A DNA stretch of 64,000 bases, from positions 1,674,001 to 1,738,000 of the forward strand of contig NZ_CP029287.2 of the NCBI RefSeq assembly GCF_003201675.2, in the 5' to 3' direction. Shown here piece after piece: positions 1 through 64,000 of the stretch; the stretch's first letter is position 1, and each line of letters begins with the position of its first letter. This DNA comes from Metallosphaera hakonensis JCM 8857 = DSM 7519 (GTDB lineage: Archaea > Thermoproteota > Thermoprotei_A > Sulfolobales > Sulfolobaceae). The notes below the pieces were generated by a model. It did not search any database and had not been told where the DNA came from. It saw only the letters and a list, made by a program, of their open reading frames with translations. The translations under genes were made by a program, and so were the position numbers.

Positions 1-415
1 CAATGATATTTTTAAGTAACCATTTGCCCCTATCGTCAAGCTTCCCTACTCTTATCATGTCAAGTAGGGCTATGGGTTTAGCGCCTTTACTAATGATATC
101 CCTTAGGATACCCCCGACTCCCGTCGCAGCTCCATTAAAGGGATCTATGGCTGATGGATGATTGTGACTCTCCACTTTTAGGACTAAAGCCAGACCATCC
201 CCGATATCCACTGCTCCCGCGTCTTGCCAGTCCTCTATGCTCATGATAACGTTTGGCCCGGTGCTAGGTAAGCTTCTTAGGAAAACCTTAGAACTTTTAT
301 AGGAACAATGCTCCGACCAAAGTGCATCAAGTAGCTTCCATTCGGACTCCTTCGGTTCCCTTCCAAGTACCCTTCTGGCAACTTCCATTTCATTGTTAGA
401 AAGTGTGAGCATCAT
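1..415 (-). CDS. purL: Phosphoribosylformylglycinamidine synthase II, N-terminal part
   Basis: Large subunit of FGAM synthase, fourth step of purine synthesis: converts FGAR to FGAM with ATP and ammonia supplied by PurQ. Only the first 138 residues lie in the window; the gene continues past the left edge. Visible are the SEHCSYKSS motif (about residues 34-42) and an ESHNHPS / GAATGVGG pair in the ATP-binding half, all typical of PurL. The start ATG at 415 overlaps the purQ stop as ATGA (a second ATG follows at 412), which implies translational coupling in a purC-S-Q-L operon. Confidence 0.93.
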   Translation of the reverse strand, partial: MMLTLSNNEMEVARRVLGREPKESEWKLLDALWSEHCSYKSSKVFLRSLPSTGPNVIMSIEDWQDAGAVDIGDGLALVLKVESHNHPSAIDPFNGAATGVGGILRDIISKGAKPIALLDMIRVGKLDDRGKWLLKNII

Positions 416-1080
416 TTCGCGAACACCTTCAATATCTCCAAGCCGTCTGAGGATCCGTCAGGGGAAATCGTGGAAAACGCTGCCCTCTCGGGATGAGGCA
501 TTAATCCCAGAACGTTTCCGGCCTCATTGGAGATCCCAGCTATATTTAGGATCGATCCGTTTGGATTAGCTTCCACAGTGGGATCTCCCTTCTCATCGAC
601 GTATTGGAACACTGACAACTTAGACGCAGTCTCCTCGTCATCTAGGAAGTACCTTCCCTCAGCGTGAGCTATGGGCATATAAAGAACGTCTTTGCTATCC
701 TTAGTGAACGGCGTGTCCTTTCTTCTGACCATAACCCTAACCCACCTTGTTATAAACCTTAAGCCTAGATTGGGAAGTAACGCCCCCTTTAGGAGCCCAG
801 ACTCAACAAGAATCTGAAAACCGTTGCAAATTCCAAGAACCAATTTGCCTTGGTCGGCCATTTCCCTTACTCCTCTCATTGTCTCGCTGTTGGCCGCTAT
901 GGCCCCTGCCCTAAGGTAATCACCGAAGCTGAAGCCTCCTGGGATAACCACACCCTGATATTTGTCTGGGTCAAATCTATTGAATAGAACAACCTCGGCC
1001 TCAGCACCAACCGCTCTGAGTGCCTTTAGCACATCAGTTTCACAGGTTGTACCCGGGAACTTAATTATTGCTGTCCTCAA
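412..1080 (-). CDS. purQ: Phosphoribosylformylglycinamidine synthase I, glutaminase subunit
   Basis: Class I glutamine amidotransferase that makes ammonia for PurL. It has the nucleophile elbow GICNGFQ (Cys85) and the C-terminal MPHPERA catalytic His/Glu near residue 197. At 222 residues it has the length of the stand-alone archaeal and Gram-positive form, which works in a complex with PurS and PurL. It overlaps purS by 20 bases at its start and purL by 4 bases at its end, so the three subunits are probably made from one message. Confidence 0.95.
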   Translation of the reverse strand: MRTAIIKFPGTTCETDVLKALRAVGAEAEVVLFNRFDPDKYQGVVIPGGFSFGDYLRAGAIAANSETMRGVREMADQGKLVLGICNGFQILVESGLLKGALLPNLGLRFITRWVRVMVRRKDTPFTKDSKDVLYMPIAHAEGRYFLDDEETASKLSVFQYVDEKGDPTVEANPNGSILNIAGISNEAGNVLGLMPHPERAAFSTISPDGSSDGLEILKVFAK

Positions 1081-1330
1081 CCCTTTCCGCCCTCACCCTT
1101 ATCTTGTGAACTATGGGATTGTACAGTCTCCTTTGCTCGGCTAATCTCCTGGCAAGGTCTTCGGCCTCTTCCTTTGAGGAGGCATTTATTTTCATGATGA
1201 TTATCTTTCCCACCCTGGCGTCTAATACCTTTCCAGGGAGAGTGGAGTCAATCACGTAACGCTTGAGAGTTTCCCCCTCGGGATCCCTGACACCTTCCTT
1301 ATTGATTACAATCAGTTCCACCGAATACAT
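1061..1330 (-). CDS. purS: FGAM synthase subunit PurS
   Basis: Small structural subunit (89 residues) that bridges PurL and PurQ in organisms lacking the long one-chain enzyme. The length, the D-P-E-G-E-T-L segment at residues 16-22 and the position between purC and purQ fit the family. Its start touches the purC stop by one base and its end overlaps purQ by 20 bases. Confidence 0.9.
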   Translation of the reverse strand: MYSVELIVINKEGVRDPEGETLKRYVIDSTLPGKVLDARVGKIIIMKINASSKEEAEDLARRLAEQRRLYNPIVHKIRVRAERVEDSNN

Positions 1331-2034
1331 CAGGCTACCGACCTCAGTTTTTCGAGAAATTCCTCATATGATGCCTTTACTTGATCTAGGGGATATCCTT
1401 TCCTGTAAAGGTCCTTATCCATAATTCTCCCTGTGTTGGGATCTCTTACCCTCATGGAATCAAGGGTGATCTCGTCACCTACAATAAGTCTCCCGTCTCT
1501 TCTTCCGAACTCGAGCTTGAAATCATAGAGCTTAAGCCCCAGCCTCACCACGATCGCCCTGAGTACTTCATTTACCTTGATCATTACTTCCTCAATTTCC
1601 TTGGCCTCAACTTCGTTCATGAGTTTAAGATGCCTCATGTGATGATAATTGAGCAAAGGATCATGTCTAGCGTCGTCCTTCAAGAAGAATTCAACTATGG
1701 GAGGGTCAAAGACCTCATCCTCACTTATTGGCAACCTCTTGACGATGCTCCCAGTTGCGAAATTTCTCAGAACCACCTCAACAGGTACCATGGTTAACCT
1801 CTTAGCAATAATGGTTCTCTCGTCTTTCATTCCCACGTAATGGGTCTCTATCCCCTCCCTTTCTAGAAGTCTAAATATTAGAGCCGAAGTTTGGGCATTG
1901 AGGATACCCTTTCCTTCAATTACATCGGTCTTAGCCCCGTCCCCGGCAGTTACGGAGTCCTTGAATCTGAGTAAAACGTGATCGTTATCAAGGAGGAAAA
2001 CTTCCTTAGTTTTTCCCTCAGAAATCTTCTCCAT
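1330..2034 (-). CDS. purC: SAICAR synthetase
   Basis: Phosphoribosylaminoimidazole-succinocarboxamide synthase, 234 residues, which joins aspartate to CAIR using ATP. Recognisable are the N-terminal [12 protein letters not shown]-binding turn, the central [13 protein letters not shown] segment and the DFKLEFG / [10 protein letters not shown] active-site strands. It is the first gene of the purC-S-Q-L group. A TATA-like sequence lies about 25 bases upstream of the ATG, so the mRNA is probably leaderless. Confidence 0.96.
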
Positions 2035-2054
2035 AACAACATTTACGTAGTTAG

Positions 2055-2063
2055 CTTAAAAAG
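2055..2063 (-). promoter_or_regulatory. TATA box for the pur operon
   Basis: The minus-strand sequence CTTTTTAAG is centred about 25 bases before the purC ATG at 2034. In Sulfolobales this spacing places transcription start at or next to the start codon, so a leaderless transcript is inferred. Confidence 0.5.
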
Positions 2064-2138
2064 TCGCCTCTCATTGGTGGTATTATTTACTAGCTTAAGT
2101 AAACTCAGTTATTAAACGATCGGGGGATTGGTTCACGC

Positions 2139-2477
2139 ATGGAAATAACAATCGATGATTTCCAAAAGGTGGAGATGAAGGTAGGAATAGTAACTGAGGC
2201 GGAGAGAATAGAAGGAACCAGGCTCTTGAAGCTGAAAGTGAGCTTGGGAGAGGAAATTAGACAAATCATATCTGGGATAGCGGAGTATTATACCCCGGAA
2301 CAGATGGTTAACAAGAGGGTAATAGTATTGGTTAACTTGAAACCTAGAGTCATAAGAGGATACGAAAGCCAAGGGATGATACTGGCGGCTGGATGTAAGG
2401 AGGACGAACAAAAGGGCATTAAGCCTGTCCTTCTCGTTCCAGATGGGGAAGTCCCCCAAGGTACTAGAATATGTTAA
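2139..2477 (+). CDS. Free-standing tRNA-binding domain protein (CsaA / EMAPII-like)
   Basis: A 112-residue OB-fold protein resembling the C-terminal domain of many methionyl-tRNA synthetases. The sequence V-E-M-K-V-G-I-V (residues 11-18), the strand VIVLVNLKPR and the segment GYESQGMILAA (around residues 75-85) are characteristic. In archaea such proteins can act as a separate MetRS beta subunit; the MetRS encoded at 55147-56853 in this window has no such domain, so a trans partnership is plausible. A chaperone-like CsaA role is the alternative. The gene stop overlaps the next gene by 7 bases. Confidence 0.85.
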   Translation: MEITIDDFQKVEMKVGIVTEAERIEGTRLLKLKVSLGEEIRQIISGIAEYYTPEQMVNKRVIVLVNLKPRVIRGYESQGMILAAGCKEDEQKGIKPVLLVPDGEVPQGTRIC

Positions 2478-3508
2478 ATCCATTCGAGAAAATCAAGATA
2501 CCTCCCAGAATTGAGGACTTCATTGAGTCCGAATCAGGCAGGTTAAGATCAATAGGTGGAAAATCAATTAGGGAGAGGGAGATAAGACGACTTAGGGACT
2601 ACAGGGAGAGGATCGATGCCTACCTTCAGTTCGTGAGGTCTTTCCCCCGAGTGAATCAACTACATCCTTTTTACAGGACTTCACTGGAAATCGCTTCGGG
2701 TTCACTGGACAGGGTGAGGATATGCCTCTCCGTCATAGCGCGAAACGCGGTTTTAGCTCAGCGTATATTGGCAAAATACGAGGATATGATACGGAGAAGT
2801 CCAGAGGAGAGAGCGAACCTTCTAATGAGATCTGGCTTTGGTAGAGCCTCCTCTATTCTCAGGAGGTCTAGGGATTGCGTGGACTGGATATCCAAAGTAT
2901 CAAGCGAACTCTCCAAGGGTAAAGCAATAGACCCAGAGTTACCCACAATCATAGTGGCGGGACCTCCCAACGCGGGCAAGTCGACCCTTGTATCTAAGAT
3001 ATCCTCAGCCAAACCTGAAATCGCCAACTATCCATTTACTACAAAGGAGATCCACGTCGGTCATATTAATTGCGGTGTTAAGGTTCAAGTGATTGACACT
3101 CCTGGAATCCTCGACAGACCTGATCAGGAACGTAACGTCATAGAAAAGAAAGCGGTCAACGCATTGAGGAATCTGGAGGGCTTAATCATTTTTCTTTTTG
3201 ACATTTCCCAAGCACCTGTCTACGGTGCCAAGGAACAACTGAATCTACTAAGGGAAGTTAAGTCCTTGGGCAAGCCCCTACTGGTGGCGTTTAACAAGGC
3301 TGACGTTGCGAACGAGGACATTAGAAAGGAAATACTCTCTAAGGTTGATGACAAGGTCCTCGAGATCAGCTCCGAGAAGGGGGTAGGTCTGGACCAACTT
3401 AAAGGGGAGATTTATAATTGGCTTAAATCAATATCTCAAGATCCAAGTGCGCTACTGGATTGTGGAGATATTTACATCGATCCAGGGAGAGGGCCTAATC
3501 ATAGGTAA
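2471..3508 (+). CDS. Nog1-like GTPase
   Basis: A 345-residue GTPase of the Nog1/Obg-related group, likely a 50S ribosome assembly factor. An N-terminal helical region (1-155) precedes the G domain: G1 GPPNAGKST at 164-172, switch region YPFTT near 188, G3 DTPG at 209-212 and G4 NKAD near 275. The helical N-terminus rich in Arg and Lys is typical of archaeal Nog1. The last 62 bases overlap the start of queE in another frame, which is a long overlap for this genome. Confidence 0.88.
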   Translation: MLNPFEKIKIPPRIEDFIESESGRLRSIGGKSIREREIRRLRDYRERIDAYLQFVRSFPRVNQLHPFYRTSLEIASGSLDRVRICLSVIARNAVLAQRILAKYEDMIRRSPEERANLLMRSGFGRASSILRRSRDCVDWISKVSSELSKGKAIDPELPTIIVAGPPNAGKSTLVSKISSAKPEIANYPFTTKEIHVGHINCGVKVQVIDTPGILDRPDQERNVIEKKAVNALRNLEGLIIFLFDISQAPVYGAKEQLNLLREVKSLGKPLLVAFNKADVANEDIRKEILSKVDDKVLEISSEKGVGLDQLKGEIYNWLKSISQDPSALLDCGDIYIDPGRGPNHR

Positions 3509-4079
3509 GCCCTCTAATTTCATTAGGTTAGCTGGATGTAATTTACGATGCGTATGGTGCGATACTAAGATATCTTGGTTAAGGGAAGATGGCAGGCCCA
3601 TGGAGTTGGAGAAAATTTTGGAGAATCTCAACTACTCAGTGAGGTGGACAACTATCACTGGTGGAGAGCCTCTTCTCCAGGATATACTTCCGTTGGCTAT
3701 TGCCCTGAAGAATATGGGCTTCTCAATTGCTGTGGAGACTAATGGGACAGTGAAGCCCAAACCCGAACTTCGAAAGGTTGTTGACGTGTTTTCCGTCTCC
3801 CCTAAGCTACTTAACTCAGGGCATAGACTGAGATATGACTTCTCCGATGACTGGGCTACCTACTACAAGTTTGTCGTATTGAACCCTGAGAAGGATCTGA
3901 AGGAGGTTAAGGACTTCGTTGAGTCACAGCGCATAAACCCAGAGAAAGTGGTGGTTCAACCTGACGGTAACAGGGAGGATTACATTCAAGCATTGAAAGA
4001 ACTATCAGACGTTGTTATGGACATGAAAGTTCCCTTCAGGGTTCTCCCCCAACTTCATAGAATAATCTCGTATAGATGA
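3447..4079 (+). CDS. queE: 7-carboxy-7-deazaguanine synthase (radical SAM)
   Basis: Radical SAM enzyme of 210 residues converting carboxytetrahydropterin to CDG, on the path to archaeosine in tRNA. It has FTSIQGEG at 9-16, the cluster motif CNLRCVWC (Cys31, Cys35, Cys38) with the CxxxCxxC spacing, and TITGGEP near 70. The GTG start at 3447 is chosen because the QueE N-terminal strand (R-Y-W-I-V-E-I-F) is needed, even though it lies inside the Nog1-like gene. The 3' end overlaps the convergent taw3 gene by 75 bases. Confidence 0.93.
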   Translation: MRYWIVEIFTSIQGEGLIIGKPSNFIRLAGCNLRCVWCDTKISWLREDGRPMELEKILENLNYSVRWTTITGGEPLLQDILPLAIALKNMGFSIAVETNGTVKPKPELRKVVDVFSVSPKLLNSGHRLRYDFSDDWATYYKFVVLNPEKDLKEVKDFVESQRINPEKVVVQPDGNREDYIQALKELSDVVMDMKVPFRVLPQLHRIISYR

Positions 4080-4655
4080 AAGAATCGCATTCCTAAGCTG
4101 ATCTTTCTTCTCTTTTCCCTTCTTTAGAATCTCATTAGCTATCTTAACTAGCTCTGTAGTCCCTTCTACCTTCGAGTCTGAGGTCTCTCTCAAGAGGTGA
4201 ACCATTCTTATACCCGTTCTCAATTCTATGAGAACTCCCTTCTTATTCTCGGTAAGTATCCCACTGTGCTTGAACCCCACACTTCTCGCGATTCCAAGAA
4301 TTGACCACGCCTCGTCGCTATCCATGGTGTAAACGTGGAGAATGGGACCTTGAACGATAAGCCATAACCTCCTTATCTGGCCTTTTTCCAAGACTCCTTC
4401 CAGTTCATCCTCACTTAGGACTAAGTGGTTCTTATATATTACAGACGAGTCCTTTCTGGCCCAAGGATAGATAGCGTCTATGATGGTGATTCTCCCGCTA
4501 CAACTGCTGTATGTGAACGCCTTATCCCTCTTCATAAATGCGTCCAATAGATCCCAGATGTCCGGATCCAGGTATCCGATGTCCTTATCCCTAAGAAGTC
4601 TTTGTATTGCCTCTTCCTTGAACTTCTTCCATTCCTGTTCTTTCCTAGAGTCCAT
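4005..4655 (-). CDS. taw3: tRNA wybutosine-synthesis methyltransferase Taw3 (TYW3 family)
   Basis: SAM-dependent methyltransferase acting on the wyosine precursor at G37 of tRNA-Phe. The SSCSGRI motif near residue 51, the KNHLVLSEDEL region and the GFKHSGI motif near 148 are TYW3 signatures; 216 residues is normal for the family. It is convergent with queE, another tRNA-modification gene, and their coding ends overlap by 75 bases; the last 25 residues of Taw3 are therefore constrained by queE and look less conserved in character. Confidence 0.9.
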   Translation of the reverse strand: MDSRKEQEWKKFKEEAIQRLLRDKDIGYLDPDIWDLLDAFMKRDKAFTYSSCSGRITIIDAIYPWARKDSSVIYKNHLVLSEDELEGVLEKGQIRRLWLIVQGPILHVYTMDSDEAWSILGIARSVGFKHSGILTENKKGVLIELRTGIRMVHLLRETSDSKVEGTTELVKIANEILKKGKEKKDQLRNAILSSIRDYSMKLGENPEGNFHVHNNV

Positions 4656-4725
4656 TTTTACACCTAATTATCGTGATTCTAAGAGTCTCGAGCTAATCTA
4701 TATAACTATGGCCAGTTCGTTCTAG

Positions 4726-5172
4726 GGGATATCAGGTTGGAGATCCGGGTAGCCTTGTAGCACTTTTCAAGATTGTTTACTGTACATTAAATCAATGGTT
4801 GAAGCTTCCACGTATAGATGTGTAAATAACGACATTTCTGGTAATAGTTCTAAAATAGATATTTATCCTAAACGCCTTCAACCCCGGCTAAGAACTAATC
4901 AGAAACATTGAGGAGAACACGCAACTATACCCAGTAACCTCAATTCTAACTAAAGACGTAGTGAGTGTTGTTAATCTTTGAACAGAGGATCAACGAACGC
5001 GCCTCATCTCCAAATAATCTAGTAAAGTTTAGGCATTGTAATGTTATGGATGAACTTTCCTTAATGTCCAGGGGTATTGCAATAAGCGGAGCAAGACAAC
5101 TGATCGGTAGTAATTCCACAAAATTCTTAACCATTTGGATAGCGTAAAATAAGAAATGAAAAAGGCAAAAAC
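4726..5172. other. Non-coding gap with blocks of a diverged repeat
   Basis: No convincing gene. A 60-codon frame at 4965-5147 (+) has no usable start context; a short stretch in it (MSRGIAIS) faintly resembles the DNA-binding loop of Alba proteins but the rest does not. Three blocks, AATGGTTGA (4794-4802), TATAGATG-n-GTA (4813-4824) and CCAGTAAC (4931-4938), occur in the same order in the gap at 59.8-60.0 kb, suggesting two decayed copies of one element. Confidence 0.4.
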
Positions 5173-5661
5173 TTGCTGGAAGTACTAGGGAAACGTCTCA
5201 GCGTAGACGAGATAGTTCACTTTCCTAGAAATATAACCAAAGATCAATTCATTAGATCCCATTCCTATCCTTATTTAATGAGAGCTATCGACGTTTTGAA
5301 ACTTTATATGGAATCTGAGGAATATAGGATAGAAGTCGACAGCATAGATCCGGATAGCCTGTTGGAGCTCGTTGAGGTGCCATTGGAAGCTCAAGTAATC
5401 ATCAATAACGGCATCAGGAGAAGACTTGTTTTCCTAGCTTTCTTAAAAATAGTATATGATTGCGATCCAGAGTTCGTCAGGGATTACCTCAATCTTCAGC
5501 ATAGCCTTGAAGAGATTCACAAAAAATATGGAGTATATACTGAGCTCGAATATGTAGCTCTTCATTGTATGCACGCTGTTAGGGACGAGGACGCCTCCCA
5601 TGCCCTCAAGAAGTTGAAAACCTTTATACTCTCTCGAAAGAGTAATGCCCATGGACTTTGA
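5173..5661 (+). CDS. Conserved-looking helical protein of unknown function
   Basis: A 162-residue mostly alpha-helical protein that I do not recognise. No signal peptide or membrane segment is visible. It starts with TTG at 5173; no better in-frame start exists upstream and the next ATG is at 5278, so the N-terminus is uncertain. The end overlaps the start of the flavoprotein gene by 17 bases, which points to co-transcription and argues that the frame is genuinely translated. Confidence 0.6.
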   Translation: MLEVLGKRLSVDEIVHFPRNITKDQFIRSHSYPYLMRAIDVLKLYMESEEYRIEVDSIDPDSLLELVEVPLEAQVIINNGIRRRLVFLAFLKIVYDCDPEFVRDYLNLQHSLEEIHKKYGVYTELEYVALHCMHAVRDEDASHALKKLKTFILSRKSNAHGL

Positions 5662-7000
5662 TGTAATAGTAATAGGCGGTGGAGTTGCGGGAGTTTCCGC
5701 AGCCTTAAGAGCCTCAGAGTTGGGAAAGTCAGTTGTATTAGTGGAGAGGGATCAGATCGGAGGAGAATGCATAAATAGGGCGTGCATACCTTCAAAGACG
5801 CTAATTGACGCTGTAAAAACAGTTAACAGGGTCTCGTCGTCTCCTTGGATTGTCTCTTCTTCTGCCCTAGACTATGCAAGATTAAATGAGAACAAAGCTA
5901 GAATAATATCTGCCATAAAAGAGAAAATGGAAAGAAACCTCTCCTCCAAGAATGTTAGGGTAATCAAGGGAAACGCTAAAATTAAGGGTCAAGGCGAAGT
6001 TGAAGTTGACGGACGGGTAATTACAGCTGACTACACGGTCTTCTCCACAGGCTCAGTACCTCTATCTCTACCAGATTTTCCACTAAATGGTAAAAACGTA
6101 TTAGATCCATGGACTGCAATGAACTTGAAGGAAATAAAGAACAGGATCATTATAGTTGGAGGAGGAGTGGCAGGAGTCGAATTGGCGACCCTATTCAGGG
6201 CACTTAACAAAGAGGTTACTATCCTAGAGCTTATGCCACAACTGCTCCCTGGATTCGATAAGGACTTGGCAATCACCACAAAGAAAAGACTTGAGGAGAA
6301 GGGCATTAGAGTTTATCTAAACGCTAAATCCAAGATCGTAAACTCTGAAAGCACGGTGAAGTTCTCGGTTAATCTTCCCAACGCATCGGAGGAGGTAGAA
6401 GGGGATCTGGCTGTGGTAACCATAGGGAGGAAGGCAAGCACAGAGAACTTGAACCTAAAGGAGATAGGAGTCGAGGCAGATCAAAGGGGCTACATTAAGG
6501 TCGATGAGAGAGGGAAAACTACCAATCCCAAAGTTTTCGCCGCTGGAGACGTGGCCGGCGTCCCGCTCTCTGCAACGAAGGCCTGGAGACAGGGAATTGT
6601 AGTTGGAGATAACCTTGGAGGAAAGGACAGCAAGATGTCGAGATATATACCATCTTCCATATTCGCGGACATGGAGATAGGGACTGTGGGAAAAACTGCT
6701 GACGATCTAAGAAAGGCAGGAGTTGAGGTCAAGGAGGTTACAGTGGAGATGAGAGACATACCTAGGGCTTGGACACTCAATGAGATTGAGGGATTCCTTA
6801 AACTCGTTGTGGCAGGAGATAAGATTGAAGGTGCACATATGATCGGCGAGGGAGCTACTGAGGTCATTAATACAATCGCTTTGGCAATGGAGTTGGGAAT
6901 ATCGATTAACCAGCTATATTCGGTGACGTTTTCTCATCCCACTGTAAGCGAAGTTATCGGAGAAGCGGTTCAAAGGTTGACTCGCGGAGAAATATATTAA
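5645..7000 (+). CDS. lpdA: Dihydrolipoamide dehydrogenase-like flavoprotein
   Basis: A 451-residue pyridine nucleotide-disulfide oxidoreductase. It has the FAD-binding GGGVAG at 11-16, the redox pair in GGECINRACIPSK (Cys42 and Cys47), the NAD-binding GGGVAGVE near 172, the second FAD motif around AAGDVAG, and the C-terminal HPTVSE with the catalytic His. All are standard for Lpd. Its partner could be a 2-oxoacid dehydrogenase or glycine-cleavage lipoyl protein, but none is encoded nearby. ATG at 5645 is used; a second ATG follows two codons on. Confidence 0.87.
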   Translation: MPMDFDVIVIGGGVAGVSAALRASELGKSVVLVERDQIGGECINRACIPSKTLIDAVKTVNRVSSSPWIVSSSALDYARLNENKARIISAIKEKMERNLSSKNVRVIKGNAKIKGQGEVEVDGRVITADYTVFSTGSVPLSLPDFPLNGKNVLDPWTAMNLKEIKNRIIIVGGGVAGVELATLFRALNKEVTILELMPQLLPGFDKDLAITTKKRLEEKGIRVYLNAKSKIVNSESTVKFSVNLPNASEEVEGDLAVVTIGRKASTENLNLKEIGVEADQRGYIKVDERGKTTNPKVFAAGDVAGVPLSATKAWRQGIVVGDNLGGKDSKMSRYIPSSIFADMEIGTVGKTADDLRKAGVEVKEVTVEMRDIPRAWTLNEIEGFLKLVVAGDKIEGAHMIGEGATEVINTIALAMELGISINQLYSVTFSHPTVSEVIGEAVQRLTRGEIY

Positions 7001-7025
7001 CGTCTTAGACTCTAAATAGAAATGG

Positions 7026-7349
7026 ATGAGCATCGATAGGGAGAGGAGGCAAGTTAAGAAACTTTTCGCGTTCCTCTTTTTGGCATCTAGGGGAGGACCG
7101 ACTAGAATAAGGATTGTTCAGGCGCTCCTGGATACTCCTCTCAACGCCAATCAGCTCAGTAACCTCCTCTCTCTAGATTACAAAACCGTTCAGCACCATC
7201 TAGATGTCTTGGTAGATAATAGAATACTAGTTAAGGAGGGACCTGGGTATGGAGCAGTTTATAAGCCAAGCAAGTCCTTTTTGATGTACGTTGATATCTT
7301 TACGGAGTTAGCTTCACAAGTGAAAGTCTCAAAGTACACAAAGAAATAA
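7026..7349 (+). CDS. Small winged-helix transcription regulator (ArsR-like)
   Basis: A 107-residue DNA-binding protein. The segment GGPTRIRIVQALLDTP followed by NANQLSNLLSLDYKTVQHHL is a clear helix-turn-helix of the ArsR type, with a wing at GPGYGAVYKPS. No metal-binding cysteines are present, so it is unlikely to sense metals by the classical site. It follows the flavoprotein gene by 25 bases and may share its transcript. Confidence 0.85.
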   Translation: MSIDRERRQVKKLFAFLFLASRGGPTRIRIVQALLDTPLNANQLSNLLSLDYKTVQHHLDVLVDNRILVKEGPGYGAVYKPSKSFLMYVDIFTELASQVKVSKYTKK

Positions 7350-7389
7350 CCCTAAACCCTCTTAAGCTCTTTGCCGCAATAACAATACC

Positions 7390-7887
7390 ATGAAGAGGGA
7401 GTTGCAGAAGCTACTAGTGGAGGTTAAAATGGCCAGAGGAAAGCTTAGACTATGGCAAAACCGCCTAGGTATGAAGGCGGAGCAATTCAGGAGATTATCA
7501 GTTAGTAACGCTACAAGGTTCTCCTCGCTAGCTGAACAGTATGCCAAAGAGTCAGAGCAATTGGATAACATATTGAACTATTTGAACAGGTTAGACGTAC
7601 TTTTCGAGATGCTCGAAATCAAACTGGAAACAATAGTCTATATAGATTATATATCACAGGACCTTGTTAGTGTGGTTGAGGCACTGAGAGAGTTCAAGAA
7701 GGCTACGCCCATGTTAAGCACCGAGTTGAGCATCCTAATAGATGAGTTCTATACAGGTTTCTACGAGTCAGTTCAGGTTCCAGAACCTGTAAGGATCAAG
7801 GCTAAAGAGGAGGCTAAATCAATACTTAAGGAAAGTGAAACTATTGCTAACAATAGGACTCAGACTAAAATTGGGACTAAAGCTTAA
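7390..7887 (+). CDS. Coiled-coil protein, possible ESCRT-III/CdvB-like paralogue
   Basis: A 165-residue helical protein. A basic first helix (residues 1-30, R/K-rich with hydrophobic spacing) is followed by a long helix and by LEIKLETIVYIDYISQDL (about 75-92), whose pattern resembles the LRLETL segment of CdvB proteins before their conserved VMPE-type helix. Sulfolobales carry three short CdvB paralogues besides CdvB and this fits the smallest by size. The match is by eye only. No MIM2-like proline-rich tail for CdvC is seen; other coiled-coil families cannot be excluded. Confidence 0.5.
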   Translation: MKRELQKLLVEVKMARGKLRLWQNRLGMKAEQFRRLSVSNATRFSSLAEQYAKESEQLDNILNYLNRLDVLFEMLEIKLETIVYIDYISQDLVSVVEALREFKKATPMLSTELSILIDEFYTGFYESVQVPEPVRIKAKEEAKSILKESETIANNRTQTKIGTKA

Positions 7888-7910
7888 AAGTATATAGTTC
7901 TATATAATCC

Positions 7911-8933
7911 ATGCAAAGTAAATCCTCAAGGAGAATCCAGTTAACAGGCGGGTCCACCTACATTATATCGTTACCCAAATCGTGGGTGAGACAATTATCG
8001 TTGAACCCTGGAGACGAAGTTGAGATAGTTCAAGACAACAACTTTAGGCTACTTTTGGTTCCCAAGGGTCTACCCCAGGACGTGAAACAGAATAGAGCAA
8101 CTATAACCTGCGAGAACTTGAGACCGACCTTTGCGGTGAGAGAGTTCATAGCGTATTACATGGCAGGATTCATGGTGGTTTCCCTTCTCTGTCCCAAGAT
8201 GAAGGCAGAGGACAGGGCATTGGTGAAGGATACAGTGAGGAAAAGGTTGTTAGGTGCTGAGGTCATTGAGGAGGACATGTCTACCTTGACCGTGCAATTT
8301 TTGGTTAACGAGAAGGACCTTCCGGTTTCAAGGGCAATAAATAGGGCGGCGGTCATCACTCAAAACATGTTTAAGGACACCCTTGATGCCCTCAGGAACG
8401 GTGACGGGGAAATGGCTAAGGAAGTTCAAGAAAGGGACGACGAAGTGGATAGATTTTATTTTTACGTTGCGAGACAACTTACCTTAAGTATCACATCGTT
8501 TGAAATCTTAGAGGAAGAGGGTTACAACGCGACCCAAATAGTTGACATATATTCCGCCATCAAGTCCATAGAGAGGATCGCAGATCATGCAAGCAGGATA
8601 TCCAGTCTAATCCCTGAAGTGGGCCAACAGGCTCCCAATAGTGTAATTGATTTCGGGGACAAAGTCCTCGAGGTGTATAGGGAATCGGCTAGAGCTTTTC
8701 TTAATGGTAAGAGAGAGATAGCTAATAAGATAATTGACCAGGATTACGAACTGGCGGCCCTCCACAAGAAAGTCATGGAGTCAATCATAACTTCCAGGGA
8801 TATAATGAAGCCTTCCCTCTTACTAATAATGGACTCCTTCAGGAGAATAAGCAGATACTCATTGGATTTGGCTGAAACCACAATAAACATTCTAGCGAAG
8901 ACAAAGAATGAAACTACGGTTAAAAGCGATTGA
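7911..8933 (+). CDS. PhoU-like regulator with N-terminal AbrB domain
   Basis: A 340-residue cytoplasmic protein. Residues 6-53 form a SpoVT/AbrB swapped-hairpin domain ([14 protein letters not shown], then LNPGDEVEI). The remainder is helical with two PhoU-like repeats, including the acidic metal-cluster type sequences ERDDEVDRF near 174 and [11 protein letters not shown] near 281. Archaeal proteins of this layout are annotated as phosphate-uptake regulators, but no pst genes are near. The stop overlaps the convergent JAMM-like gene by 14 bases. Confidence 0.85.
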
Positions 8934-9561
8934 CGGACAAACCTAAGTTCTCGGACTGAAATTGGGTATAGGCTCTAGAAAGTTCCTCTATGTTGGTAGC
9001 CTTCTTTACTCTCTTTATTAAGGCCATCAATGCGTCCCTATCCTCTAAGGTGTAGGGACCTCTCCTATATAGGATTAAGGCGCACTGCGGGTTCATAACT
9101 CCAATACTCATGTAACCCTTGATGAGCAGGGAATCCGCAGTCTCCAAATCAGGCGAGGAGAACAGGCAGATTCCTGGGTGAGTGTGGGCTGAAGTGACCC
9201 CATGGGGCATTGGCAAACTCACCCTATTTTCTTCCCCCTCGAAAATTACATATTCTCCGCTCTCCAGGGTAAAGGATATGAACTCTATTCCGTTTTTCAT
9301 TGTTCTCCGTGAATATTCCATGAACACTTCTCTGAGAAATCTCAAATGCTCCTTGAAGATCTCTTCATAGAGTGAGGTAAACGGAAAAGGTGCTTTTCCC
9401 AGCTCAGCCCCATTCACGGGAACTTCGGTGAAAAGAGCATTGAAGTCGGTTGTAGGCTGAACGTCATATTCCTCATATATTTCCTCAGCCTTATTGAGAA
9501 GTTCCGAGAGCTTAGCTAATCTCCGAGAAGTCTCATGGAGTCCTATTTTTTGCTCCTTCAC
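8920..9561 (-). CDS. JAMM/MPN-like putative metalloprotease
   Basis: A 213-residue protein with a basic helical N-terminus (1-80) and a C-terminal domain carrying [15 protein letters not shown] (His126, His128, Ser135, Asp138). This is close to the JAMM motif HxHx7SxxD of deubiquitinases such as AMSH, but the loop is one residue shorter (HxHx6SxxD). A substrate could be a ubiquitin-like protein (SAMP/Urm1) or a conjugate; this is inference. The gene overlaps pyrF by 29 bases at its start, so it is probably co-transcribed with pyrE-pyrF. Confidence 0.65.
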
Positions 9562-10183
9562 AGGTTTTCATAACCTCCTCTTGACTTTGAGCGATCTCCC
9601 TTAATTTTTGAGCTGGATCCCTAGCTTGGTAAACCGATCTTCCCACGATCTCGTAATCGGCTCCATGACAAATTGCAGTCCCTGGCTTAGCACCCTGTGC
9701 ACCAACTCCTGGAGATATTATCACCTTGTCTGGGAAGTCCTCTCTAACCCTGGCAATCATATCCGGTCTAGTGGCTGGGGCAACTAACCCCTTCGGGTTG
9801 ATCTTCGATGCGATCTCCCTTAGGTAAGGATAGAAAGCGTCGTTCCATCCAGGGTGGGACATCGACACCACAAGGAACAGGTCTATTTCGTTTTCAACTA
9901 GCTTATCTAAAGCTCCTTGGACTCCAATGAAACTGTGAGCTATGAACGCGTTACCTAAACTCCTTAGATTATTTACTATCATTTCCATGGTGTTATCTAT
10001 ATCAGCGAGTTTAAGATCCAGGATCCTGATTCCCTGAAACCTCCTTACCAAGCTCTCAAGCTTAACCCTCTCCATTGAGAGGATGAGGGGCCAGCCAATC
10101 TTCACTCCTCCTAGATAAGGATTCAGGTCATCCACGAGCTCCTCCGAAACGGGGAAGTCCAGAGAGAGGATTATTTTCTTCAT
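9533..10183 (-). CDS. pyrF: Orotidine 5'-phosphate decarboxylase
   Basis: Last step of UMP synthesis, OMP to UMP. The catalytic DLKLADI (Asp56, Lys58, Asp61) is intact, with the phosphate-binding SPGVGAQG near 166 and GRSVYQA near 191. 216 residues is the usual archaeal size. It follows pyrE with an ATGA overlap and in turn overlaps the JAMM-like gene. Confidence 0.96.
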
Positions 10184-10755
10184 CTTGTTCCACCAAGGTA
10201 GTCCAGGATTAACTTTCTCTCGCTTTCGTTGAGCTTTTCTGAAACGGATCTCAATATCTCTGATATTCTGAAGACTGCTCTAAACTCGATTCCTAACCTG
10301 GCCAACTTATCCCTTGCCCCTTCCTCCCTGTCTACTATAACCAGGGCTCCCACTACATTCCCACCACTTTTGCTTACCTCCAAAGACGCCTTCTCTATGG
10401 ACCCACCCGTGGTTGCCACGTCATCGACAATTAAGACTCTCTTGTTCGAAACTTCGGCCTCCACTAACTTATCAGTTCCGTATCCCTTCTTCTCAACCCT
10501 AACGTATCCCATTGGTAGGTTCATTTTACAGGCTATGAACGAGGCCAACGGAACTCCACCTGTAGCTACGCCCAAAACTATATCGAAATTCATGTCCTTA
10601 ATCTTAGCTAGTGCCTCATCTACAACTTGAGGAAACTCTGGAAAACTGGGAAATCTTCTTAGATCAATGTAATAGGGACTAGTCCTACCTGATGTGAGAA
10701 CGAAGTTTCCTATGAGAAGGAGCTTCCTTTTAATCAAAACTTCTCCTATATCCAT
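10180..10755 (-). CDS. pyrE: Orotate phosphoribosyltransferase
   Basis: Adds the ribose-phosphate of PRPP to orotate. The PRPP motif [13 protein letters not shown] lies at 107-119, and the family strands [14 protein letters not shown] (21-34) and [10 protein letters not shown] (62-71) are present. 191 residues. First gene of the leftward pyrE-pyrF-(JAMM-like) unit, divergent from pyrB with only 68 bases between the starts. Confidence 0.95.
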
Positions 10756-10784
10756 GTATCCCTGTCTAGATAGAAGGAAAAGAG

Positions 10785-10794
10785 TTTAAATATA
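10785..10794. promoter_or_regulatory. TATA box shared by pyrE and pyrB
   Basis: TTTAAATATA lies midway between the divergent starts. Counting about 26 bases each way from its centre gives transcription starts about 8 bases before both the pyrE ATG (10755) and the pyrB GTG (10824). A second T/A-rich sequence at 10808-10816 is too close to pyrB to serve it. Joint control of the two pyrimidine units is inferred. Confidence 0.45.
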
Positions 10795-10823
10795 GTTCGA
10801 GTTAATAGTTTTAAGGGCATTAC

Positions 10824-11720
10824 GTGAGAGATGTAATTTCGGTTCTAGATTTTTCAAAGGAAGAAATTCTCAAACTTTTCGACCTCACGGAAAAGCACCT
10901 GAACAACCAATTTAGGCCCAAACTTGAGGGAAAGATAGTAGCCACTGCCTTCTTTGAACCCAGTACCAGGACTGCCCTTAGCTTCTCCAGCGCGGCCCTT
11001 TCAATTGGAGCCAAAGTTCTGGGATTCTCATCTGACGAAGCTACCTCTGTGTCCAAGGGAGAAAACCTGGCGGACACCATAAGAATGCTTGACAACTACG
11101 CAGATTGCATTGTAATGAGGCACAAGCTTGATGGATCGGCAAAGTTCGCCGCAGAAATCGCCTCTAAGCCGGTAATAAATGCAGGAGACGGAAAGAGGGA
11201 ACATCCCACTCAGGCTCTCATAGATATGTTTACTGTGATGAAACTTTTTGGCCAACTTGAGAATTTAGTTTTCGGTTTCATAGGCGATTTGAGGTACGCC
11301 AGGACAGTGAACAGCATGCTCAGGATCCTCACGCTTTTCAAGCCCAAAATGGTTTACTTAATCTCGCCTCAACAGCTCAGAGCAAGGACAGAGATACTCG
11401 AGGGTCTCAACTACCCCTTTAAGGAAATTACAGACGTGAGGGACGTTGCTGGGGAACTCGATGTTCTTTACGTGACGCGAATACAGAGGGAGAGATTCCT
11501 AGATGAGGATGAATACGAAAAAGTGAAGGAGAGTTACAAGGTAGACGTTAAAACAGTGGAAGCAATGAGAAAGGACTCCGCAATTCTTCACCCATTACCT
11601 AGGGTCTCCGAAGTAGATAGAAAAATAGATTCCATGCCTCAAGCCAAGTACTTTTTGGAGGCGTCATACGCGGTTCCACTTAGGTCAGTACTACTTCACG
11701 AGGTAATGACAGGTGATTGA
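10824..11720 (+). CDS. pyrB: Aspartate carbamoyltransferase, catalytic subunit
   Basis: Condenses carbamoyl phosphate and aspartate. The carbamoyl-phosphate loop FEPSTRT is at 44-50, the [14 protein letters not shown] segment near 122, and the aspartate-loop [10 protein letters not shown] near 257. 298 residues, GTG start. It overlaps pyrI by 8 bases, so catalytic and regulatory subunits are made together as in other archaea. Confidence 0.96.
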
Positions 11721-12189
11721 ATTGAAAAGTGGTTTGATCGTGAGCAAGATAAAGGATGGGACGGTAATAGATCATATACCAGCCGGGAGAGCCCTTGCTG
11801 TCCTCAAGGTCCTAGGGATTCGGGGAATTGAGGGATCTAGGATTGCTCTAGTTATGAACGCTGAAAGCTCCAAATACGGTAGAAAGGACATACTTAAGAT
11901 CGAGGATAGAACCATTGAGGAGAAGGAGGCGGAGTTAATTACCCTTATCGCGCCAGAGGCCACCATCAACATCATCAAGGAATACGAGGTTGTAGGTAAG
12001 AGGAAACAAGAAATTCCAGATTTCATAACAGGCCTACTCAAATGCAGTAATCCCTCTTGCGTTACCAACAATGATCCGGAGGCAGTGTCCAAGTTCAGAA
12101 CCATAGTGAAGAGACCAATAGTCCTCTCCTGCACTTACTGCGAGACCAGACTGACCGAGGACGAAGTCATGAGGCAGATTCTAGGATGA
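11713..12189 (+). CDS. pyrI: Aspartate carbamoyltransferase, regulatory subunit
   Basis: Nucleotide-binding regulatory subunit (158 residues). The N-terminal allosteric domain is followed by a zinc domain with CSNPSC and CTYC, the four-cysteine pattern of PyrI. GTG start at 11713, inside the end of pyrB; its stop overlaps pyrK by 4 bases. Confidence 0.95.
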
Positions 12190-12767
12190 TATCCAGGGTC
12201 CTAGAATACCATAGGGAGAGGAAGACCACCAGGTTCACATTAAGTTATTCGGGTGTCAGGCCTAGGCCAGGTCAGTTCGTGGCTCTGGTAATTCCTGGAG
12301 AAAAGGAAATCCCGTTGGGGGTAGCAGACTATAGGGAAGGGGAGGTTGAGATATACATTGATTCGTGGAATCTGGCACAATGGATGATCTCCAGGGAGAA
12401 GGTGATTTTGGAGGGCCCTTTCGGAAGACAATTGAAGTTGGGTAATGTAAAGGGAATATCAACGGGGGATCTGTATCACGACCTACTATTTCCTCTTAGG
12501 GAGGCCAGGAGAATGGGTTTTGACGCTAAACTTGAGTGCCTGGACGAATGTGACACCGTCTTTACTTCCAAGGAGAGAGAGAATTGGGACCTAATTATAG
12601 CCTCAGTTCCTCGCGAAGTTATTGGAAAATTACCGGCTGGAACCCTAGTCTACGTTAGGTGGGCTAAAATGAACTGTATGGCAGGGGTATGCGGAGTATG
12701 TCAAATCAGAGGTAAGTTAGCTTGTGTAGAGGGCCCATTCTTAGAGGTGGAGAAGGTTGTGGATTAA
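12186..12767 (+). CDS. pyrK: Dihydroorotate dehydrogenase electron-transfer subunit (PyrK-like)
   Basis: A 193-residue ferredoxin-reductase-like protein that passes electrons from PyrD. The FAD strand [12 protein letters not shown] is at 27-38. The C-terminus has Cys164, Cys169, Cys172 and Cys180, a [2Fe-2S] site; the last spacing (seven residues) is shorter than in the well-studied bacterial PyrK. The protein is also shorter than bacterial PyrK (about 250 residues) and lacks an evident NAD-binding motif, so the final electron acceptor may not be NAD. It sits between pyrI and pyrC with overlaps on both sides. Confidence 0.85.
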
Positions 12768-13908
12768 AGGTAAGATTTTTGTCGATGGAATAACTGAGGG
12801 ATGCGTAGGTTTCGATAGAAGGATAAAGGAACTCAAGAAGGAATGTAAACCAGACCTAAAATTTCCCGACGATTCCCTAATATTTCCTGCTGGAGTCGAT
12901 ATGCACGTTCATTTAAGGGGGCTACGGCTAGCTTACAAGGAGACCGTTGCCTCAGCTACCTCAGAGGCAGTTTTCGGTGGTGTAGGAGTTGTAGTGGATA
13001 TGCCAAACACATCTCCAGTGATCAAGGATCCAGCGACCATTAAGACTAGGCTCGCAGAGCTCGCCAACTATGCCAGATGCGATTACGGAATCTATTCAGG
13101 CGTCACGAAGGAGGACGTGGATAGTTTACCAATAGCAGGTTACAAGGTCTTTCCAGAGGACCTGGAGAAGGAAGAACTTGAGACCGTGATGAAGTCGAAC
13201 AAGTTGAAGATCCTTCATCCAGAAATACCCTTATCTCTCCGCCCTGGTCGGGGGAACAGAAGGTTGTGGCAGGAGATCGCATCAATATACTTGGTCAGCG
13301 GGAAATTTCACATTACCCATGTGACCAACATTGAAACTCTGAGATTGGCTAAGAATCAAGGCTTCACAACAGACTTAACAATGCACCATTTGTTAGTTGA
13401 TGGGGAGAAGGACTGCCTTTCTAAGGTAAATCCGCCTATCAGGGACTTAACCGAGAGGAGGAAACTCATCGCGGGTATCTTTGAGGTTGATGCGGTGGCT
13501 AGCGATCATGCACCGCATTCCAGTGACGAGAAGGAATTACCTTACGAGCTATGTCCTCCTGGAATACCCGCAGTCTCCTTCACTCTTCCCTTCCTATATT
13601 CCCTTGCGTTTAGGGGTTTGATACCCCTGTCTAGAGTGGTGGAGTTAACTGCGAGTAACCCCAGCAAAATTCTGGGCATAAATGCTGGCATTATCAAGGA
13701 AGGCAACGTTGCCAATTTCGTTGTTTTGAGAAGGGAGAGATGGAGATACTCCACGAGGTTTAGCAAGGCCCTACACACTCCTTTGGATAAATACCCTCTC
13801 GACGCCATGGTTTACGCCACCATAGTGGAGGGAAAGGTGGCCTACATGGATGGAGACGCTTATCCTGTGAGGGGATCAAATGTATTCGACAAAACTGGCA
13901 GGACTTGA
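12757..13908 (+). CDS. pyrC: Dihydroorotase
   Basis: Zinc amidohydrolase closing the pyrimidine ring. Metal ligands are seen in DMHVHLRG (His50, His52) and near the C-terminus in SDHAPHS. 383 residues. TTG start, overlapping the end of pyrK by 11 bases; the end overlaps pyrD by 29 bases. Confidence 0.93.
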
Positions 13909-14752
13909 GTTAGAGGACCCCTTCCTAATCGCATCTGGAATAGTGCCAGATGTCCCAGAGTTTATGGAGTCAATCTGTAAACAATACAGACCTTCAGCAA
14001 TAACTACCAAGACGTTCACCCTTAACCCTCTCAATCCCCACCATTCACCAACCTTCATCAAAATAGGAGAAGGTTGCTATATGAATGCCATAGGTCTGGG
14101 CAATCCTGGAATTGGGGAACTTAGAGAGGTCGGCTGCAGACTGTTCGTTAGCATAGGAGGCTCATCTAAAGAGGAAATCATTGAGACGGCCATAAGGGCT
14201 GAAAATCTTGCCTCGTTGATTGAGATAAATGTTAGCAGTCCCAATAGGAGAAATTATGGAGCGGACGTGTCAAGTTCGGTCAGGGAAATTGTTAAGGATG
14301 TGAAAAGCGTTGTGTCTAAACCGGTTTTCGTAAAGCTAGGACCATGGGATAACGTTGTGGAACTATCAGGAAAGGCGTTAGATGGAGGAGCAGATGGACT
14401 GACTCTAATAAATACAATCAAAGGAATGAAGATTGATGTGGAGACCGGTAAACCCATCCTATCTTACGGCACAGGAGGGATATCTGGAAGGTGTATTCAT
14501 CCCATTGCAGTAAGGATAATTCATGACGTCTACAGAGAGTACGCCCCTGAAATTATTGGAGTAGGTGGAGTTTTCTCGGCCGACGACGCACTTGAGCTCA
14601 TGGAAGTTGGAGCCAAGGCCATAGGATTGGGAACTGTCCTAATTGATCAAGGTTATCAAAGTCTGACTTCCATCAGAGAGCAAGTTAAGTCCTTCTTAGA
14701 GGAGAAGGGAATAAATCTCTCCAGTGTGATAGGTTCAGGAGTGAAAAAATGA
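13880..14752 (+). CDS. pyrD: Dihydroorotate dehydrogenase, catalytic subunit
   Basis: FMN enzyme oxidising dihydroorotate to orotate, 290 residues, class 1B by its pairing with the PyrK-like subunit. Visible are [10 protein letters not shown] near the start, the substrate-loop [10 protein letters not shown] near 116-125, VFVKLGP near 150 and the FMN-phosphate strands GTGGISG and GVGGVFS. Like other class 1B/archaeal members it has no N-terminal membrane helix, so it is cytosolic. Confidence 0.94.
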
Positions 14753-15045
14753 CAAGAATAAATATGAAGGGCAGGGACATGGAGAACCTAGTCTTCTTGG
14801 GAAGAGTGAAAACTGTCAACGTGGAGTTCTGTAATGATACGAAGACCATGGCTAAGGTCATTGCTAAACTTGACACGGAAGAGGAAGTAGAGACAGAGTG
14901 TATACCAACTAGGGCAGCCGGGAAAATCTCCACAGTAATGAAACATTATCTCAGGTTAGGAGTAGGAAAATATATAATCAAGGAAGCTGACGTAGTAGGA
15001 AACGTGGACACGGAGGGGGGAGAAGAAGATGAAACTCAGAATTGA
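14749..15045 (+). CDS. Small protein of unknown function in the pyrimidine operon
   Basis: A 98-residue soluble protein, not recognised. It has an alternating beta-type pattern in the middle ([19 protein letters not shown]) and a Glu-rich tail. The start ATG overlaps the pyrD stop as ATGA; later ATGs at 14764 and 14779 are also possible. The tail overlaps the next gene by 17 bases. Position in the operon is the only hint about its role. Confidence 0.65.
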
Positions 15046-15364
15046 CAAACTACCTAAAACCGATGAAGACCTAGAGGAAATACAGAGAGAGGTTGAAAGT
15101 TCTCATCATGATCATGAACATCACGAACATAGCCATGGCGAGTCTGATCTGGAATCCATACTGGGAGAACTCTACGTTAACTATCAAAGTCTCGAATCCA
15201 AAACCAAGGAATTGGAGGAAGAAAACCAGAGGCTCAAGAAGGAATTAGCTAACGTTTATCGTATTTTATCCCATATAGTTACTGCATTGGTGACTAATAA
15301 TGCCGAAGACAAACGTAAGTCTTTAAATGAAATTCTTTCCATACTGGCACATGATAATAGATAA
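15029..15364 (+). CDS. Histidine-rich coiled-coil protein
   Basis: A 111-residue protein. Residues 25-40 contain [12 protein letters not shown], a probable divalent-metal binding cluster (Ni, Zn, Co or Cu), followed by a heptad-like coiled coil rich in Glu, Lys and Leu (about 42-85). No membrane segment is visible. It overlaps the unknown gene upstream and the marC start downstream. A metal-storage or metal-chaperone role is inference only. Confidence 0.6.
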
Positions 15365-15953
15365 CGTCATTGTTATCGCTGTAAAAGTTTTCGCTGTAAT
15401 GGATCCCTTCTCGATCATTCCCTACATTCTTTCTATCTTTGAGGAAGCTACTCAAGGCGGAGAGAACATGCGCTGGAGCTATCTGGTTAATAAGATAGAG
15501 ATAGCTGTGATCGTTCTCCTTCTCCTATTTTCTGTGATTGGGAGATTCATTCTACAATTTCTTGGAATACAGCCTTACTCCCTTGAAATAGGTGGAGGTA
15601 TACTACTAGTATATCTAGGCATTGATACCCTGGGAGGCTTTCAGCAACTCAAATTTCTCTCCAAGAGGCTTGAGGAAGCCGTTGTGACTCCCATTGCTAC
15701 TCCGCTCATAGTTGGTCCTGGGACCATGACAGCCCTGGTTTCTCTCTCAGTGCAGAATAGTATACTAGAACTGGCTTTGGGTAGCCTCATAGCTTCTGCA
15801 CTAACCTATGCGGTGCTTTTAACTGGGCCTCTTCTGATAAAGGTTCTGGGAAGAACGGGTACTGTCGCGGCCGGAAGGTTCACTGCCATAATAATCGCTG
15901 CCTTTGGAGTTCAATTAATCATACAAGGTATATCTCAAGCTAAGGTTGCATGA
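15351..15953 (+). CDS. MarC-family integral membrane protein
   Basis: About 200 residues with six likely transmembrane helices; the [12 protein letters not shown] motif in helix 1 and [14 protein letters not shown] in the middle are signatures of the MarC family, whose transport or regulatory role is unsettled. An ATG at 15327 would add eight residues, but the one at 15351 gives a natural helix start and a smaller overlap with the His-rich gene, so it is preferred. Last gene of the pyrB-led unit. Confidence 0.85.
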
Positions 15954-16011
15954 CAATTCCCTCGAAGAATAAAAATTTTTTAATCAGTAAGAAAATGAGT
16001 TAGCGGGTTTC

Positions 16012-16482
16012 ATGTCAAGTAATGGGAGAAAAAGGGTGGAACTTGATACTATTGACAGGAGATTACTAATTGAATTATTGAGGGACTCCCGCGTGAGCCT
16101 AAGAAGGCTTTCGGAGGAGATGAACGTCTCTCCTGCCACGTTACATAATAGGTTAACGAAACTTGTTCAGGAGGGGGTTATAAGGGGTTTTACTGCGCTA
16201 GTTGATTACACCAAGCTTGGGTATTCTCTTTCCGCGATCATTATGGTGAAAGTAAGTGGGAAGTACCTAGTTGAGTTCGAGAAGGAGATAGCCAACACCG
16301 ACAATATCGTCGCCGTATATGACGTCGTAGGAGAATATGACGTCGTGTTGATAGCTAAGTTCAGGAGTGTGGAGGAGTTGGACGCGTTTCTAAAACAATT
16401 GCTTAAGAATAGCAAGGTGGAGAGGACATATACTAGCATAGTCCTTAACTCGGTTAAAGAGGATCCTAGAGTCAGAATCTAG
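16012..16482 (+). CDS. Lrp/AsnC-family transcription regulator
   Basis: A 156-residue regulator. Residues 12-60 form the helix-turn-helix ([19 protein letters not shown], then [14 protein letters not shown]). The C-terminal RAM domain (70-150) has the [11 protein letters not shown] strand. Effector is probably an amino acid but cannot be named from sequence. It is a single-gene unit with T/A-rich DNA around 15973 that may be its TATA box. Confidence 0.93.
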
Positions 16483-16744
16483 AAACTTATGAGCAAAATA
16501 GCTCTCTTCTGATCTTACTCTCTGAGGATCTGTTCAATATTTTAAGTATATATTGAGAATTCTATTTATAACTAGATTCAAATATTATCAAGATTAAAAA
16601 TTAACTTTTTTATGAATGGGGGTTTTGATTTTAGGAAAATACTACGACCTTATAATCAAGACTATCGAAGTGATAAGCATCGCAGTAATTCCCAAAATCC
16701 TTATATATGAATCCAGGGGCTTAACACAATATATGGTGTTTTGA
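16483..16744. other. AT-rich intergenic stretch
   Basis: No supported gene. A TATA-like TTATATATG (16700-16708) probably serves the zinc-ribbon gene that follows. A 32-codon frame at 16612 (+) has unusual composition and is not proposed as a gene. Confidence 0.4.
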
Positions 16745-17050
16745 TTGAGGTTTTGTCCTAAGGATGGAGGAATAATGTTACCCACAAAAAAAGATGATAA
16801 GGAGGTTTTGAGGTGCAAGAAGTGTGGGTATGAAGAGCCCCTTGATAGGAAGGCCAAGAAAGCCTATCAGATTAAAGAAAATAAGACTAAGTCTGGAAAA
16901 GTCCTGACTACATCTGTAGTTAGCGAAAGGGAGGGGAGAAAACGCGAGGACGATGAATGGGAACAAGAGAGAGAAGAGTATTACAAGGAAGTGGGCTTAG
17001 ATTTACTTAGAGATGAACTAGAGGGTTCGGAAGAGAGCGATGAGGAGTAG
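16745..17050 (+). CDS. RPB9/TFS-like zinc-ribbon protein with acidic tail
   Basis: A 101-residue protein. The first 35 residues resemble the N-terminal zinc ribbon of transcription factor S or RPB9 (FCPKDGG...RCKKCGYEE). The second ligand is Asp7 where TFS has Cys, leaving Cys4, Cys24 and Cys27. The C-terminal RNA-cleavage ribbon of TFS is absent and is replaced by a charged helix and an acidic end (EGSEESDEE). It may be a polymerase-associated TFS paralogue that cannot stimulate cleavage. TTG start after a nearby TATA box. Confidence 0.7.
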
Positions 17051-17121
17051 AGTCTCTTTTCTACCTAGATTCACTTTAACACCGTAAACAATATATTAGT
17101 AAAACGCCTATTCATGGAATT

Positions 17122-17352
17122 ATGAGAATATCTGAAACTACCAACAAATATCTATTGAAGAAGGGCAATTTTGATCTGATAGTAGAAGAGGTAAAGAACG
17201 AGAAAGGGGAAAGGTTCTTTTCTATTGGATCTCTAAAAAGTACTTCCACTGCAAGCGGTGAGAGTTGGCAACTGGACACGAGCAGTTACAAAACAATAGA
17301 TAGGAAAAATCTAGATGCAGACTTGAAGAAGCTCCTCAGCCTAATTAAGTGA
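17122..17352 (+). CDS. Small conserved-looking protein of unknown function
   Basis: A 76-residue protein with a beta-rich first half and a C-terminal helix ([12 protein letters not shown]). Not recognised. It resembles small nucleic-acid binding proteins in its pattern of alternating charged and hydrophobic strands, but I see no diagnostic motif. Stop and following GTG overlap by 4 bases with the radical SAM gene frame. Confidence 0.6.
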
Positions 17353-17356
17353 GGAG
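17350..17356 (+). promoter_or_regulatory. Shine-Dalgarno deciding the radical SAM start
   Basis: The purine-rich TGAGGAGG immediately follows the upstream stop and ends about 10 bases before ATG 17367. This favours that ATG over the GTG at 17349, which would lie on the ribosome site itself. Confidence 0.55.
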
Positions 17357-17366
17357 GTTATTAAAG

Positions 17367-18878
17367 ATGGAAAGCGTGGACTTCATATTAACCACGGACA
17401 GGTGTTTAATGACAAACCACCACGGAAAGGAGTTCCTTGGCTTTCTTGGAACAGGACCAGCAATAGGTGTTCCAGAGTCGGCGTGGAAGTGGTTGGCCTG
17501 TCCCAAGATGAAAACAGATAACATGGGAAGACCATGGGAAGCGCCTTACGGAATGAGAAAGGTAGAGGCCAAGCTAATTGATGAGGGATTTAAGGCTGCG
17601 ATAATAGATCCCGACCATTTGGCCCCTCACTTAAAGAATGCTAAAGCGCTCATGTTCTCCCATCATGACTACTTCGCTTTTGGACCTCCCTCCTCGACTT
17701 GGTGGGGGATCACTAAGCAGGAACCCGTCAACTACAAGAGCTTTCAAGAACTGATCAACAAGCCCGAAGTTCAAGAGGCTAAGAAACGCGGAGTAAAGAT
17801 GATTGCTGGAGGTCCGTCGGTTTGGCAGTGGCTATGGAGAGAGGACATGATTGAAAAAGTTGGAATAGATACCTTGGTCGATGGGGAGGCTGAGAGAGTC
17901 ATAGGCAAGCTTGCTCAGATGATTATCGACGGAGATGATCTACCTAGATATATGTATGTTAGTGGGGAAGACGTACCTGGTATAGAGGACATCCCTGATA
18001 TAAAGGGCGCGAGTGTCAATGGTCTCATTGAAATAATGAGAGGATGCGCTAGATCATGCAGGTTCTGTTCTGTCACGCTGAGACCCACCAGATATTATCC
18101 ATTGGAAAAGATAGAAAGGGAGATCCAGGTCAACGTGAGGGCCGGAGTCAAGCATGGGGTAATACACAGTGACGACGTTCTGTTCTATGGGGCTGTAGGT
18201 ATTCTACCTAGACCTGAACCATTAATCAAGCTACACAAGATGGTAAAGAAATACTATAAGACCATAGCCTGGAGCCACGCTAGCCTAGCCGCAATAAGGT
18301 TCTCTGAGGAAAAGTACGGACTAATCTCCAAACTCTCCGAGATAATATATGAAAATGGTAGCCAAAACTATCTGGGAGTTGAGGTCGGCATAGAGACCGG
18401 TTCTCCAAGATTAGCCAAGGAAATAATGCCAGCCAAGTCTGCCCCATACAAGCCTGAGAGTTACCCAGAAACGGTGAGCGAGGCATTCAAGATAATGCAC
18501 GAACATAATATAATCCCCGCAGGAACAATGATTGTCGGGTTGCCAGAGGAGAAGGAGGAGGACGTTAATAGAACCATTGAGTTGGTGGATAATCTTAGGT
18601 CGTATAGAAGTATACTTGTACCCATGTTCTTCGTTCCAATGGGGTACTTCAAGAATAAGGATTGGTTTACAAGAATTCAGTTGAGCCCATCTCACATAGA
18701 GCTATACAAGAAGGTGTTCTGGCATGATGTGTATTGGGCAGAGGATATACTGAACTCCTTCTATATGAAGGGACCGGTCTATTATCCAGTGAGAATGATA
18801 CTGAAGCTATTCCTAAGGGTAGCCAAAAGAAGAATGAAACAAGTGGAGGCTTGGCTTGAGTCCCAAATGAAAGCTTAA
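17367..18878 (+). CDS. B12-binding-type radical SAM protein
   Basis: About 503 residues. The N-terminal half resembles the cobalamin-type domain found before many radical SAM modules; the cluster motif is GCARSCRFC (CxxxCxxC) near residue 230, followed by EVGIETGS, and [10 protein letters not shown] further on. Radical SAM enzymes of this group modify lipids, tRNA or cofactors; a specific substrate cannot be assigned. The end overlaps the convergent serS by 4 bases. Confidence 0.85.
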
Positions 18879-20242
18879 TTCTTTTTCCTCGGGACTATAA
18901 CTTGCTTAGGTGCATTCTGAAACCTCTCTAGGTAGGGTCTAAGAGCTTTGGGTATGACAACAGACCCGTCCTCTTGCTGATTATTCTCTAGAATTGCTGT
19001 TATCGCTCTCGTGGTCGCTATGGCAGTACTGTTAAGGGTGTGAACAAACCCCTTTCTATTTTTCTTCCTGTCAACAAACCTTATCTTCATCCTGAATGCC
19101 TGCCAGTCCGTACAGTTACTGCAACTTACCATTTCCCTGAACTTAGCTTGGGCGGGCATCCAGACCTCAAGGTCATATTTCTTTGCAGCACAGGCCCCCA
19201 AGTCCCCGGAAGCTATGTTTACAACCCTGTAGGGTAGTTCTAAACCTCGAAATATTTCTTCAGCGTTTCCTAGGAGTTCCTCGTGGAATTTCCAGCTGTC
19301 CTCTGGTAAAGAGAAGATGAACTGTTCGACCTTATTGAACTGGTGAACCCTAAATATGCCCTTGAGGTCCTTATTTGCCGCTCCGGCCTCCTTTCTGAAG
19401 GCCGGGCTTAAGCCAACGTACTTTAATGGTAGCCGATCCGCCTCAATTTCCTCCTTAAAATAGAGCGCGGCCAAGGGATGTTCGGCAGTTGCTATTAGGT
19501 ACAGATCCTCGTTTTCTATTTTGTATATGGCGTCCTTAAACGTATCCATATCTATTACTGATTGGATCACCTCTCCCCTAAGCATGTAGGGTGGAACCAC
19601 GAGTGAGAAACCCTTAGCCGTTACGGTGTCAATGGCATACATGATCAGAGCCTGTTCTAGCCAAACTATATCCTCAAACAGGTAGTAGAAGCGAGATCCA
19701 GCTACCTCTCCTGCCTTCACTGTGTTCCCTAGTTTCAAAACGTTCTCAAGCTCCTCGGCGTGCCCAACTGGTTTAAACTTGATAATCTCATAATCGGGTT
19801 TCAGACCATTAACTTGGGAAAGGAAGGAGTCGAGGTCTTTTTCGTATACTCTAAACTTCCCCCACACCTTAATGGGTACATTGAACGAGTCGTCTGGACC
19901 CACAGGGACGGTTTCGTGAACTAAATTAGGTAATGTCTTAAGTAGATTGTCCCTTTCATCCTCTATACTCCTGAGCTCCTTCTCTTTGACTTCAATTAGG
20001 GCTAGTAGGCTTCTAGTCTCCTCAATTTTCTTTTTCCTCTCCTCAGGAGGCAATCTCGGTATCTGCGAACTGAGGAGATTGTGTTCATGTCTAAGTCTCT
20101 CAACCTCTTGAAGTATGGATCTCCATTTCCTATCGAGCTCAGTAGCCTTCTCTGCCAGGCTCGGATCAACCCCTCTCTTCTTAAGGCTTTCCATTAGCAC
20201 GTCAGGATTACTCCTTATTAACTCTAGCAAACTCCATGACAT
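18875..20242 (-). CDS. serS: Seryl-tRNA synthetase
   Basis: Class II synthetase of 455 residues. An N-terminal long coiled-coil arm (about 25-100, with the ELDRKWR start) holds tRNA-Ser. The catalytic core has motif 2 [21 protein letters not shown] and the motif 3 [15 protein letters not shown] six codons upstream (20260) is possible, but ATG 20242 gives the usual MSWSLLELI start of archaeal SerRS and is preferred. Confidence 0.95.
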
Positions 20243-20349
20243 ATGGGAATAATTAGGCAAAGGGTTATATCTTCTATGTCACTCAGTCTCGTTCGCATCC
20301 CTATTTTACAGGGCATTCGATGTTCGCAAATTAAATACATGGAGAAAAA

Positions 20350-20766
20350 TTATTGGGTTCTTTGTTCCTCAGAGACTGTCTTACCTTGGTCCTCTGGGAG
20401 ACCGTAGGTTTGAATCCACATTTCCACTATATCGTATCCGTAAAGTTTCTTGAACTTCTCCCTACCCTCAGCGCTCATCTTTAGGGGACTCCACTGCGTC
20501 TCCATGTCAATGTCCACATCAACGTTTCTAGCGGGCACAGTCTCCTTCACGACCTCTTGAACAGTATAAACCAGGTCATCAACAACCGGACAACCAGGCG
20601 CAGTTAATCCAAGTTTAATGTAGACGTCCCCCTCATCTGAAATCTTCAGATCGTAAATCAGACCCAGATTCACTATATCAACAGGAATCTCGGGGTCGTA
20701 TACTTCCTTAAGGCCCTCCATTAACTTTCTTGTCCATTCTTCCTTATTAACAGTCTGAGAATCCAT
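20350..20766 (-). CDS. MIP18/DUF59 family Fe-S assembly protein
   Basis: A 138-residue protein with the DUF59 core KEVYDPEIPVDIVNLGLIYD (residues 20-39) and TAPGCPVVDD near 72, containing the conserved Cys. Family members (SufT, PaaD, CIA2) help deliver Fe-S clusters. A TATA-like region at 20791-20803 (minus) would place the transcript start next to the ATG. Confidence 0.85.
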   Translation of the reverse strand: MDSQTVNKEEWTRKLMEGLKEVYDPEIPVDIVNLGLIYDLKISDEGDVYIKLGLTAPGCPVVDDLVYTVQEVVKETVPARNVDVDIDMETQWSPLKMSAEGREKFKKLYGYDIVEMWIQTYGLPEDQGKTVSEEQRTQ

Positions 20767-21154
20767 TTCAATCGGGTTATATAGTCGGCGTAGGTTTTAT
20801 TCTTTATTTAATAAAAAGGTCGTATTTCCATTTCAAAAGCCCATACTGAGCAAACTTTACAGCAAAAGGGTGAAAGTAATAAACTACATGGTCCAAGGAC
20901 CATTCATGTTAGTGTCTCTGACAAGTTCTTAGCTGAGGACCAGAGATGTTTAGAATAAGTATATTCTGGAAATCCTAGAGCCCCATATGGGTAAAAAAGA
21001 ACATGTGATAATCAGCTGACATGGCGCACAAATCTAGACATTTAAATATTAATCATATTTTTAAATTTTGTTTATTGAAAGAGGTGGAACGAATTTATTT
21101 GAACAACCCATGTTGATAGATAGAGTCCCGAATAGATGAGCGGAGCCCTCACCT
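20767..21154. other. Non-coding gap with a multi-hairpin segment
   Basis: No reading frame looks real. Between 20888 and 21005 there are several perfect inverted repeats: ATGGTCC/GGACCAT (20888-20903), TCTCTG/CAGAGA (20915-20920 with 20941-20946), AGAATA/TATTCT (20952-20967), CCCATATGGG (20982-20991), and an enclosing CATGTT/AACATG (20905-20910 with 21000-21005). Short helices arise by chance in AT-rich DNA, but the nesting is suggestive of a structured RNA or a mobile-element remnant. Confidence 0.35.
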
Positions 21155-21541
21155 TTAGGATAGGGAGGAAGTCAGATTGAGGCTCGACGAATCCCTGTAA
21201 AAACAGGTTCTATTACCGGTATGACATACCGGACCTTGTGACTTCACTAAAACCAAAATAGCATCGCCATCGCAATCAATCTTGAAGTCTTGGAGAAGTT
21301 GAAGGTTGCCGCTTGTTTCCCCCTTTAGCCATAAGCTCTTCCTAGATAAGGACCAAAAGTGTACTAGACCCGTTGTAAGCGTATTCATTACTGCTTCCTT
21401 ATTCATATTACCTACCATTAGAACTTCCTTTGTTTCAGAGTCCTGAAGAACAGCTATGATTGTCCCCATCTCGTGCCTAAAATTCAGGCTAGATAGAATA
21501 GACTCTGCCTCCTCTTTACTTAGTTTCAAGACCTCAGCCAC
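21155..21541 (-). CDS. hisI: Phosphoribosyl-AMP cyclohydrolase
   Basis: Third step of histidine synthesis, opening the adenine ring of PR-AMP. The metal-binding DCDGDAIL and GPVCHTGNRTCF motifs are clear. 128 residues; a separate gene from hisE. Last gene of the his operon, overlapping hisH by 16 bases. Confidence 0.95.
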   Translation of the reverse strand: MAEVLKLSKEEAESILSSLNFRHEMGTIIAVLQDSETKEVLMVGNMNKEAVMNTLTTGLVHFWSLSRKSLWLKGETSGNLQLLQDFKIDCDGDAILVLVKSQGPVCHTGNRTCFYRDSSSLNLTSSLS

Positions 21542-22113
21542 CTCACTAGATTCTGGAAAAATACCTTGCCAGTTTCTCCGCTCTTCTCTGGGTGGAACTG
21601 GGTTCCCACGGCATCATTACTGCAGATGAGAGCGGGAAACTCAACCCCATAATTGCTGGTCATAGCTGGAGGGAATCTTGTATAGGCCATATAGCTATGT
21701 ACAAAATAGGCGTAACGTCCTTCTAATCCTTCAGTAAGCATGCAAGAACTTCTCTGCCTAAGGATATCCCATCCAATATGAGGTAGTTTTGGGGCTCCTC
21801 TGATTTGATCTACTACTCCAGGGAACCACCCCAGTCCTCGCGTTTTCCCGCCCTCATTCCCTTCCTCAAACATTATCTGCATTCCTAGGCAAACGCCCAG
21901 GAACTTAACTCCACTATTTCTTAAATCCTCCAACGTATCCTTCCATTTTAACATGAATTCGCCCACGGCCGAAAAGGCCCCTACACCTGGGAGAACAATC
22001 AAATCTGCATCCCTAGGCTCATTGGAGATCTCGGCGGAAAATCCCGCCCTTCTAAGCCCTGAAGTAATACTAAACAGATTCCCCACTCCGTAATTTAGGA
22101 CTAGGGCTCTCAT
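21526..22113 (-). CDS. hisH: Imidazole glycerol phosphate synthase, glutaminase subunit
   Basis: Class I amidotransferase giving ammonia to HisF. Nucleophile motif GVCLGMQ near residue 80 and the FHPEKSG His/Glu near 177. 195 residues. Start overlaps hisE by 4 bases. Confidence 0.95.
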   Translation of the reverse strand: MRALVLNYGVGNLFSITSGLRRAGFSAEISNEPRDADLIVLPGVGAFSAVGEFMLKWKDTLEDLRNSGVKFLGVCLGMQIMFEEGNEGGKTRGLGWFPGVVDQIRGAPKLPHIGWDILRQRSSCMLTEGLEGRYAYFVHSYMAYTRFPPAMTSNYGVEFPALICSNDAVGTQFHPEKSGETGKVFFQNLVRWLRS

Positions 22114-22400
22114 TTCATCCTCCTCCTAAGTTCTTGGTAAATGTCATCGAGGGTTATGCCCTCGAGAGCTAGGAGAACCAATAGATGATATACTAAGTCT
22201 GCGGTTTCGCTTATGACTCTCTCCTTCCCCTCAGAAGTGGAAGCTATGATCACCTCTATGGCTTCCTCCCCAACTTTTCTCGCCACGTAGGGTTTACCCT
22301 TATCTGCCAGGGAGACCGTATAACTTTCCTTTGGCCTTTCCCTAAGCCTAGACCTTATTATGTCAAAGAGGTCTTCAATGGTATTATTCATACCTAACAC
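22110..22400 (-). CDS. hisE: Phosphoribosyl-ATP pyrophosphatase
   Basis: A 96-residue MazG-like enzyme, second step of histidine synthesis. The RKVGEEAIEVIIAS helix with the acidic metal ligands and the later ETADLVYHLLVLL helix are typical. It overlaps hisD by 17 bases. Confidence 0.94.
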   Translation of the reverse strand: MLGMNNTIEDLFDIIRSRLRERPKESYTVSLADKGKPYVARKVGEEAIEVIIASTSEGKERVISETADLVYHLLVLLALEGITLDDIYQELRRRMK

Positions 22401-23571
22401 CTATGCTTCTACCGTGAATTGAAAATCCCTCATATTCAGCTAATGTCCTAGCTGACTCTGCTAACTCCTTATCCGCATCCACGGCATTAACATACGAGAT
22501 AGCCTTGAGGAAATCATAAACGGTGACCCCACCCCTAAATCTTGCCCACCCGTTGGTAGGAAGGATGTGATCTGGACCTGCGGAGTAATCTATTAGTGCA
22601 GGTGGAGTTTTGCCTAGGGTTACCGCACCAGCATTTCTAACCTTGGGGAGAAGTTCCCTAGCCCTTGATGTGTATAGGGATAAATGCTCTGGGGCTATTC
22701 CATTGGCCATCTCAACTGCCTCGTCTAATGTATTAGCCTTCACGAGGTAGAACTCATTATCTCCCTGCAATAACCCTGAGACCTTCTCTAGAACCTCGTC
22801 TGAGTTAGATATCAGTACTAGAAGAGAGGAATTGCCGTGTTCTCCTTGGGCCATTAAGTCCAGTGCGACACTTTTAGGATCCGCGGTTTCATCTGCTATT
22901 ACCACGAGTTCGGTGGGTCCTTCAATCCCGTCAATGCCCACATCCCCGCTAACAATGAACTTAGCTGCCTGAACGTAAACGTTTCCTGGTCCAACTATCT
23001 TGTCAACTCTCTGGACCGTTTCGGTACCGTAAGCTAGGGCAGCAATGGCTTGCGCCCCCCCTACGGGATAAATCCTCTTAACCTTTAACTTCTTCGAGAT
23101 GTAAGCTGTCGCTGGATCCAGATCTCCTTTGACCGGAGTGGCCACGTAAATCTCTCCGACCCCGGCTATTACAGCTGGGATACCGGCCATCATTAAGGTA
23201 GAAGGATAACTTCTCTTTCCCCCCGGAACGTAAATCCCAACCCTGTCTAGAGGTCTCCACAGAATCCCATACTCAACGTTTCTGTTCCCTCCGCCAAGGC
23301 TAGGCGGTTTGATTAGCTCATGAAAGGAGGTTAACTGTTCCCAAATCAAGTCTATTGAAGATCTCACTTCTCTGGGAAGTAGGCCGGATCTAGCTTCAAT
23401 TACCTCCTCGTCCAAAATAAGGGACTCAAGCTTAACCTTGTCCAGTTCGTACGTAAGCTCCATTAAGGCTAAGTCACCTTCCCTTTTCACCCTCCCCACT
23501 ATTTCGTTTACCTTATTCAATACCTCCGAAAACGACTGAACTCTCCTTGTTGGTAGTCCTCTTTTAATCAT
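22384..23571 (-). CDS. hisD: Histidinol dehydrogenase
   Basis: Zinc/NAD enzyme for the last two oxidations to histidine, 395 residues. Present are YVPGGKRSYPSTLMM near 116, the IVGPGNVYVQAAK motif near 190, GPTELVVIADE, and the metal/catalytic segment APEHLSLYT near 295. Start overlaps the hisF stop by 4 bases. Confidence 0.95.
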   Translation of the reverse strand: MIKRGLPTRRVQSFSEVLNKVNEIVGRVKREGDLALMELTYELDKVKLESLILDEEVIEARSGLLPREVRSSIDLIWEQLTSFHELIKPPSLGGGNRNVEYGILWRPLDRVGIYVPGGKRSYPSTLMMAGIPAVIAGVGEIYVATPVKGDLDPATAYISKKLKVKRIYPVGGAQAIAALAYGTETVQRVDKIVGPGNVYVQAAKFIVSGDVGIDGIEGPTELVVIADETADPKSVALDLMAQGEHGNSSLLVLISNSDEVLEKVSGLLQGDNEFYLVKANTLDEAVEMANGIAPEHLSLYTSRARELLPKVRNAGAVTLGKTPPALIDYSAGPDHILPTNGWARFRGGVTVYDFLKAISYVNAVDADKELAESARTLAEYEGFSIHGRSIGVRYE

Positions 23572-24323
23572 GGCCTCACCTCTATCCCTGCCTCTTTTAA
23601 ATAATTCTTTAGTTCGCGAATCCTCACTACTTGGTCATGGAAGATTCCAGCTGCCAATGCGGCGTCAGCTCCAGCTGCGTTAAACACTGAAACGAAATGC
23701 TCTGGTTTCCCAGCTCCACCGCTCGCTATCACTGGTATCCTTGTGTGCTTAACTACAGCCCTGGTGAGCTCTAGGTCGTATCCATCTCTAGTCCCATCCC
23801 TATCTATACTTGTGAGTAGTATTTCTCCGGCACCCAATTGTTCAACCTTCTTTGCCCATTCTATTGCATCTAGCCCAGTGTCCATTGTTCCAGATCTCAC
23901 GAACACCCTCCATCCAGATCCAGTTCTCTTGGCATCTATTGCCACAACTACGGCTTGAGCCCCGAACTCCTTTGAGGCCATTGCAACAACGCTCGGATTA
24001 TCTACCGCTACCGTATTTAGGCTAACCTTCTCCGCTCCGTTGGAAAGCAGATTGGATACATCATTCACGCTTCTTACCCCTCCCCCAACTGTAAGAGGTA
24101 TTGAGAGAACGCTTGCAGTTTCCTTCACCTTTTCAAGAAGAGTCTTCCTTCCCTCTATGGTGGCTGAAATGTCCAGGAATACTATCTCATCTGCCCCTTC
24201 GTCCTCGTATCTAGATGCCAACTCAGCCGGATCACCCTTAAGTTTAAGATCCAGAAACCTTACTCCCTTCACTACTTTACCGTCCTTCACGTCTAGACAC
24301 GCAATTATCCTTTTAGCAGTCAT
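23568..24323 (-). CDS. hisF: Imidazole glycerol phosphate synthase, cyclase subunit
   Basis: TIM-barrel synthase partner of HisH. The catalytic Asp is in [16 protein letters not shown] at the N-terminus, the second in [11 protein letters not shown]. The frame is open for 15 codons further upstream (to 24368), but ATG 24323 gives the standard start and an ATGA overlap with hisB, so it is chosen; length about 251 residues. Confidence 0.94.
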
Positions 24324-24901
24324 AGTGACCCCTTGGTGCTTCTTAGAATATTTCCTTGGAGGGAACACGCGTCCCTCAGCGTTAGCCCTACTCCCTTAAA
24401 TGAAGCTTCTATGACGTGATGTTCGTTCACTCCATCCAACTTTCTTACGTGCAGGGTTAATCCGGCATTTGTGGCAAAGGACCAAAAGAAGTGTGGAACG
24501 TTCTCCGTCGAGAGTTCCCCCACTTTCTCCCTCACTAAACCTAGATTAACGGACGAAAATCCCCGTCCAGATATGTCCACTGCCACTAAGACTAGGGCCT
24601 CGTCCATGGGAACTGTCAAGCTAGAGAATCTCCTTATTCCCTTCCTATCCCCAAGCGCGTCCCTTAGAGCCTGTCCCAAGGTTATTCCAACGTCCTCTAC
24701 CACATGATGATCGTCGAAACTCTGTTTATCCTCCGCCGCCACAACAGCGTCAACCTCCATGTAGAAAAGCATGGAGTGAAGCATGTGATTAAAGAAGGGT
24801 ATAGGGGTCCTAACTTCAACGTTTCCCTTTCCGTCGAGCTCAAGCTTTACCAACACCTTAGTTTCCTTGGTTTCCCTAATCTTTTCAGTGAATCTAGACA
24901 T
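24320..24901 (-). CDS. hisB: Imidazoleglycerol-phosphate dehydratase
   Basis: Removes water from IGP; Mn enzyme with repeated HHVVEDVGITLGQAL (near 67-82) and EHHVIEASFKG near 165. Single-domain form without a phosphatase, as usual in archaea. A GTG at 24910 would add three residues; ATG 24901 is preferred and overlaps hisA by 8 bases. Confidence 0.95.
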   Translation of the reverse strand: MSRFTEKIRETKETKVLVKLELDGKGNVEVRTPIPFFNHMLHSMLFYMEVDAVVAAEDKQSFDDHHVVEDVGITLGQALRDALGDRKGIRRFSSLTVPMDEALVLVAVDISGRGFSSVNLGLVREKVGELSTENVPHFFWSFATNAGLTLHVRKLDGVNEHHVIEASFKGVGLTLRDACSLQGNILRSTKGSL

Positions 24902-25583
24902 GGGACACACCTCTCAGAACCCCAGTATATAGGGACATTCCTATCACGGCGAAATCGAAACCCATGGAATTGAGCTCAATTAAGTCCTGAACTGATCCAA
25001 TTCCACCGGCATATCCTCTTTCCCCCCTCACTTCCTTTACGTAATCTCTCACCCCTGGATCGATCCCCCTTCTTGTACCCTCGTTGCAAACGTAAGTGAA
25101 AATGACGCCTCTGACTTGAAAATTATTAACTAATTTCACCGCATTGTCCACGTTTAGCACGGTTTCGGACCATCCCCTTATGAGGACCTCTTTATCACAG
25201 TAGTCTATGGATATGAGAACTCTATCCTCTACATCTCGTATAACTTCCTTGAAGAGATCCGGATCCGAAAAGGGGAGAGTGGACATCACTACCTTGGTAA
25301 CCCCCATGGAGAGTAGCTTCTCAAGTCTATTCCTATTCCTCACTCCCCCACCGACGCTAACCTCATTGAAACCCAATCGAATGACTCGTTCAATGAGTGA
25401 TATATTGTCTCCCTTACCCTCTGCTGCGTCCAGATCAACAATGTGAAGTGACGTATACCCCTCCGATCTCAGCCCTCTAGCAACCACCTCTGGATTCCCT
25501 ATGACCAAACCTGTACCATCCTTTCCCCTTATCCTCTTTACGGCGTTACCACCACTAATATCTATACTTGGTACAACCTTCAT
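24894..25583 (-). CDS. hisA: ProFAR isomerase
   Basis: TIM-barrel isomerase of 229 residues, related to HisF. The N-terminal VVPSIDISGGNAVKRI carries the first catalytic Asp, and SVGGGVRN the phosphate loop. ATGA overlap with hisG. Confidence 0.93.
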   Translation of the reverse strand: MKVVPSIDISGGNAVKRIRGKDGTGLVIGNPEVVARGLRSEGYTSLHIVDLDAAEGKGDNISLIERVIRLGFNEVSVGGGVRNRNRLEKLLSMGVTKVVMSTLPFSDPDLFKEVIRDVEDRVLISIDYCDKEVLIRGWSETVLNVDNAVKLVNNFQVRGVIFTYVCNEGTRRGIDPGVRDYVKEVRGERGYAGGIGSVQDLIELNSMGFDFAVIGMSLYTGVLRGVSHV

Positions 25584-26446
25584 TTTATCACCTTCTCAAT
25601 GTTGATCACAACTATATCCCTAGCACCCGCAGTCTTAGCCTTGGCTATAACTTCAGGCAGATCGTCCTCGTCCGCCACAGTCACTACTTCCCAAGCGTCA
25701 GAGTTGCTGAGCTTTGAGACAGCTGGGGCCAACATTGCGGGAAGTGATGAGACCACCGATCTCAGATCCTTGTCATCTACATTCATGAAAACCATCTTTT
25801 TACCCCTTGCATTAAGAGCTCCCTTCATCATGGTTAAGACCAGGTTTATCCTGTCAGCCTCTTCAGATCTCATCCAGTTCCTGTTTCCTATCACCATGGC
25901 ATAGCTTTCAGCTACGACGTCTATGGGCTTGAGGCCATGGAGTTTGAGAGTCGTCCCCGTGCTGGTTACGTCGATAATGGCGTCGCAAGCTCCCAAGGAC
26001 GGCATGATCTCAGCCGCACCGCTAATTTTAACGAGCCTAGCCGTTATGCCTTTTCTCTCTAGGTAACTTCTGGCTACGTTGAAGTACTTAGTTGCTATCC
26101 TAATGTTCTTTGGCATTTCCATGGGATCCTTAATTTCCCAGGAGCTAGGTACGGCGAGCACTAACTTGGACTTCCCGAAATCAAGCTTCACCAGCTCCTC
26201 TACATCAGCACCTGACTCCATGACGTAATCAAGCCCTGTAATTCCAAGATCTACCGCTCCAGTCTCAACCACGTTCGGTATGTCCTCAGTCCTTATTGTC
26301 ACAAGTTGAACTCCTTCCCAGCTAGTTGGGACCATGAGGGCCCGATCGTCATTAGCCATGGACTTAATCCCTACGGAGTTGAGAAATTGCAAAGCTGGAC
26401 CTTGAAGCCTACCCTTGTTTGGAATTGCTATCTTCAAGAACTTCAC
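25580..26446 (-). CDS. hisG: ATP phosphoribosyltransferase, long form
   Basis: First committed step of histidine synthesis. 288 residues: two periplasmic-binding-like domains (IAIPNKGRL start, GITGLDYV near 70, DVTSTGTTL near 165), then a C-terminal regulatory domain (about 215-288) of the kind that binds histidine, so feedback inhibition is expected. GTG start at 26446, or TTG at 26437, which would match the usual [12 protein letters not shown]-terminus; both lie inside hisC. Confidence 0.95.
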
Positions 26447-27446
26447 CTAACTTTTCGAGGAATATTTTGCACTGATCTTTTGTCCCAACAGAGACCCTAT
26501 AAAATCCTTTCATGGGATTGCGAATGGCTACCCCCTTCCTCATGAGTGGCTCTACTAGTTCAAGATCATGCTTGAATAGAAGGAAATTGGTTATGGATCT
26601 AAAAGTTCTAACGCCCATGGAAGTTAGACCTTGATATAGTTCCTCCCTATTCTGGGCAATTTCGGTCGCAATTCTATGAGAATAACCTGGGTTCTCCAAA
26701 GCAGTGATCCCAGCTATTAGCGAGGGTAAAGCCACGTCAAACGGAGTAGCCCCCTTCTCCAGGGTTTTAACTACTTCTCTATTGGCTATAAGGTAGCCCA
26801 CTCTAAAGGACGCCAACGAAAAGGCCTTGCTAAGAGTTCTCACTATTATGAGGTTCGGATACCTATCCACAAGTCTTGAGGCTGTGTACCCAGAGAACTC
26901 ATAATAGGCCTCGTCTAAGAGAACAAACCCCTTTGTGGTCTCCACCAACTCCTTGATTTTCTGTTCCTCCCCTCCGAGCATGGGGGAGCCGGTGGGATTA
27001 TTGGGGTCATCAACAGCTACCATCCTAGCATCTCTGGCCTCTTCAAGAAGCTTTTCCCAATCTTCTCTCCACCAATCTCCTTGCTCCCTAAGAGGGATCT
27101 TCACCTGTCTCAATCCCTTAAATGAAGAGTACACCGAGTACATGCTATAGCTGGGGTAGTTTACCACAATTTTATCTCCTGTCATGGTTAAGTTCAGAAA
27201 CACTGACCTAATTGCACCGTCCCCCCCTGGCGTAGGAAATATCTCCTCTGGTTCAACCTTGTTGTACTCTGCAGCAAGCTCTTTGATTCTCCTGGTTAGA
27301 TCGGGATGCTGATATCTATTACCTTGACTTAGATATTTGTTTACCGCATCCAACACGAAGTCTGGAGGTGGGAAAGGCGATTCATTCAGATGTAGCCTTA
27401 TCCCCTCCTTTATATCTGTGAAATCATACTCCTTGGTCTCCTTCAA
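26409..27446 (-). CDS. hisC: Histidinol-phosphate aminotransferase
   Basis: PLP class I aminotransferase, 345 residues. [11 protein letters not shown] near the start, [10 protein letters not shown] near 145, and [16 protein letters not shown] with the PLP-lysine. First gene of the operon. The TTG at 27446 is the best standard start, but the frame stays open upstream without ATG, GTG or TTG (residues ...GLIYPW), and homologues appear longer; an atypical start around 27485 (ATT) would coincide with the expected transcript start. Confidence 0.93.
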
Positions 27447-27505
27447 CCAAGGGTATATGAGACCTTTTACATCGGTTGGTGCAATAAGAATCCCTCGGGA
27501 GAATA

Positions 27506-27515
27506 GATTTTAACC
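27506..27515. promoter_or_regulatory. TATA box between hisC and the divergent wHTH gene
   Basis: GATTTTAACC is about 25 bases before ATG 27536 on the plus strand, making that gene leaderless, and the same element read on the minus strand places the his operon start near 27486. Confidence 0.4.
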
Positions 27516-27535
27516 TGATTTAAGCTTTTTCCACC

Positions 27536-28108
27536 ATGTTCCTAGAGGAACTGGCCAGTAGGAGACACCTGGTTTTATCATATTTTTACACCGTTAACCT
27601 GACTCTAGTTCTGTCCTTAGCTAGACTTCTAGAATCCAGAGGAGAGGAAGTATGTATAATCCATGACGAGAGAATCCGATGGAACCTCGCCCCCTTCACG
27701 GTGAACTTGAAATGCTCTCCCAACTCGGTGAACCTGGTCTTTGAAGCTGAGAGCGAACTTGAGGTCCCTAAGGATTTCCTATTGGTTACTTCCAACAGGA
27801 ACCTAAAACTTCACGATGCGACGACCTTGAGATTGAGCAAGGTGAAAGAAGGGATTTTCATGGCTTTGGGGGAGGGAGCGAAGTTCACGTTTCGTATTTC
27901 CGCGAACGGCGTAGAGGACTACGAGGAGAGAAAATCAGACGTGATTAAAATACTGGAGGAGCTTGGAGGAGAGGCCACGCTTCAAGATATAGTGAACATC
28001 TCGTCCAAGAGACTAAACCTGTCAAGGGAAATGGTCAGGGAGGAGTTAGGATTCTTAGCTAGAACCGGAAAGATAGTGATAAAGAAAAATGTGGTGAGGT
28101 TGGCCTAA
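27536..28108 (+). CDS. Winged-helix protein divergent from the his operon
   Basis: 190 residues. The C-terminal part (about 125-190: VIKILEELGGEATLQDIV, then LSREMVREELGFLARTGKIV) is a winged helix-turn-helix. The N-terminal 120 residues are not recognised and could bind a ligand or partner. Its stop abuts the convergent leuS stop with no gap. Divergence from hisC makes it a candidate regulator of that operon, but this is inference from position. Confidence 0.7.
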   Translation: MFLEELASRRHLVLSYFYTVNLTLVLSLARLLESRGEEVCIIHDERIRWNLAPFTVNLKCSPNSVNLVFEAESELEVPKDFLLVTSNRNLKLHDATTLRLSKVKEGIFMALGEGAKFTFRISANGVEDYEERKSDVIKILEELGGEATLQDIVNISSKRLNLSREMVREELGFLARTGKIVIKKNVVRLA

Positions 28109-30964
28109 CTACCTTACTAGGATCGCAGGCCTTAAGGGAAGAGCGTCTTTATTGAACTTCTGTTTTACCTCCTGAGAGTAGGGTAGGACCTCTATTTCTA
28201 GGTTCAGCTTATATTTCAGGTAGGGAATTCCCTTCTTAATTATTTCCATTTCGTTGGCATTGGAGAGCAGTAATCTCTTGGAAGTTTCAGGCATTTCGGT
28301 AACATATTGCATAATCCTTTGGAGAAGTCTCGCCTCTTCCTTGCTCTTTGGAGTATTCTTCTGCATGAACTCCCTAATGTTTCCGCCCGAATTCATTACC
28401 TCCAGGGCATTTCTGACCAGTTCGTTAAGACTTCCGTCATGGACGTATATGGAGATAGCCTTAGGTTCACCCTTAAATACGCTGAGGATTGACCTAATGT
28501 CGTCTATCAACTGCTTATGATAGTCATGTTCCAGCTCCACCATATCATCTATCTTGGATAGATCGGGATCTGGCCAGGTCTCCAGGGAAAGGAACGTATT
28601 ATGACCCAATTGGTGCCACATTTCCTCAGTAAGATGAGGTGCGAAGGGGGACATCATCTTAGTCCACAATTCAACAACTTCCCTGATAACATTAGTATTA
28701 TACTCCCTTGACTCAGACCTAACCATTTCCAAGTACTCATTGAGATACGAGGAGAGATTGAAAATCAACTCGTTTACCACCTCCCTAAACCTCATCTGGT
28801 CCATTAATGGGGTAACGTCCTTCACGATCCTGTGGATTTTTGACCTAAGCCATCTCTCGGGAATCCCTTCCATGGTAGTCCCACTTCTCATCTGGGCGAG
28901 TTCGTAGAACCTCTTCAAGGTGTCTGAGATAGACCTAGCACCACTGTCTGTGAAGTTAGCGTCAGAACTCATGTCCACTAATGAGGACAGTGATATCCTG
29001 ATTACGTCAGCTCCATAGGTTCTTATGGCCTTCCTCAGTGGAACAATGTTTCTCAGGGATTTGCTCATTTTCCTTCCCTCATAGAGGATGAAGCCATTGA
29101 CCGCTATTCCTTTGGGCCACAGTTCTTCAGGGAAAATGCCCGCATGGTTGAAGATAAAGAAGCTAAGGTGATTTGGGATCAAATCCGGACCGCTATGCCT
29201 CATATCCAATGGATACCAGTAAGTGAAATTTCTTCTCAGGATCTCAAGTTGTTCCTTCGTTATCTTGGTCTTTTCTGAAACCTCAGAGGGGTCACCCTTC
29301 CCTAGCATAATATAGTCCCAGGCCTCCTCAGTTAACTGAGTTGGATGAATGTTCATTTCCCTGAGCTTATGAACTAAGGTGTAATATGCCATGTAGATGG
29401 TCGAGTCCGACAAGCTTTCAATTATCCATTTCTTATCCCATGGTAGAGGAGTACCTAATCCTCTGGTCCTGGCACATGCCCTTTTCTGTAACCAGTCTAA
29501 AGCGTATTCGAAGTCCTTTCTCGTTTCCTCGGGAACAACCCTCATGTTCTCAAGGAGTTTCTTAGCCAAAGCTTTCCACTCTGGGTTACCGTAATCTAGG
29601 AACCATTGATCCTGAAGTATCTTAACTACGACTTCGTTTCCGCATCTGCAATACACCGGTTTATTAAGGATCTCTAGGATCTTGGCCCCGTTTCCATGTT
29701 CTAGGAGAAAGTCGGTTACCATTTTCCTAGCTTCGGGCGTAGTTTTTCCTGGGATCTGAGAGAACGCTCCTCTATATTCCTCCTTTAAGAGGCTCAGAAA
29801 ATCGCTCCTCATTACACCCTTATTATATTCAAGCCTGTACAACTGCTCCGTGAGCTTCTTTAGGTCTTCGTCGTTCTTGGGATGAGAACTCTCAACTAAC
29901 TCTTTAGCTGGGACGTCGTATCCCTCGACCCTCACTACTGGTATTGGTTCGATCGTTAACTTGGTCTTCTTGAGGTAGAAATAGTCAAACGGTGCGTGAG
30001 CTGGAACGCTCATCACGACTCCCGTGGCTGTAGTTGGATCCACGAACTCCGCCGGTAGGACTGGAATTTCACGTCCAGTAACGGGGTTTATGGCTGTGAT
30101 CTTCTGAAGTTCAGACCCTGTTATCTTGTCCAGAACTTTGACGTCGCTCCTCTGGAACTTTAGTTTTTCTGCAGATTTCTCTGATATTATTACCTTTTTC
30201 CCCCATACTTCAGCAATCACGTAATTTGCCTTGGGGTTTATCCAGACTGCAACTGCCCCAAAGATGGTCTCTGGCCTCAGTGTAGCTGCAGCCAATGCCC
30301 CCATCTTCGTCTCAAAGAAAATCACTACGTACTCTCCAATTTCGGGCTCCATATCTCCCTTGGTGTCATGCATTCCCACTGGTAGGTTATGAACGGGGCA
30401 CCAGCCCACGGGATGGGTGTCCTTAACTACGTATCCCTTCTCCTGTAACTTGGCGAATTGCCATACGATGAAACTTGAGAAATGGGGATCTATGGTAGTG
30501 AACTCTCTCCTCCAGTCAATGGAGAGCCCCATCTCTTTCATTGCTGATTTTATCTCTTCCTTGAAGTAATTGGCCATAAACAGTGGATCCGAAAGCTTAG
30601 GTAGAACCTCCGAAGGTATCTCATAAATGTTTTGAAAGATGTCCAGCAATTCCTTGTCTCCCTTGGCAACGTCATCTGCCATGGTAATGATGGGGGTGCC
30701 TGTGAAGTGAAAGCCCATGGGGAAAAGGACGTTGTAACCTTTCATCCTCATATACCTTGCGTAAACGTCTCCCGTAACGTATGTCCTTCCGTGACCCAAG
30801 TGTGGAGGAGAGTTAGGATAAGGAAAAGCCACTGTGGTGAAAAACTTCTTCTGTTCCTTGACCTCAACTTCGAATATTTTGTTTCTTCTCCATTCCTCTT
30901 GCCACTTCTTAGAGATCTCATTCAATAAATCTGTAAATTCATTGGATGGAATCGTAATCACCAA
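28109..30964 (-). CDS. leuS: Leucyl-tRNA synthetase
   Basis: Class Ia synthetase of 951 residues, archaeal type. The HIGH-like PPHLGHG is at 53-59 and KMSKS (in [11 protein letters not shown]) near 650. The editing CP1 domain lies between them ([14 protein letters not shown] near 225, the [15 protein letters not shown] near 310). TTG start, or GTG one codon later. Confidence 0.96.
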
Positions 30965-30999
30965 AACCTATTTAAGAGCAACTTTTTTAAGTTTATTAA

Positions 31000-31527
31000 A
31001 TGTTCACTAAGGGCGGGGATAAGGGAGAGACTAGCGTTCCCAAGGGAAGAGTGGGCAAGGATTCACCTCTGGTAAATTTCTTGGGAGATATAGATGAGGC
31101 AAACTCGTTTCTTGGATTGGCAATATCTAAGCTCCCATGGGAGGACATGAAGCTAGATCTGGAGAAAGTACAGATGGATCTTTTCGCCCTGGGAGAGGAT
31201 TGGAGCACCTTCTCCGAAAAAATCACCATGGAGAAGGTTAAGTGGCTTGAAGAGAGAACAATATCATATCGGAAAGAAAGCGGTCCAGTGAAGTTATTCG
31301 TGGTACCGGGGGGAAGTGAGGAGGCATCAATCCTTCACGTGGTCAGAGCCGTGGTGAGAAGACTTGAGAGGAACGCTGTCAAGTACTCCAAGGAAGTAGA
31401 AGTCAAAAATAAGACCACTATCGTATATCTTAATCGTCTCTCTTCCATGCTGTTCTCCATGGCTATAGTGGCGAACCTAAGAAGGGGAGTGAAAGAGAAA
31501 TATTATGAGATAGGAAAATATTTCTAA
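31000..31527 (+). CDS. Cob(I)alamin adenosyltransferase, PduO type
   Basis: Makes adenosylcobalamin from ATP and cob(I)alamin; 175 residues. The [11 protein letters not shown]-binding motif (5-12), [18 protein letters not shown] and the C-terminal [12 protein letters not shown] are family signatures. TTTTTTAAG lies about 20 bases upstream, so the mRNA is probably leaderless. Divergent from leuS. Confidence 0.93.
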
Positions 31528-31784
31528 ACGCTGTCGCCAGAGCTAGCACAATTCCCATAACATGAGGGTCATAGTGAGTTTGAGCCCGAACTCGAAGTTG
31601 AGCGCAGAGGATATTCATGTTTTGGCACTATTTTCAATTTCATTAAAGTTAAGGCATATGGTCCAAGCTAATCTTCAAGTTCACGAAACTCTCTGGTATG
31701 TTAAGCCCTTTCTCTCTAAGCTTCACAAATTAACTTCATTTAAGACATAAGACATTCATAAATTTCAAGTTCTTGATTAACAGT
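31528..31784. other. Intergenic stretch with a doubtful 62-codon frame
   Basis: The frame 31562-31750 (+) begins with ATG and encodes a hydrophobic/basic 62-residue product with no recognised motif and no ribosome site. It may be chance or a remnant. The rest is AT-rich. Confidence 0.3.
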
Positions 31785-32744
31785 TCATTTAACCCTCGTC
31801 TCCCTTTGCTCCATGAGGCCAGCCGCCATGAGAAGCTCACAGTTTTTACAATAATCCCTACCAAAACTGGTTGGCTCTCCGCATATCTTGCAGACAGGTA
31901 GATTCCCGAGCCTGCTCTCTTTTTTAGCGGAGTCTCCCATTTCATCGAAGTTATCTAAAATTCTCAAGAGGAACCCTGGAGATTTAGCCTCCAATTCGTA
32001 CATCAATTCCCTTACCTTGGCTCTCATTGTAGGCTTCATGGAAATATATGGGCACTCAACTTCCTGAAACTTGAATCCCTTAATGTAGGCGTACATTGTA
32101 GTTTCCCATTCATATATCCTTCTCAGGGGTTTGACTCTCATGACGAAACGGTCGCTAAGTTTCAGTGGAGACTCCCCGAACCTCATTATCCTCTTAACGT
32201 CTCCTCTTAAGAGGTTAATAATGATAGTCTGAACTTCATCGTCAAGGTTGTGCCCAGTTGCCACCAAATCCGCATTCACGTCCCTTCCAGCTTGGTTGAT
32301 TAACTTTCTCCTAAATCCTCCGCAAAAGGTACAAGCAGCTATCTTAAGGCCCCTCTCACCCGATGACCTCACCATCTCGTCCAGCGAGAAACCTAATGAT
32401 CCCTTGAACGAAGTTGAAATTAATTCTATTCCAAGGTCCCTTAAGTAGCCATTTAGCTCCCTAACCTGGCCCTCCCTATTATACCCCTGAATTCCTTCAA
32501 CTATATTGAAGGCTATTATCCTCTTGGGATCTATTACCTTTGCTAGGGTATCGGCTAGGACCAGGCTGTCCTTTCCACCCGATACGGCTATGAGGACCTT
32601 TGATGCCCTCAATAAGTTCAATCTTTTGGCTTCAATCTCAACTCTCTCTTGAACGTCACTTAGGAAGCATTCCTTACATAGTCTCTTACCACTGTGAGAC
32701 TGAAGCAGTTCGGCCTCCCTAACCCCACACCTGTCACATATCAT
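31785..32744 (-). CDS. tRNA 2-thiolation enzyme (TtuA/NcsA family)
   Basis: 319 residues, PP-loop ATPase that adds sulfur to tRNA U34 or U54. An N-terminal zinc finger (CDRC...CKEC) precedes the PP-loop AVSGGKDS near 54-61; CTFCGGFRR near 137 supplies catalytic or Fe-S cysteines; a second zinc finger (CKIC...CKNC) ends the protein. Which tRNA position is modified cannot be told from sequence. Overlaps the DUF211 gene by 4 bases. Confidence 0.9.
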
Positions 32745-33022
32745 CTAGGCCGTCTCCCTTCCACAAGTTTGTTCCCGCTGACCACCTCATCAATGCTATG
32801 AATAGCACATCCTTCCTCTTCTAAGATATTCTGAACTTCCTTGAAATTCACGTTGTTTCCCTCAATCACCACCATTAATCCCATGGTCTCTACGTCCATG
32901 TCTGAGACGCTAATGTTAACCCCATCTACCCCTTCAAGGTTGTCTAACCTTTCAGCCAGGTCCACAATTGAGGACCCTCGAATCGGTTTTAGTACATCAA
33001 GGACTATTCGTCTTATAGTCAA
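32741..33022 (-). CDS. DUF211 family protein
   Basis: 93-residue ferredoxin-like-fold protein of the archaeal DUF211 family ([11 protein letters not shown] start, then [16 protein letters not shown]). Function is unknown; structures suggest metal or small-molecule binding oligomers. Start TTG. Transcribed ahead of the TtuA-like gene with a 4-base overlap. Confidence 0.85.
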
Positions 33023-33160
33023 ATTACATCAATACCCCACTTTATTACTATCTCCGTTAAATTTCTGACTATCTCGAGGATAACGAAAATAAAGGGTTTA
33101 AAAGTCTTCATTAAAAAGAGACGGGACGTCTTTATTAACCCCCCGGGTAGAGTCGGATAA

Positions 33161-33172
33161 GTTTAAATATAA
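33161..33172 (+). promoter_or_regulatory. TATA box of speD
   Basis: GTTTAAATATAA is centred about 26 bases before ATG 33194, placing transcription start at the start codon (leaderless mRNA inferred). Confidence 0.55.
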
Positions 33173-33193
33173 TCACGTATAGGGGGTATATAA

Positions 33194-33583
33194 ATGGGGG
33201 GTCAAAACATGATGGGGGTAGAGGCCAAGGAAACTCCTAGAGTTATTGGAAAAGAAGTCTTTGGAAACCTTTACGACTGTGATACAGAAATCCTTAAGGA
33301 CTCTGAGAGATTGAAGCAAATAGCAATCGAGGCCACTAAGGAGGGAAATATGACGCTTCTGGACGTGAAGGCATGGAAGATAGGGGATGGAGTCAGCGTC
33401 GTGGCTATAGTTCTAGAAAGCCACGTTACCATACATACGTGGCCCGAGCATAGTTTCGCTACGGTCGACGTTTACTCCTGTGGGAGCCATACAAATCCAA
33501 GGAGGGCATTCGAGTATATTGTGAGAGAGCTTAAAGCCAAGAGGTTCAACATTAAAGAGGCTGATAGATCATCGGAGTTCTAG
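33194..33583 (+). CDS. speD: SpeD-family pyruvoyl decarboxylase (AdoMetDC or ArgDC)
   Basis: 129-residue proenzyme for polyamine synthesis. Self-cleavage occurs between Glu75 and Ser76 in [13 protein letters not shown]; Ser76 becomes the pyruvoyl group, and His81 and Cys96 are the processing and catalytic residues. Crenarchaea have two paralogues, an S-adenosylmethionine decarboxylase and an arginine decarboxylase evolved from it; this sequence alone does not let me choose. The stop shares a base with the next gene. Confidence 0.9.
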
Positions 33584-34458
33584 TGGTGGGTGGAGGACTA
33601 GCCGGTCTCCTTTTGGCATATAAGTTAAAATCTGATAATCCCCTAGTCTTTGATAGAAGGAGATTTCCCGGTAAGCAGTGTACTGGGATAATAAGTCGAT
33701 CTACTTTCCTAAAGCTCTCCATTTCAAGAGAATTTGTGGACAGAGATTTTAAAGAAATTCGAGTTATATATGGTAGGACAGAGATATTTATTAAAGGAGA
33801 TTTCGTGAGACTGGGTAGGGATAGGTTGGAGCGATGGTTGGACTCTGAGCTTAGGGTAATCAGACCGGTAAACGCTATGATTAAGGGACCAGAGGAGGTT
33901 CAGGTTAATGGGAAGACCTATAAGGGGGACGTTTATGACGCCTCGGGATGGAAAGGTAAGGCCAACTGGATAAAGGCTGTGGAATACGTAACCGAGCCTT
34001 TGAACCAGGAGGAAATAGTTGTCACCCTAGATTCTAAGAACCCTGCAGGTTTCGGCTGGATTGTCCCTCTACCCGATAAAACCCTTGTGGGAGCACTGTC
34101 CAAGTACGATCCAAGGCCCTTCGTTCCCAAGGTAGACCGAAAAGTTCTCTCTTTTCACGGAGGAGCTATTCCAAGAGTCAGGCCTGAACCAACTGGGATA
34201 AAATCAATAGGTGATAGAACCGGTCTCATCAAGACGTTCACTGGCGGAGGGATATTTGGCATTGCCGAGATGCTTGAGAGCACCTCAAATTATTCTAAGC
34301 TCAAAAAAGAAATAGATAGGCAATTCCTAATCACTAAGTTGTTAGAGAAAACTTGGAGACTGAGCTTACTTGGATTGAGGGTATTTAACGGCAGGACTAT
34401 AAATGTGGAAAAGGAGTTCGACTTTCATTCCTTCCTTTTCTCTCTCAACAGATTATAG
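33583..34458 (+). CDS. Geranylgeranyl reductase-like flavoprotein
   Basis: 291-residue FAD oxidoreductase. The dinucleotide motif [11 protein letters not shown] occurs right at the N-terminus, CTGIIS near 29-34 is typical of the geranylgeranyl reductase family that saturates archaeal lipid chains, and [15 protein letters not shown] near 205 is the second FAD motif. The GTG start at 33583 leaves only two residues before GGG; in-frame codons upstream (I-I-G-V-L-V before V-G-G-G) would complete the first strand but lack a normal start, with a stop at 33565. The true start is thus uncertain. Confidence 0.8.
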
Positions 34459-34625
34459 CAACCTTCTCCCTTAACTATTACCCCTTCCCTAATGAGCTCT
34501 GCAATTACTCTTTCTGGCTCCCTTATTCCTAGAGCCTTAAGGTCCCTCAGAGCTGCTATCTCCCCAACCGATATGTTGGTTATGAAATACTTCTTTGCGG
34601 TCTCTATTTCCTTGTTGACAGACAT
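34425..34625 (-). CDS. Small winged-helix-like protein
   Basis: 66 residues with helix-turn-helix character ([16 protein letters not shown], then [16 protein letters not shown] with a short wing). Not recognised as a named family. It overlaps the flavoprotein gene by 34 bases at its end and is divergent from the prenyltransferase gene. Confidence 0.65.
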
Positions 34626-34665
34626 GCCGTAATTTTATTTTCTGCCTTGGGCATTTAACTTTAAC

Positions 34666-35520
34666 TTGAACCCCCTACTGAAACTGGTGAGAATTCATAA
34701 CGTTATAGGCGCTGGATTTGGAGCTTTCACGGGATACGTAGCATCTTCCATGTGGCAAATAGATCCGCGAGAGCTGGTATTGGCTATCTTGGTTGTGTCA
34801 TTGGTGGCCGCTGGTGGTTACGCAATAAATGACGTTTACGACGTTGAAATAGATAGGATAAACAAGCCCGATAGACCTATTCCATCAGGAGCAATATCCG
34901 TTAAAGCAGCAACGTCCCTATCGTACGGTTTCATGGGGGCGGGCGTGTTCCTATCAGTCGTTCAGGGCTACGTTCAATTTGCAGTAGCTCTGTTAACCAG
35001 TATAGCTCTCGTCTTGTATGCTAGGAATCTAAAAAGGACTGGCTTTTACGGTAACTTAGTTGTGGCAACCACCACTGCTCTCTCCCTCTTTTATGGTGGT
35101 TTGTCATTTCATTCTGGGTTTTGGGTACAGCGGATCTGGATTCCCGTAATCTATACCTTTCTCCTTACCTTATCAAGAGAGATTGTCAAAGGGATCGAAG
35201 ATTACAGAGGTGACTTGGCTAATAACGTGAGGACTTTGGCCACCACCAGAGGAGTAACCGAGGCCTGGAGAGTGGCAAGGATCTCCCTGATAATTACGGA
35301 GGTTACGTCTCCAGCTCCCCTATTCCTTGGTTACAATCTAATTTACGGGGTAATCCTGGTTCCTTTCTTGATCGTGACCACGAGGGCTGTCCTTTCGGAA
35401 ACTTCTGAGACCGGAGCGTCTAAGGCTAGATCCCTTCTCAAGGGTTCTGCCTTCCTGGGAATGCTAGCCTTCGCTCTAGGTAGCCTCCCGGTTCAATTCC
35501 TTATCTACAATTTTCCTTAA
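34666..35520 (+). CDS. UbiA-family prenyltransferase, likely DGGGP synthase
   Basis: 284-residue membrane protein with about eight or nine helices. The two aspartate-rich motifs are NDVYDVEIDRINKPDRP (55-71) and EDYRGDLANN near 178. Such archaeal enzymes attach the second geranylgeranyl chain to geranylgeranylglyceryl phosphate to form ether lipids. A geranylgeranyl-reductase-like gene lies just upstream, supporting a lipid role. TTG start. The end overlaps the convergent unknown gene by 45 bases. Confidence 0.88.
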   Translation: MNPLLKLVRIHNVIGAGFGAFTGYVASSMWQIDPRELVLAILVVSLVAAGGYAINDVYDVEIDRINKPDRPIPSGAISVKAATSLSYGFMGAGVFLSVVQGYVQFAVALLTSIALVLYARNLKRTGFYGNLVVATTTALSLFYGGLSFHSGFWVQRIWIPVIYTFLLTLSREIVKGIEDYRGDLANNVRTLATTRGVTEAWRVARISLIITEVTSPAPLFLGYNLIYGVILVPFLIVTTRAVLSETSETGASKARSLLKGSAFLGMLAFALGSLPVQFLIYNFP

Positions 35521-36459
35521 TCCGGCCCTTATTCCCACACTTCTAATAAATAGGGAGCCCTTCTTCTTGGGAAGAGGGAGGGTGCATTGGGCCTCTCCTC
35601 CCTTGCTAACTCTTTCGATAGTTTTGAACCCTATGGTTACTCCGTTTATCATTACGTTCACGGTTACCTTCTCAATATCCACGTCTCCCGTATTGACCAC
35701 CTTCAGTGATAGGGTATCTCCAGAAATCAATGGGACGACGTCGAAATCAAGGATTGGAGTCTGGGACTTATAAGTGTAATGTAAGAGGAGTTGGGTTATG
35801 GCCCTGTGGTCTGTTGAGTGGTTAGCTATTTTCAAGCTTTCCCCCTCCGCATCGATCTCCTCACAATCAGGGCCAAGTTCCAAGATGTCCTCAGAGTTTT
35901 TACCGTTGAATAACTTTATCCTTCCCCTAGAGTTGTTTTTCATTATGATGCAATTCTTGCCCATGGATGTTAGATATATAACTTCCCCTGGTCTCACCTG
36001 TAGAAGTCCACCTTTTAAAGAATATTTTGTCAAGAACCCGACGGATTTCATCACCATGGTTACGTTAGTAAGTCTAACTGTAAGAGGCCGTGCCCCATTA
36101 TAGTTAACTGTGAGCTCGTTTTTTCCCTTAGCGATTAAATGGGTTACATCAAAGATGTGAAAATGCAACTCTCTTCTGTCCTCCAGCGGGTAGGTCAGAT
36201 TTGGCTTGAATTCTTTAGTTAGGGAAAAATTGTTGAGCCATAGCCTCCATTTAACGAAGTCTGGAGGGGATTCGGTAATTATGACAAGGTATCCCTTGAA
36301 GGGCCTGTCTTCAGCATAGAACGAAAAGGAGTGATCCTTTAGCGTTATACCGAGAGTTGCAGATCTAGTTGAGCTCTGATAGTCCAAATAGCCGTCTACG
36401 TCTCCCTCATCAAAGGACGTAAAGTTCACTGACATACGATATTTAAGTTGGGCATCCAA
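35476..36459 (-). CDS. Large beta-rich protein of unknown function
   Basis: 327 residues (or 319 from the Met at 36435). No signal peptide or membrane segment is evident. The C-terminal part (about 225-310: LKVVNTGDVDIEKVTVNVMING) looks like a CARDB/Ig-type beta domain; a first beta domain at 45-140 (GYLVIITESPPDFVKWRLWL) resembles a jelly roll. The product may bind a surface or sugar partner but no family is recognised. Confidence 0.6.
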   Translation of the reverse strand: MDAQLKYRMSVNFTSFDEGDVDGYLDYQSSTRSATLGITLKDHSFSFYAEDRPFKGYLVIITESPPDFVKWRLWLNNFSLTKEFKPNLTYPLEDRRELHFHIFDVTHLIAKGKNELTVNYNGARPLTVRLTNVTMVMKSVGFLTKYSLKGGLLQVRPGEVIYLTSMGKNCIIMKNNSRGRIKLFNGKNSEDILELGPDCEEIDAEGESLKIANHSTDHRAITQLLLHYTYKSQTPILDFDVVPLISGDTLSLKVVNTGDVDIEKVTVNVMINGVTIGFKTIERVSKGGEAQCTLPLPKKKGSLFIRSVGIRAGLRKIVDKELNREAT

Positions 36460-36720
36460 AATAAAGCAAATGCTGAAGTTTCAAAAACATGCGGAGAAAA
36501 ATTTTCATCGGGGAAAGATAAATGCTGGCAACGTTTATGAGTTTTAGGCTCGAGAATCTCATGGTAATGACCAGTTACCCTCACATCTTAAACGTAATCG
36601 GAAGCGGTGTCTTGAGAAATTCCAATCTAAATCTCTCGTGTTGTGGAGCTATATCTCTCGACTCTCCTCCATGTTCCACCGCTCAGAATGTGACACATGA
36701 TGGTAGCAAAGGTGATGTAA
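36460..36720. other. Intergenic stretch without a supported gene
   Basis: A 73-codon frame at 36522 (+) overlaps a frame on the other strand and the start of the GTPase gene; its composition is unlike the neighbours and it is not accepted as a gene. Confidence 0.35.
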
Positions 36721-37542
36721 ATGAGTCCCTCGAACTCCTTTAAGAATGGGATGGGATGGGTTAAGTCTGTTATCTCTAAATCTGACCTGGTGCTGGAGGT
36801 ATTGGACTCTAGGGAGCCTATGTTAACTAGATCCAGGAAAATCGAGAACATGGTGAAATTTAGAAAAGATCTTCTATTAGTTCTAAATAAGGCAGACCTC
36901 GTGCCCATGGAAGTTTTGAAGATGTGGAAGAGATACTTTGAAAACCAAGGTCTGAAAACCGTATTCGTATCCTCAAGGGAGCATCAAGGAACTAAAATAT
37001 TGAGGGATTCAATAAAGGAGTTATTGAGGAAGAACGAAGGAGTGGTGGGGGTCATAGGCTATCCCAAGACAGGAAAATCCTCCGTTATAAATGTGCTGAA
37101 GGGTCACCACGCAGCCTCTACTTCATCAATTCCAATGACTACTGGCTTCACTAAATCCCTTCAGTTGATAAAAATAGATTCGAGGATATATGCCATAGAT
37201 TCTCCGGGAGTCATTCCACCCGACGGTGACTCCTTTGAGAAGGCCTTACGAGGAAGTAGGCCAGAGGACCTGGAGGATCCGGTTAAGGTCGCAATAATGC
37301 TCATTGAGCGAATCATGAAGTTTGATCCAGATACCCTGTCTCTGACATATAAGGTTCAGTTCTCAACTCCCATGGATCTCTTAGAAAAAATAGCTCTTAA
37401 AAGAGGATGGGTGTACAAGTCCGACCGCGAGCCCAATGTGGATCAGGCATCAGTGCAACTTATTAGGGACTACCATGAGGGTAAGATAGCCTACTATAAT
37501 ATACCTCCGGGTTTTGAGAATGATAAAACTCGTGATATTTGA
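36721..37542 (+). CDS. Circularly permuted GTPase (YlqF/RbgA-like)
   Basis: 273 residues. The motifs appear in permuted order: G4 NKAD at 56-59, G5-like SS at 84-85, G1 GYPKTGKSS at 113-121, G3 DSPG at 160-163. Proteins of this kind mature the large ribosomal subunit. The stop overlaps the downstream phosphatase gene by about 29 bases, suggesting an operon. Confidence 0.9.
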
Positions 37543-38008
37543 CGCGGACAAAACACTATGGGACCACTATAACATATCTGAATTTGAGGAACCGTTCTCC
37601 GTAATTGATGGCAACGTTCTCCGGGATAGTAAGGGAAGAACACTCAAAGTCTTTCCAAACGTAAGAAGAACACTGGATGAATTGAAGAAAAAAGACGTAA
37701 AACTGGCCATGGCAACGTGGAATTTTCCCCACAAAACTGAAAAGGTGTTAAGGGCCTTGGATCTGGATCACTACTTTGATGTCATAGTGTCCCGGGACTT
37801 TCCCTTCAAGTTCATAATGATAAGCGAGATCATGAGAAAGCTAAGGGAATCTGGAACTAGCTTGAAATCCGAGGAAGTGATGTTCGTAGATGACAGAAGG
37901 GCCCACTTTGGGAACGTTTGGCTCTACCTGGGCAAAATTAAGTGCCTTGAAATGTGGAAAGATGTAAATGATCACTTGGAGATACTTTCAAAGCTTGAAA
38001 GAAGCTAA
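37514..38008 (+). CDS. HAD-family phosphatase, MDP-1 type
   Basis: 164 residues. Catalytic motif DADKTLW (Asp10, Asp12) and the third motif [11 protein letters not shown] near 125. MDP-1 proteins act on small phosphoesters or fructosamine-type damage; the substrate here is not known. TTG at 37514 or ATG at 37520 can start it. Confidence 0.85.
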
Positions 38009-38069
38009 ACCTTTTTGATTGTCTAGAAAACAAAATCTAATCTTGTTAAAGTTAATACATGATAATAAA

Positions 38070-38078
38070 GTTTAAAAA
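38070..38078 (+). promoter_or_regulatory. TATA box of the ilv operon
   Basis: GTTTAAAAA is centred about 26 bases before 38100, so transcription is expected to begin about 110 bases before ilvB, at or near the ATG of a small leader frame at 38096. Confidence 0.5.
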
Positions 38079-38095
38079 CCCTGATTCTTTCCTAT

Positions 38096-38140
38096 ATGGT
38101 CGTGATAAGGATGTTCGGTGGTTATTTCCTCCAAGTCTGA
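38096..38140 (+). CDS. Candidate ilv leader peptide (14 codons)
   Basis: The frame reads MVVIRMFGGYFLQV and stops at TGA 38138. Five of 14 codons are Val, Ile or Leu, the products of the ilv pathway. Its ATG coincides with the predicted transcription start, so it could be translated as a leaderless frame. A T-rich stretch (taattttctt) begins directly after the stop. Attenuation by translation of this frame is a hypothesis; a second, SD-led start at ilvB follows 70 bases on. Confidence 0.35.
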   Translation: MVVIRMFGGYFLQV

Positions 38141-38209
38141 TAATTTTCTTCAAAAGGTTTCTATTTCATCTAAGCCAATTGGGATTATGTGTAAAGAAGG
38201 TGATTTTGT

Positions 38210-39905
38210 ATGCCAGTGGGAGCAAGGTTAGTAGTTGACTCTCTAAAGAGAGAAGGAGTCAACATAATTTTTGGAATACCGGGTCTAACCAACATGCCAA
38301 TTTACGATGCTTTCTTGGAGGACCTGCAGAACGGTGAGCTAAGGCATGTCCTAATGAGACACGAACAGGCTGCAGTACACGCTGCCGATGGATTCGCGAG
38401 AGCCTCAGGAAGGCCAGGCGTTTGTACTGCCACTTCAGGACCGGGAGCCACAAATTTGGTAACAGGCATGGTTACGGCATATTGGGATAGCTCACCAGTT
38501 GTTGCTCTTACAGGGCAGGTGGTTAGACCGGTCATTGGAAAGATGGCCTTCCAGGAGGCCGATACTCCTGGAATTTTTGCCAACGCAGCTAAATACGTTG
38601 TCCAGTTGAAGAACATATATGAGATTCCTATCTGGATAAAGAACGCGTTCTATATCGCCTCCACGGGAAGACCAGGACCGGTTGTAGTGGATATTCCGAG
38701 GGATATTCAACTTGAGAAAATAGATGACGTAAAGTGGCCCGAGAAAGCTGAGGTAAAGGGCTACAAACCCTTTAAGACCATAATTGAGCCCGCTAAGATA
38801 AAGAAGGCTGCCGAAATCTTGATCGAAGCTGAAAGACCGATCATTTTAGCTGGGACCGGAGCCGTTTGGTCCATGGCTACACCTGAGATCCTTGAGCTGT
38901 CTGAGATGTTAGCAGTTCCCATGGTGTCCACTCTTCCCGGTAAATCCGCAATACCCCACGATCATCCCCTATTCCTTGGAGCCATGGGCTACTACGGGAG
39001 AGCGGAGGCCTCAATGGCCGCACTGGAATCCGATGCCATGCTAGTAGTTGGAGCAAGATTAAGCGATAGAACTTTCACGTCATATGACGAAATGGTGGAA
39101 ACGAAGAAAAAGTTCGTGATGATAAATATTGACCCAACAGACTCTGAGAGAGCTTTCAAGGTCGACGTACCTTTATACGGTGACGCCAAAGTATTACTGA
39201 GAGAGATAATCAACGCGATTAAGATCCTAGGTAAGAAAAGGGACAACTCAGCGTGGGTTAAAAGAGTTAAGGAACTTAGGGAGTATTACTCTCAGTTTTA
39301 CTATCATGAGGAGGACGGAAAATTAAAGCCGTGGAAGATACTGAAGACCATAAGGAACTCAATTCCTAGGGATTCCATAGTTACAACCGGAGTTGGGCAA
39401 CATCAGATGTGGTCGGAGGTCTTCTGGGAAGTCCTGGAACCGAGGACTTTCCTTTCCTCAACGGGTATGGGAACCATGGGATTTGGGCTCCCTGCAGCCA
39501 TGGGAGCAAAGATGGCTAGGCCAGACAAGGTTGTAGTGGACCTCGACGGAGACGGTTCATTCCTAATGACCGCCAACAATTTGGCCACCGCTGTGGATGA
39601 GCACATACCAATCATTTCGGTGATTTTCGATAACAGAACTTTAGGTCTAGTAAGACAAGTTCAGGACCTATTCCAGAGCAAGAGGGTAGTGGGAGTCGAC
39701 TACGGACCTTCTCCGGACTTTGTGAAGTTCGCTGAGTCTTTCGGAGCCCTTGGATTTAATGCGACCAGTTACGACGAGATAGAGAGGTCCATAAGGACTG
39801 CAATCAAAGAGAACATCCCCTCGGTAATAAGGATACCCATAGATAAGAACGAGTTAGCTTTACCGACTCTACCCCCAGGAGGGAAGCTGAAACAGGTGAT
39901 AGTAC

Positions 39906-39928
<23 letters not shown>
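38210..39928 (+). CDS. ilvB: Acetolactate synthase, catalytic subunit
   Basis: ThDP enzyme joining two pyruvates (or pyruvate plus 2-oxobutyrate) for valine, leucine and isoleucine. 572 residues: ThDP Glu52 in MRHEQAAVHAADG, the FAD/quinone-like middle domain, and the Mg-ThDP motif DLDGDGSF...N in the C-terminal third. AAGGTG six bases before the ATG is a ribosome site. It overlaps ilvN by 23 bases. Confidence 0.95.
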
Positions 39929-41268
<1,340 letters not shown>

Positions 41269-41308
41269 ATTCCCCCATCTTTTTATTCTAGTCTCCTTTC
41301 CAATTACT

Positions 41309-41743
41309 GTGAACCAGAGAAAGAGCAGAGGTTCAAGCGTTGAGAGATACGTTCTTTCTTTGTTACGTGATAGGGGGTTTGCGGTCATAAGATCGCCCGC
41401 GAGCGGAAGCAAAAGGAAGGACCCCGCCCCTGACCTAGTAGCCTTAAAGAATGGGGTCATTCTTCTGATTGAGGTGAAGAGTAGGAGGAAAACTGGGCAC
41501 ATTTACATCACTAAGGAACAGGTTGCCGGTATACTGGAATTCTCCAGGAAGAGTGGAGGCGAGCTTTTTCTGGCAGTGAAACATCCTAAGCTTCTGAAAT
41601 TTATCAGATTTCAGGAACTCAAGAAGACAGACGGAGGAAACTACGTTGTAACCGAGGATGCCATAGAGAGAGGAGTGGACGTGGACGGATTAGTTCGTTA
41701 CGTTGAATCCAAGTTCAGCAAGACTTTAGATACATTCCTGTAG
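41309..41743 (+). CDS. hjc: Holliday junction resolvase Hjc
   Basis: 144-residue structure-specific endonuclease that cuts Holliday junctions in recombination. Catalytic residues are in RGSSVERY (Glu12), PDLVAL (Asp42) and IEVKSR (Glu55, Lys57). Short of the PIN-ATPase gene by about 520 bases, on the opposite strand; in Sulfolobus these two proteins are known to interact. Confidence 0.95.
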   Translation: MNQRKSRGSSVERYVLSLLRDRGFAVIRSPASGSKRKDPAPDLVALKNGVILLIEVKSRRKTGHIYITKEQVAGILEFSRKSGGELFLAVKHPKLLKFIRFQELKKTDGGNYVVTEDAIERGVDVDGLVRYVESKFSKTLDTFL

Positions 41744-42000
41744 GTTCAGATTGCATTCTGGGAGTGATGGAACAGGAACGCTTGGGGGTTCGGGCTTCAT
41801 TGAATCTTCATGAATTTCTATCCAATCCTTAGCCCTTGGACTTCACCAAAGTCAAGGGGCATTGCCCCGTTCATCCTTCTCCGTCCCTTTAGCGGGGTAA
41901 CCCCAACCCACACCCGTTCATGGATGTGGGGAAATCCGCACATCCTGTGTAACATCTTGCTACCTTTCGGGAAGTCCATCCACATCTGGTAGCAAGCTTT
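41744..42000 (-). pseudogene. Decayed IS200/IS605 tnpB 3' end, highly structured
   Basis: On the minus strand broken frames contain tail-like pieces such as EDSMKPEPPSVP and WVGVTPLKGRR, typical of TnpB C-termini in this order, with stops and frame changes between. The same DNA holds a run of hairpins: CCCTT-(G)-GACTT with AAGTC-AAGGG (41833-41858), GGGGC/GCCCC (41856-41868), GGGG/CCCC (41894-41904), CCCACA/TGTGGG (41907-41930) and CTTGCTACC/GGTAGCAAG (41956-41996). The 3' end of tnpB is where the guide RNA is encoded, so a retained RNA is possible. Family assignment is by eye. Confidence 0.4.
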
Positions 42001-42264
42001 CTTAGAAATAGTTTGGCATAAAGTATGTAAATTTCATGGTTTATTAATAACTGTTAGCGACGGCTTCACCAAGGGAACTGATCCTTAAGAGTAACTTTGA
42101 GGGATTCGGGGGTTCTAATTCTTCAGGTCTTCAGCAACCTGTAGATGGCCAACTACTTATATAGAGATGGGAGCTCTAGGGAAATTAGGAAAAACTCTAG
42201 GGAAATTAGGAAAAACCCCATCGTGTAGTGGAGACGATCCGTCCTCGAACTCAATTCAAAGCGA
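42001..42264. other. Non-coding DNA before the PIN-ATPase gene 3' end
   Basis: No gene seen. It includes a perfect tandem duplication described separately. Confidence 0.5.
42174..42215. repeat. 21-bp perfect tandem repeat, two copies
   Basis: The unit ctctagggaaattaggaaaa(a) occurs at 42174-42194 and again at 42195-42215 without change. Two copies suggest a recent duplication or a protein-binding site pair. Confidence 0.8.
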
Positions 42265-43824
42265 TTAAGATTCCTTATCCTGGAGCTTTATCCTTATCTT
42301 GATTCCATGTTTCTTCTCTAGCTTGCGGAGCTTTGTGTTTATTTTTCTATTGAAGCTTGAGATTCCCTCTCTCGGAATCTCGACCACGTACTCTCCGTTC
42401 TCTCTTTTTACCTTGGCATCTGGAATGACACCGGAGATCGCCCTCGTGATCCTGTTCTCTACACTGTTTAGGTTCAATCTTCCCACAGGAACAATCATGG
42501 TCTGCTCTCCAAAGACGTAAATCTCATACTCCACCTTGTCGTTCAAGAAGTCCTTAATCTGAACCACTGGCCTAGCTAAATCAGCCTCCCTTAATCCCTC
42601 AGGTACTTTTACGGTCATTTCGAGGCTATATACCTTCTCCACTGTTCCCTTATTAATAAAGAGAACGGTATCCAGAATCCCCGGAATCGTACCCAAGTCC
42701 ACTCTATTAAGGAATCTGTGAATTGCATCTATGGGGGTAGTGGCATGAACTACTCCGATCATTCCTATTCCTGCAAGCCTGAGATCAATGTAGAGTCTGA
42801 AATCTTCGTCGTTTCTCATTTCGTCATATACTGTGTAATCAGGTCTACTCAATAGAAGAATGTCGTGGAGCTCTCCTATCTCGGCGTAATTCTTTGAGTA
42901 TTGGGTTATATCTGGAGGTAAATGCATGTCCCTAGGAGACTCTATGGTTTTCACGATCTTGCCCATTTTCATGTAATACTCTGCCAACGCCTGAGCGAAG
43001 GTCGTCTTCCCCATACCAGGGGATCCCGCAATTAGAATTCCCTCCGCTCTCTGCTCCAATCTCTGAACAAGGTCCGGATTCAGAGCGTAATCCTCTAGCT
43101 TCTTCCTTGCTACGGGTCTAGTTGCAGTGACTTCCCAGCCATCAGAGAGGGGAGGTCTCGTAATCACTATCCTATAATTGCTGAGCTGAACTATAGTTGA
43201 TCCTTTCCTCTCTATTTCAATAAACGAACCCTTGGTCCATCTAATGGAATTCAGGATCTCTGAAACCATCTTTTTGATCTCAACCCCAGAAATCGGTTTC
43301 TCCCCGATAACCTCGAACTCCCAATCCCCAGGCCTGCCCTTCTTCGCCTTGGGTAGTGCGTCTTCCTTGAGATGAACGCTCATGGTGGTCTCGTCGAAGA
43401 ATGTCTCTATTGAGAGCGGTTCAGGAAGAGGTTCAAGGAATTTCACGCTTATCCCCAGAAGTTCGCTCATTTTTCTCTGGAGCTCATCAGCGGTTAGAAG
43501 ACTGCATCCCCTTTCAATACAATAGTTCCGTAACTCGCGCTCGGTGTCCTCCCCCTCTTTCCCAACCAATTCCACTGCGAATAGGAACTTCTCTGAAAGT
43601 TCCTTCAACCTGCTTATCTCCTCTAGTGCAATGTCGCTTGTCACTAAGCCCTGCTTCGACTCCTGCTCCAACTGTCTAAGAAGGGCCCTATGGACCAGAA
43701 AGGTTCCATTAATCAGGTTCTTCTCTATGTATCTGCTTATTCCCTGAAGTAAAGAGCTCTTATCAAGCAAAAACTCACTGGACAAAAGTTGATTCCCCGT
43801 TGGAGTTAATACTAGAAAAATCAA
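42265..43824 (-). CDS. PIN-domain ATPase, PINA-like (Holliday junction branch migration)
   Basis: 519 residues: a PIN domain (about 15-130, with LLDKSSLL at 20-27 carrying the first Asp), an AAA/PilT-like ATPase with Walker A GSPGMGKT at 267-274 and Walker B YTVYDEM near 330, and a C-terminal KH-like domain (about 440-519). In Sulfolobus islandicus a protein of this layout (PINA) binds Hjc and drives branch migration; hjc lies close by here, which supports that role. The TTG start at 43824 is uncertain; PIN proteins usually begin nearer the LLDKSS strand. Confidence 0.85.
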   Translation of the reverse strand: MIFLVLTPTGNQLLSSEFLLDKSSLLQGISRYIEKNLINGTFLVHRALLRQLEQESKQGLVTSDIALEEISRLKELSEKFLFAVELVGKEGEDTERELRNYCIERGCSLLTADELQRKMSELLGISVKFLEPLPEPLSIETFFDETTMSVHLKEDALPKAKKGRPGDWEFEVIGEKPISGVEIKKMVSEILNSIRWTKGSFIEIERKGSTIVQLSNYRIVITRPPLSDGWEVTATRPVARKKLEDYALNPDLVQRLEQRAEGILIAGSPGMGKTTFAQALAEYYMKMGKIVKTIESPRDMHLPPDITQYSKNYAEIGELHDILLLSRPDYTVYDEMRNDEDFRLYIDLRLAGIGMIGVVHATTPIDAIHRFLNRVDLGTIPGILDTVLFINKGTVEKVYSLEMTVKVPEGLREADLARPVVQIKDFLNDKVEYEIYVFGEQTMIVPVGRLNLNSVENRITRAISGVIPDAKVKRENGEYVVEIPREGISSFNRKINTKLRKLEKKHGIKIRIKLQDKES

Positions 43825-43833
43825 AATAAAACT

Positions 43834-44430
43834 CTATCTCTTAACCATCTTCAGGAAGTACTCATGAACAATAGTTGTCCCTGAAAGCTCGGGATGGAAT
43901 GTGGTAGTGAGTATCTGGTCCTGTTGTGCCATCACAATCACGTCGTTTAAGGAAGCCAATGCTTTCGCCTTGCCCCATACCCTTGAAATCGCTGGGGCCC
44001 TTATGAACACAAATCTCTCTCTTCCGCCCTCTATCTCCTCTAGATCCACTATGGCCTCAAAGCTCTCCCTTTGTCTTCCGTAGTAATTCCTGATTATTGA
44101 GGCATCCATTACTCCAATGAGGGGTTGAGCCTTGTTCTTAACTTTCGCGTCAGTAACTTCCTTGGACAACATAATGGCACCTGCGCAAGTGCCCATGACT
44201 GGTATTCCCTGCATTACCTTCTCTCTCAACGGATCAAGGAGACCCATACGTTGCGCAACCTGTCCAATGGTAGTACTTTCCCCACCTGGGATAATTATTG
44301 CATCAACGTCTAAATCCTTGGTTTTCTTTACTGGAACAACCTCACCCTTGCCAATTTTATCAAATACCCTCTTGACTTGGAGGGCATGCTCCTCGAAGCT
44401 TCCCTGATAGGCTAGAACTCCTATCTTCAT
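43834..44430 (-). CDS. pdxT: Pyridoxal phosphate synthase, glutaminase subunit
   Basis: 198-residue class I amidotransferase supplying ammonia to Pdx[14 protein letters not shown] start, nucleophile GTCAGAIML near 80 and FHPELSG near 178. Overlaps pdxS by 4 bases. Confidence 0.95.
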
Positions 44431-45440
44431 GCTCCCCTCACCTGCATGAGTTCCTCCGGCTTCAGAGTTTTGATATCAATTCCCATCATTGCTTTATGTT
44501 CACTGATCATCTTCTGAGCCTCTAAGACTATCTCGGGGTCCTCCCATCCAGAGGTAGCTAAGACCACTGCCTTGGCTCTCTCCAATGGGTCTTCACTCTT
44601 GAATATACCAGATCCAACGAAGATTCCATCTGTTCCTAGCCACATCATTAGCGCAGCGTCTGCAGGTGTAGCTATCCCGCCTGCAGCAAAGTTTACGACC
44701 GGTAACCTAGCATATCTCACTGTCAGCTCAACAAGTTCGTAGGGAACCTGTAGTTCCCTTGCCTTCTTAACCCTATCCTCTTCAGCCATGGATAGAAGGG
44801 AGCGTAGCTCCTGGTTCACTAGTCTTATGTGCTTTACGGCCTCGCTAACGTTACCTGTGCCCGGTTCACCCTTGGTCCTTATCATTGAGGCTCCTTCGGT
44901 TATTCTCCTTAAAGCCTCACCCAAGCTCCTCGCACCATTAACAAACGGAACCTTGAATTCCCACTTGTTTATATGGTGTTCCTCGTCTGCTGGAGTTAGA
45001 ACCTCGCTCTCGTCAATCATATCTACGCCTAAGGTCTCTAAAACCTTGGCTTCGTAAACGTGACCAATTCTGACTTTAGCCATTACGGGAATGGTAATGG
45101 AGTTCATGACTTCCTCTATAACCTTAGGATCGGCCATCCTGGCCACTCCACCTGCCTTTCTCACGTCATAGGGAAGTTTGTCTAGAACCATAACTGATAC
45201 TGCTCCGGCTTCCTCCGCTATCCCCGCTTGCTCTACGTTGGTTACGTCCATAACTACTCCTCCCTTCTGGAAAATAGGGAAGGCATGCTTAACCCTAGCT
45301 GTCCCCTGGATGGGGCCGGATGTAGACACAAGTTCTGGAAAGTAAGTCATTAGTCCGTTATCTTTAATAGTATCCCTAAACTCCGCCAACTTGTAAAAGA
45401 ATTGTTCCACCTCGTAGAACGATAGCTCGTATAACCTCAT
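44427..45440 (-). CDS. pdxS: Pyridoxal phosphate synthase, catalytic subunit
   Basis: 337-residue TIM-barrel enzyme making PLP from ribose-5-phosphate, glyceraldehyde-3-phosphate and ammonia. The Lys in VMAKVRIGH forms the first imine; [16 protein letters not shown] and [17 protein letters not shown] are family signatures. TTTTTAACTT at about 45462-45471 (minus) would give a leaderless transcript. Confidence 0.96.
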
Positions 45441-45490
45441 AAATAACTAAATATTGGCTCAAGTTAAAAACTTAGGTTTCCTCAAGGCAT

Positions 45491-45778
45491 TCAGAAAAGC
45501 CTTGCCCTTGACTTCCTCTCATTTTCTGCCCTTATCTTTATTATTCCAAAGTGAACAGCACAGTTCACGCAATAGCATTTGGTAACCGGGTATCGGGTAA
45601 TTATTGCGCCCTTTTTCTCTAACTCGTTAGCCAAGGAAGCGTCCACAGGGCTATATGTCCTCGTAACGCACACCGCCTTGTCCTCAGGAACCCTTGCTCC
45701 ACAATTGTCGCACATGACGTAACCTACATGACCCTTATCGCCCTTCCTTCTACCTCTACTCTCCCTCTTCTTAGGCAA
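45491..45778 (-). CDS. rps26e: Ribosomal protein S26e
   Basis: 95 residues with a basic N-terminus and a zinc finger: CDNC (Cys23, Cys26) with CYCVNC near 68-75. Eukaryote/archaea-specific small-subunit protein. It lies just downstream of proS on the same strand and may share its transcript. Confidence 0.93.
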   Translation of the reverse strand: MPKKRESRGRRKGDKGHVGYVMCDNCGARVPEDKAVCVTRTYSPVDASLANELEKKGAIITRYPVTKCYCVNCAVHFGIIKIRAENERKSRARLF

Positions 45779-45812
45779 TACTTTAGCACCTCCACTCTTC
45801 TACTCATGACCT

Positions 45813-47255
45813 CTAATAAGTTTTTGCTATTCTGAGGATGTTAGCGGACGGTTTTCCGCAGACAACACACTTACCGTTGGACTCTGGTTTAAGGGGAGTC
45901 CCCAGCACTCTCCCCTGCACTTGCTCTTCTATGCTGAGTCCACACGTCTCCGATCCACACCAGGGAACTTCCGCTATTCCACCCTTGTTGTCGAGGAACT
46001 TCTTAACCTCATCTAGATTTTCAAATCTCTTCACTCTCTCTCTAAAAACGTCCCAAGCTCTCTTCCTCAAATCAGAGATCAAGACATCTTCGAGATTCTT
46101 GAACTCCTTCACAAGATCTTCCCTTTTCACAGTTTTGCCCTCTAAGGTATCTCTCCTCTTGAGGAAGACCGACCCTGAACTCAGTTCCCTCATTCCCACT
46201 TCGATCCTTATGGGAACCCCTTTCAGTTCCCAGACGTAGTATTTTTCTCCGGGCGTCCTATCGTTGGAACTGTCCAGGACTGCTCTTATTCCACTCGAGA
46301 TTAGAGTGGAAGTTATTTCCTTAGCGTATTGGACCACTTTCTCCGTATCCTCAGGTGTCTTAGCGGGAATTGGTATCACTACGCCCTCAATGGGAGCCAC
46401 CACCGGCGTTAGAACTGGACCGTGATCATCCCCGTTGATGGCTATAACTGTGGCTATCACTCTATCAGATATTCCATAACTCGTTTGATGGGGATGAACT
46501 AAGCTACCGTCAGCCCTCTGTATCTTGTAGTCCATTGCCTTCGTGAAGTGCTGTCCAAGATGGTGTGCTGTTCCAATTTGCAATGCCCTTCCGTCAGGCA
46601 TGATCGTGTCCAAGGCGATAGTGTACTCGGCTCCAGCGAACTTGTCCCATTCAGGTCTCTTGGAGATTAGATAAGGAATACCAAGGAGATCAAAGAACTT
46701 GCTGTAAATCTCAACTGCCTCGTCCACCTGCCTGGATGCGTCCTCGAAGGTCTCATGGACCGTATGGGCCTCCTTGAATGTAGACAACTCACGCACGCGT
46801 ATCATGGGTCTAGTGGCCTTAGTCTCATATCTGAAGACACTAACAATCTGATAGAACTTTCTAGGGAGCTGAGTGTAGCCCTTGATCCACAGCGACTCCA
46901 TTAGGGTTATTGCGACCTCAGAGGTTGGTCTCAGCGCGAACCTAGTTTCTAATTTCTCCTCGCCTCCATGTGTTACCCAAAAGACCTCTTTCTCAAATCC
47001 CTTGATATGCTCGGTCTCCTTCTTTAGGAGCTCCTCTGGAACGAGGAGAGGAAAGAGGATCTCCTCATGTCCGGTCTCATCTAGAAGCTTCCTAATTAGA
47101 GAGATAACGTTTTGCCTTATCTTGAAACCGTAGGGCATCCAGACGCCTGATCCCTTGACCGGATATCTTCCGTAATCATATATTTCGGCCTCTGAAATAA
47201 CCCAATCGAACCATTCACTGAAATTAGAAGTCCATTTCTCCCTGGATACTTTCAT
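45813..47255 (-). CDS. proS: Prolyl-tRNA synthetase
   Basis: 480-residue class II synthetase of the archaeal/eukaryotic type without an editing insertion. Motif 2 lies in [21 protein letters not shown] near 133-150 and motif 3 near [13 protein letters not shown]. The C-terminal extension has a cysteine pair region (CGSETCG, CVVCG) expected for the zinc domain of this type. Confidence 0.95.
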
Positions 47256-47300
47256 GTGAACAATCCAAAAAACTTTACCTAAAAATTTTGGGGTTCAGGC

Positions 47301-47621
47301 CTAGAACTTACCGAACAACATCAGCACTGCGAATAATATACCATACACAGCTATCCCTTCACCTATGGCAACGAAGATCAGCACAGTACCGAACATATCT
47401 CTCCTCTCTGTCAGTACGCCAATACCTGCAGCCGCCGCCATTCCCACAGCCATTCCTGCACCGATTGCTGCCAAACCCACAGCTAGACCTGCACCTATGT
47501 TTATGCCTGAGAAGCCAGTGGAAGTCTCAGAAGGAGGCGTAGTCTGGGCGAAGGCGATAGCAGACCCCATTAAAAGCGGTAGAAGAAATATAACATATTT
47601 TATTCTTTTTGAATACTCCAT
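47301..47621 (-). CDS. atpK: A-type ATP synthase subunit K (proteolipid c)
   Basis: 106 residues: an N-terminal signal-like helix (7-27), then two membrane helices of the proteolipid: [24 protein letters not shown] and [23 protein letters not shown] with the ion-binding Glu in AIGEGIA. The ring rotates against subunit I. Confidence 0.95.
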
Positions 47622-47638
47622 GCTAAATCCACCACTGT

Positions 47639-47800
47639 TTACTTCGGCAATTCCTTTAAAGCCTTTCTCTTTATATCCTCGAGAGCCTTCCGTTTGGCTT
47701 CTAGAATGTTGGAATACTCCTTGTTCAATTGATCTTGGATATCCTTGACCTTGTCGTCTAACCTCTTATTTAGGTTTGAAATGAAGGGTTTAGTGTCCAT
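47639..47800 (-). CDS. Small ATP synthase subunit (epsilon-like), 53 residues
   Basis: A short frame between atpD and atpK, ATG 47800 to TAA 47639, overlapping the atpD end by 11 bases. The product is a single long, charged helix ([20 protein letters not shown] and on) as expected of a stalk or H-like subunit. In Sulfolobus a small epsilon gene is known at this operon position, so this is likely its counterpart. Confidence 0.65.
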
Positions 47801-48431
47801 CTCCTCTTCTCCTCTGTAAGATTCTCCTAGTCACTTTAAGCCTTACGAACTCCTCCCTACTGCGATCGTTCAAGATAGATCTAATGTATTTAACTGAGTT
47901 ATTGTAGAAGGGTAAGATCGAAGTGTCTATGGCGTTTATGAGCCTTTGAGTTTTCCTAAGTTCAGCGACGAGGGACCTGATAGTGGACTCCAGCTCCACG
48001 AGCTTAATGACCTTCACTAGGGTCTCCCTCATTTTGTCGTAGGCCTCGGAGAGATAAGGTGACGTTTCCACTTCGCTAAAGGGTTTCGGGGGAATTGTGG
48101 ACTCGTTAATCTCAGTTATCGGAATCTTTACCCCAAATATGACCCTAGTGGAACTCCTAAGCTGAAGCGAGTTGGTCTGGGAATTGGAAATCTCTTCCAG
48201 ACTTCCTATTCCTTCATCCACTACTGCCTTCATGTAACTATCGTAAACTTCCCCTAGGGCCTTATTAACTTCATTGTAAATTTTTTCATATTCATTGATG
48301 TAGGTTCTAAGATAGATGAGAAGGACTTCCCTTTTGTTCTCTAAAAGCCTCTTTATAACCCTTATTAACTTAAGTTGGTTCCTCATGCTAATTAGGTTTA
48401 TCTTAGTTGGTAGAACTCTCCTTGAGCTCAT
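47790..48431 (-). CDS. atpD: A-type ATP synthase subunit D
   Basis: 213 residues, two long helices forming the central rotor shaft. The [24 protein letters not shown] start (within residues 16-40) matches family D. It overlaps atpB by 4 bases. Confidence 0.93.
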
Positions 48432-49828
48432 TTCTTACCACGATAGGCTGGATGATATTTCTTTATATAGTCAAGCTTGACATTGGTGAGCTCTCTCTCT
48501 GGTAATAGGGACAAAACTTCCCAACCAATATCTAGCGTGGTCTCTATATCTCTGTTCTCGTTCACTCCCTGGCTCACGAACTTCCTCTCAAAGGCGTCTC
48601 CGAACTTTAAATAGCTCTTATCTGCTTCCGAGAGACTATCCTCCCCGATGATTGCTGCCAAACCTCTGGTATCTACAGCCTTCGCATAGGCAGCGAAGAG
48701 TTGATTTGAAACGTCCTTATGGTCGTCTCTAGTTTTGCCCTCACCTATTCCGTCCTTAGCGAGTCTTGAGAGGCTCATGAGAACGTTAATTGGCGGATAG
48801 ATTCCCTTATTGTACAGGGTCCTATCAAGGGTAATCTGACCTTCTGTGATGTAACCCGTTAGATCAGGAATTGGATGAGTAATATCATCGTTTGGCATGG
48901 TCAGAATGGGCATTTGGGTAATAGACCCCTTCTTACCCACAACCTTTCCTGCCCTCTCGTAGGTCTGAGCTAGATCCGTGTACATATATCCTGGGTAACC
49001 TCCTCTTCCAGGGACTTCCTCCTTTGAGGCGCTTATTTCTCTAAGAGCTTCGCAGTAATTGGTCATGTCAATGAGTATAGCTAAGACGTGCATGTCCTGC
49101 TCAAAGGCAAGATACTCGGCCAAGGTAAGAGCAGTCTTCGGAGTAAGGGTCTTCATTACTGGTGGCTCGTTTGCCAAGCTCATTATCAGGGCAACTCTAT
49201 TTATTGCGCCAGTCTCCTCAAAGAACTTCCTGAAAAATAGCGCTTCATCATACCTCACTCCTATGGCTCCGAACACCACTGCGAAGTTGCTTTCCTCTCC
49301 TCTCACTGTTGCCTGTTTCGCTATCTGCGCTGCTAGAACGTTTGCAGGAAGACCGCTTCCGCTAAAGATCGGGAGCTTCTGTCCCCTCAGGAGGGAGTTG
49401 AGCCCGTCTATGGCGGATATTCCTGTCTGAATAAACTCCTCGGGGTAATCCCTTGTAGCTGGATTGATAGGCTCTCCATTTATGTCCCTTTTCTCACCCT
49501 TGATCACCATGGGACCATTGTCCAACGGATCTCCCAATGGGTTGAAAATTCTACCCAGCATCTCTTCGGATATCTTTACCTCAAGTCCCCTACCCAGGAA
49601 TCTAACGGTTGTACCCACGGGGGATATCCCCCTCGTCCCCTCAAAGACCTGAACTATTGATACACCCTTCTGGCTATCAACTACTATACCTCTTCTCTTT
49701 TCTCCGTTAGCCAACTCCACTTCGACTAGCTCGTTGTAAGCCGAATCGGCTACCCCCTGAACCATAACGAGGGGTCCCTTTATCATGGAAATATTGGAAT
49801 ACTCCCTGACATTCATTGATGACTCCAT
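48428..49828 (-). CDS. atpB: A-type ATP synthase subunit B
   Basis: 466-residue non-catalytic partner of A. Lacks a Walker A GKT in the P-loop region ([14 protein letters not shown] near 135-148), as is normal for [17 protein letters not shown] and the [19 protein letters not shown] segment identify it. Confidence 0.96.
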
Positions 49829-51606
49829 TACATACCTACCTCCTTCATTAATTCGTCGAACTGGGCTTTTAGCTTGTTCTCCAGTTCATCGTATTTCTGA
49901 AGTTCGTCGTTCTTTATGGTTGCCTTGGACCTTATTATATCCGGAACAACCGTTATCTTGTCCACAATCTTCTTAACCTGCACTCCCCTTTCCACTGCTG
50001 CAGTAGCATATTGGTTGTAGTGATAGATCAGTTTCATTATCCTTACCTGTTTCTGCGGAGATGAGAAGGCATCAATATCATCGTATGCGTTCTGCTTTAG
50101 GAACGCCTCCTTTATGAGCCTCGCTACTTCTAGAGCCAACTTGTCCCTTTCTGCCAAAGACTCTGGACCCACCAGTCTCACAATCTGTTTCAGTTCGTCC
50201 TCTCTGAGGAGAGTTCTAACCATGAAGTCCCTCATGACTCTCCAATCTGGGTCCACGTTCTTAGTCCACCAGTCGGAGACCAGATCAACGTAAGAGGAGA
50301 AGCCCTGGAGCCAATTAACTGCGGGGTAGTGCCTGGCCTGGGCTAATGAGACGTCCAGTGGCCAGAAGACTCTGACGAACCTCAAGGTGGTGCTGGTCAC
50401 AGGCTCAGTGAAATCTCCGCCCGGAGGAGATACGGCTGACGCCAGCGTAACTGAGCCGAACCTCTCCGGCTTACCTAAAGCTCTAACTCTACCGGCCCTT
50501 TCATAATACTCGGCTATCCTTGATGAGAGGTAACTTGGGAATCCCTCCTCTGCTGGCATCTCCTCCATTCTACCTCCAAGGTCCCTAAGAGCCTCAGCCC
50601 ATCTCGACGTCGAGTCAGCAACAGTTAGAACGTCGTAGCCTTGATCCCTGAAATACTCAGCTAGAGTTACCCCGACGTAAATACTCGCCTCCCTGGCTGC
50701 CACTGGCATATTGCTTGTGTTAGCCACCAGCACGGTCCTCTCAAGGAGAGGCCTACCTGTCCATGGGTCCTTTAACTTGGGGAAGCTTCTTAGCTCATCG
50801 GTCATCTCATTACCTCTTTCTCCGCAACCAACGTAAATGACGATCTTAGCCTCGCTCCACTTAGAGAGACTTTGGAGAGTGACAGTTTTACCGCTTCCGA
50901 ATGGACCCGGGATGGCTGCAGTGCCGCCCTTGGCCATTGGGAACACGGTGTCGAGGATCCTGACTCCGGTTAGTAAAGGTTCCCTAGGGTCGAGCTTCTC
51001 CTTGAACGGCCTAGGAACCCTGACTGGCCACTTCTGCATCATCTTTATGGGGACTTCGTCACCGTTCATGTCTATTATGGCGACATTATCTTCCACCTTG
51101 TAGTCACCATCGGCTACCACTTCCTTGACCTTCCCATGAATGTAGGGCGGAACAAGTATCCTGTGCTCTACCAATCCGGTCTCCTGAACAACTCCTAGGA
51201 TATCCCCTTCTTCAACTGCGTCACCCTTCTTGACCTTGGGTACAAAGTGCCATTTCTTCTCCCTATTTAAGGTTGGTAATTTAATACCCCTCTTAATGAA
51301 CGGAGACTTAGTGACCTCCTTTATTTCACCAAGGGGTCTGAGTAGACCATCAAAGAGCTGTCCAAGAAGTCCCGGGCCCAGTTCCACTGAGAGAGGAGCC
51401 CCGCTACCGTAGACCGGCTCCCCAGGTCTAATTCCGCTAGTGTCCTCATAAACCTGGATGTAAGCCCTATCTCCCTCAATTCTGGTTATCTCTCCCACTA
51501 ATCTGGGCTCGCCGACTTCAACTACCTCGAACATCTGAGCATCTTTCATACCTTCGGCCACGACTAGCGGGCCGTTAACCCTTGCAACTTTTCCCTGCGT
51601 CATCAC
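49828..51606 (-). CDS. atpA: A-type ATP synthase catalytic subunit A
   Basis: 592 residues. Walker A GPFGSGKT at 234-241; the A-specific non-homologous insert (about 110-200) and [16 protein letters not shown] are present. Its start overlaps the atpE end by 4 bases and its end overlaps atpB by one base. Confidence 0.97.
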
Positions 51607-52190
51607 ATCTCACCAAATAGAATCTCAGCTATCTTAGGTTTCAGTGACTCAAAAACTTGATCCAGGATTAAGTTCAACGAGTAATCCTTTACCAATCCTA
51701 TGTCAGTGTATTGTATCTTTACGCCACCAATAATCTTCTGATCTGCTCGTACTTCCGCCTTAACCTTGATTGACTTAACTATTTTCTTCACCTGATCTTC
51801 CTCAGCCACGGAGCAGAAAACAGTTGAACCTTCCCTCAGTTCTCTCCTTAGAACTGCCTCCAGACCTTCCCTGTAACCCTTGGAGCTCCTCACTTTCTCC
51901 AAGGAGTTAAGAGCTCCCTCGTATACCTTGTTCAACCAGTAGTTCTTCTCGCTCAGGATTGTTCTCTTAACTTCAATATCTAGTCTAGCTTTCTCACCCT
52001 CAATCTCCTCCTTAGCCTTGACCACCATCTCCTGTATTTTTGTAGTGTAAGCAGCTTCAACCTCGGCTCTTTTCTTCTTTACTACGTTAAATGCCTCCTC
52101 GAGGGCCTTAGCCAACTCCCCCTTTATGACTTCCAGTTCCGACTCTATTACCTGCTCCATTAATTCCTCTATAGAAACCATGTCAATCAC
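51603..52190 (-). CDS. atpE: A-type ATP synthase subunit E
   Basis: 195-residue peripheral-stalk subunit with an N-terminal coiled coil (1-90, rich in Glu and Lys) and a compact C-terminal domain. Overlaps atpF and atpA by 4 bases each. Confidence 0.9.
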
Positions 52191-52489
52191 CCAAATCCTA
52201 AAGCCTTTAAAACCATCTTCTTCACATCAATTGGCTTAGACTCCGAGAACGGTGATGGAATTATGGTGACTAGCGGTTTAGTAATATTCCCTATAATACC
52301 GTCGACTTTTTCCCTAACTGGCTCGTAAATGTCCCTTGTTATTAGGACCAGATCCACATCCTCTCTCTTTTTTATTGTGTCAAGCTCCTTCTCCAAGTTA
52401 AATGGGTCCTCTATAACCTCACCCTCAGTGCCCATCATTTTAAAAAGAGACACCGTATACCTATCGCCCAATAGCAATATTTTACCCAT
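52187..52489 (-). CDS. atpF: A-type ATP synthase subunit F
   Basis: 100-residue rotor-regulating subunit. KILLLGDRYTVSLFKMMG at the start and TIIPSPFSESK near 75-85 fit family F. First gene of the leftward ATPase operon F-E-A-B-D-(small)-K. Confidence 0.88.
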   Translation of the reverse strand: MGKILLLGDRYTVSLFKMMGTEGEVIEDPFNLEKELDTIKKREDVDLVLITRDIYEPVREKVDGIIGNITKPLVTIIPSPFSESKPIDVKKMVLKALGFG

Positions 52490-52509
52490 GACGTGCTCTC
52501 ATTTGCTAT

Positions 52510-52530
52510 GAAGATTAAATATTTTTAAGA
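52510..52530. promoter_or_regulatory. Divergent promoter of atpF and atpI
   Basis: An A/T-rich core, ATTAAATATTTTTAAGATA (52512-52532 region), occupies the centre of the 69-base gap. Read on the plus strand it is about 30 bases before the atpI TTG; read on the minus strand it precedes atpF by a similar distance. Confidence 0.45.
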
Positions 52531-52558
52531 TATAGCTCATACTACTCCCGATAGTGTA

Positions 52559-54688
52559 TTGATCTTTCCTGAAAACATGTTAAAAGTAGAAATAATATCG
52601 CCTATAAATCAAAAAGACAGGGTAACCACCGAGATATTGAAGTTTGGTAAAATGGAAGTTATAGAAGCCTCTCATCCAATATCTAACGCTAGGGTAGAGG
52701 AGGCAAGGAGGGAACTGACTGCTATCCAAGAACACCTCAATAAGGTTAAGTTGATCATGGAGATTGCTGGCACTGTCTTAGAACCCTCTGGCAAAATGCG
52801 TGTGGAGAGTTCGTGGGCCGAGGAAGCAAAGAAGTTAGCGGAAGAGGCTTCTATGGAGGAGTTCAGATATAAGGAACTCCTTGAGGAAATAGGTAAGCTA
52901 AGGGGGGAGATAGATCTCTATGAAGCCCAACTTAGAGAACTGGAACCCTTCAATAACATAACTACTGACTTGAAAGATCTCTATTCCTTGGAGAGTTTTA
53001 ACGTAGCGCTGGTTCTTCTAACTCAGGAACAACTGGACAGGGTAAAGCAAAACAAGAATATCTCAGTAGAAGCGGTTCAACTGAAGGATGGAAAGTATGC
53101 TACCCTTCTGGTTTCGCTCAAGAGCACACCCCTGGATCAGACCCTGAAGGAACTGGGAGTAAGGAAATTTGAAACGACGGACGGCAAGTCCCCATATGAG
53201 ACCTACAAGGTAATAAGTGAGAGGACTGGAGAACTGAGGAAAATCCTTGAGGAGACTAGAGGGAACCTAATTAGGAAAATAAGGGAGAATCAGAGGGAGT
53301 TCAGCGAACTTTACGGGAAGCTCCTGACGACTAGGGACGCCCTAACCCTACTATCCAGGGGAAGGGTGTCGGAACATTTCTTCCAGGTTGAGGGTTACGT
53401 GCCTCAAAAGTCCGTTGAAAGACTTAAGTCTGCTCTCGGGAAAATTGCTGCCATTGAAGAAGCTTTTCCGAGGAGGTTCGGAGAGGAGGAAGAGCCGCCG
53501 ACTTACGTGAAACTCCCAAAGAGCATAGCTGCAATAGAGTCTGTGGTGGAGATTTACGGTACTCCTTCCTACTGGGAGATCTCTCCGCTGGTCTTTCTCA
53601 TAGTAACTTTCCCGTTTTTGTTCGGGCTTATGTTTCCGGACGTTGGAAATGCCCTGGTATTATTAATTTTCGCTATTTTCTTCCACAGATACGGCGTCAA
53701 GAAGGGCAGCAATAACATTAAGAATCTGTCCCTAATCCTTGGATACTCATCCGTTGTAGCAATGATAACTGGTTTCCTAGCTAGGGACTTCTTTGGCCCA
53801 CTCCCAGTGGGAGGGCTCAAGGAAATGGGAATAGCTAACGTAAGCGGACCACTGGATAGCGTATGGCCGGTTCCAGTGTCTATCACCCAGGCACTTTCAC
53901 CACTATTGCCCTTTGGGGAGTACAGTACTAGTCAGTCCATAGAACACACTATAATTCTTTCAATTCTTCTTGGTGCAATAGCCCTGTTCGTTAGCTCGTT
54001 GCTGGGCGTTATAAATGCCATAAAGAAGAGGGATCCAGAGTTCCTGGTATTTGAGAAATTACCTCTTCTAGTACTCTACACTGTTCCTTTGGTAATCTTC
54101 ACCTACGGAGTTACGGACCCCTCTCACTACTTTAGTACCGTGGGCATTCTATTGGGTGATATCCTCCAGAATTTACTTAGCGGTTTTCATCCTAACCTAA
54201 GTAATCCCACGTCCGCCCTAGCCTATGGGTTAATTGTCTGGGTCGAGATAGGGTTAATATATAACTGGTTGGCCAAGGCGATAATTCTCAAAAGGCACGA
54301 TCACTTAGCCACAGGAAGTGCACTAGCAATGGGTTTCATAGAAGGAGGGTTCGAAGCAGCTATCCTACTCTTGTCCAATACGATCTCCTTCATCCGAATA
54401 CTGGTGTTCGCGTTAGCCCATTACTACCTACTGTACGCCTTCTCCTACATGGCATACTTAGTCGTTGGCCATCCGAGCCTCCTAGCGTTAGGAACGAACC
54501 CAGCCTCCATAGTTATCCTGATAATAGGCAATCTGCTGGCAATAGGCCTCGAAGGACTGGTAGTGTTCATTCAGGACATGAGGTTACACTTCTATGAAAT
54601 GTTCAGTAAGTTCTATGAGGGAAGAGGCAAGAAGTTCGAACCTTTAATAGCTTCTGTGGAGTTAGTAGATTTTGGAACCTTAGTTTAA
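52559..54688 (+). CDS. atpI: A-type ATP synthase subunit I (a)
   Basis: 709 residues. A soluble N-terminal arm with coiled coils (1-340) and about eight membrane helices (345-690) including FPFLFGLMFPDVGNAL and the conserved Arg-containing helix FIRILVFALAHYYLLY. TTG start with a promoter close by; the transcript may be leaderless. It forms the membrane stator with K. Confidence 0.94.
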   Translation: MIFPENMLKVEIISPINQKDRVTTEILKFGKMEVIEASHPISNARVEEARRELTAIQEHLNKVKLIMEIAGTVLEPSGKMRVESSWAEEAKKLAEEASMEEFRYKELLEEIGKLRGEIDLYEAQLRELEPFNNITTDLKDLYSLESFNVALVLLTQEQLDRVKQNKNISVEAVQLKDGKYATLLVSLKSTPLDQTLKELGVRKFETTDGKSPYETYKVISERTGELRKILEETRGNLIRKIRENQREFSELYGKLLTTRDALTLLSRGRVSEHFFQVEGYVPQKSVERLKSALGKIAAIEEAFPRRFGEEEEPPTYVKLPKSIAAIESVVEIYGTPSYWEISPLVFLIVTFPFLFGLMFPDVGNALVLLIFAIFFHRYGVKKGSNNIKNLSLILGYSSVVAMITGFLARDFFGPLPVGGLKEMGIANVSGPLDSVWPVPVSITQALSPLLPFGEYSTSQSIEHTIILSILLGAIALFVSSLLGVINAIKKRDPEFLVFEKLPLLVLYTVPLVIFTYGVTDPSHYFSTVGILLGDILQNLLSGFHPNLSNPTSALAYGLIVWVEIGLIYNWLAKAIILKRHDHLATGSALAMGFIEGGFEAAILLLSNTISFIRILVFALAHYYLLYAFSYMAYLVVGHPSLLALGTNPASIVILIIGNLLAIGLEGLVVFIQDMRLHFYEMFSKFYEGRGKKFEPLIASVELVDFGTLV

Positions 54689-54690
54689 AT

Positions 54691-54702
54691 CGTTATTTTT
54701 TA
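54691..54702 (+). terminator. T-rich terminator after atpI
   Basis: GTTATTTTTTAT follows the atpI stop within a few bases; archaeal termination uses such runs of T without a hairpin. Confidence 0.45.
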
Positions 54703-55146
54703 TACCTCTATTATCTCTAATTATTTATACTTAAATGCAACCGAGACGATATTCTAATAGTTGTGATTAGGGAAAGAGGTACTTCACGCTTTGCCTCGAA
54801 CGAACTGTGGCATGGCAAGTTATGAAGCCTTGTCAGCATGTGAGTCACTGAGACGCCTCAGACAAAGTGAGGGTGTATGTTAGCGTATCTAGTGGATTAT
54901 TAACATAGAACTAAAGACACAGGATTGAGTCCTTATTGTTAAGGACTTATTGAAATCATCAGTGATGTGCCTCTACTCAGCTAATATTCCAGATCAGGAC
55001 ACCGCAGGGACCTAGTTCAGTTCTGGGCCTTAACATTCCTTAGAGCCTGTTAAGCTCAGCCCTTTACCCTCGCTGCAATACAAGTAAGGTGAAGCCGAGG
55101 AGTGGGAATTCTACGGAAGGGGATAAAACATGTTCATCAGAATTGG
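54703..55146 (+). other. Structured non-coding region, possible tnpB remnant
   Basis: No intact gene. Inverted repeats: TCAC-TGAG/CTCA...GTGA (54845-54870), AGTCCTTA/TAAGGACT with a TTGT loop (54928-54947), GGGC-CTTAAC with GTTAAG-CTCA-GCCC (55025-55062), and CCTCG/CGAGG (55068-55100). One plus frame (about 54990-55126) reads HSLEPVKLSPLPSLQYK then GEAEEWEFYGRG with stops between, like the tail of Sulfolobus TnpB proteins. Either a guide-RNA-like remnant or a structured RNA. Confidence 0.35.
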
Positions 55147-56853
55147 TCACTTAAGAAGAGTAGGTCTTTCTTTTTCTACTTCCCCCCTAATTTTTTCTAG
55201 TAGCTCTCCCAGTTTCTTCTCGAAGTCTGTTGGGAGCTTTTTGAAGACCGGCTCGGGCTTTCCGACACGATGGCCTGGCTTGAGCGGTTCCTTCGCATCA
55301 TCCCAGGAGGCATTGGCGATATCTAAACCTAACTGCCGATATATTACCTCCGCCTTAGTTGGAATCACGGGATATAACATTAGACCTATTGCCTTTACTG
55401 CAGATCCAGCAACGTACAAGGTATTTGAAGCGTCCTCTGGCTCTGACTTTATCTTATCCCAAGGGGCTTTGCTATTAAGGTAAGCATTGGTATCTCTAGC
55501 TAAAGAGAGGATGAGTTCGGTCCCACCCTTGAGTTTAGTCCTATCAAACATTCTCCCTACCGAGTCCACGGTCTCCCTAACCTGGAATAAGAGCTTGTTA
55601 TCTGTATCCTTTAGATTTCTGGGCTCAGGAATTTCACCTTGGAAGTACCTATTTATCATGGTGACGACTCTGTTCACTAAGTTGCCAATGTCGTCATTGA
55701 GCTCGGTGTTAACTATTCTAATGGCTTCGGTCCACGTGAAGTTCATGTCCTTTTCCTCTGGTCTCATCCTGATAAGGAGGAACCTCCAATAGTCCGTTTC
55801 CATAATATGGGGAGCCTCGTCTATCCATATGCCTATTTTCCTGCTCTTGCTGAACTTCTGCCCCTCGTAAAGCAGATACTCTGTTGCCCCTATTATGGTG
55901 GGTAGGGCATAGTTTCTTTCAGATGCCATTAACATGGCTGGAAGAATCACTGCATGGAAGGGGATGTTGTCCTTTCCTATGAAGTAGTAACTTCTAACCT
56001 TTCCGTTCTCCCAGAACTCCATCCACTTGTCCGGTTCTCCCTTCGCAGTAAAATACTCTAAAGTGGCCGAAAGGTACCCTAGAAGGGCCTCGAACCACAC
56101 GTATATGGTCTTTCCTTGAGCACCAGAGAACGGTGCAGGGATTCCCCAAGCGTTGTCCCTAGTTAGACTTCGGGGTTTCAACCCCTCATTTATCCAACTG
56201 AGGGCCGTACCTTTCACGTTTTCGGGCATCTCTGGGGAAGCAGTTATCCACTGCTTGATTGATTCAGAGAAGGGCCTTAGATCGAAAAACCAGTGTTTAG
56301 TCTTCCTCAAGACTGGGGGAGTACCGCAGATGGCGCACTTGGGGTTAATTAAAATCGAGGGAGTCAATAACCTACCGCACCTATCACATTGATCCCCCCT
56401 GGCGTCTTCAAATCCGCAATAGGGACAAGTGCCTCTCACGAACCTATCTGGAAGGAATAGTTTGTCCTTTTCGCAGTAGGGCAGTTCCTCTTCCTCAACG
56501 CTGATATACTTACTAACTCCAAGTAGGAACTCCTTCACAAAATTCTTGTGAACCTCTGATTCAGTCCTGGTATAATTATCGAAGCTTATGTTCCATGTAC
56601 CTAGGAAAAGTCTTTTGTCATAATCGTGGGCTTGATCCGTCAAGGACTTAGGAGACACGCCCCTCTTAATTGCCTCTATCTCAATGGGAGTTCCATGTTC
56701 GTCGCTACCGCTCACAAAGATCACGTTCTCCTTACCATACTTGAGTCTGGCATACCTGGCGAAGACGTCGGCAGAAAGGATTGAACCCACTAAGTTCCCC
56801 AGATGAGGCACAGATTGGACGTATGGCCAAGCAGACGCGACGAAAATCCTCAA
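55147..56853 (-). CDS. metG: Methionyl-tRNA synthetase
   Basis: 568-residue class Ia synthetase. HIGH-like PHLGN at 16-20, zinc-knuckle CPYC...CDRC and CAIC near 140-195, and KFSKS (KMSKS variant) near 340. The chain ends soon after the anticodon-binding domain, with no C-terminal tRNA-binding domain, whereas a separate protein of that fold is encoded at 2139-2477. Divergent from priL with 60 bases between. Confidence 0.95.
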   Translation of the reverse strand: MRIFVASAWPYVQSVPHLGNLVGSILSADVFARYARLKYGKENVIFVSGSDEHGTPIEIEAIKRGVSPKSLTDQAHDYDKRLFLGTWNISFDNYTRTESEVHKNFVKEFLLGVSKYISVEEEELPYCEKDKLFLPDRFVRGTCPYCGFEDARGDQCDRCGRLLTPSILINPKCAICGTPPVLRKTKHWFFDLRPFSESIKQWITASPEMPENVKGTALSWINEGLKPRSLTRDNAWGIPAPFSGAQGKTIYVWFEALLGYLSATLEYFTAKGEPDKWMEFWENGKVRSYYFIGKDNIPFHAVILPAMLMASERNYALPTIIGATEYLLYEGQKFSKSRKIGIWIDEAPHIMETDYWRFLLIRMRPEEKDMNFTWTEAIRIVNTELNDDIGNLVNRVVTMINRYFQGEIPEPRNLKDTDNKLLFQVRETVDSVGRMFDRTKLKGGTELILSLARDTNAYLNSKAPWDKIKSEPEDASNTLYVAGSAVKAIGLMLYPVIPTKAEVIYRQLGLDIANASWDDAKEPLKPGHRVGKPEPVFKKLPTDFEKKLGELLEKIRGEVEKERPTLLK

Positions 56854-56913
56854 TTAATCACCCTATGTGATTGATCTTGTTCGCTTATTAAAGGAATATC
56901 ACAATCTTGTACA

Positions 56914-57828
56914 GTGGTACTCGACTTCGGTAAATACCCGTTTATGGTCTCAGTGGACGAGGTGCTGAAGCGAGAGAACGCCATGGACCTTTACACTCTT
57001 CTCTCCACAGACGGAAAGGCCATAAGGGAGGCCAAAGCCAGGATAAAGGACATCATAGCAGGGGCAGAGGTAAAGAGGTTTAAGGCCTACACATCTCCCT
57101 ACCTGGTGTTCTTCGCGGAAATGTTAATCCTTGGTGTACTCGACGATCCCAGAATAACTGAAAAGGTCATCAGAAGAGAGATCCAGCTGTTTGCGAGGGA
57201 CATGAGCAAGGAAGGAGACGAAGAACTGTCCACTATAGCGCGCTGGCTGGGCCTAAATTTAAGACTGTCATCCCTGAAACTCCATGACAAGAAGAAAACT
57301 ATAACCCTGAACTACTCTCTCCATTTCCTCGAATACCTTAGAGCCATTAAGGGACATAAGGGAAACCTATCACTTACCCAAAGGATTCTCAGCAAAGGCT
57401 TCGTCTACCTTGATAAGAGCACACTTCTCCAGCTATTGTCCCTAGCTCTGTACAGGAGATTAAGGGATATGGTGAAACCAATTTCATTGGATCAGATCCC
57501 ACAAACGCTGGCGGACGTGATTGTTGTCAAGGGAAGGAAAACCCCACCCTGTATTAGATCTATCCAAGATAAGAAGGATAGAACCCAGGAGGAGGCGCTA
57601 ACCTTGGCAGTGTATATGGCCAATACGGGCTCGAGCTTAGACTCTATCTCCCTTATCCTGGAGAAAGCTGGAATAGAGAACCCTCTGGAAATAACCAAGA
57701 GGATATATAAGGAGAAGATCGTTACTTACTCATGCAAGAGGATGAAGGAAATGGGGCTATGCGTAGCTGAGTGTAATACCAAATCTCCGCTCCAATTCTA
57801 TTATGGTAATGCCGATATGACCAAGTGA
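56914..57828 (+). CDS. priL: DNA primase large subunit PriL
   Basis: 304 residues. The C-terminal [4Fe-4S] domain has Cys213, Cys274, Cys283 and Cys287, with PPCIRSI and LQFYYG around the cluster. The KYPF near the N-terminus and FVYLDK at 163-168 match crenarchaeal PriL. It initiates primers with PriS, whose gene is not in the window. GTG start. Overlaps the convergent phosphatidyltransferase gene by 28 bases. Confidence 0.92.
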   Translation: MVLDFGKYPFMVSVDEVLKRENAMDLYTLLSTDGKAIREAKARIKDIIAGAEVKRFKAYTSPYLVFFAEMLILGVLDDPRITEKVIRREIQLFARDMSKEGDEELSTIARWLGLNLRLSSLKLHDKKKTITLNYSLHFLEYLRAIKGHKGNLSLTQRILSKGFVYLDKSTLLQLLSLALYRRLRDMVKPISLDQIPQTLADVIVVKGRKTPPCIRSIQDKKDRTQEEALTLAVYMANTGSSLDSISLILEKAGIENPLEITKRIYKEKIVTYSCKRMKEMGLCVAECNTKSPLQFYYGNADMTK

Positions 57829-58376
57829 AACCTCTGCGCTAGAGTGATGATTGAGGCAATAAGTAAACCGTAGAACAAGATCACGGAAATTAGGGGAACG
57901 AAGGGAAACAGAAGAAGAATTAGCGCCACAAGAATGAGCCTCTCCCCCCTCTCTATTAGTCCTTTACCCTCGGCTTTAATCCCCAGTGATTCGGCCTTTG
58001 CTCTCAAGTAGGATATTGACAACGATACTCCAACTAGGATAGCTGTTAAGAGTGGTTGAAACCCCAAAAGCACAAGGGAAGAAATGAAGAGGGTGTCCTC
58101 TAGTCTATCTAGGGATGAGTCTAGGAAACTCCCCTTAGGACCGGCTAGACCCCTGACTCTAGCCACTTCTCCATCCAGGGCGTCCAGAAGCGATGATATA
58201 GCCAGAATCAGGAAGCCCAGAAGCGTGTTTCGCGTGAAATAAAGCACAACTAAATAGATTAACGATGCCACCAGCCCCATTACCGTAACCTGATTACCAG
58301 TGAACCCGGCCTTCGCTAGTCCTATGGCCATAGGACGAAGAACCCTCTTAGAGGCTTGCCTCAAGTTAGTTATCAT
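57801..58376 (-). CDS. CDP-alcohol phosphatidyltransferase, likely archaetidylinositol-phosphate synthase
   Basis: 191-residue membrane enzyme with about five helices. The signature D-x2-DG-x2-AR-x8-G-x3-D-x3-D is intact (Asp65, Asp68, Arg73, Gly82, Asp86, Asp90). Archaeal members of this type join CDP-archaeol to inositol phosphate; another polar head group is possible. Confidence 0.85.
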   Translation of the reverse strand: MITNLRQASKRVLRPMAIGLAKAGFTGNQVTVMGLVASLIYLVVLYFTRNTLLGFLILAISSLLDALDGEVARVRGLAGPKGSFLDSSLDRLEDTLFISSLVLLGFQPLLTAILVGVSLSISYLRAKAESLGIKAEGKGLIERGERLILVALILLLFPFVPLISVILFYGLLIASIITLAQRFHLVISALP

Positions 58377-58414
58377 GATACCACTACCGTTTTAAACTGC
58401 AGAGTGCGTTGATC

Positions 58415-58738
58415 ATGAGAACAATGAAAGCTAAAAAAGTGATCCTTGTTACATCCGAAAACCACCCCAATCATAAGGGGTTCCTAAACATAGCAGAATC
58501 CATCTCCAAGGAGCTTAACGTGGAGCTAGAGATTAAAAATGAGGACTACGCTTTCCTTTCAGACTACGGTGAAAAGGACGAGTTCGGAATGAGCTGGCTA
58601 CCCCAACTTCTAATCCAGCTAGAGGACGGTAGAATATACCCCGTATTAACCCAAATGCCCTTCGGAAAGGACTTCAAGCCTGATCCAGAGGCCGGAAAGC
58701 AGGAAGCATTTAACAAAATTAAAAACCTAGTGTCATAA
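58415..58738 (+). CDS. Small protein of unknown function, thioredoxin-like pattern
   Basis: About 107 residues. KKVILVTSENHPNHKGF followed by a helix and later strands resembles a thioredoxin fold without CxxC; ASN/HIS replace the cysteines. Not assigned. A TTG two codons earlier is possible; TTTTAAACT at 58389-58397 puts the transcript start at ATG 58415. Confidence 0.65.
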   Translation: MRTMKAKKVILVTSENHPNHKGFLNIAESISKELNVELEIKNEDYAFLSDYGEKDEFGMSWLPQLLIQLEDGRIYPVLTQMPFGKDFKPDPEAGKQEAFNKIKNLVS

Positions 58739-58758
58739 ACAATACCCAAGTGAGATAA

Positions 58759-59256
58759 TTGAGCTCACCACATAGAGAAGTTCCACACGTTCCTTACGTC
58801 CCGACGCCTGAAAAGGTGGTCATGAAAATGTTGGAGATAGCGAAAGTTGGTAAAGAGGACGTTGTATTTGATTTAGGATGCGGAGATGGCAGAATAATCA
58901 TTTCGGCAGTAAAGAACTTCGGAGCCAAGAAAGCTGTAGGTGTAGATCTAAGCGATGAGAGACTTAAGGAGGCGGAACAAAACGCCGTACAAAACGGAGT
59001 GAGAGACAAAATCGAGTTAAGGAAGAACAATTTCTTGGACGAAGACGTCTCAGAGGCTACGGTAGTTACGCTATTCTTACTGACTAATGCCAACGAGTTG
59101 TTGAAGCCCAAGTTCGAGAAGGAGCTTAAGCCTGGAACTAGGGTGGTCTCTCACGAGTTCGAGATGAAAGGATGGAAACCCAAGGAAGTTATTAAAGTAG
59201 AAGACGGTAACATGCACCACCTTGTTTACCTTTACGTAATAGGTGAGCACCAGTGA
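58759..59256 (+). CDS. Archaeal protein lysine methyltransferase (aKMT-like)
   Basis: 165-residue class I SAM methyltransferase. HVPYVPTPEKVV (10-21) and the SAM motif DLGCGDGR (38-45) with TLFLLTNANELLKPK near 105-119 closely match the aKMT of Sulfolobus islandicus, which methylates many chromatin and other proteins, including Cren7-type ones. TTG start. Ends overlap the next gene by 4 bases. Confidence 0.88.
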   Translation: MSSPHREVPHVPYVPTPEKVVMKMLEIAKVGKEDVVFDLGCGDGRIIISAVKNFGAKKAVGVDLSDERLKEAEQNAVQNGVRDKIELRKNNFLDEDVSEATVVTLFLLTNANELLKPKFEKELKPGTRVVSHEFEMKGWKPKEVIKVEDGNMHHLVYLYVIGEHQ

Positions 59257-59693
59257 AAGTGTTGGTTTTAAAGAGCGAATCTGGGCAGATAACGTCAGAT
59301 CACTTTGAAGAGGGGGATATTGGAGAGGTTGTGAGAAAGACAGCAGAGAAAGCACTTAAGGAATGGAACGAACTCACATCTGACTTCATAATCATGAGAG
59401 ATTCGCAGGAGGCTAAGCTTCCTTTACCGCTTAAACCGGACGTTTATGAGAAGACAAAGAACTTCCTTGCAGGTAAGGACAAGACCTCGGCTATACTCAA
59501 GTTACCTATCTTCATTATAAGCTTTGAAAACCAATGGAAGGAGGAGAACTTCCAGGACAAGAAGGTTTACGTAATCTCATACTATCTTACCGACGAGCTT
59601 AAGGAGGAACTGACCAACTATGCAGCTCAAGTGACATCAGAGGAGAAAGCAGAGCCTGTAGAGGAAGATGAGGAAGAAGATCTTGAGGAATAG
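59253..59693 (+). CDS. Acidic-tailed protein beside polB1, unknown function
   Basis: 146 residues. A globular part with strands (VLVLKSES, FIIMRD, KLPIFIIS, VYVISYYL) and a C-terminal tail of mainly Glu and Asp (about 125-146). Not recognised. It overlaps the aKMT-like gene and converges on polB1 with a gap of about 300 bases. Acidic tails also occur on proteins that bind the polymerase, but no relation is shown. Confidence 0.65.
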   Translation: MKVLVLKSESGQITSDHFEEGDIGEVVRKTAEKALKEWNELTSDFIIMRDSQEAKLPLPLKPDVYEKTKNFLAGKDKTSAILKLPIFIISFENQWKEENFQDKKVYVISYYLTDELKEELTNYAAQVTSEEKAEPVEEDEEEDLEE

Positions 59694-59989
59694 AAGCACG
59701 GCAAATGAACTCTGCTTTTGAGTCTTTTCAAGCTATTGAATAGCCTTTTGGATATTGAAAGTGTTTTTGGCTTTGTTATGTTACGTTCATTTTCTCTCAG
59801 TTAGAATAGACACGGATGTCATGGATAGCTTAAGATTTTAAAATGGTTGATTCATCCAGTCTAGGAAATGGATTAGACGACTTCCCTATATAGATGCGTA
59901 GAAACGTCGTTTTCAGATGAAGTTTACAACACTGTATCCAGTAACAGCATGGATTAGAAACGTCTAGAACGGATGCTTGCCTGGGAAAG
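59694..59989. other. Non-coding gap with repeat blocks
   Basis: Contains AAAATGGTTGA (59840-59850), TATATAGATGCGTA (59887-59900) and CCAGTAAC (59938-59945), which match the blocks in the 4.8-kb gap in the same order. The octamer GAAACGTC occurs twice (59901-59908, 59958-59965). No gene. Confidence 0.4.

Positions 59990-64000: not shown

Follow-up and report, generated by a model that had tools for sequence, protein, structure and literature searches.

The leader peptides of the ilv, leu, his and trp operons are ribosome-mediated attenuators in bacteria. For bacterial RF2 (prfB) and eukaryotic antizyme, synthesis of the protein depends on whether ribosomes leave a short first frame by a shift, and this shift senses the protein's own pathway. 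The regulatory frameshifting of antizyme is also covered in a 2021 review of archaeal recoding, which counts the Saccharolobus alpha-L-fucosidase as the sole archaeal case of -1 frameshifting (PMC8211752). A 2016 review of frameshifting states that no examples are known in which hungry-codon frameshifting is used to make starvation-specific products, and regards frameshifting in the pheL leader as incidental (PMC5009743). In a large survey of prokaryotic frame transitions, leuA, isopropylmalate and acetolactate enzymes go unmentioned in the main text (PMC3711429). We found no precedent for the arrangement described below, including archaeal amino-acid leader control, in the literature searched, the coverage of which did not extend to subscription papers and preprints.

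The locus analysed here lies upstream of ilvB in the window (the whole stretch of 64,000 nucleotides of DNA under study). It shares with leuA, hisC and trpB of the Sulfolobales a design common to all loci, in which the frame of a mini-ORF closes just past a codon for the amino acid made downstream and a neighbouring frame is open to the enzyme.

The mini-ORF upstream of ilvB

In the window, ilvB for the large subunit of acetolactate synthase (38210..39928, + strand; NF005039, 1169 bits) is accompanied by ilvC for ketol-acid reductoisomerase (40261..41268, +; NF004017, 479 bits) and, between the two, by an ilvN-like frame for the small subunit (39906..40292, +), the assignment of which is weak (NF008362, 25.7 bits, below cut-off). 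The sequence-only reading had reported a TATA box, a frame opening at ATG 38096, a T-rich stretch and an SD-led ilvB, and each of these is present: the TATA box of the ilvB promoter, TTTAAAAA, occupies 38071..38078 (+); the frame encodes MVVIRMFGGYFLQV and stops at TGA 38138-38140; the T-rich stretch 3' of this TGA, TGATAATTTTCTTC, is modest; and the ilvB start, ATG 38210, is preceded by the SD-like AAGGTGAT at the end of a 69-nt spacer (38141..38209, +). The proposed start of the frame has to be moved, however, because ATG 38096 is absent in the congeners L088, L089 and L090 and sits some 5 nt ahead of where transcription is expected to begin. The distance from TTTAAA is 31 nt to GTG 38102 and 38-42 nt to ATG 38111, and is kept in Sulfolobaceae. 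Judged by these distances, the ilvB transcript probably begins near 38100-38103, which would probably leave ATG 38096 outside the transcript. Because ATG 38096 is lost in congeners and the spacing from TTTAAA is kept, we take the conserved mini-ORF to be 38111..38140 (+), encoding MFGGYFLQV followed by the stop.

A counterpart of this mini-ORF was found upstream of ilvB in the 30 Sulfolobaceae examined, one of them divergent (G006: TTG AGC CAA GTA CGC CAA ATC GAT TAA); in genome G011 this ilvB was not found. The core, 38111-38137, fits M-x-G-[GDE]-x-x-L-Q-[VI], followed by 0-2 residues and the stop, in 28/28 orthologues. In all 28, GGT, CTC and CAA are nucleotide-invariant, and the stop shifts by 0, 1 or 2 codons between orthologues, always in frame. 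Beyond these 28, G021 (ending in LQVW and stop) and the divergent G006 fit with variation. The motif is unique to ilvB: GGNGRNTDYNCCCTCCAARTH has exactly one match per genome in 22/31 Sulfolobaceae, just upstream of ilvB, and the reversed motif has none. Because of these counts, the ilvB mini-ORF is far beyond chance, so that the earlier caution that codon enrichment in so short a frame might be accidental can be set aside. The emphasis that had been placed on N-terminal Val and Ile codons was misdirected, as the first Val/Val/Ile codons of the ATG 38096 frame are not conserved among orthologues. The predicted sensor codons lie instead at the end of the core (CTC 38129-38131, CAA 38132-38134 and GTC 38135-38137, +), directly before TGA 38138-38140. 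We rejected rarity as an explanation for CTC, which makes up 16.5% of Leu codons in the window.

Organism groups are given here as numbered families (f) and genera (g). A longer in-frame form of the mini-ORF opens at GTG 38102 (38102..38140, +), a possible leaderless start, and an in-frame GTG is found in 23/28 orthologues. This GTG is out of frame in g3, where one extra base lies between GTG and an ATG frame that is still intact, and is absent in g9, which has GTG at the ATG position, and in g11, which has CGA in its place. A second GTG, in the +1 frame at 38118, is invariant in the Sulfolobaceae listed. It arises from the invariant GGT-G of the mini-ORF and may act as a second start, as an SD-like stimulator or in both roles. 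A resemblance to C/D-box RNAs (ATGATR...CTGA), judged by eye, was dropped because CTGA is lost outside Metallosphaera.

When the leader codons were compared across the ilvB upstream regions of Sulfolobales, the frame was kept in 28/28 Sulfolobaceae, and Leu/Val/Ile mini-ORFs of other types were present in seven further families, making eight with Sulfolobaceae. In f3 (10/10 genomes) an SD-led ATG GAA CTC CAA GTN NNN and a fixed stop encode M-E-L-Q-V-x, in which R, Q, S, M or H occupies the variable position x. The mini-ORF of f2 reads [MEL]EV-x-QIH, with Leu, Val and Ile; that of f6 MRSQI; that of f7 MEL[RS], opening with TTG GAA TTG; and those of f5 MELWVMPLEIR and MPSELGVTDMEIQ. Family f8 has either MDLREV[GE]W or tandem SD-led mini-ORFs with one branched-chain codon each, namely MSNVP[AM], MSNI[MW] or SNI[AC], and ME(L/V)A(W). 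In L199, the f8 cassette at ilvB is present in a second copy with CTC changed to GTC (Leu to Val), giving MEVA and stop beside MELAW and stop. The peptides vary widely between families (MFGGYFLQV, MELQVR, MELR, MSNVPM), and only the cognate residues and the frame logic persist. No ilvB mini-ORF was seen in L268 and L269, two genomes from another order of the class, and a search of the order with a less stringent motif yielded matches only at control level. We also noted a distant acetolactate-synthase-like paralogue with an internal TGA, possibly a decayed gene (G000:C1:336777-338381, in L002). On this evidence, the mini-ORFs almost certainly exist and are conserved.

Mini-ORFs at leuA, hisC and trpB

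In Sulfolobaceae, a short frame of the form M-x-[IVF]-L-..stop (e.g. MSVLH or MSILHS, each followed by the stop) overlaps leuA, which lies in its +1 frame, and in g3, g5, g6 and g11 the leuA frame has no canonical start. The same combination, leuA off the frame of a Leu mini-ORF and lacking a canonical start, recurs in g2 and some f8. The leuA cassette of f8 is [AGT]TG GAA CTC GC(A/G) TAA, and that of f7, f9 and f3 is A-TTG-TTG or A-TTG-CTC, in each case with leuA in -1; an in-frame ATG or GTG is also present in f3 and f7. The leuA of f5 (L220, L222) is an exception: leuA is preceded, in its own frame, by GTG GTG GGC TAG, the TAG is not followed by a canonical start, and the frame-exit logic developed below fails there. 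In f3 and f8 (e.g. L193, L194, L200, L233) leuA and ilvB are divergent neighbours, and in f8 the two genes, which encode unrelated enzymes, open with an identical 24-base cassette, GGTGCAGNCGAAARTGGAACTCGC.

A mini-ORF of the same design precedes hisC in the window. It reads TTG CAC CAA CCG ATG TAA (MHQPM and stop; 27467..27484, - strand) and contains a His codon, and hisC itself (26409..27485, -; TIGR01141, 286.5 bits) runs in its -1 frame as ATT GCA CCA ACC and onwards, the first canonical start being only TTG 27446. The conserved N-terminus (IAPT..) of the window's hisC is therefore without a canonical start, and the automatic call at TTG 27446 loses about 13 conserved residues. Across 14 species, an SD is followed by A-TTG-CAY, the start codon being followed directly by His in mini-ORFs that read MHQP.. 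or MHL, MHI or MHH and stop, with both CAC and CAT in use and hisC in -1 (ATT GCA ...). A search of the window's own genome with GAGG-N2-5-YTTATTG for more cassettes returned hisC as the only convincing match. Because the hisC-type cassette reads A-TTG-CTY at f3 leuA, the Ala codon of the enzyme frame is GCA at hisC versus GCT at leuA, that is, its third base tracks the amino acid made. At trpB, a mini-ORF ending in Q-W-stop overlaps the trpB ATG (CCA ATG GTA A), W follows CAA in 11/11 species, and trpB is in -1. In the stretches examined, hisC was not found for f7, f8 and f9, nor trpB for g2 and g9.

The offsets of leuA, hisC and trpB from their mini-ORFs are constant within families, and the control genes ilvD, trpE, trpG, trpC and hisG have ordinary starts. 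We note that ilvB and trpB possess usable starts of their own. We consider it very probable that the mini-ORFs sense their cognate amino acid.

Stop codons, slippage and rival explanations

The sequence directly shows mini-ORFs with cognate codons, offsets between frames, enzymes lacking canonical starts and a phase-specific absence of stops. The last of these is seen in the spacer ahead of ilvB, where frame 0, that of the mini-ORF, contains 2-8 stops in every one of 28 Sulfolobaceae (four in the window species). The +1 and -1 frames of all 28 are free of stops up to a point between -14 and +26 relative to the ilvB start. In the window, the +1 frame is open from GTG 38118 through the spacer into ilvB (MVISSKSDNFLQKV..., 38118..38231, +) and the -1 frame from the CTC CAA site into ilvB (PSLIIFFKRF..., 38131..38238, +). 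After dinucleotide shuffling of the Sulfolobaceae sequences, the fraction with both frames open never exceeded 6.4% in any species and was usually much smaller. With one species per genus, all of about 43 stops fall in one of the three phases; this bias is not credibly due to chance, and because genera are related we give no combined p-value. Openness is confined to the -1 frame in f3, where it holds for 9/9 species (0.013-0.094 per species by shuffling); the -1 frame is likewise open in 9/9 from f2, f6, f7 and g2, the support from individual GC-rich members being weak, and in f9 up to -15 of the ilvB start. In f5 and f8 the -1 frame of the mini-ORF is the ilvB frame itself. In many of the ilvB -1 frames, canonical starts are missing both close to the sensor site and ahead of it, so that ribosomes could enter these frames there only via a shift or a non-canonical start. 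Because the spacer peptide is not consistently conserved by codon position, openness of the spacer, and passage through it, rather than its product seems to be selected.

We propose, with a probability of about two in three, that the element is a frame-exit leader, the readout of which is slippage of the ribosome out of the mini-ORF frame. Specifically, ribosomes would initiate on a mini-ORF of about 3-12 codons that includes one or more codons of the amino acid made downstream (Leu and Val/Ile at ilvB, Leu at leuA, His at hisC and Trp at trpB). With the cognate tRNA charged, the codon would be decoded and translation would terminate at the in-frame stop just past it. With the tRNA uncharged, the ribosome would pause, its A site empty, and the tRNA in the P site would slip, usually by -1; meeting no stop, the slipped ribosome would enter the enzyme frame directly (leuA, hisC, trpB and ilvB of f5 and f8) or elsewhere cross the spacer to the ilvB start and raise translation or transcription of ilvB. 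The net effect would be that starvation switches the operon on. We infer translation of the mini-ORFs, slippage, its trigger and its sign from this arrangement.

In the P site, the codon that precedes the cognate one is usually C-CAA, G-GAA/GAG or A-AAC, a pattern that fits starvation-promoted slippage with an empty A site. Reasoning from the sequences, two of three base pairs would survive a -1 slip, because the base to the left of the codon equals its first base. The A-TTG cases differ, and there the initiator tRNA could shift to AUU. The required direction is mostly -1, is +1 for Sulfolobaceae leuA, and may be either at Sulfolobaceae ilvB, so that no single slip rule covers all loci. Against frame exit, no stimulatory RNA structure is conserved, CTC is not a rare codon, and f5 leuA with its TAG in the leuA frame does not fit.

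Two unlikely alternatives, to which we give the same weight, have to be considered. The first is that enzyme-frame translation initiates independently, without slippage, at a non-canonical or overlapping start that competes with a mini-ORF start one or a few bases away. Candidates are AUU in hisC and in f3 and f7 leuA, given that at hisC and a number of leuA genes A-TTG also contains ATT, one base ahead of TTG; the invariant +1-frame GTG of Sulfolobaceae ilvB, which could be a separate start; and the trpB ATG, which overlaps the Trp codon. Dual initiation may hold for hisC and some leuA genes, which could start at AUU. However, the ilvB -1 frames of most Sulfolobaceae and f3 are stop-free although they lack a canonical start near or before the sensor, leuA of four Sulfolobaceae genera lacks an in-frame canonical start, and the cognate codons are left unexplained, including the agreement of GCA at hisC and GCT at f3 leuA with His or Leu in the mini-ORF frame.

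The second is the view taken by the sequence-only reading, classical leader-peptide attenuation or TnaC-like coupling, in which a stall on the Leu/Val codons alters termination in the leader with no frameshift. A conserved leader with cognate codons is what this view expects, such leaders are known from bacteria, and several genera have a short T-rich stretch past the stop. The part of that reading that stands is an archaeal short frame with conserved Leu and Val/Ile, linked to a branched-chain operon and found in eight families; the part that lacks support is termination at a T-run. No T-tract past the mini-ORF stop is universal (the longest T-runs are 1-5 nt, and below 3 in g3, g8 and g9), no RNA fold is conserved across the ilvB leaders (alifold -2.1 kcal/mol; z of single sequences mostly near 0), terminator and antiterminator hairpins are absent, and an Rfam scan of 37000-39500 gave 0 matches up to E=1, with no T-box or riboswitch family. 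Attenuation also leaves the stop-free other two frames and the off-frame enzymes without starts unexplained, and the peptide sequence is not conserved between families as would be expected of a TnaC-like arrest peptide. Because stops are absent in specific phases and leuA, hisC and trpB are designed off frame, we favour frame-exit readout over a terminator.

It is very improbable that what is conserved is an operator in the DNA or a motif in the RNA where the transcript begins, with the frame incidental: GGT and CTCCAA are nucleotide-invariant near the expected transcription start, but translation is indicated by synonymous variation, by stops that wander in frame, by the depletion of stops in specific phases and by codons matched to the operon, and an Rfam match is absent.

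Comparison with known systems

More broadly, we put somewhat better than even odds on a general amino-acid control of Sulfolobales in which ilv, leu, his, trp and perhaps other operons would be gated by starvation-triggered frameshifting from a cognate mini-ORF; this would be the first natural regulatory use of hungry-codon frameshifting. A frame-exit leader would constitute a novel type of genetic sensor for starvation, simple and protein-free, that reads tRNA charging. If true, it explains enzymes that seem to have no start codons, and the annotated gene starts of leuA and hisC need correction. Hungry-codon frameshifting has so far been a laboratory phenomenon, and a long-standing question would become directly testable in the genetically tractable Sulfolobus.

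The proposed leader resembles bacterial attenuators in that a short leader frame with cognate codons precedes the operon and tRNA charging would be the signal. It differs from them in having one to three cognate codons rather than runs, in lacking alternative hairpins, and in that the enzyme frame is offset from the leader and the readout would be frame exit; it is archaeal and not homologous to them. With RF2 prfB and antizyme it would share an exit from a short first frame that gates the product and senses its own pathway, whereas the present model takes an uncharged amino-acid tRNA as its signal and a mostly -1 shift, with cognate cassettes at several operons. The Saccharolobus alpha-L-fucosidase likewise involves a -1 shift, and its host is an archaeon from the same family, but the shift is internal, joins two halves of a gene and is not a sensor of amino acids. 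The slippage step is shared with hungry-codon frameshifting in E. coli, in which shortage of a single aminoacyl-tRNA leaves the A site empty and the ribosome slips; unlike the leaders proposed here, it has been studied in reporters.
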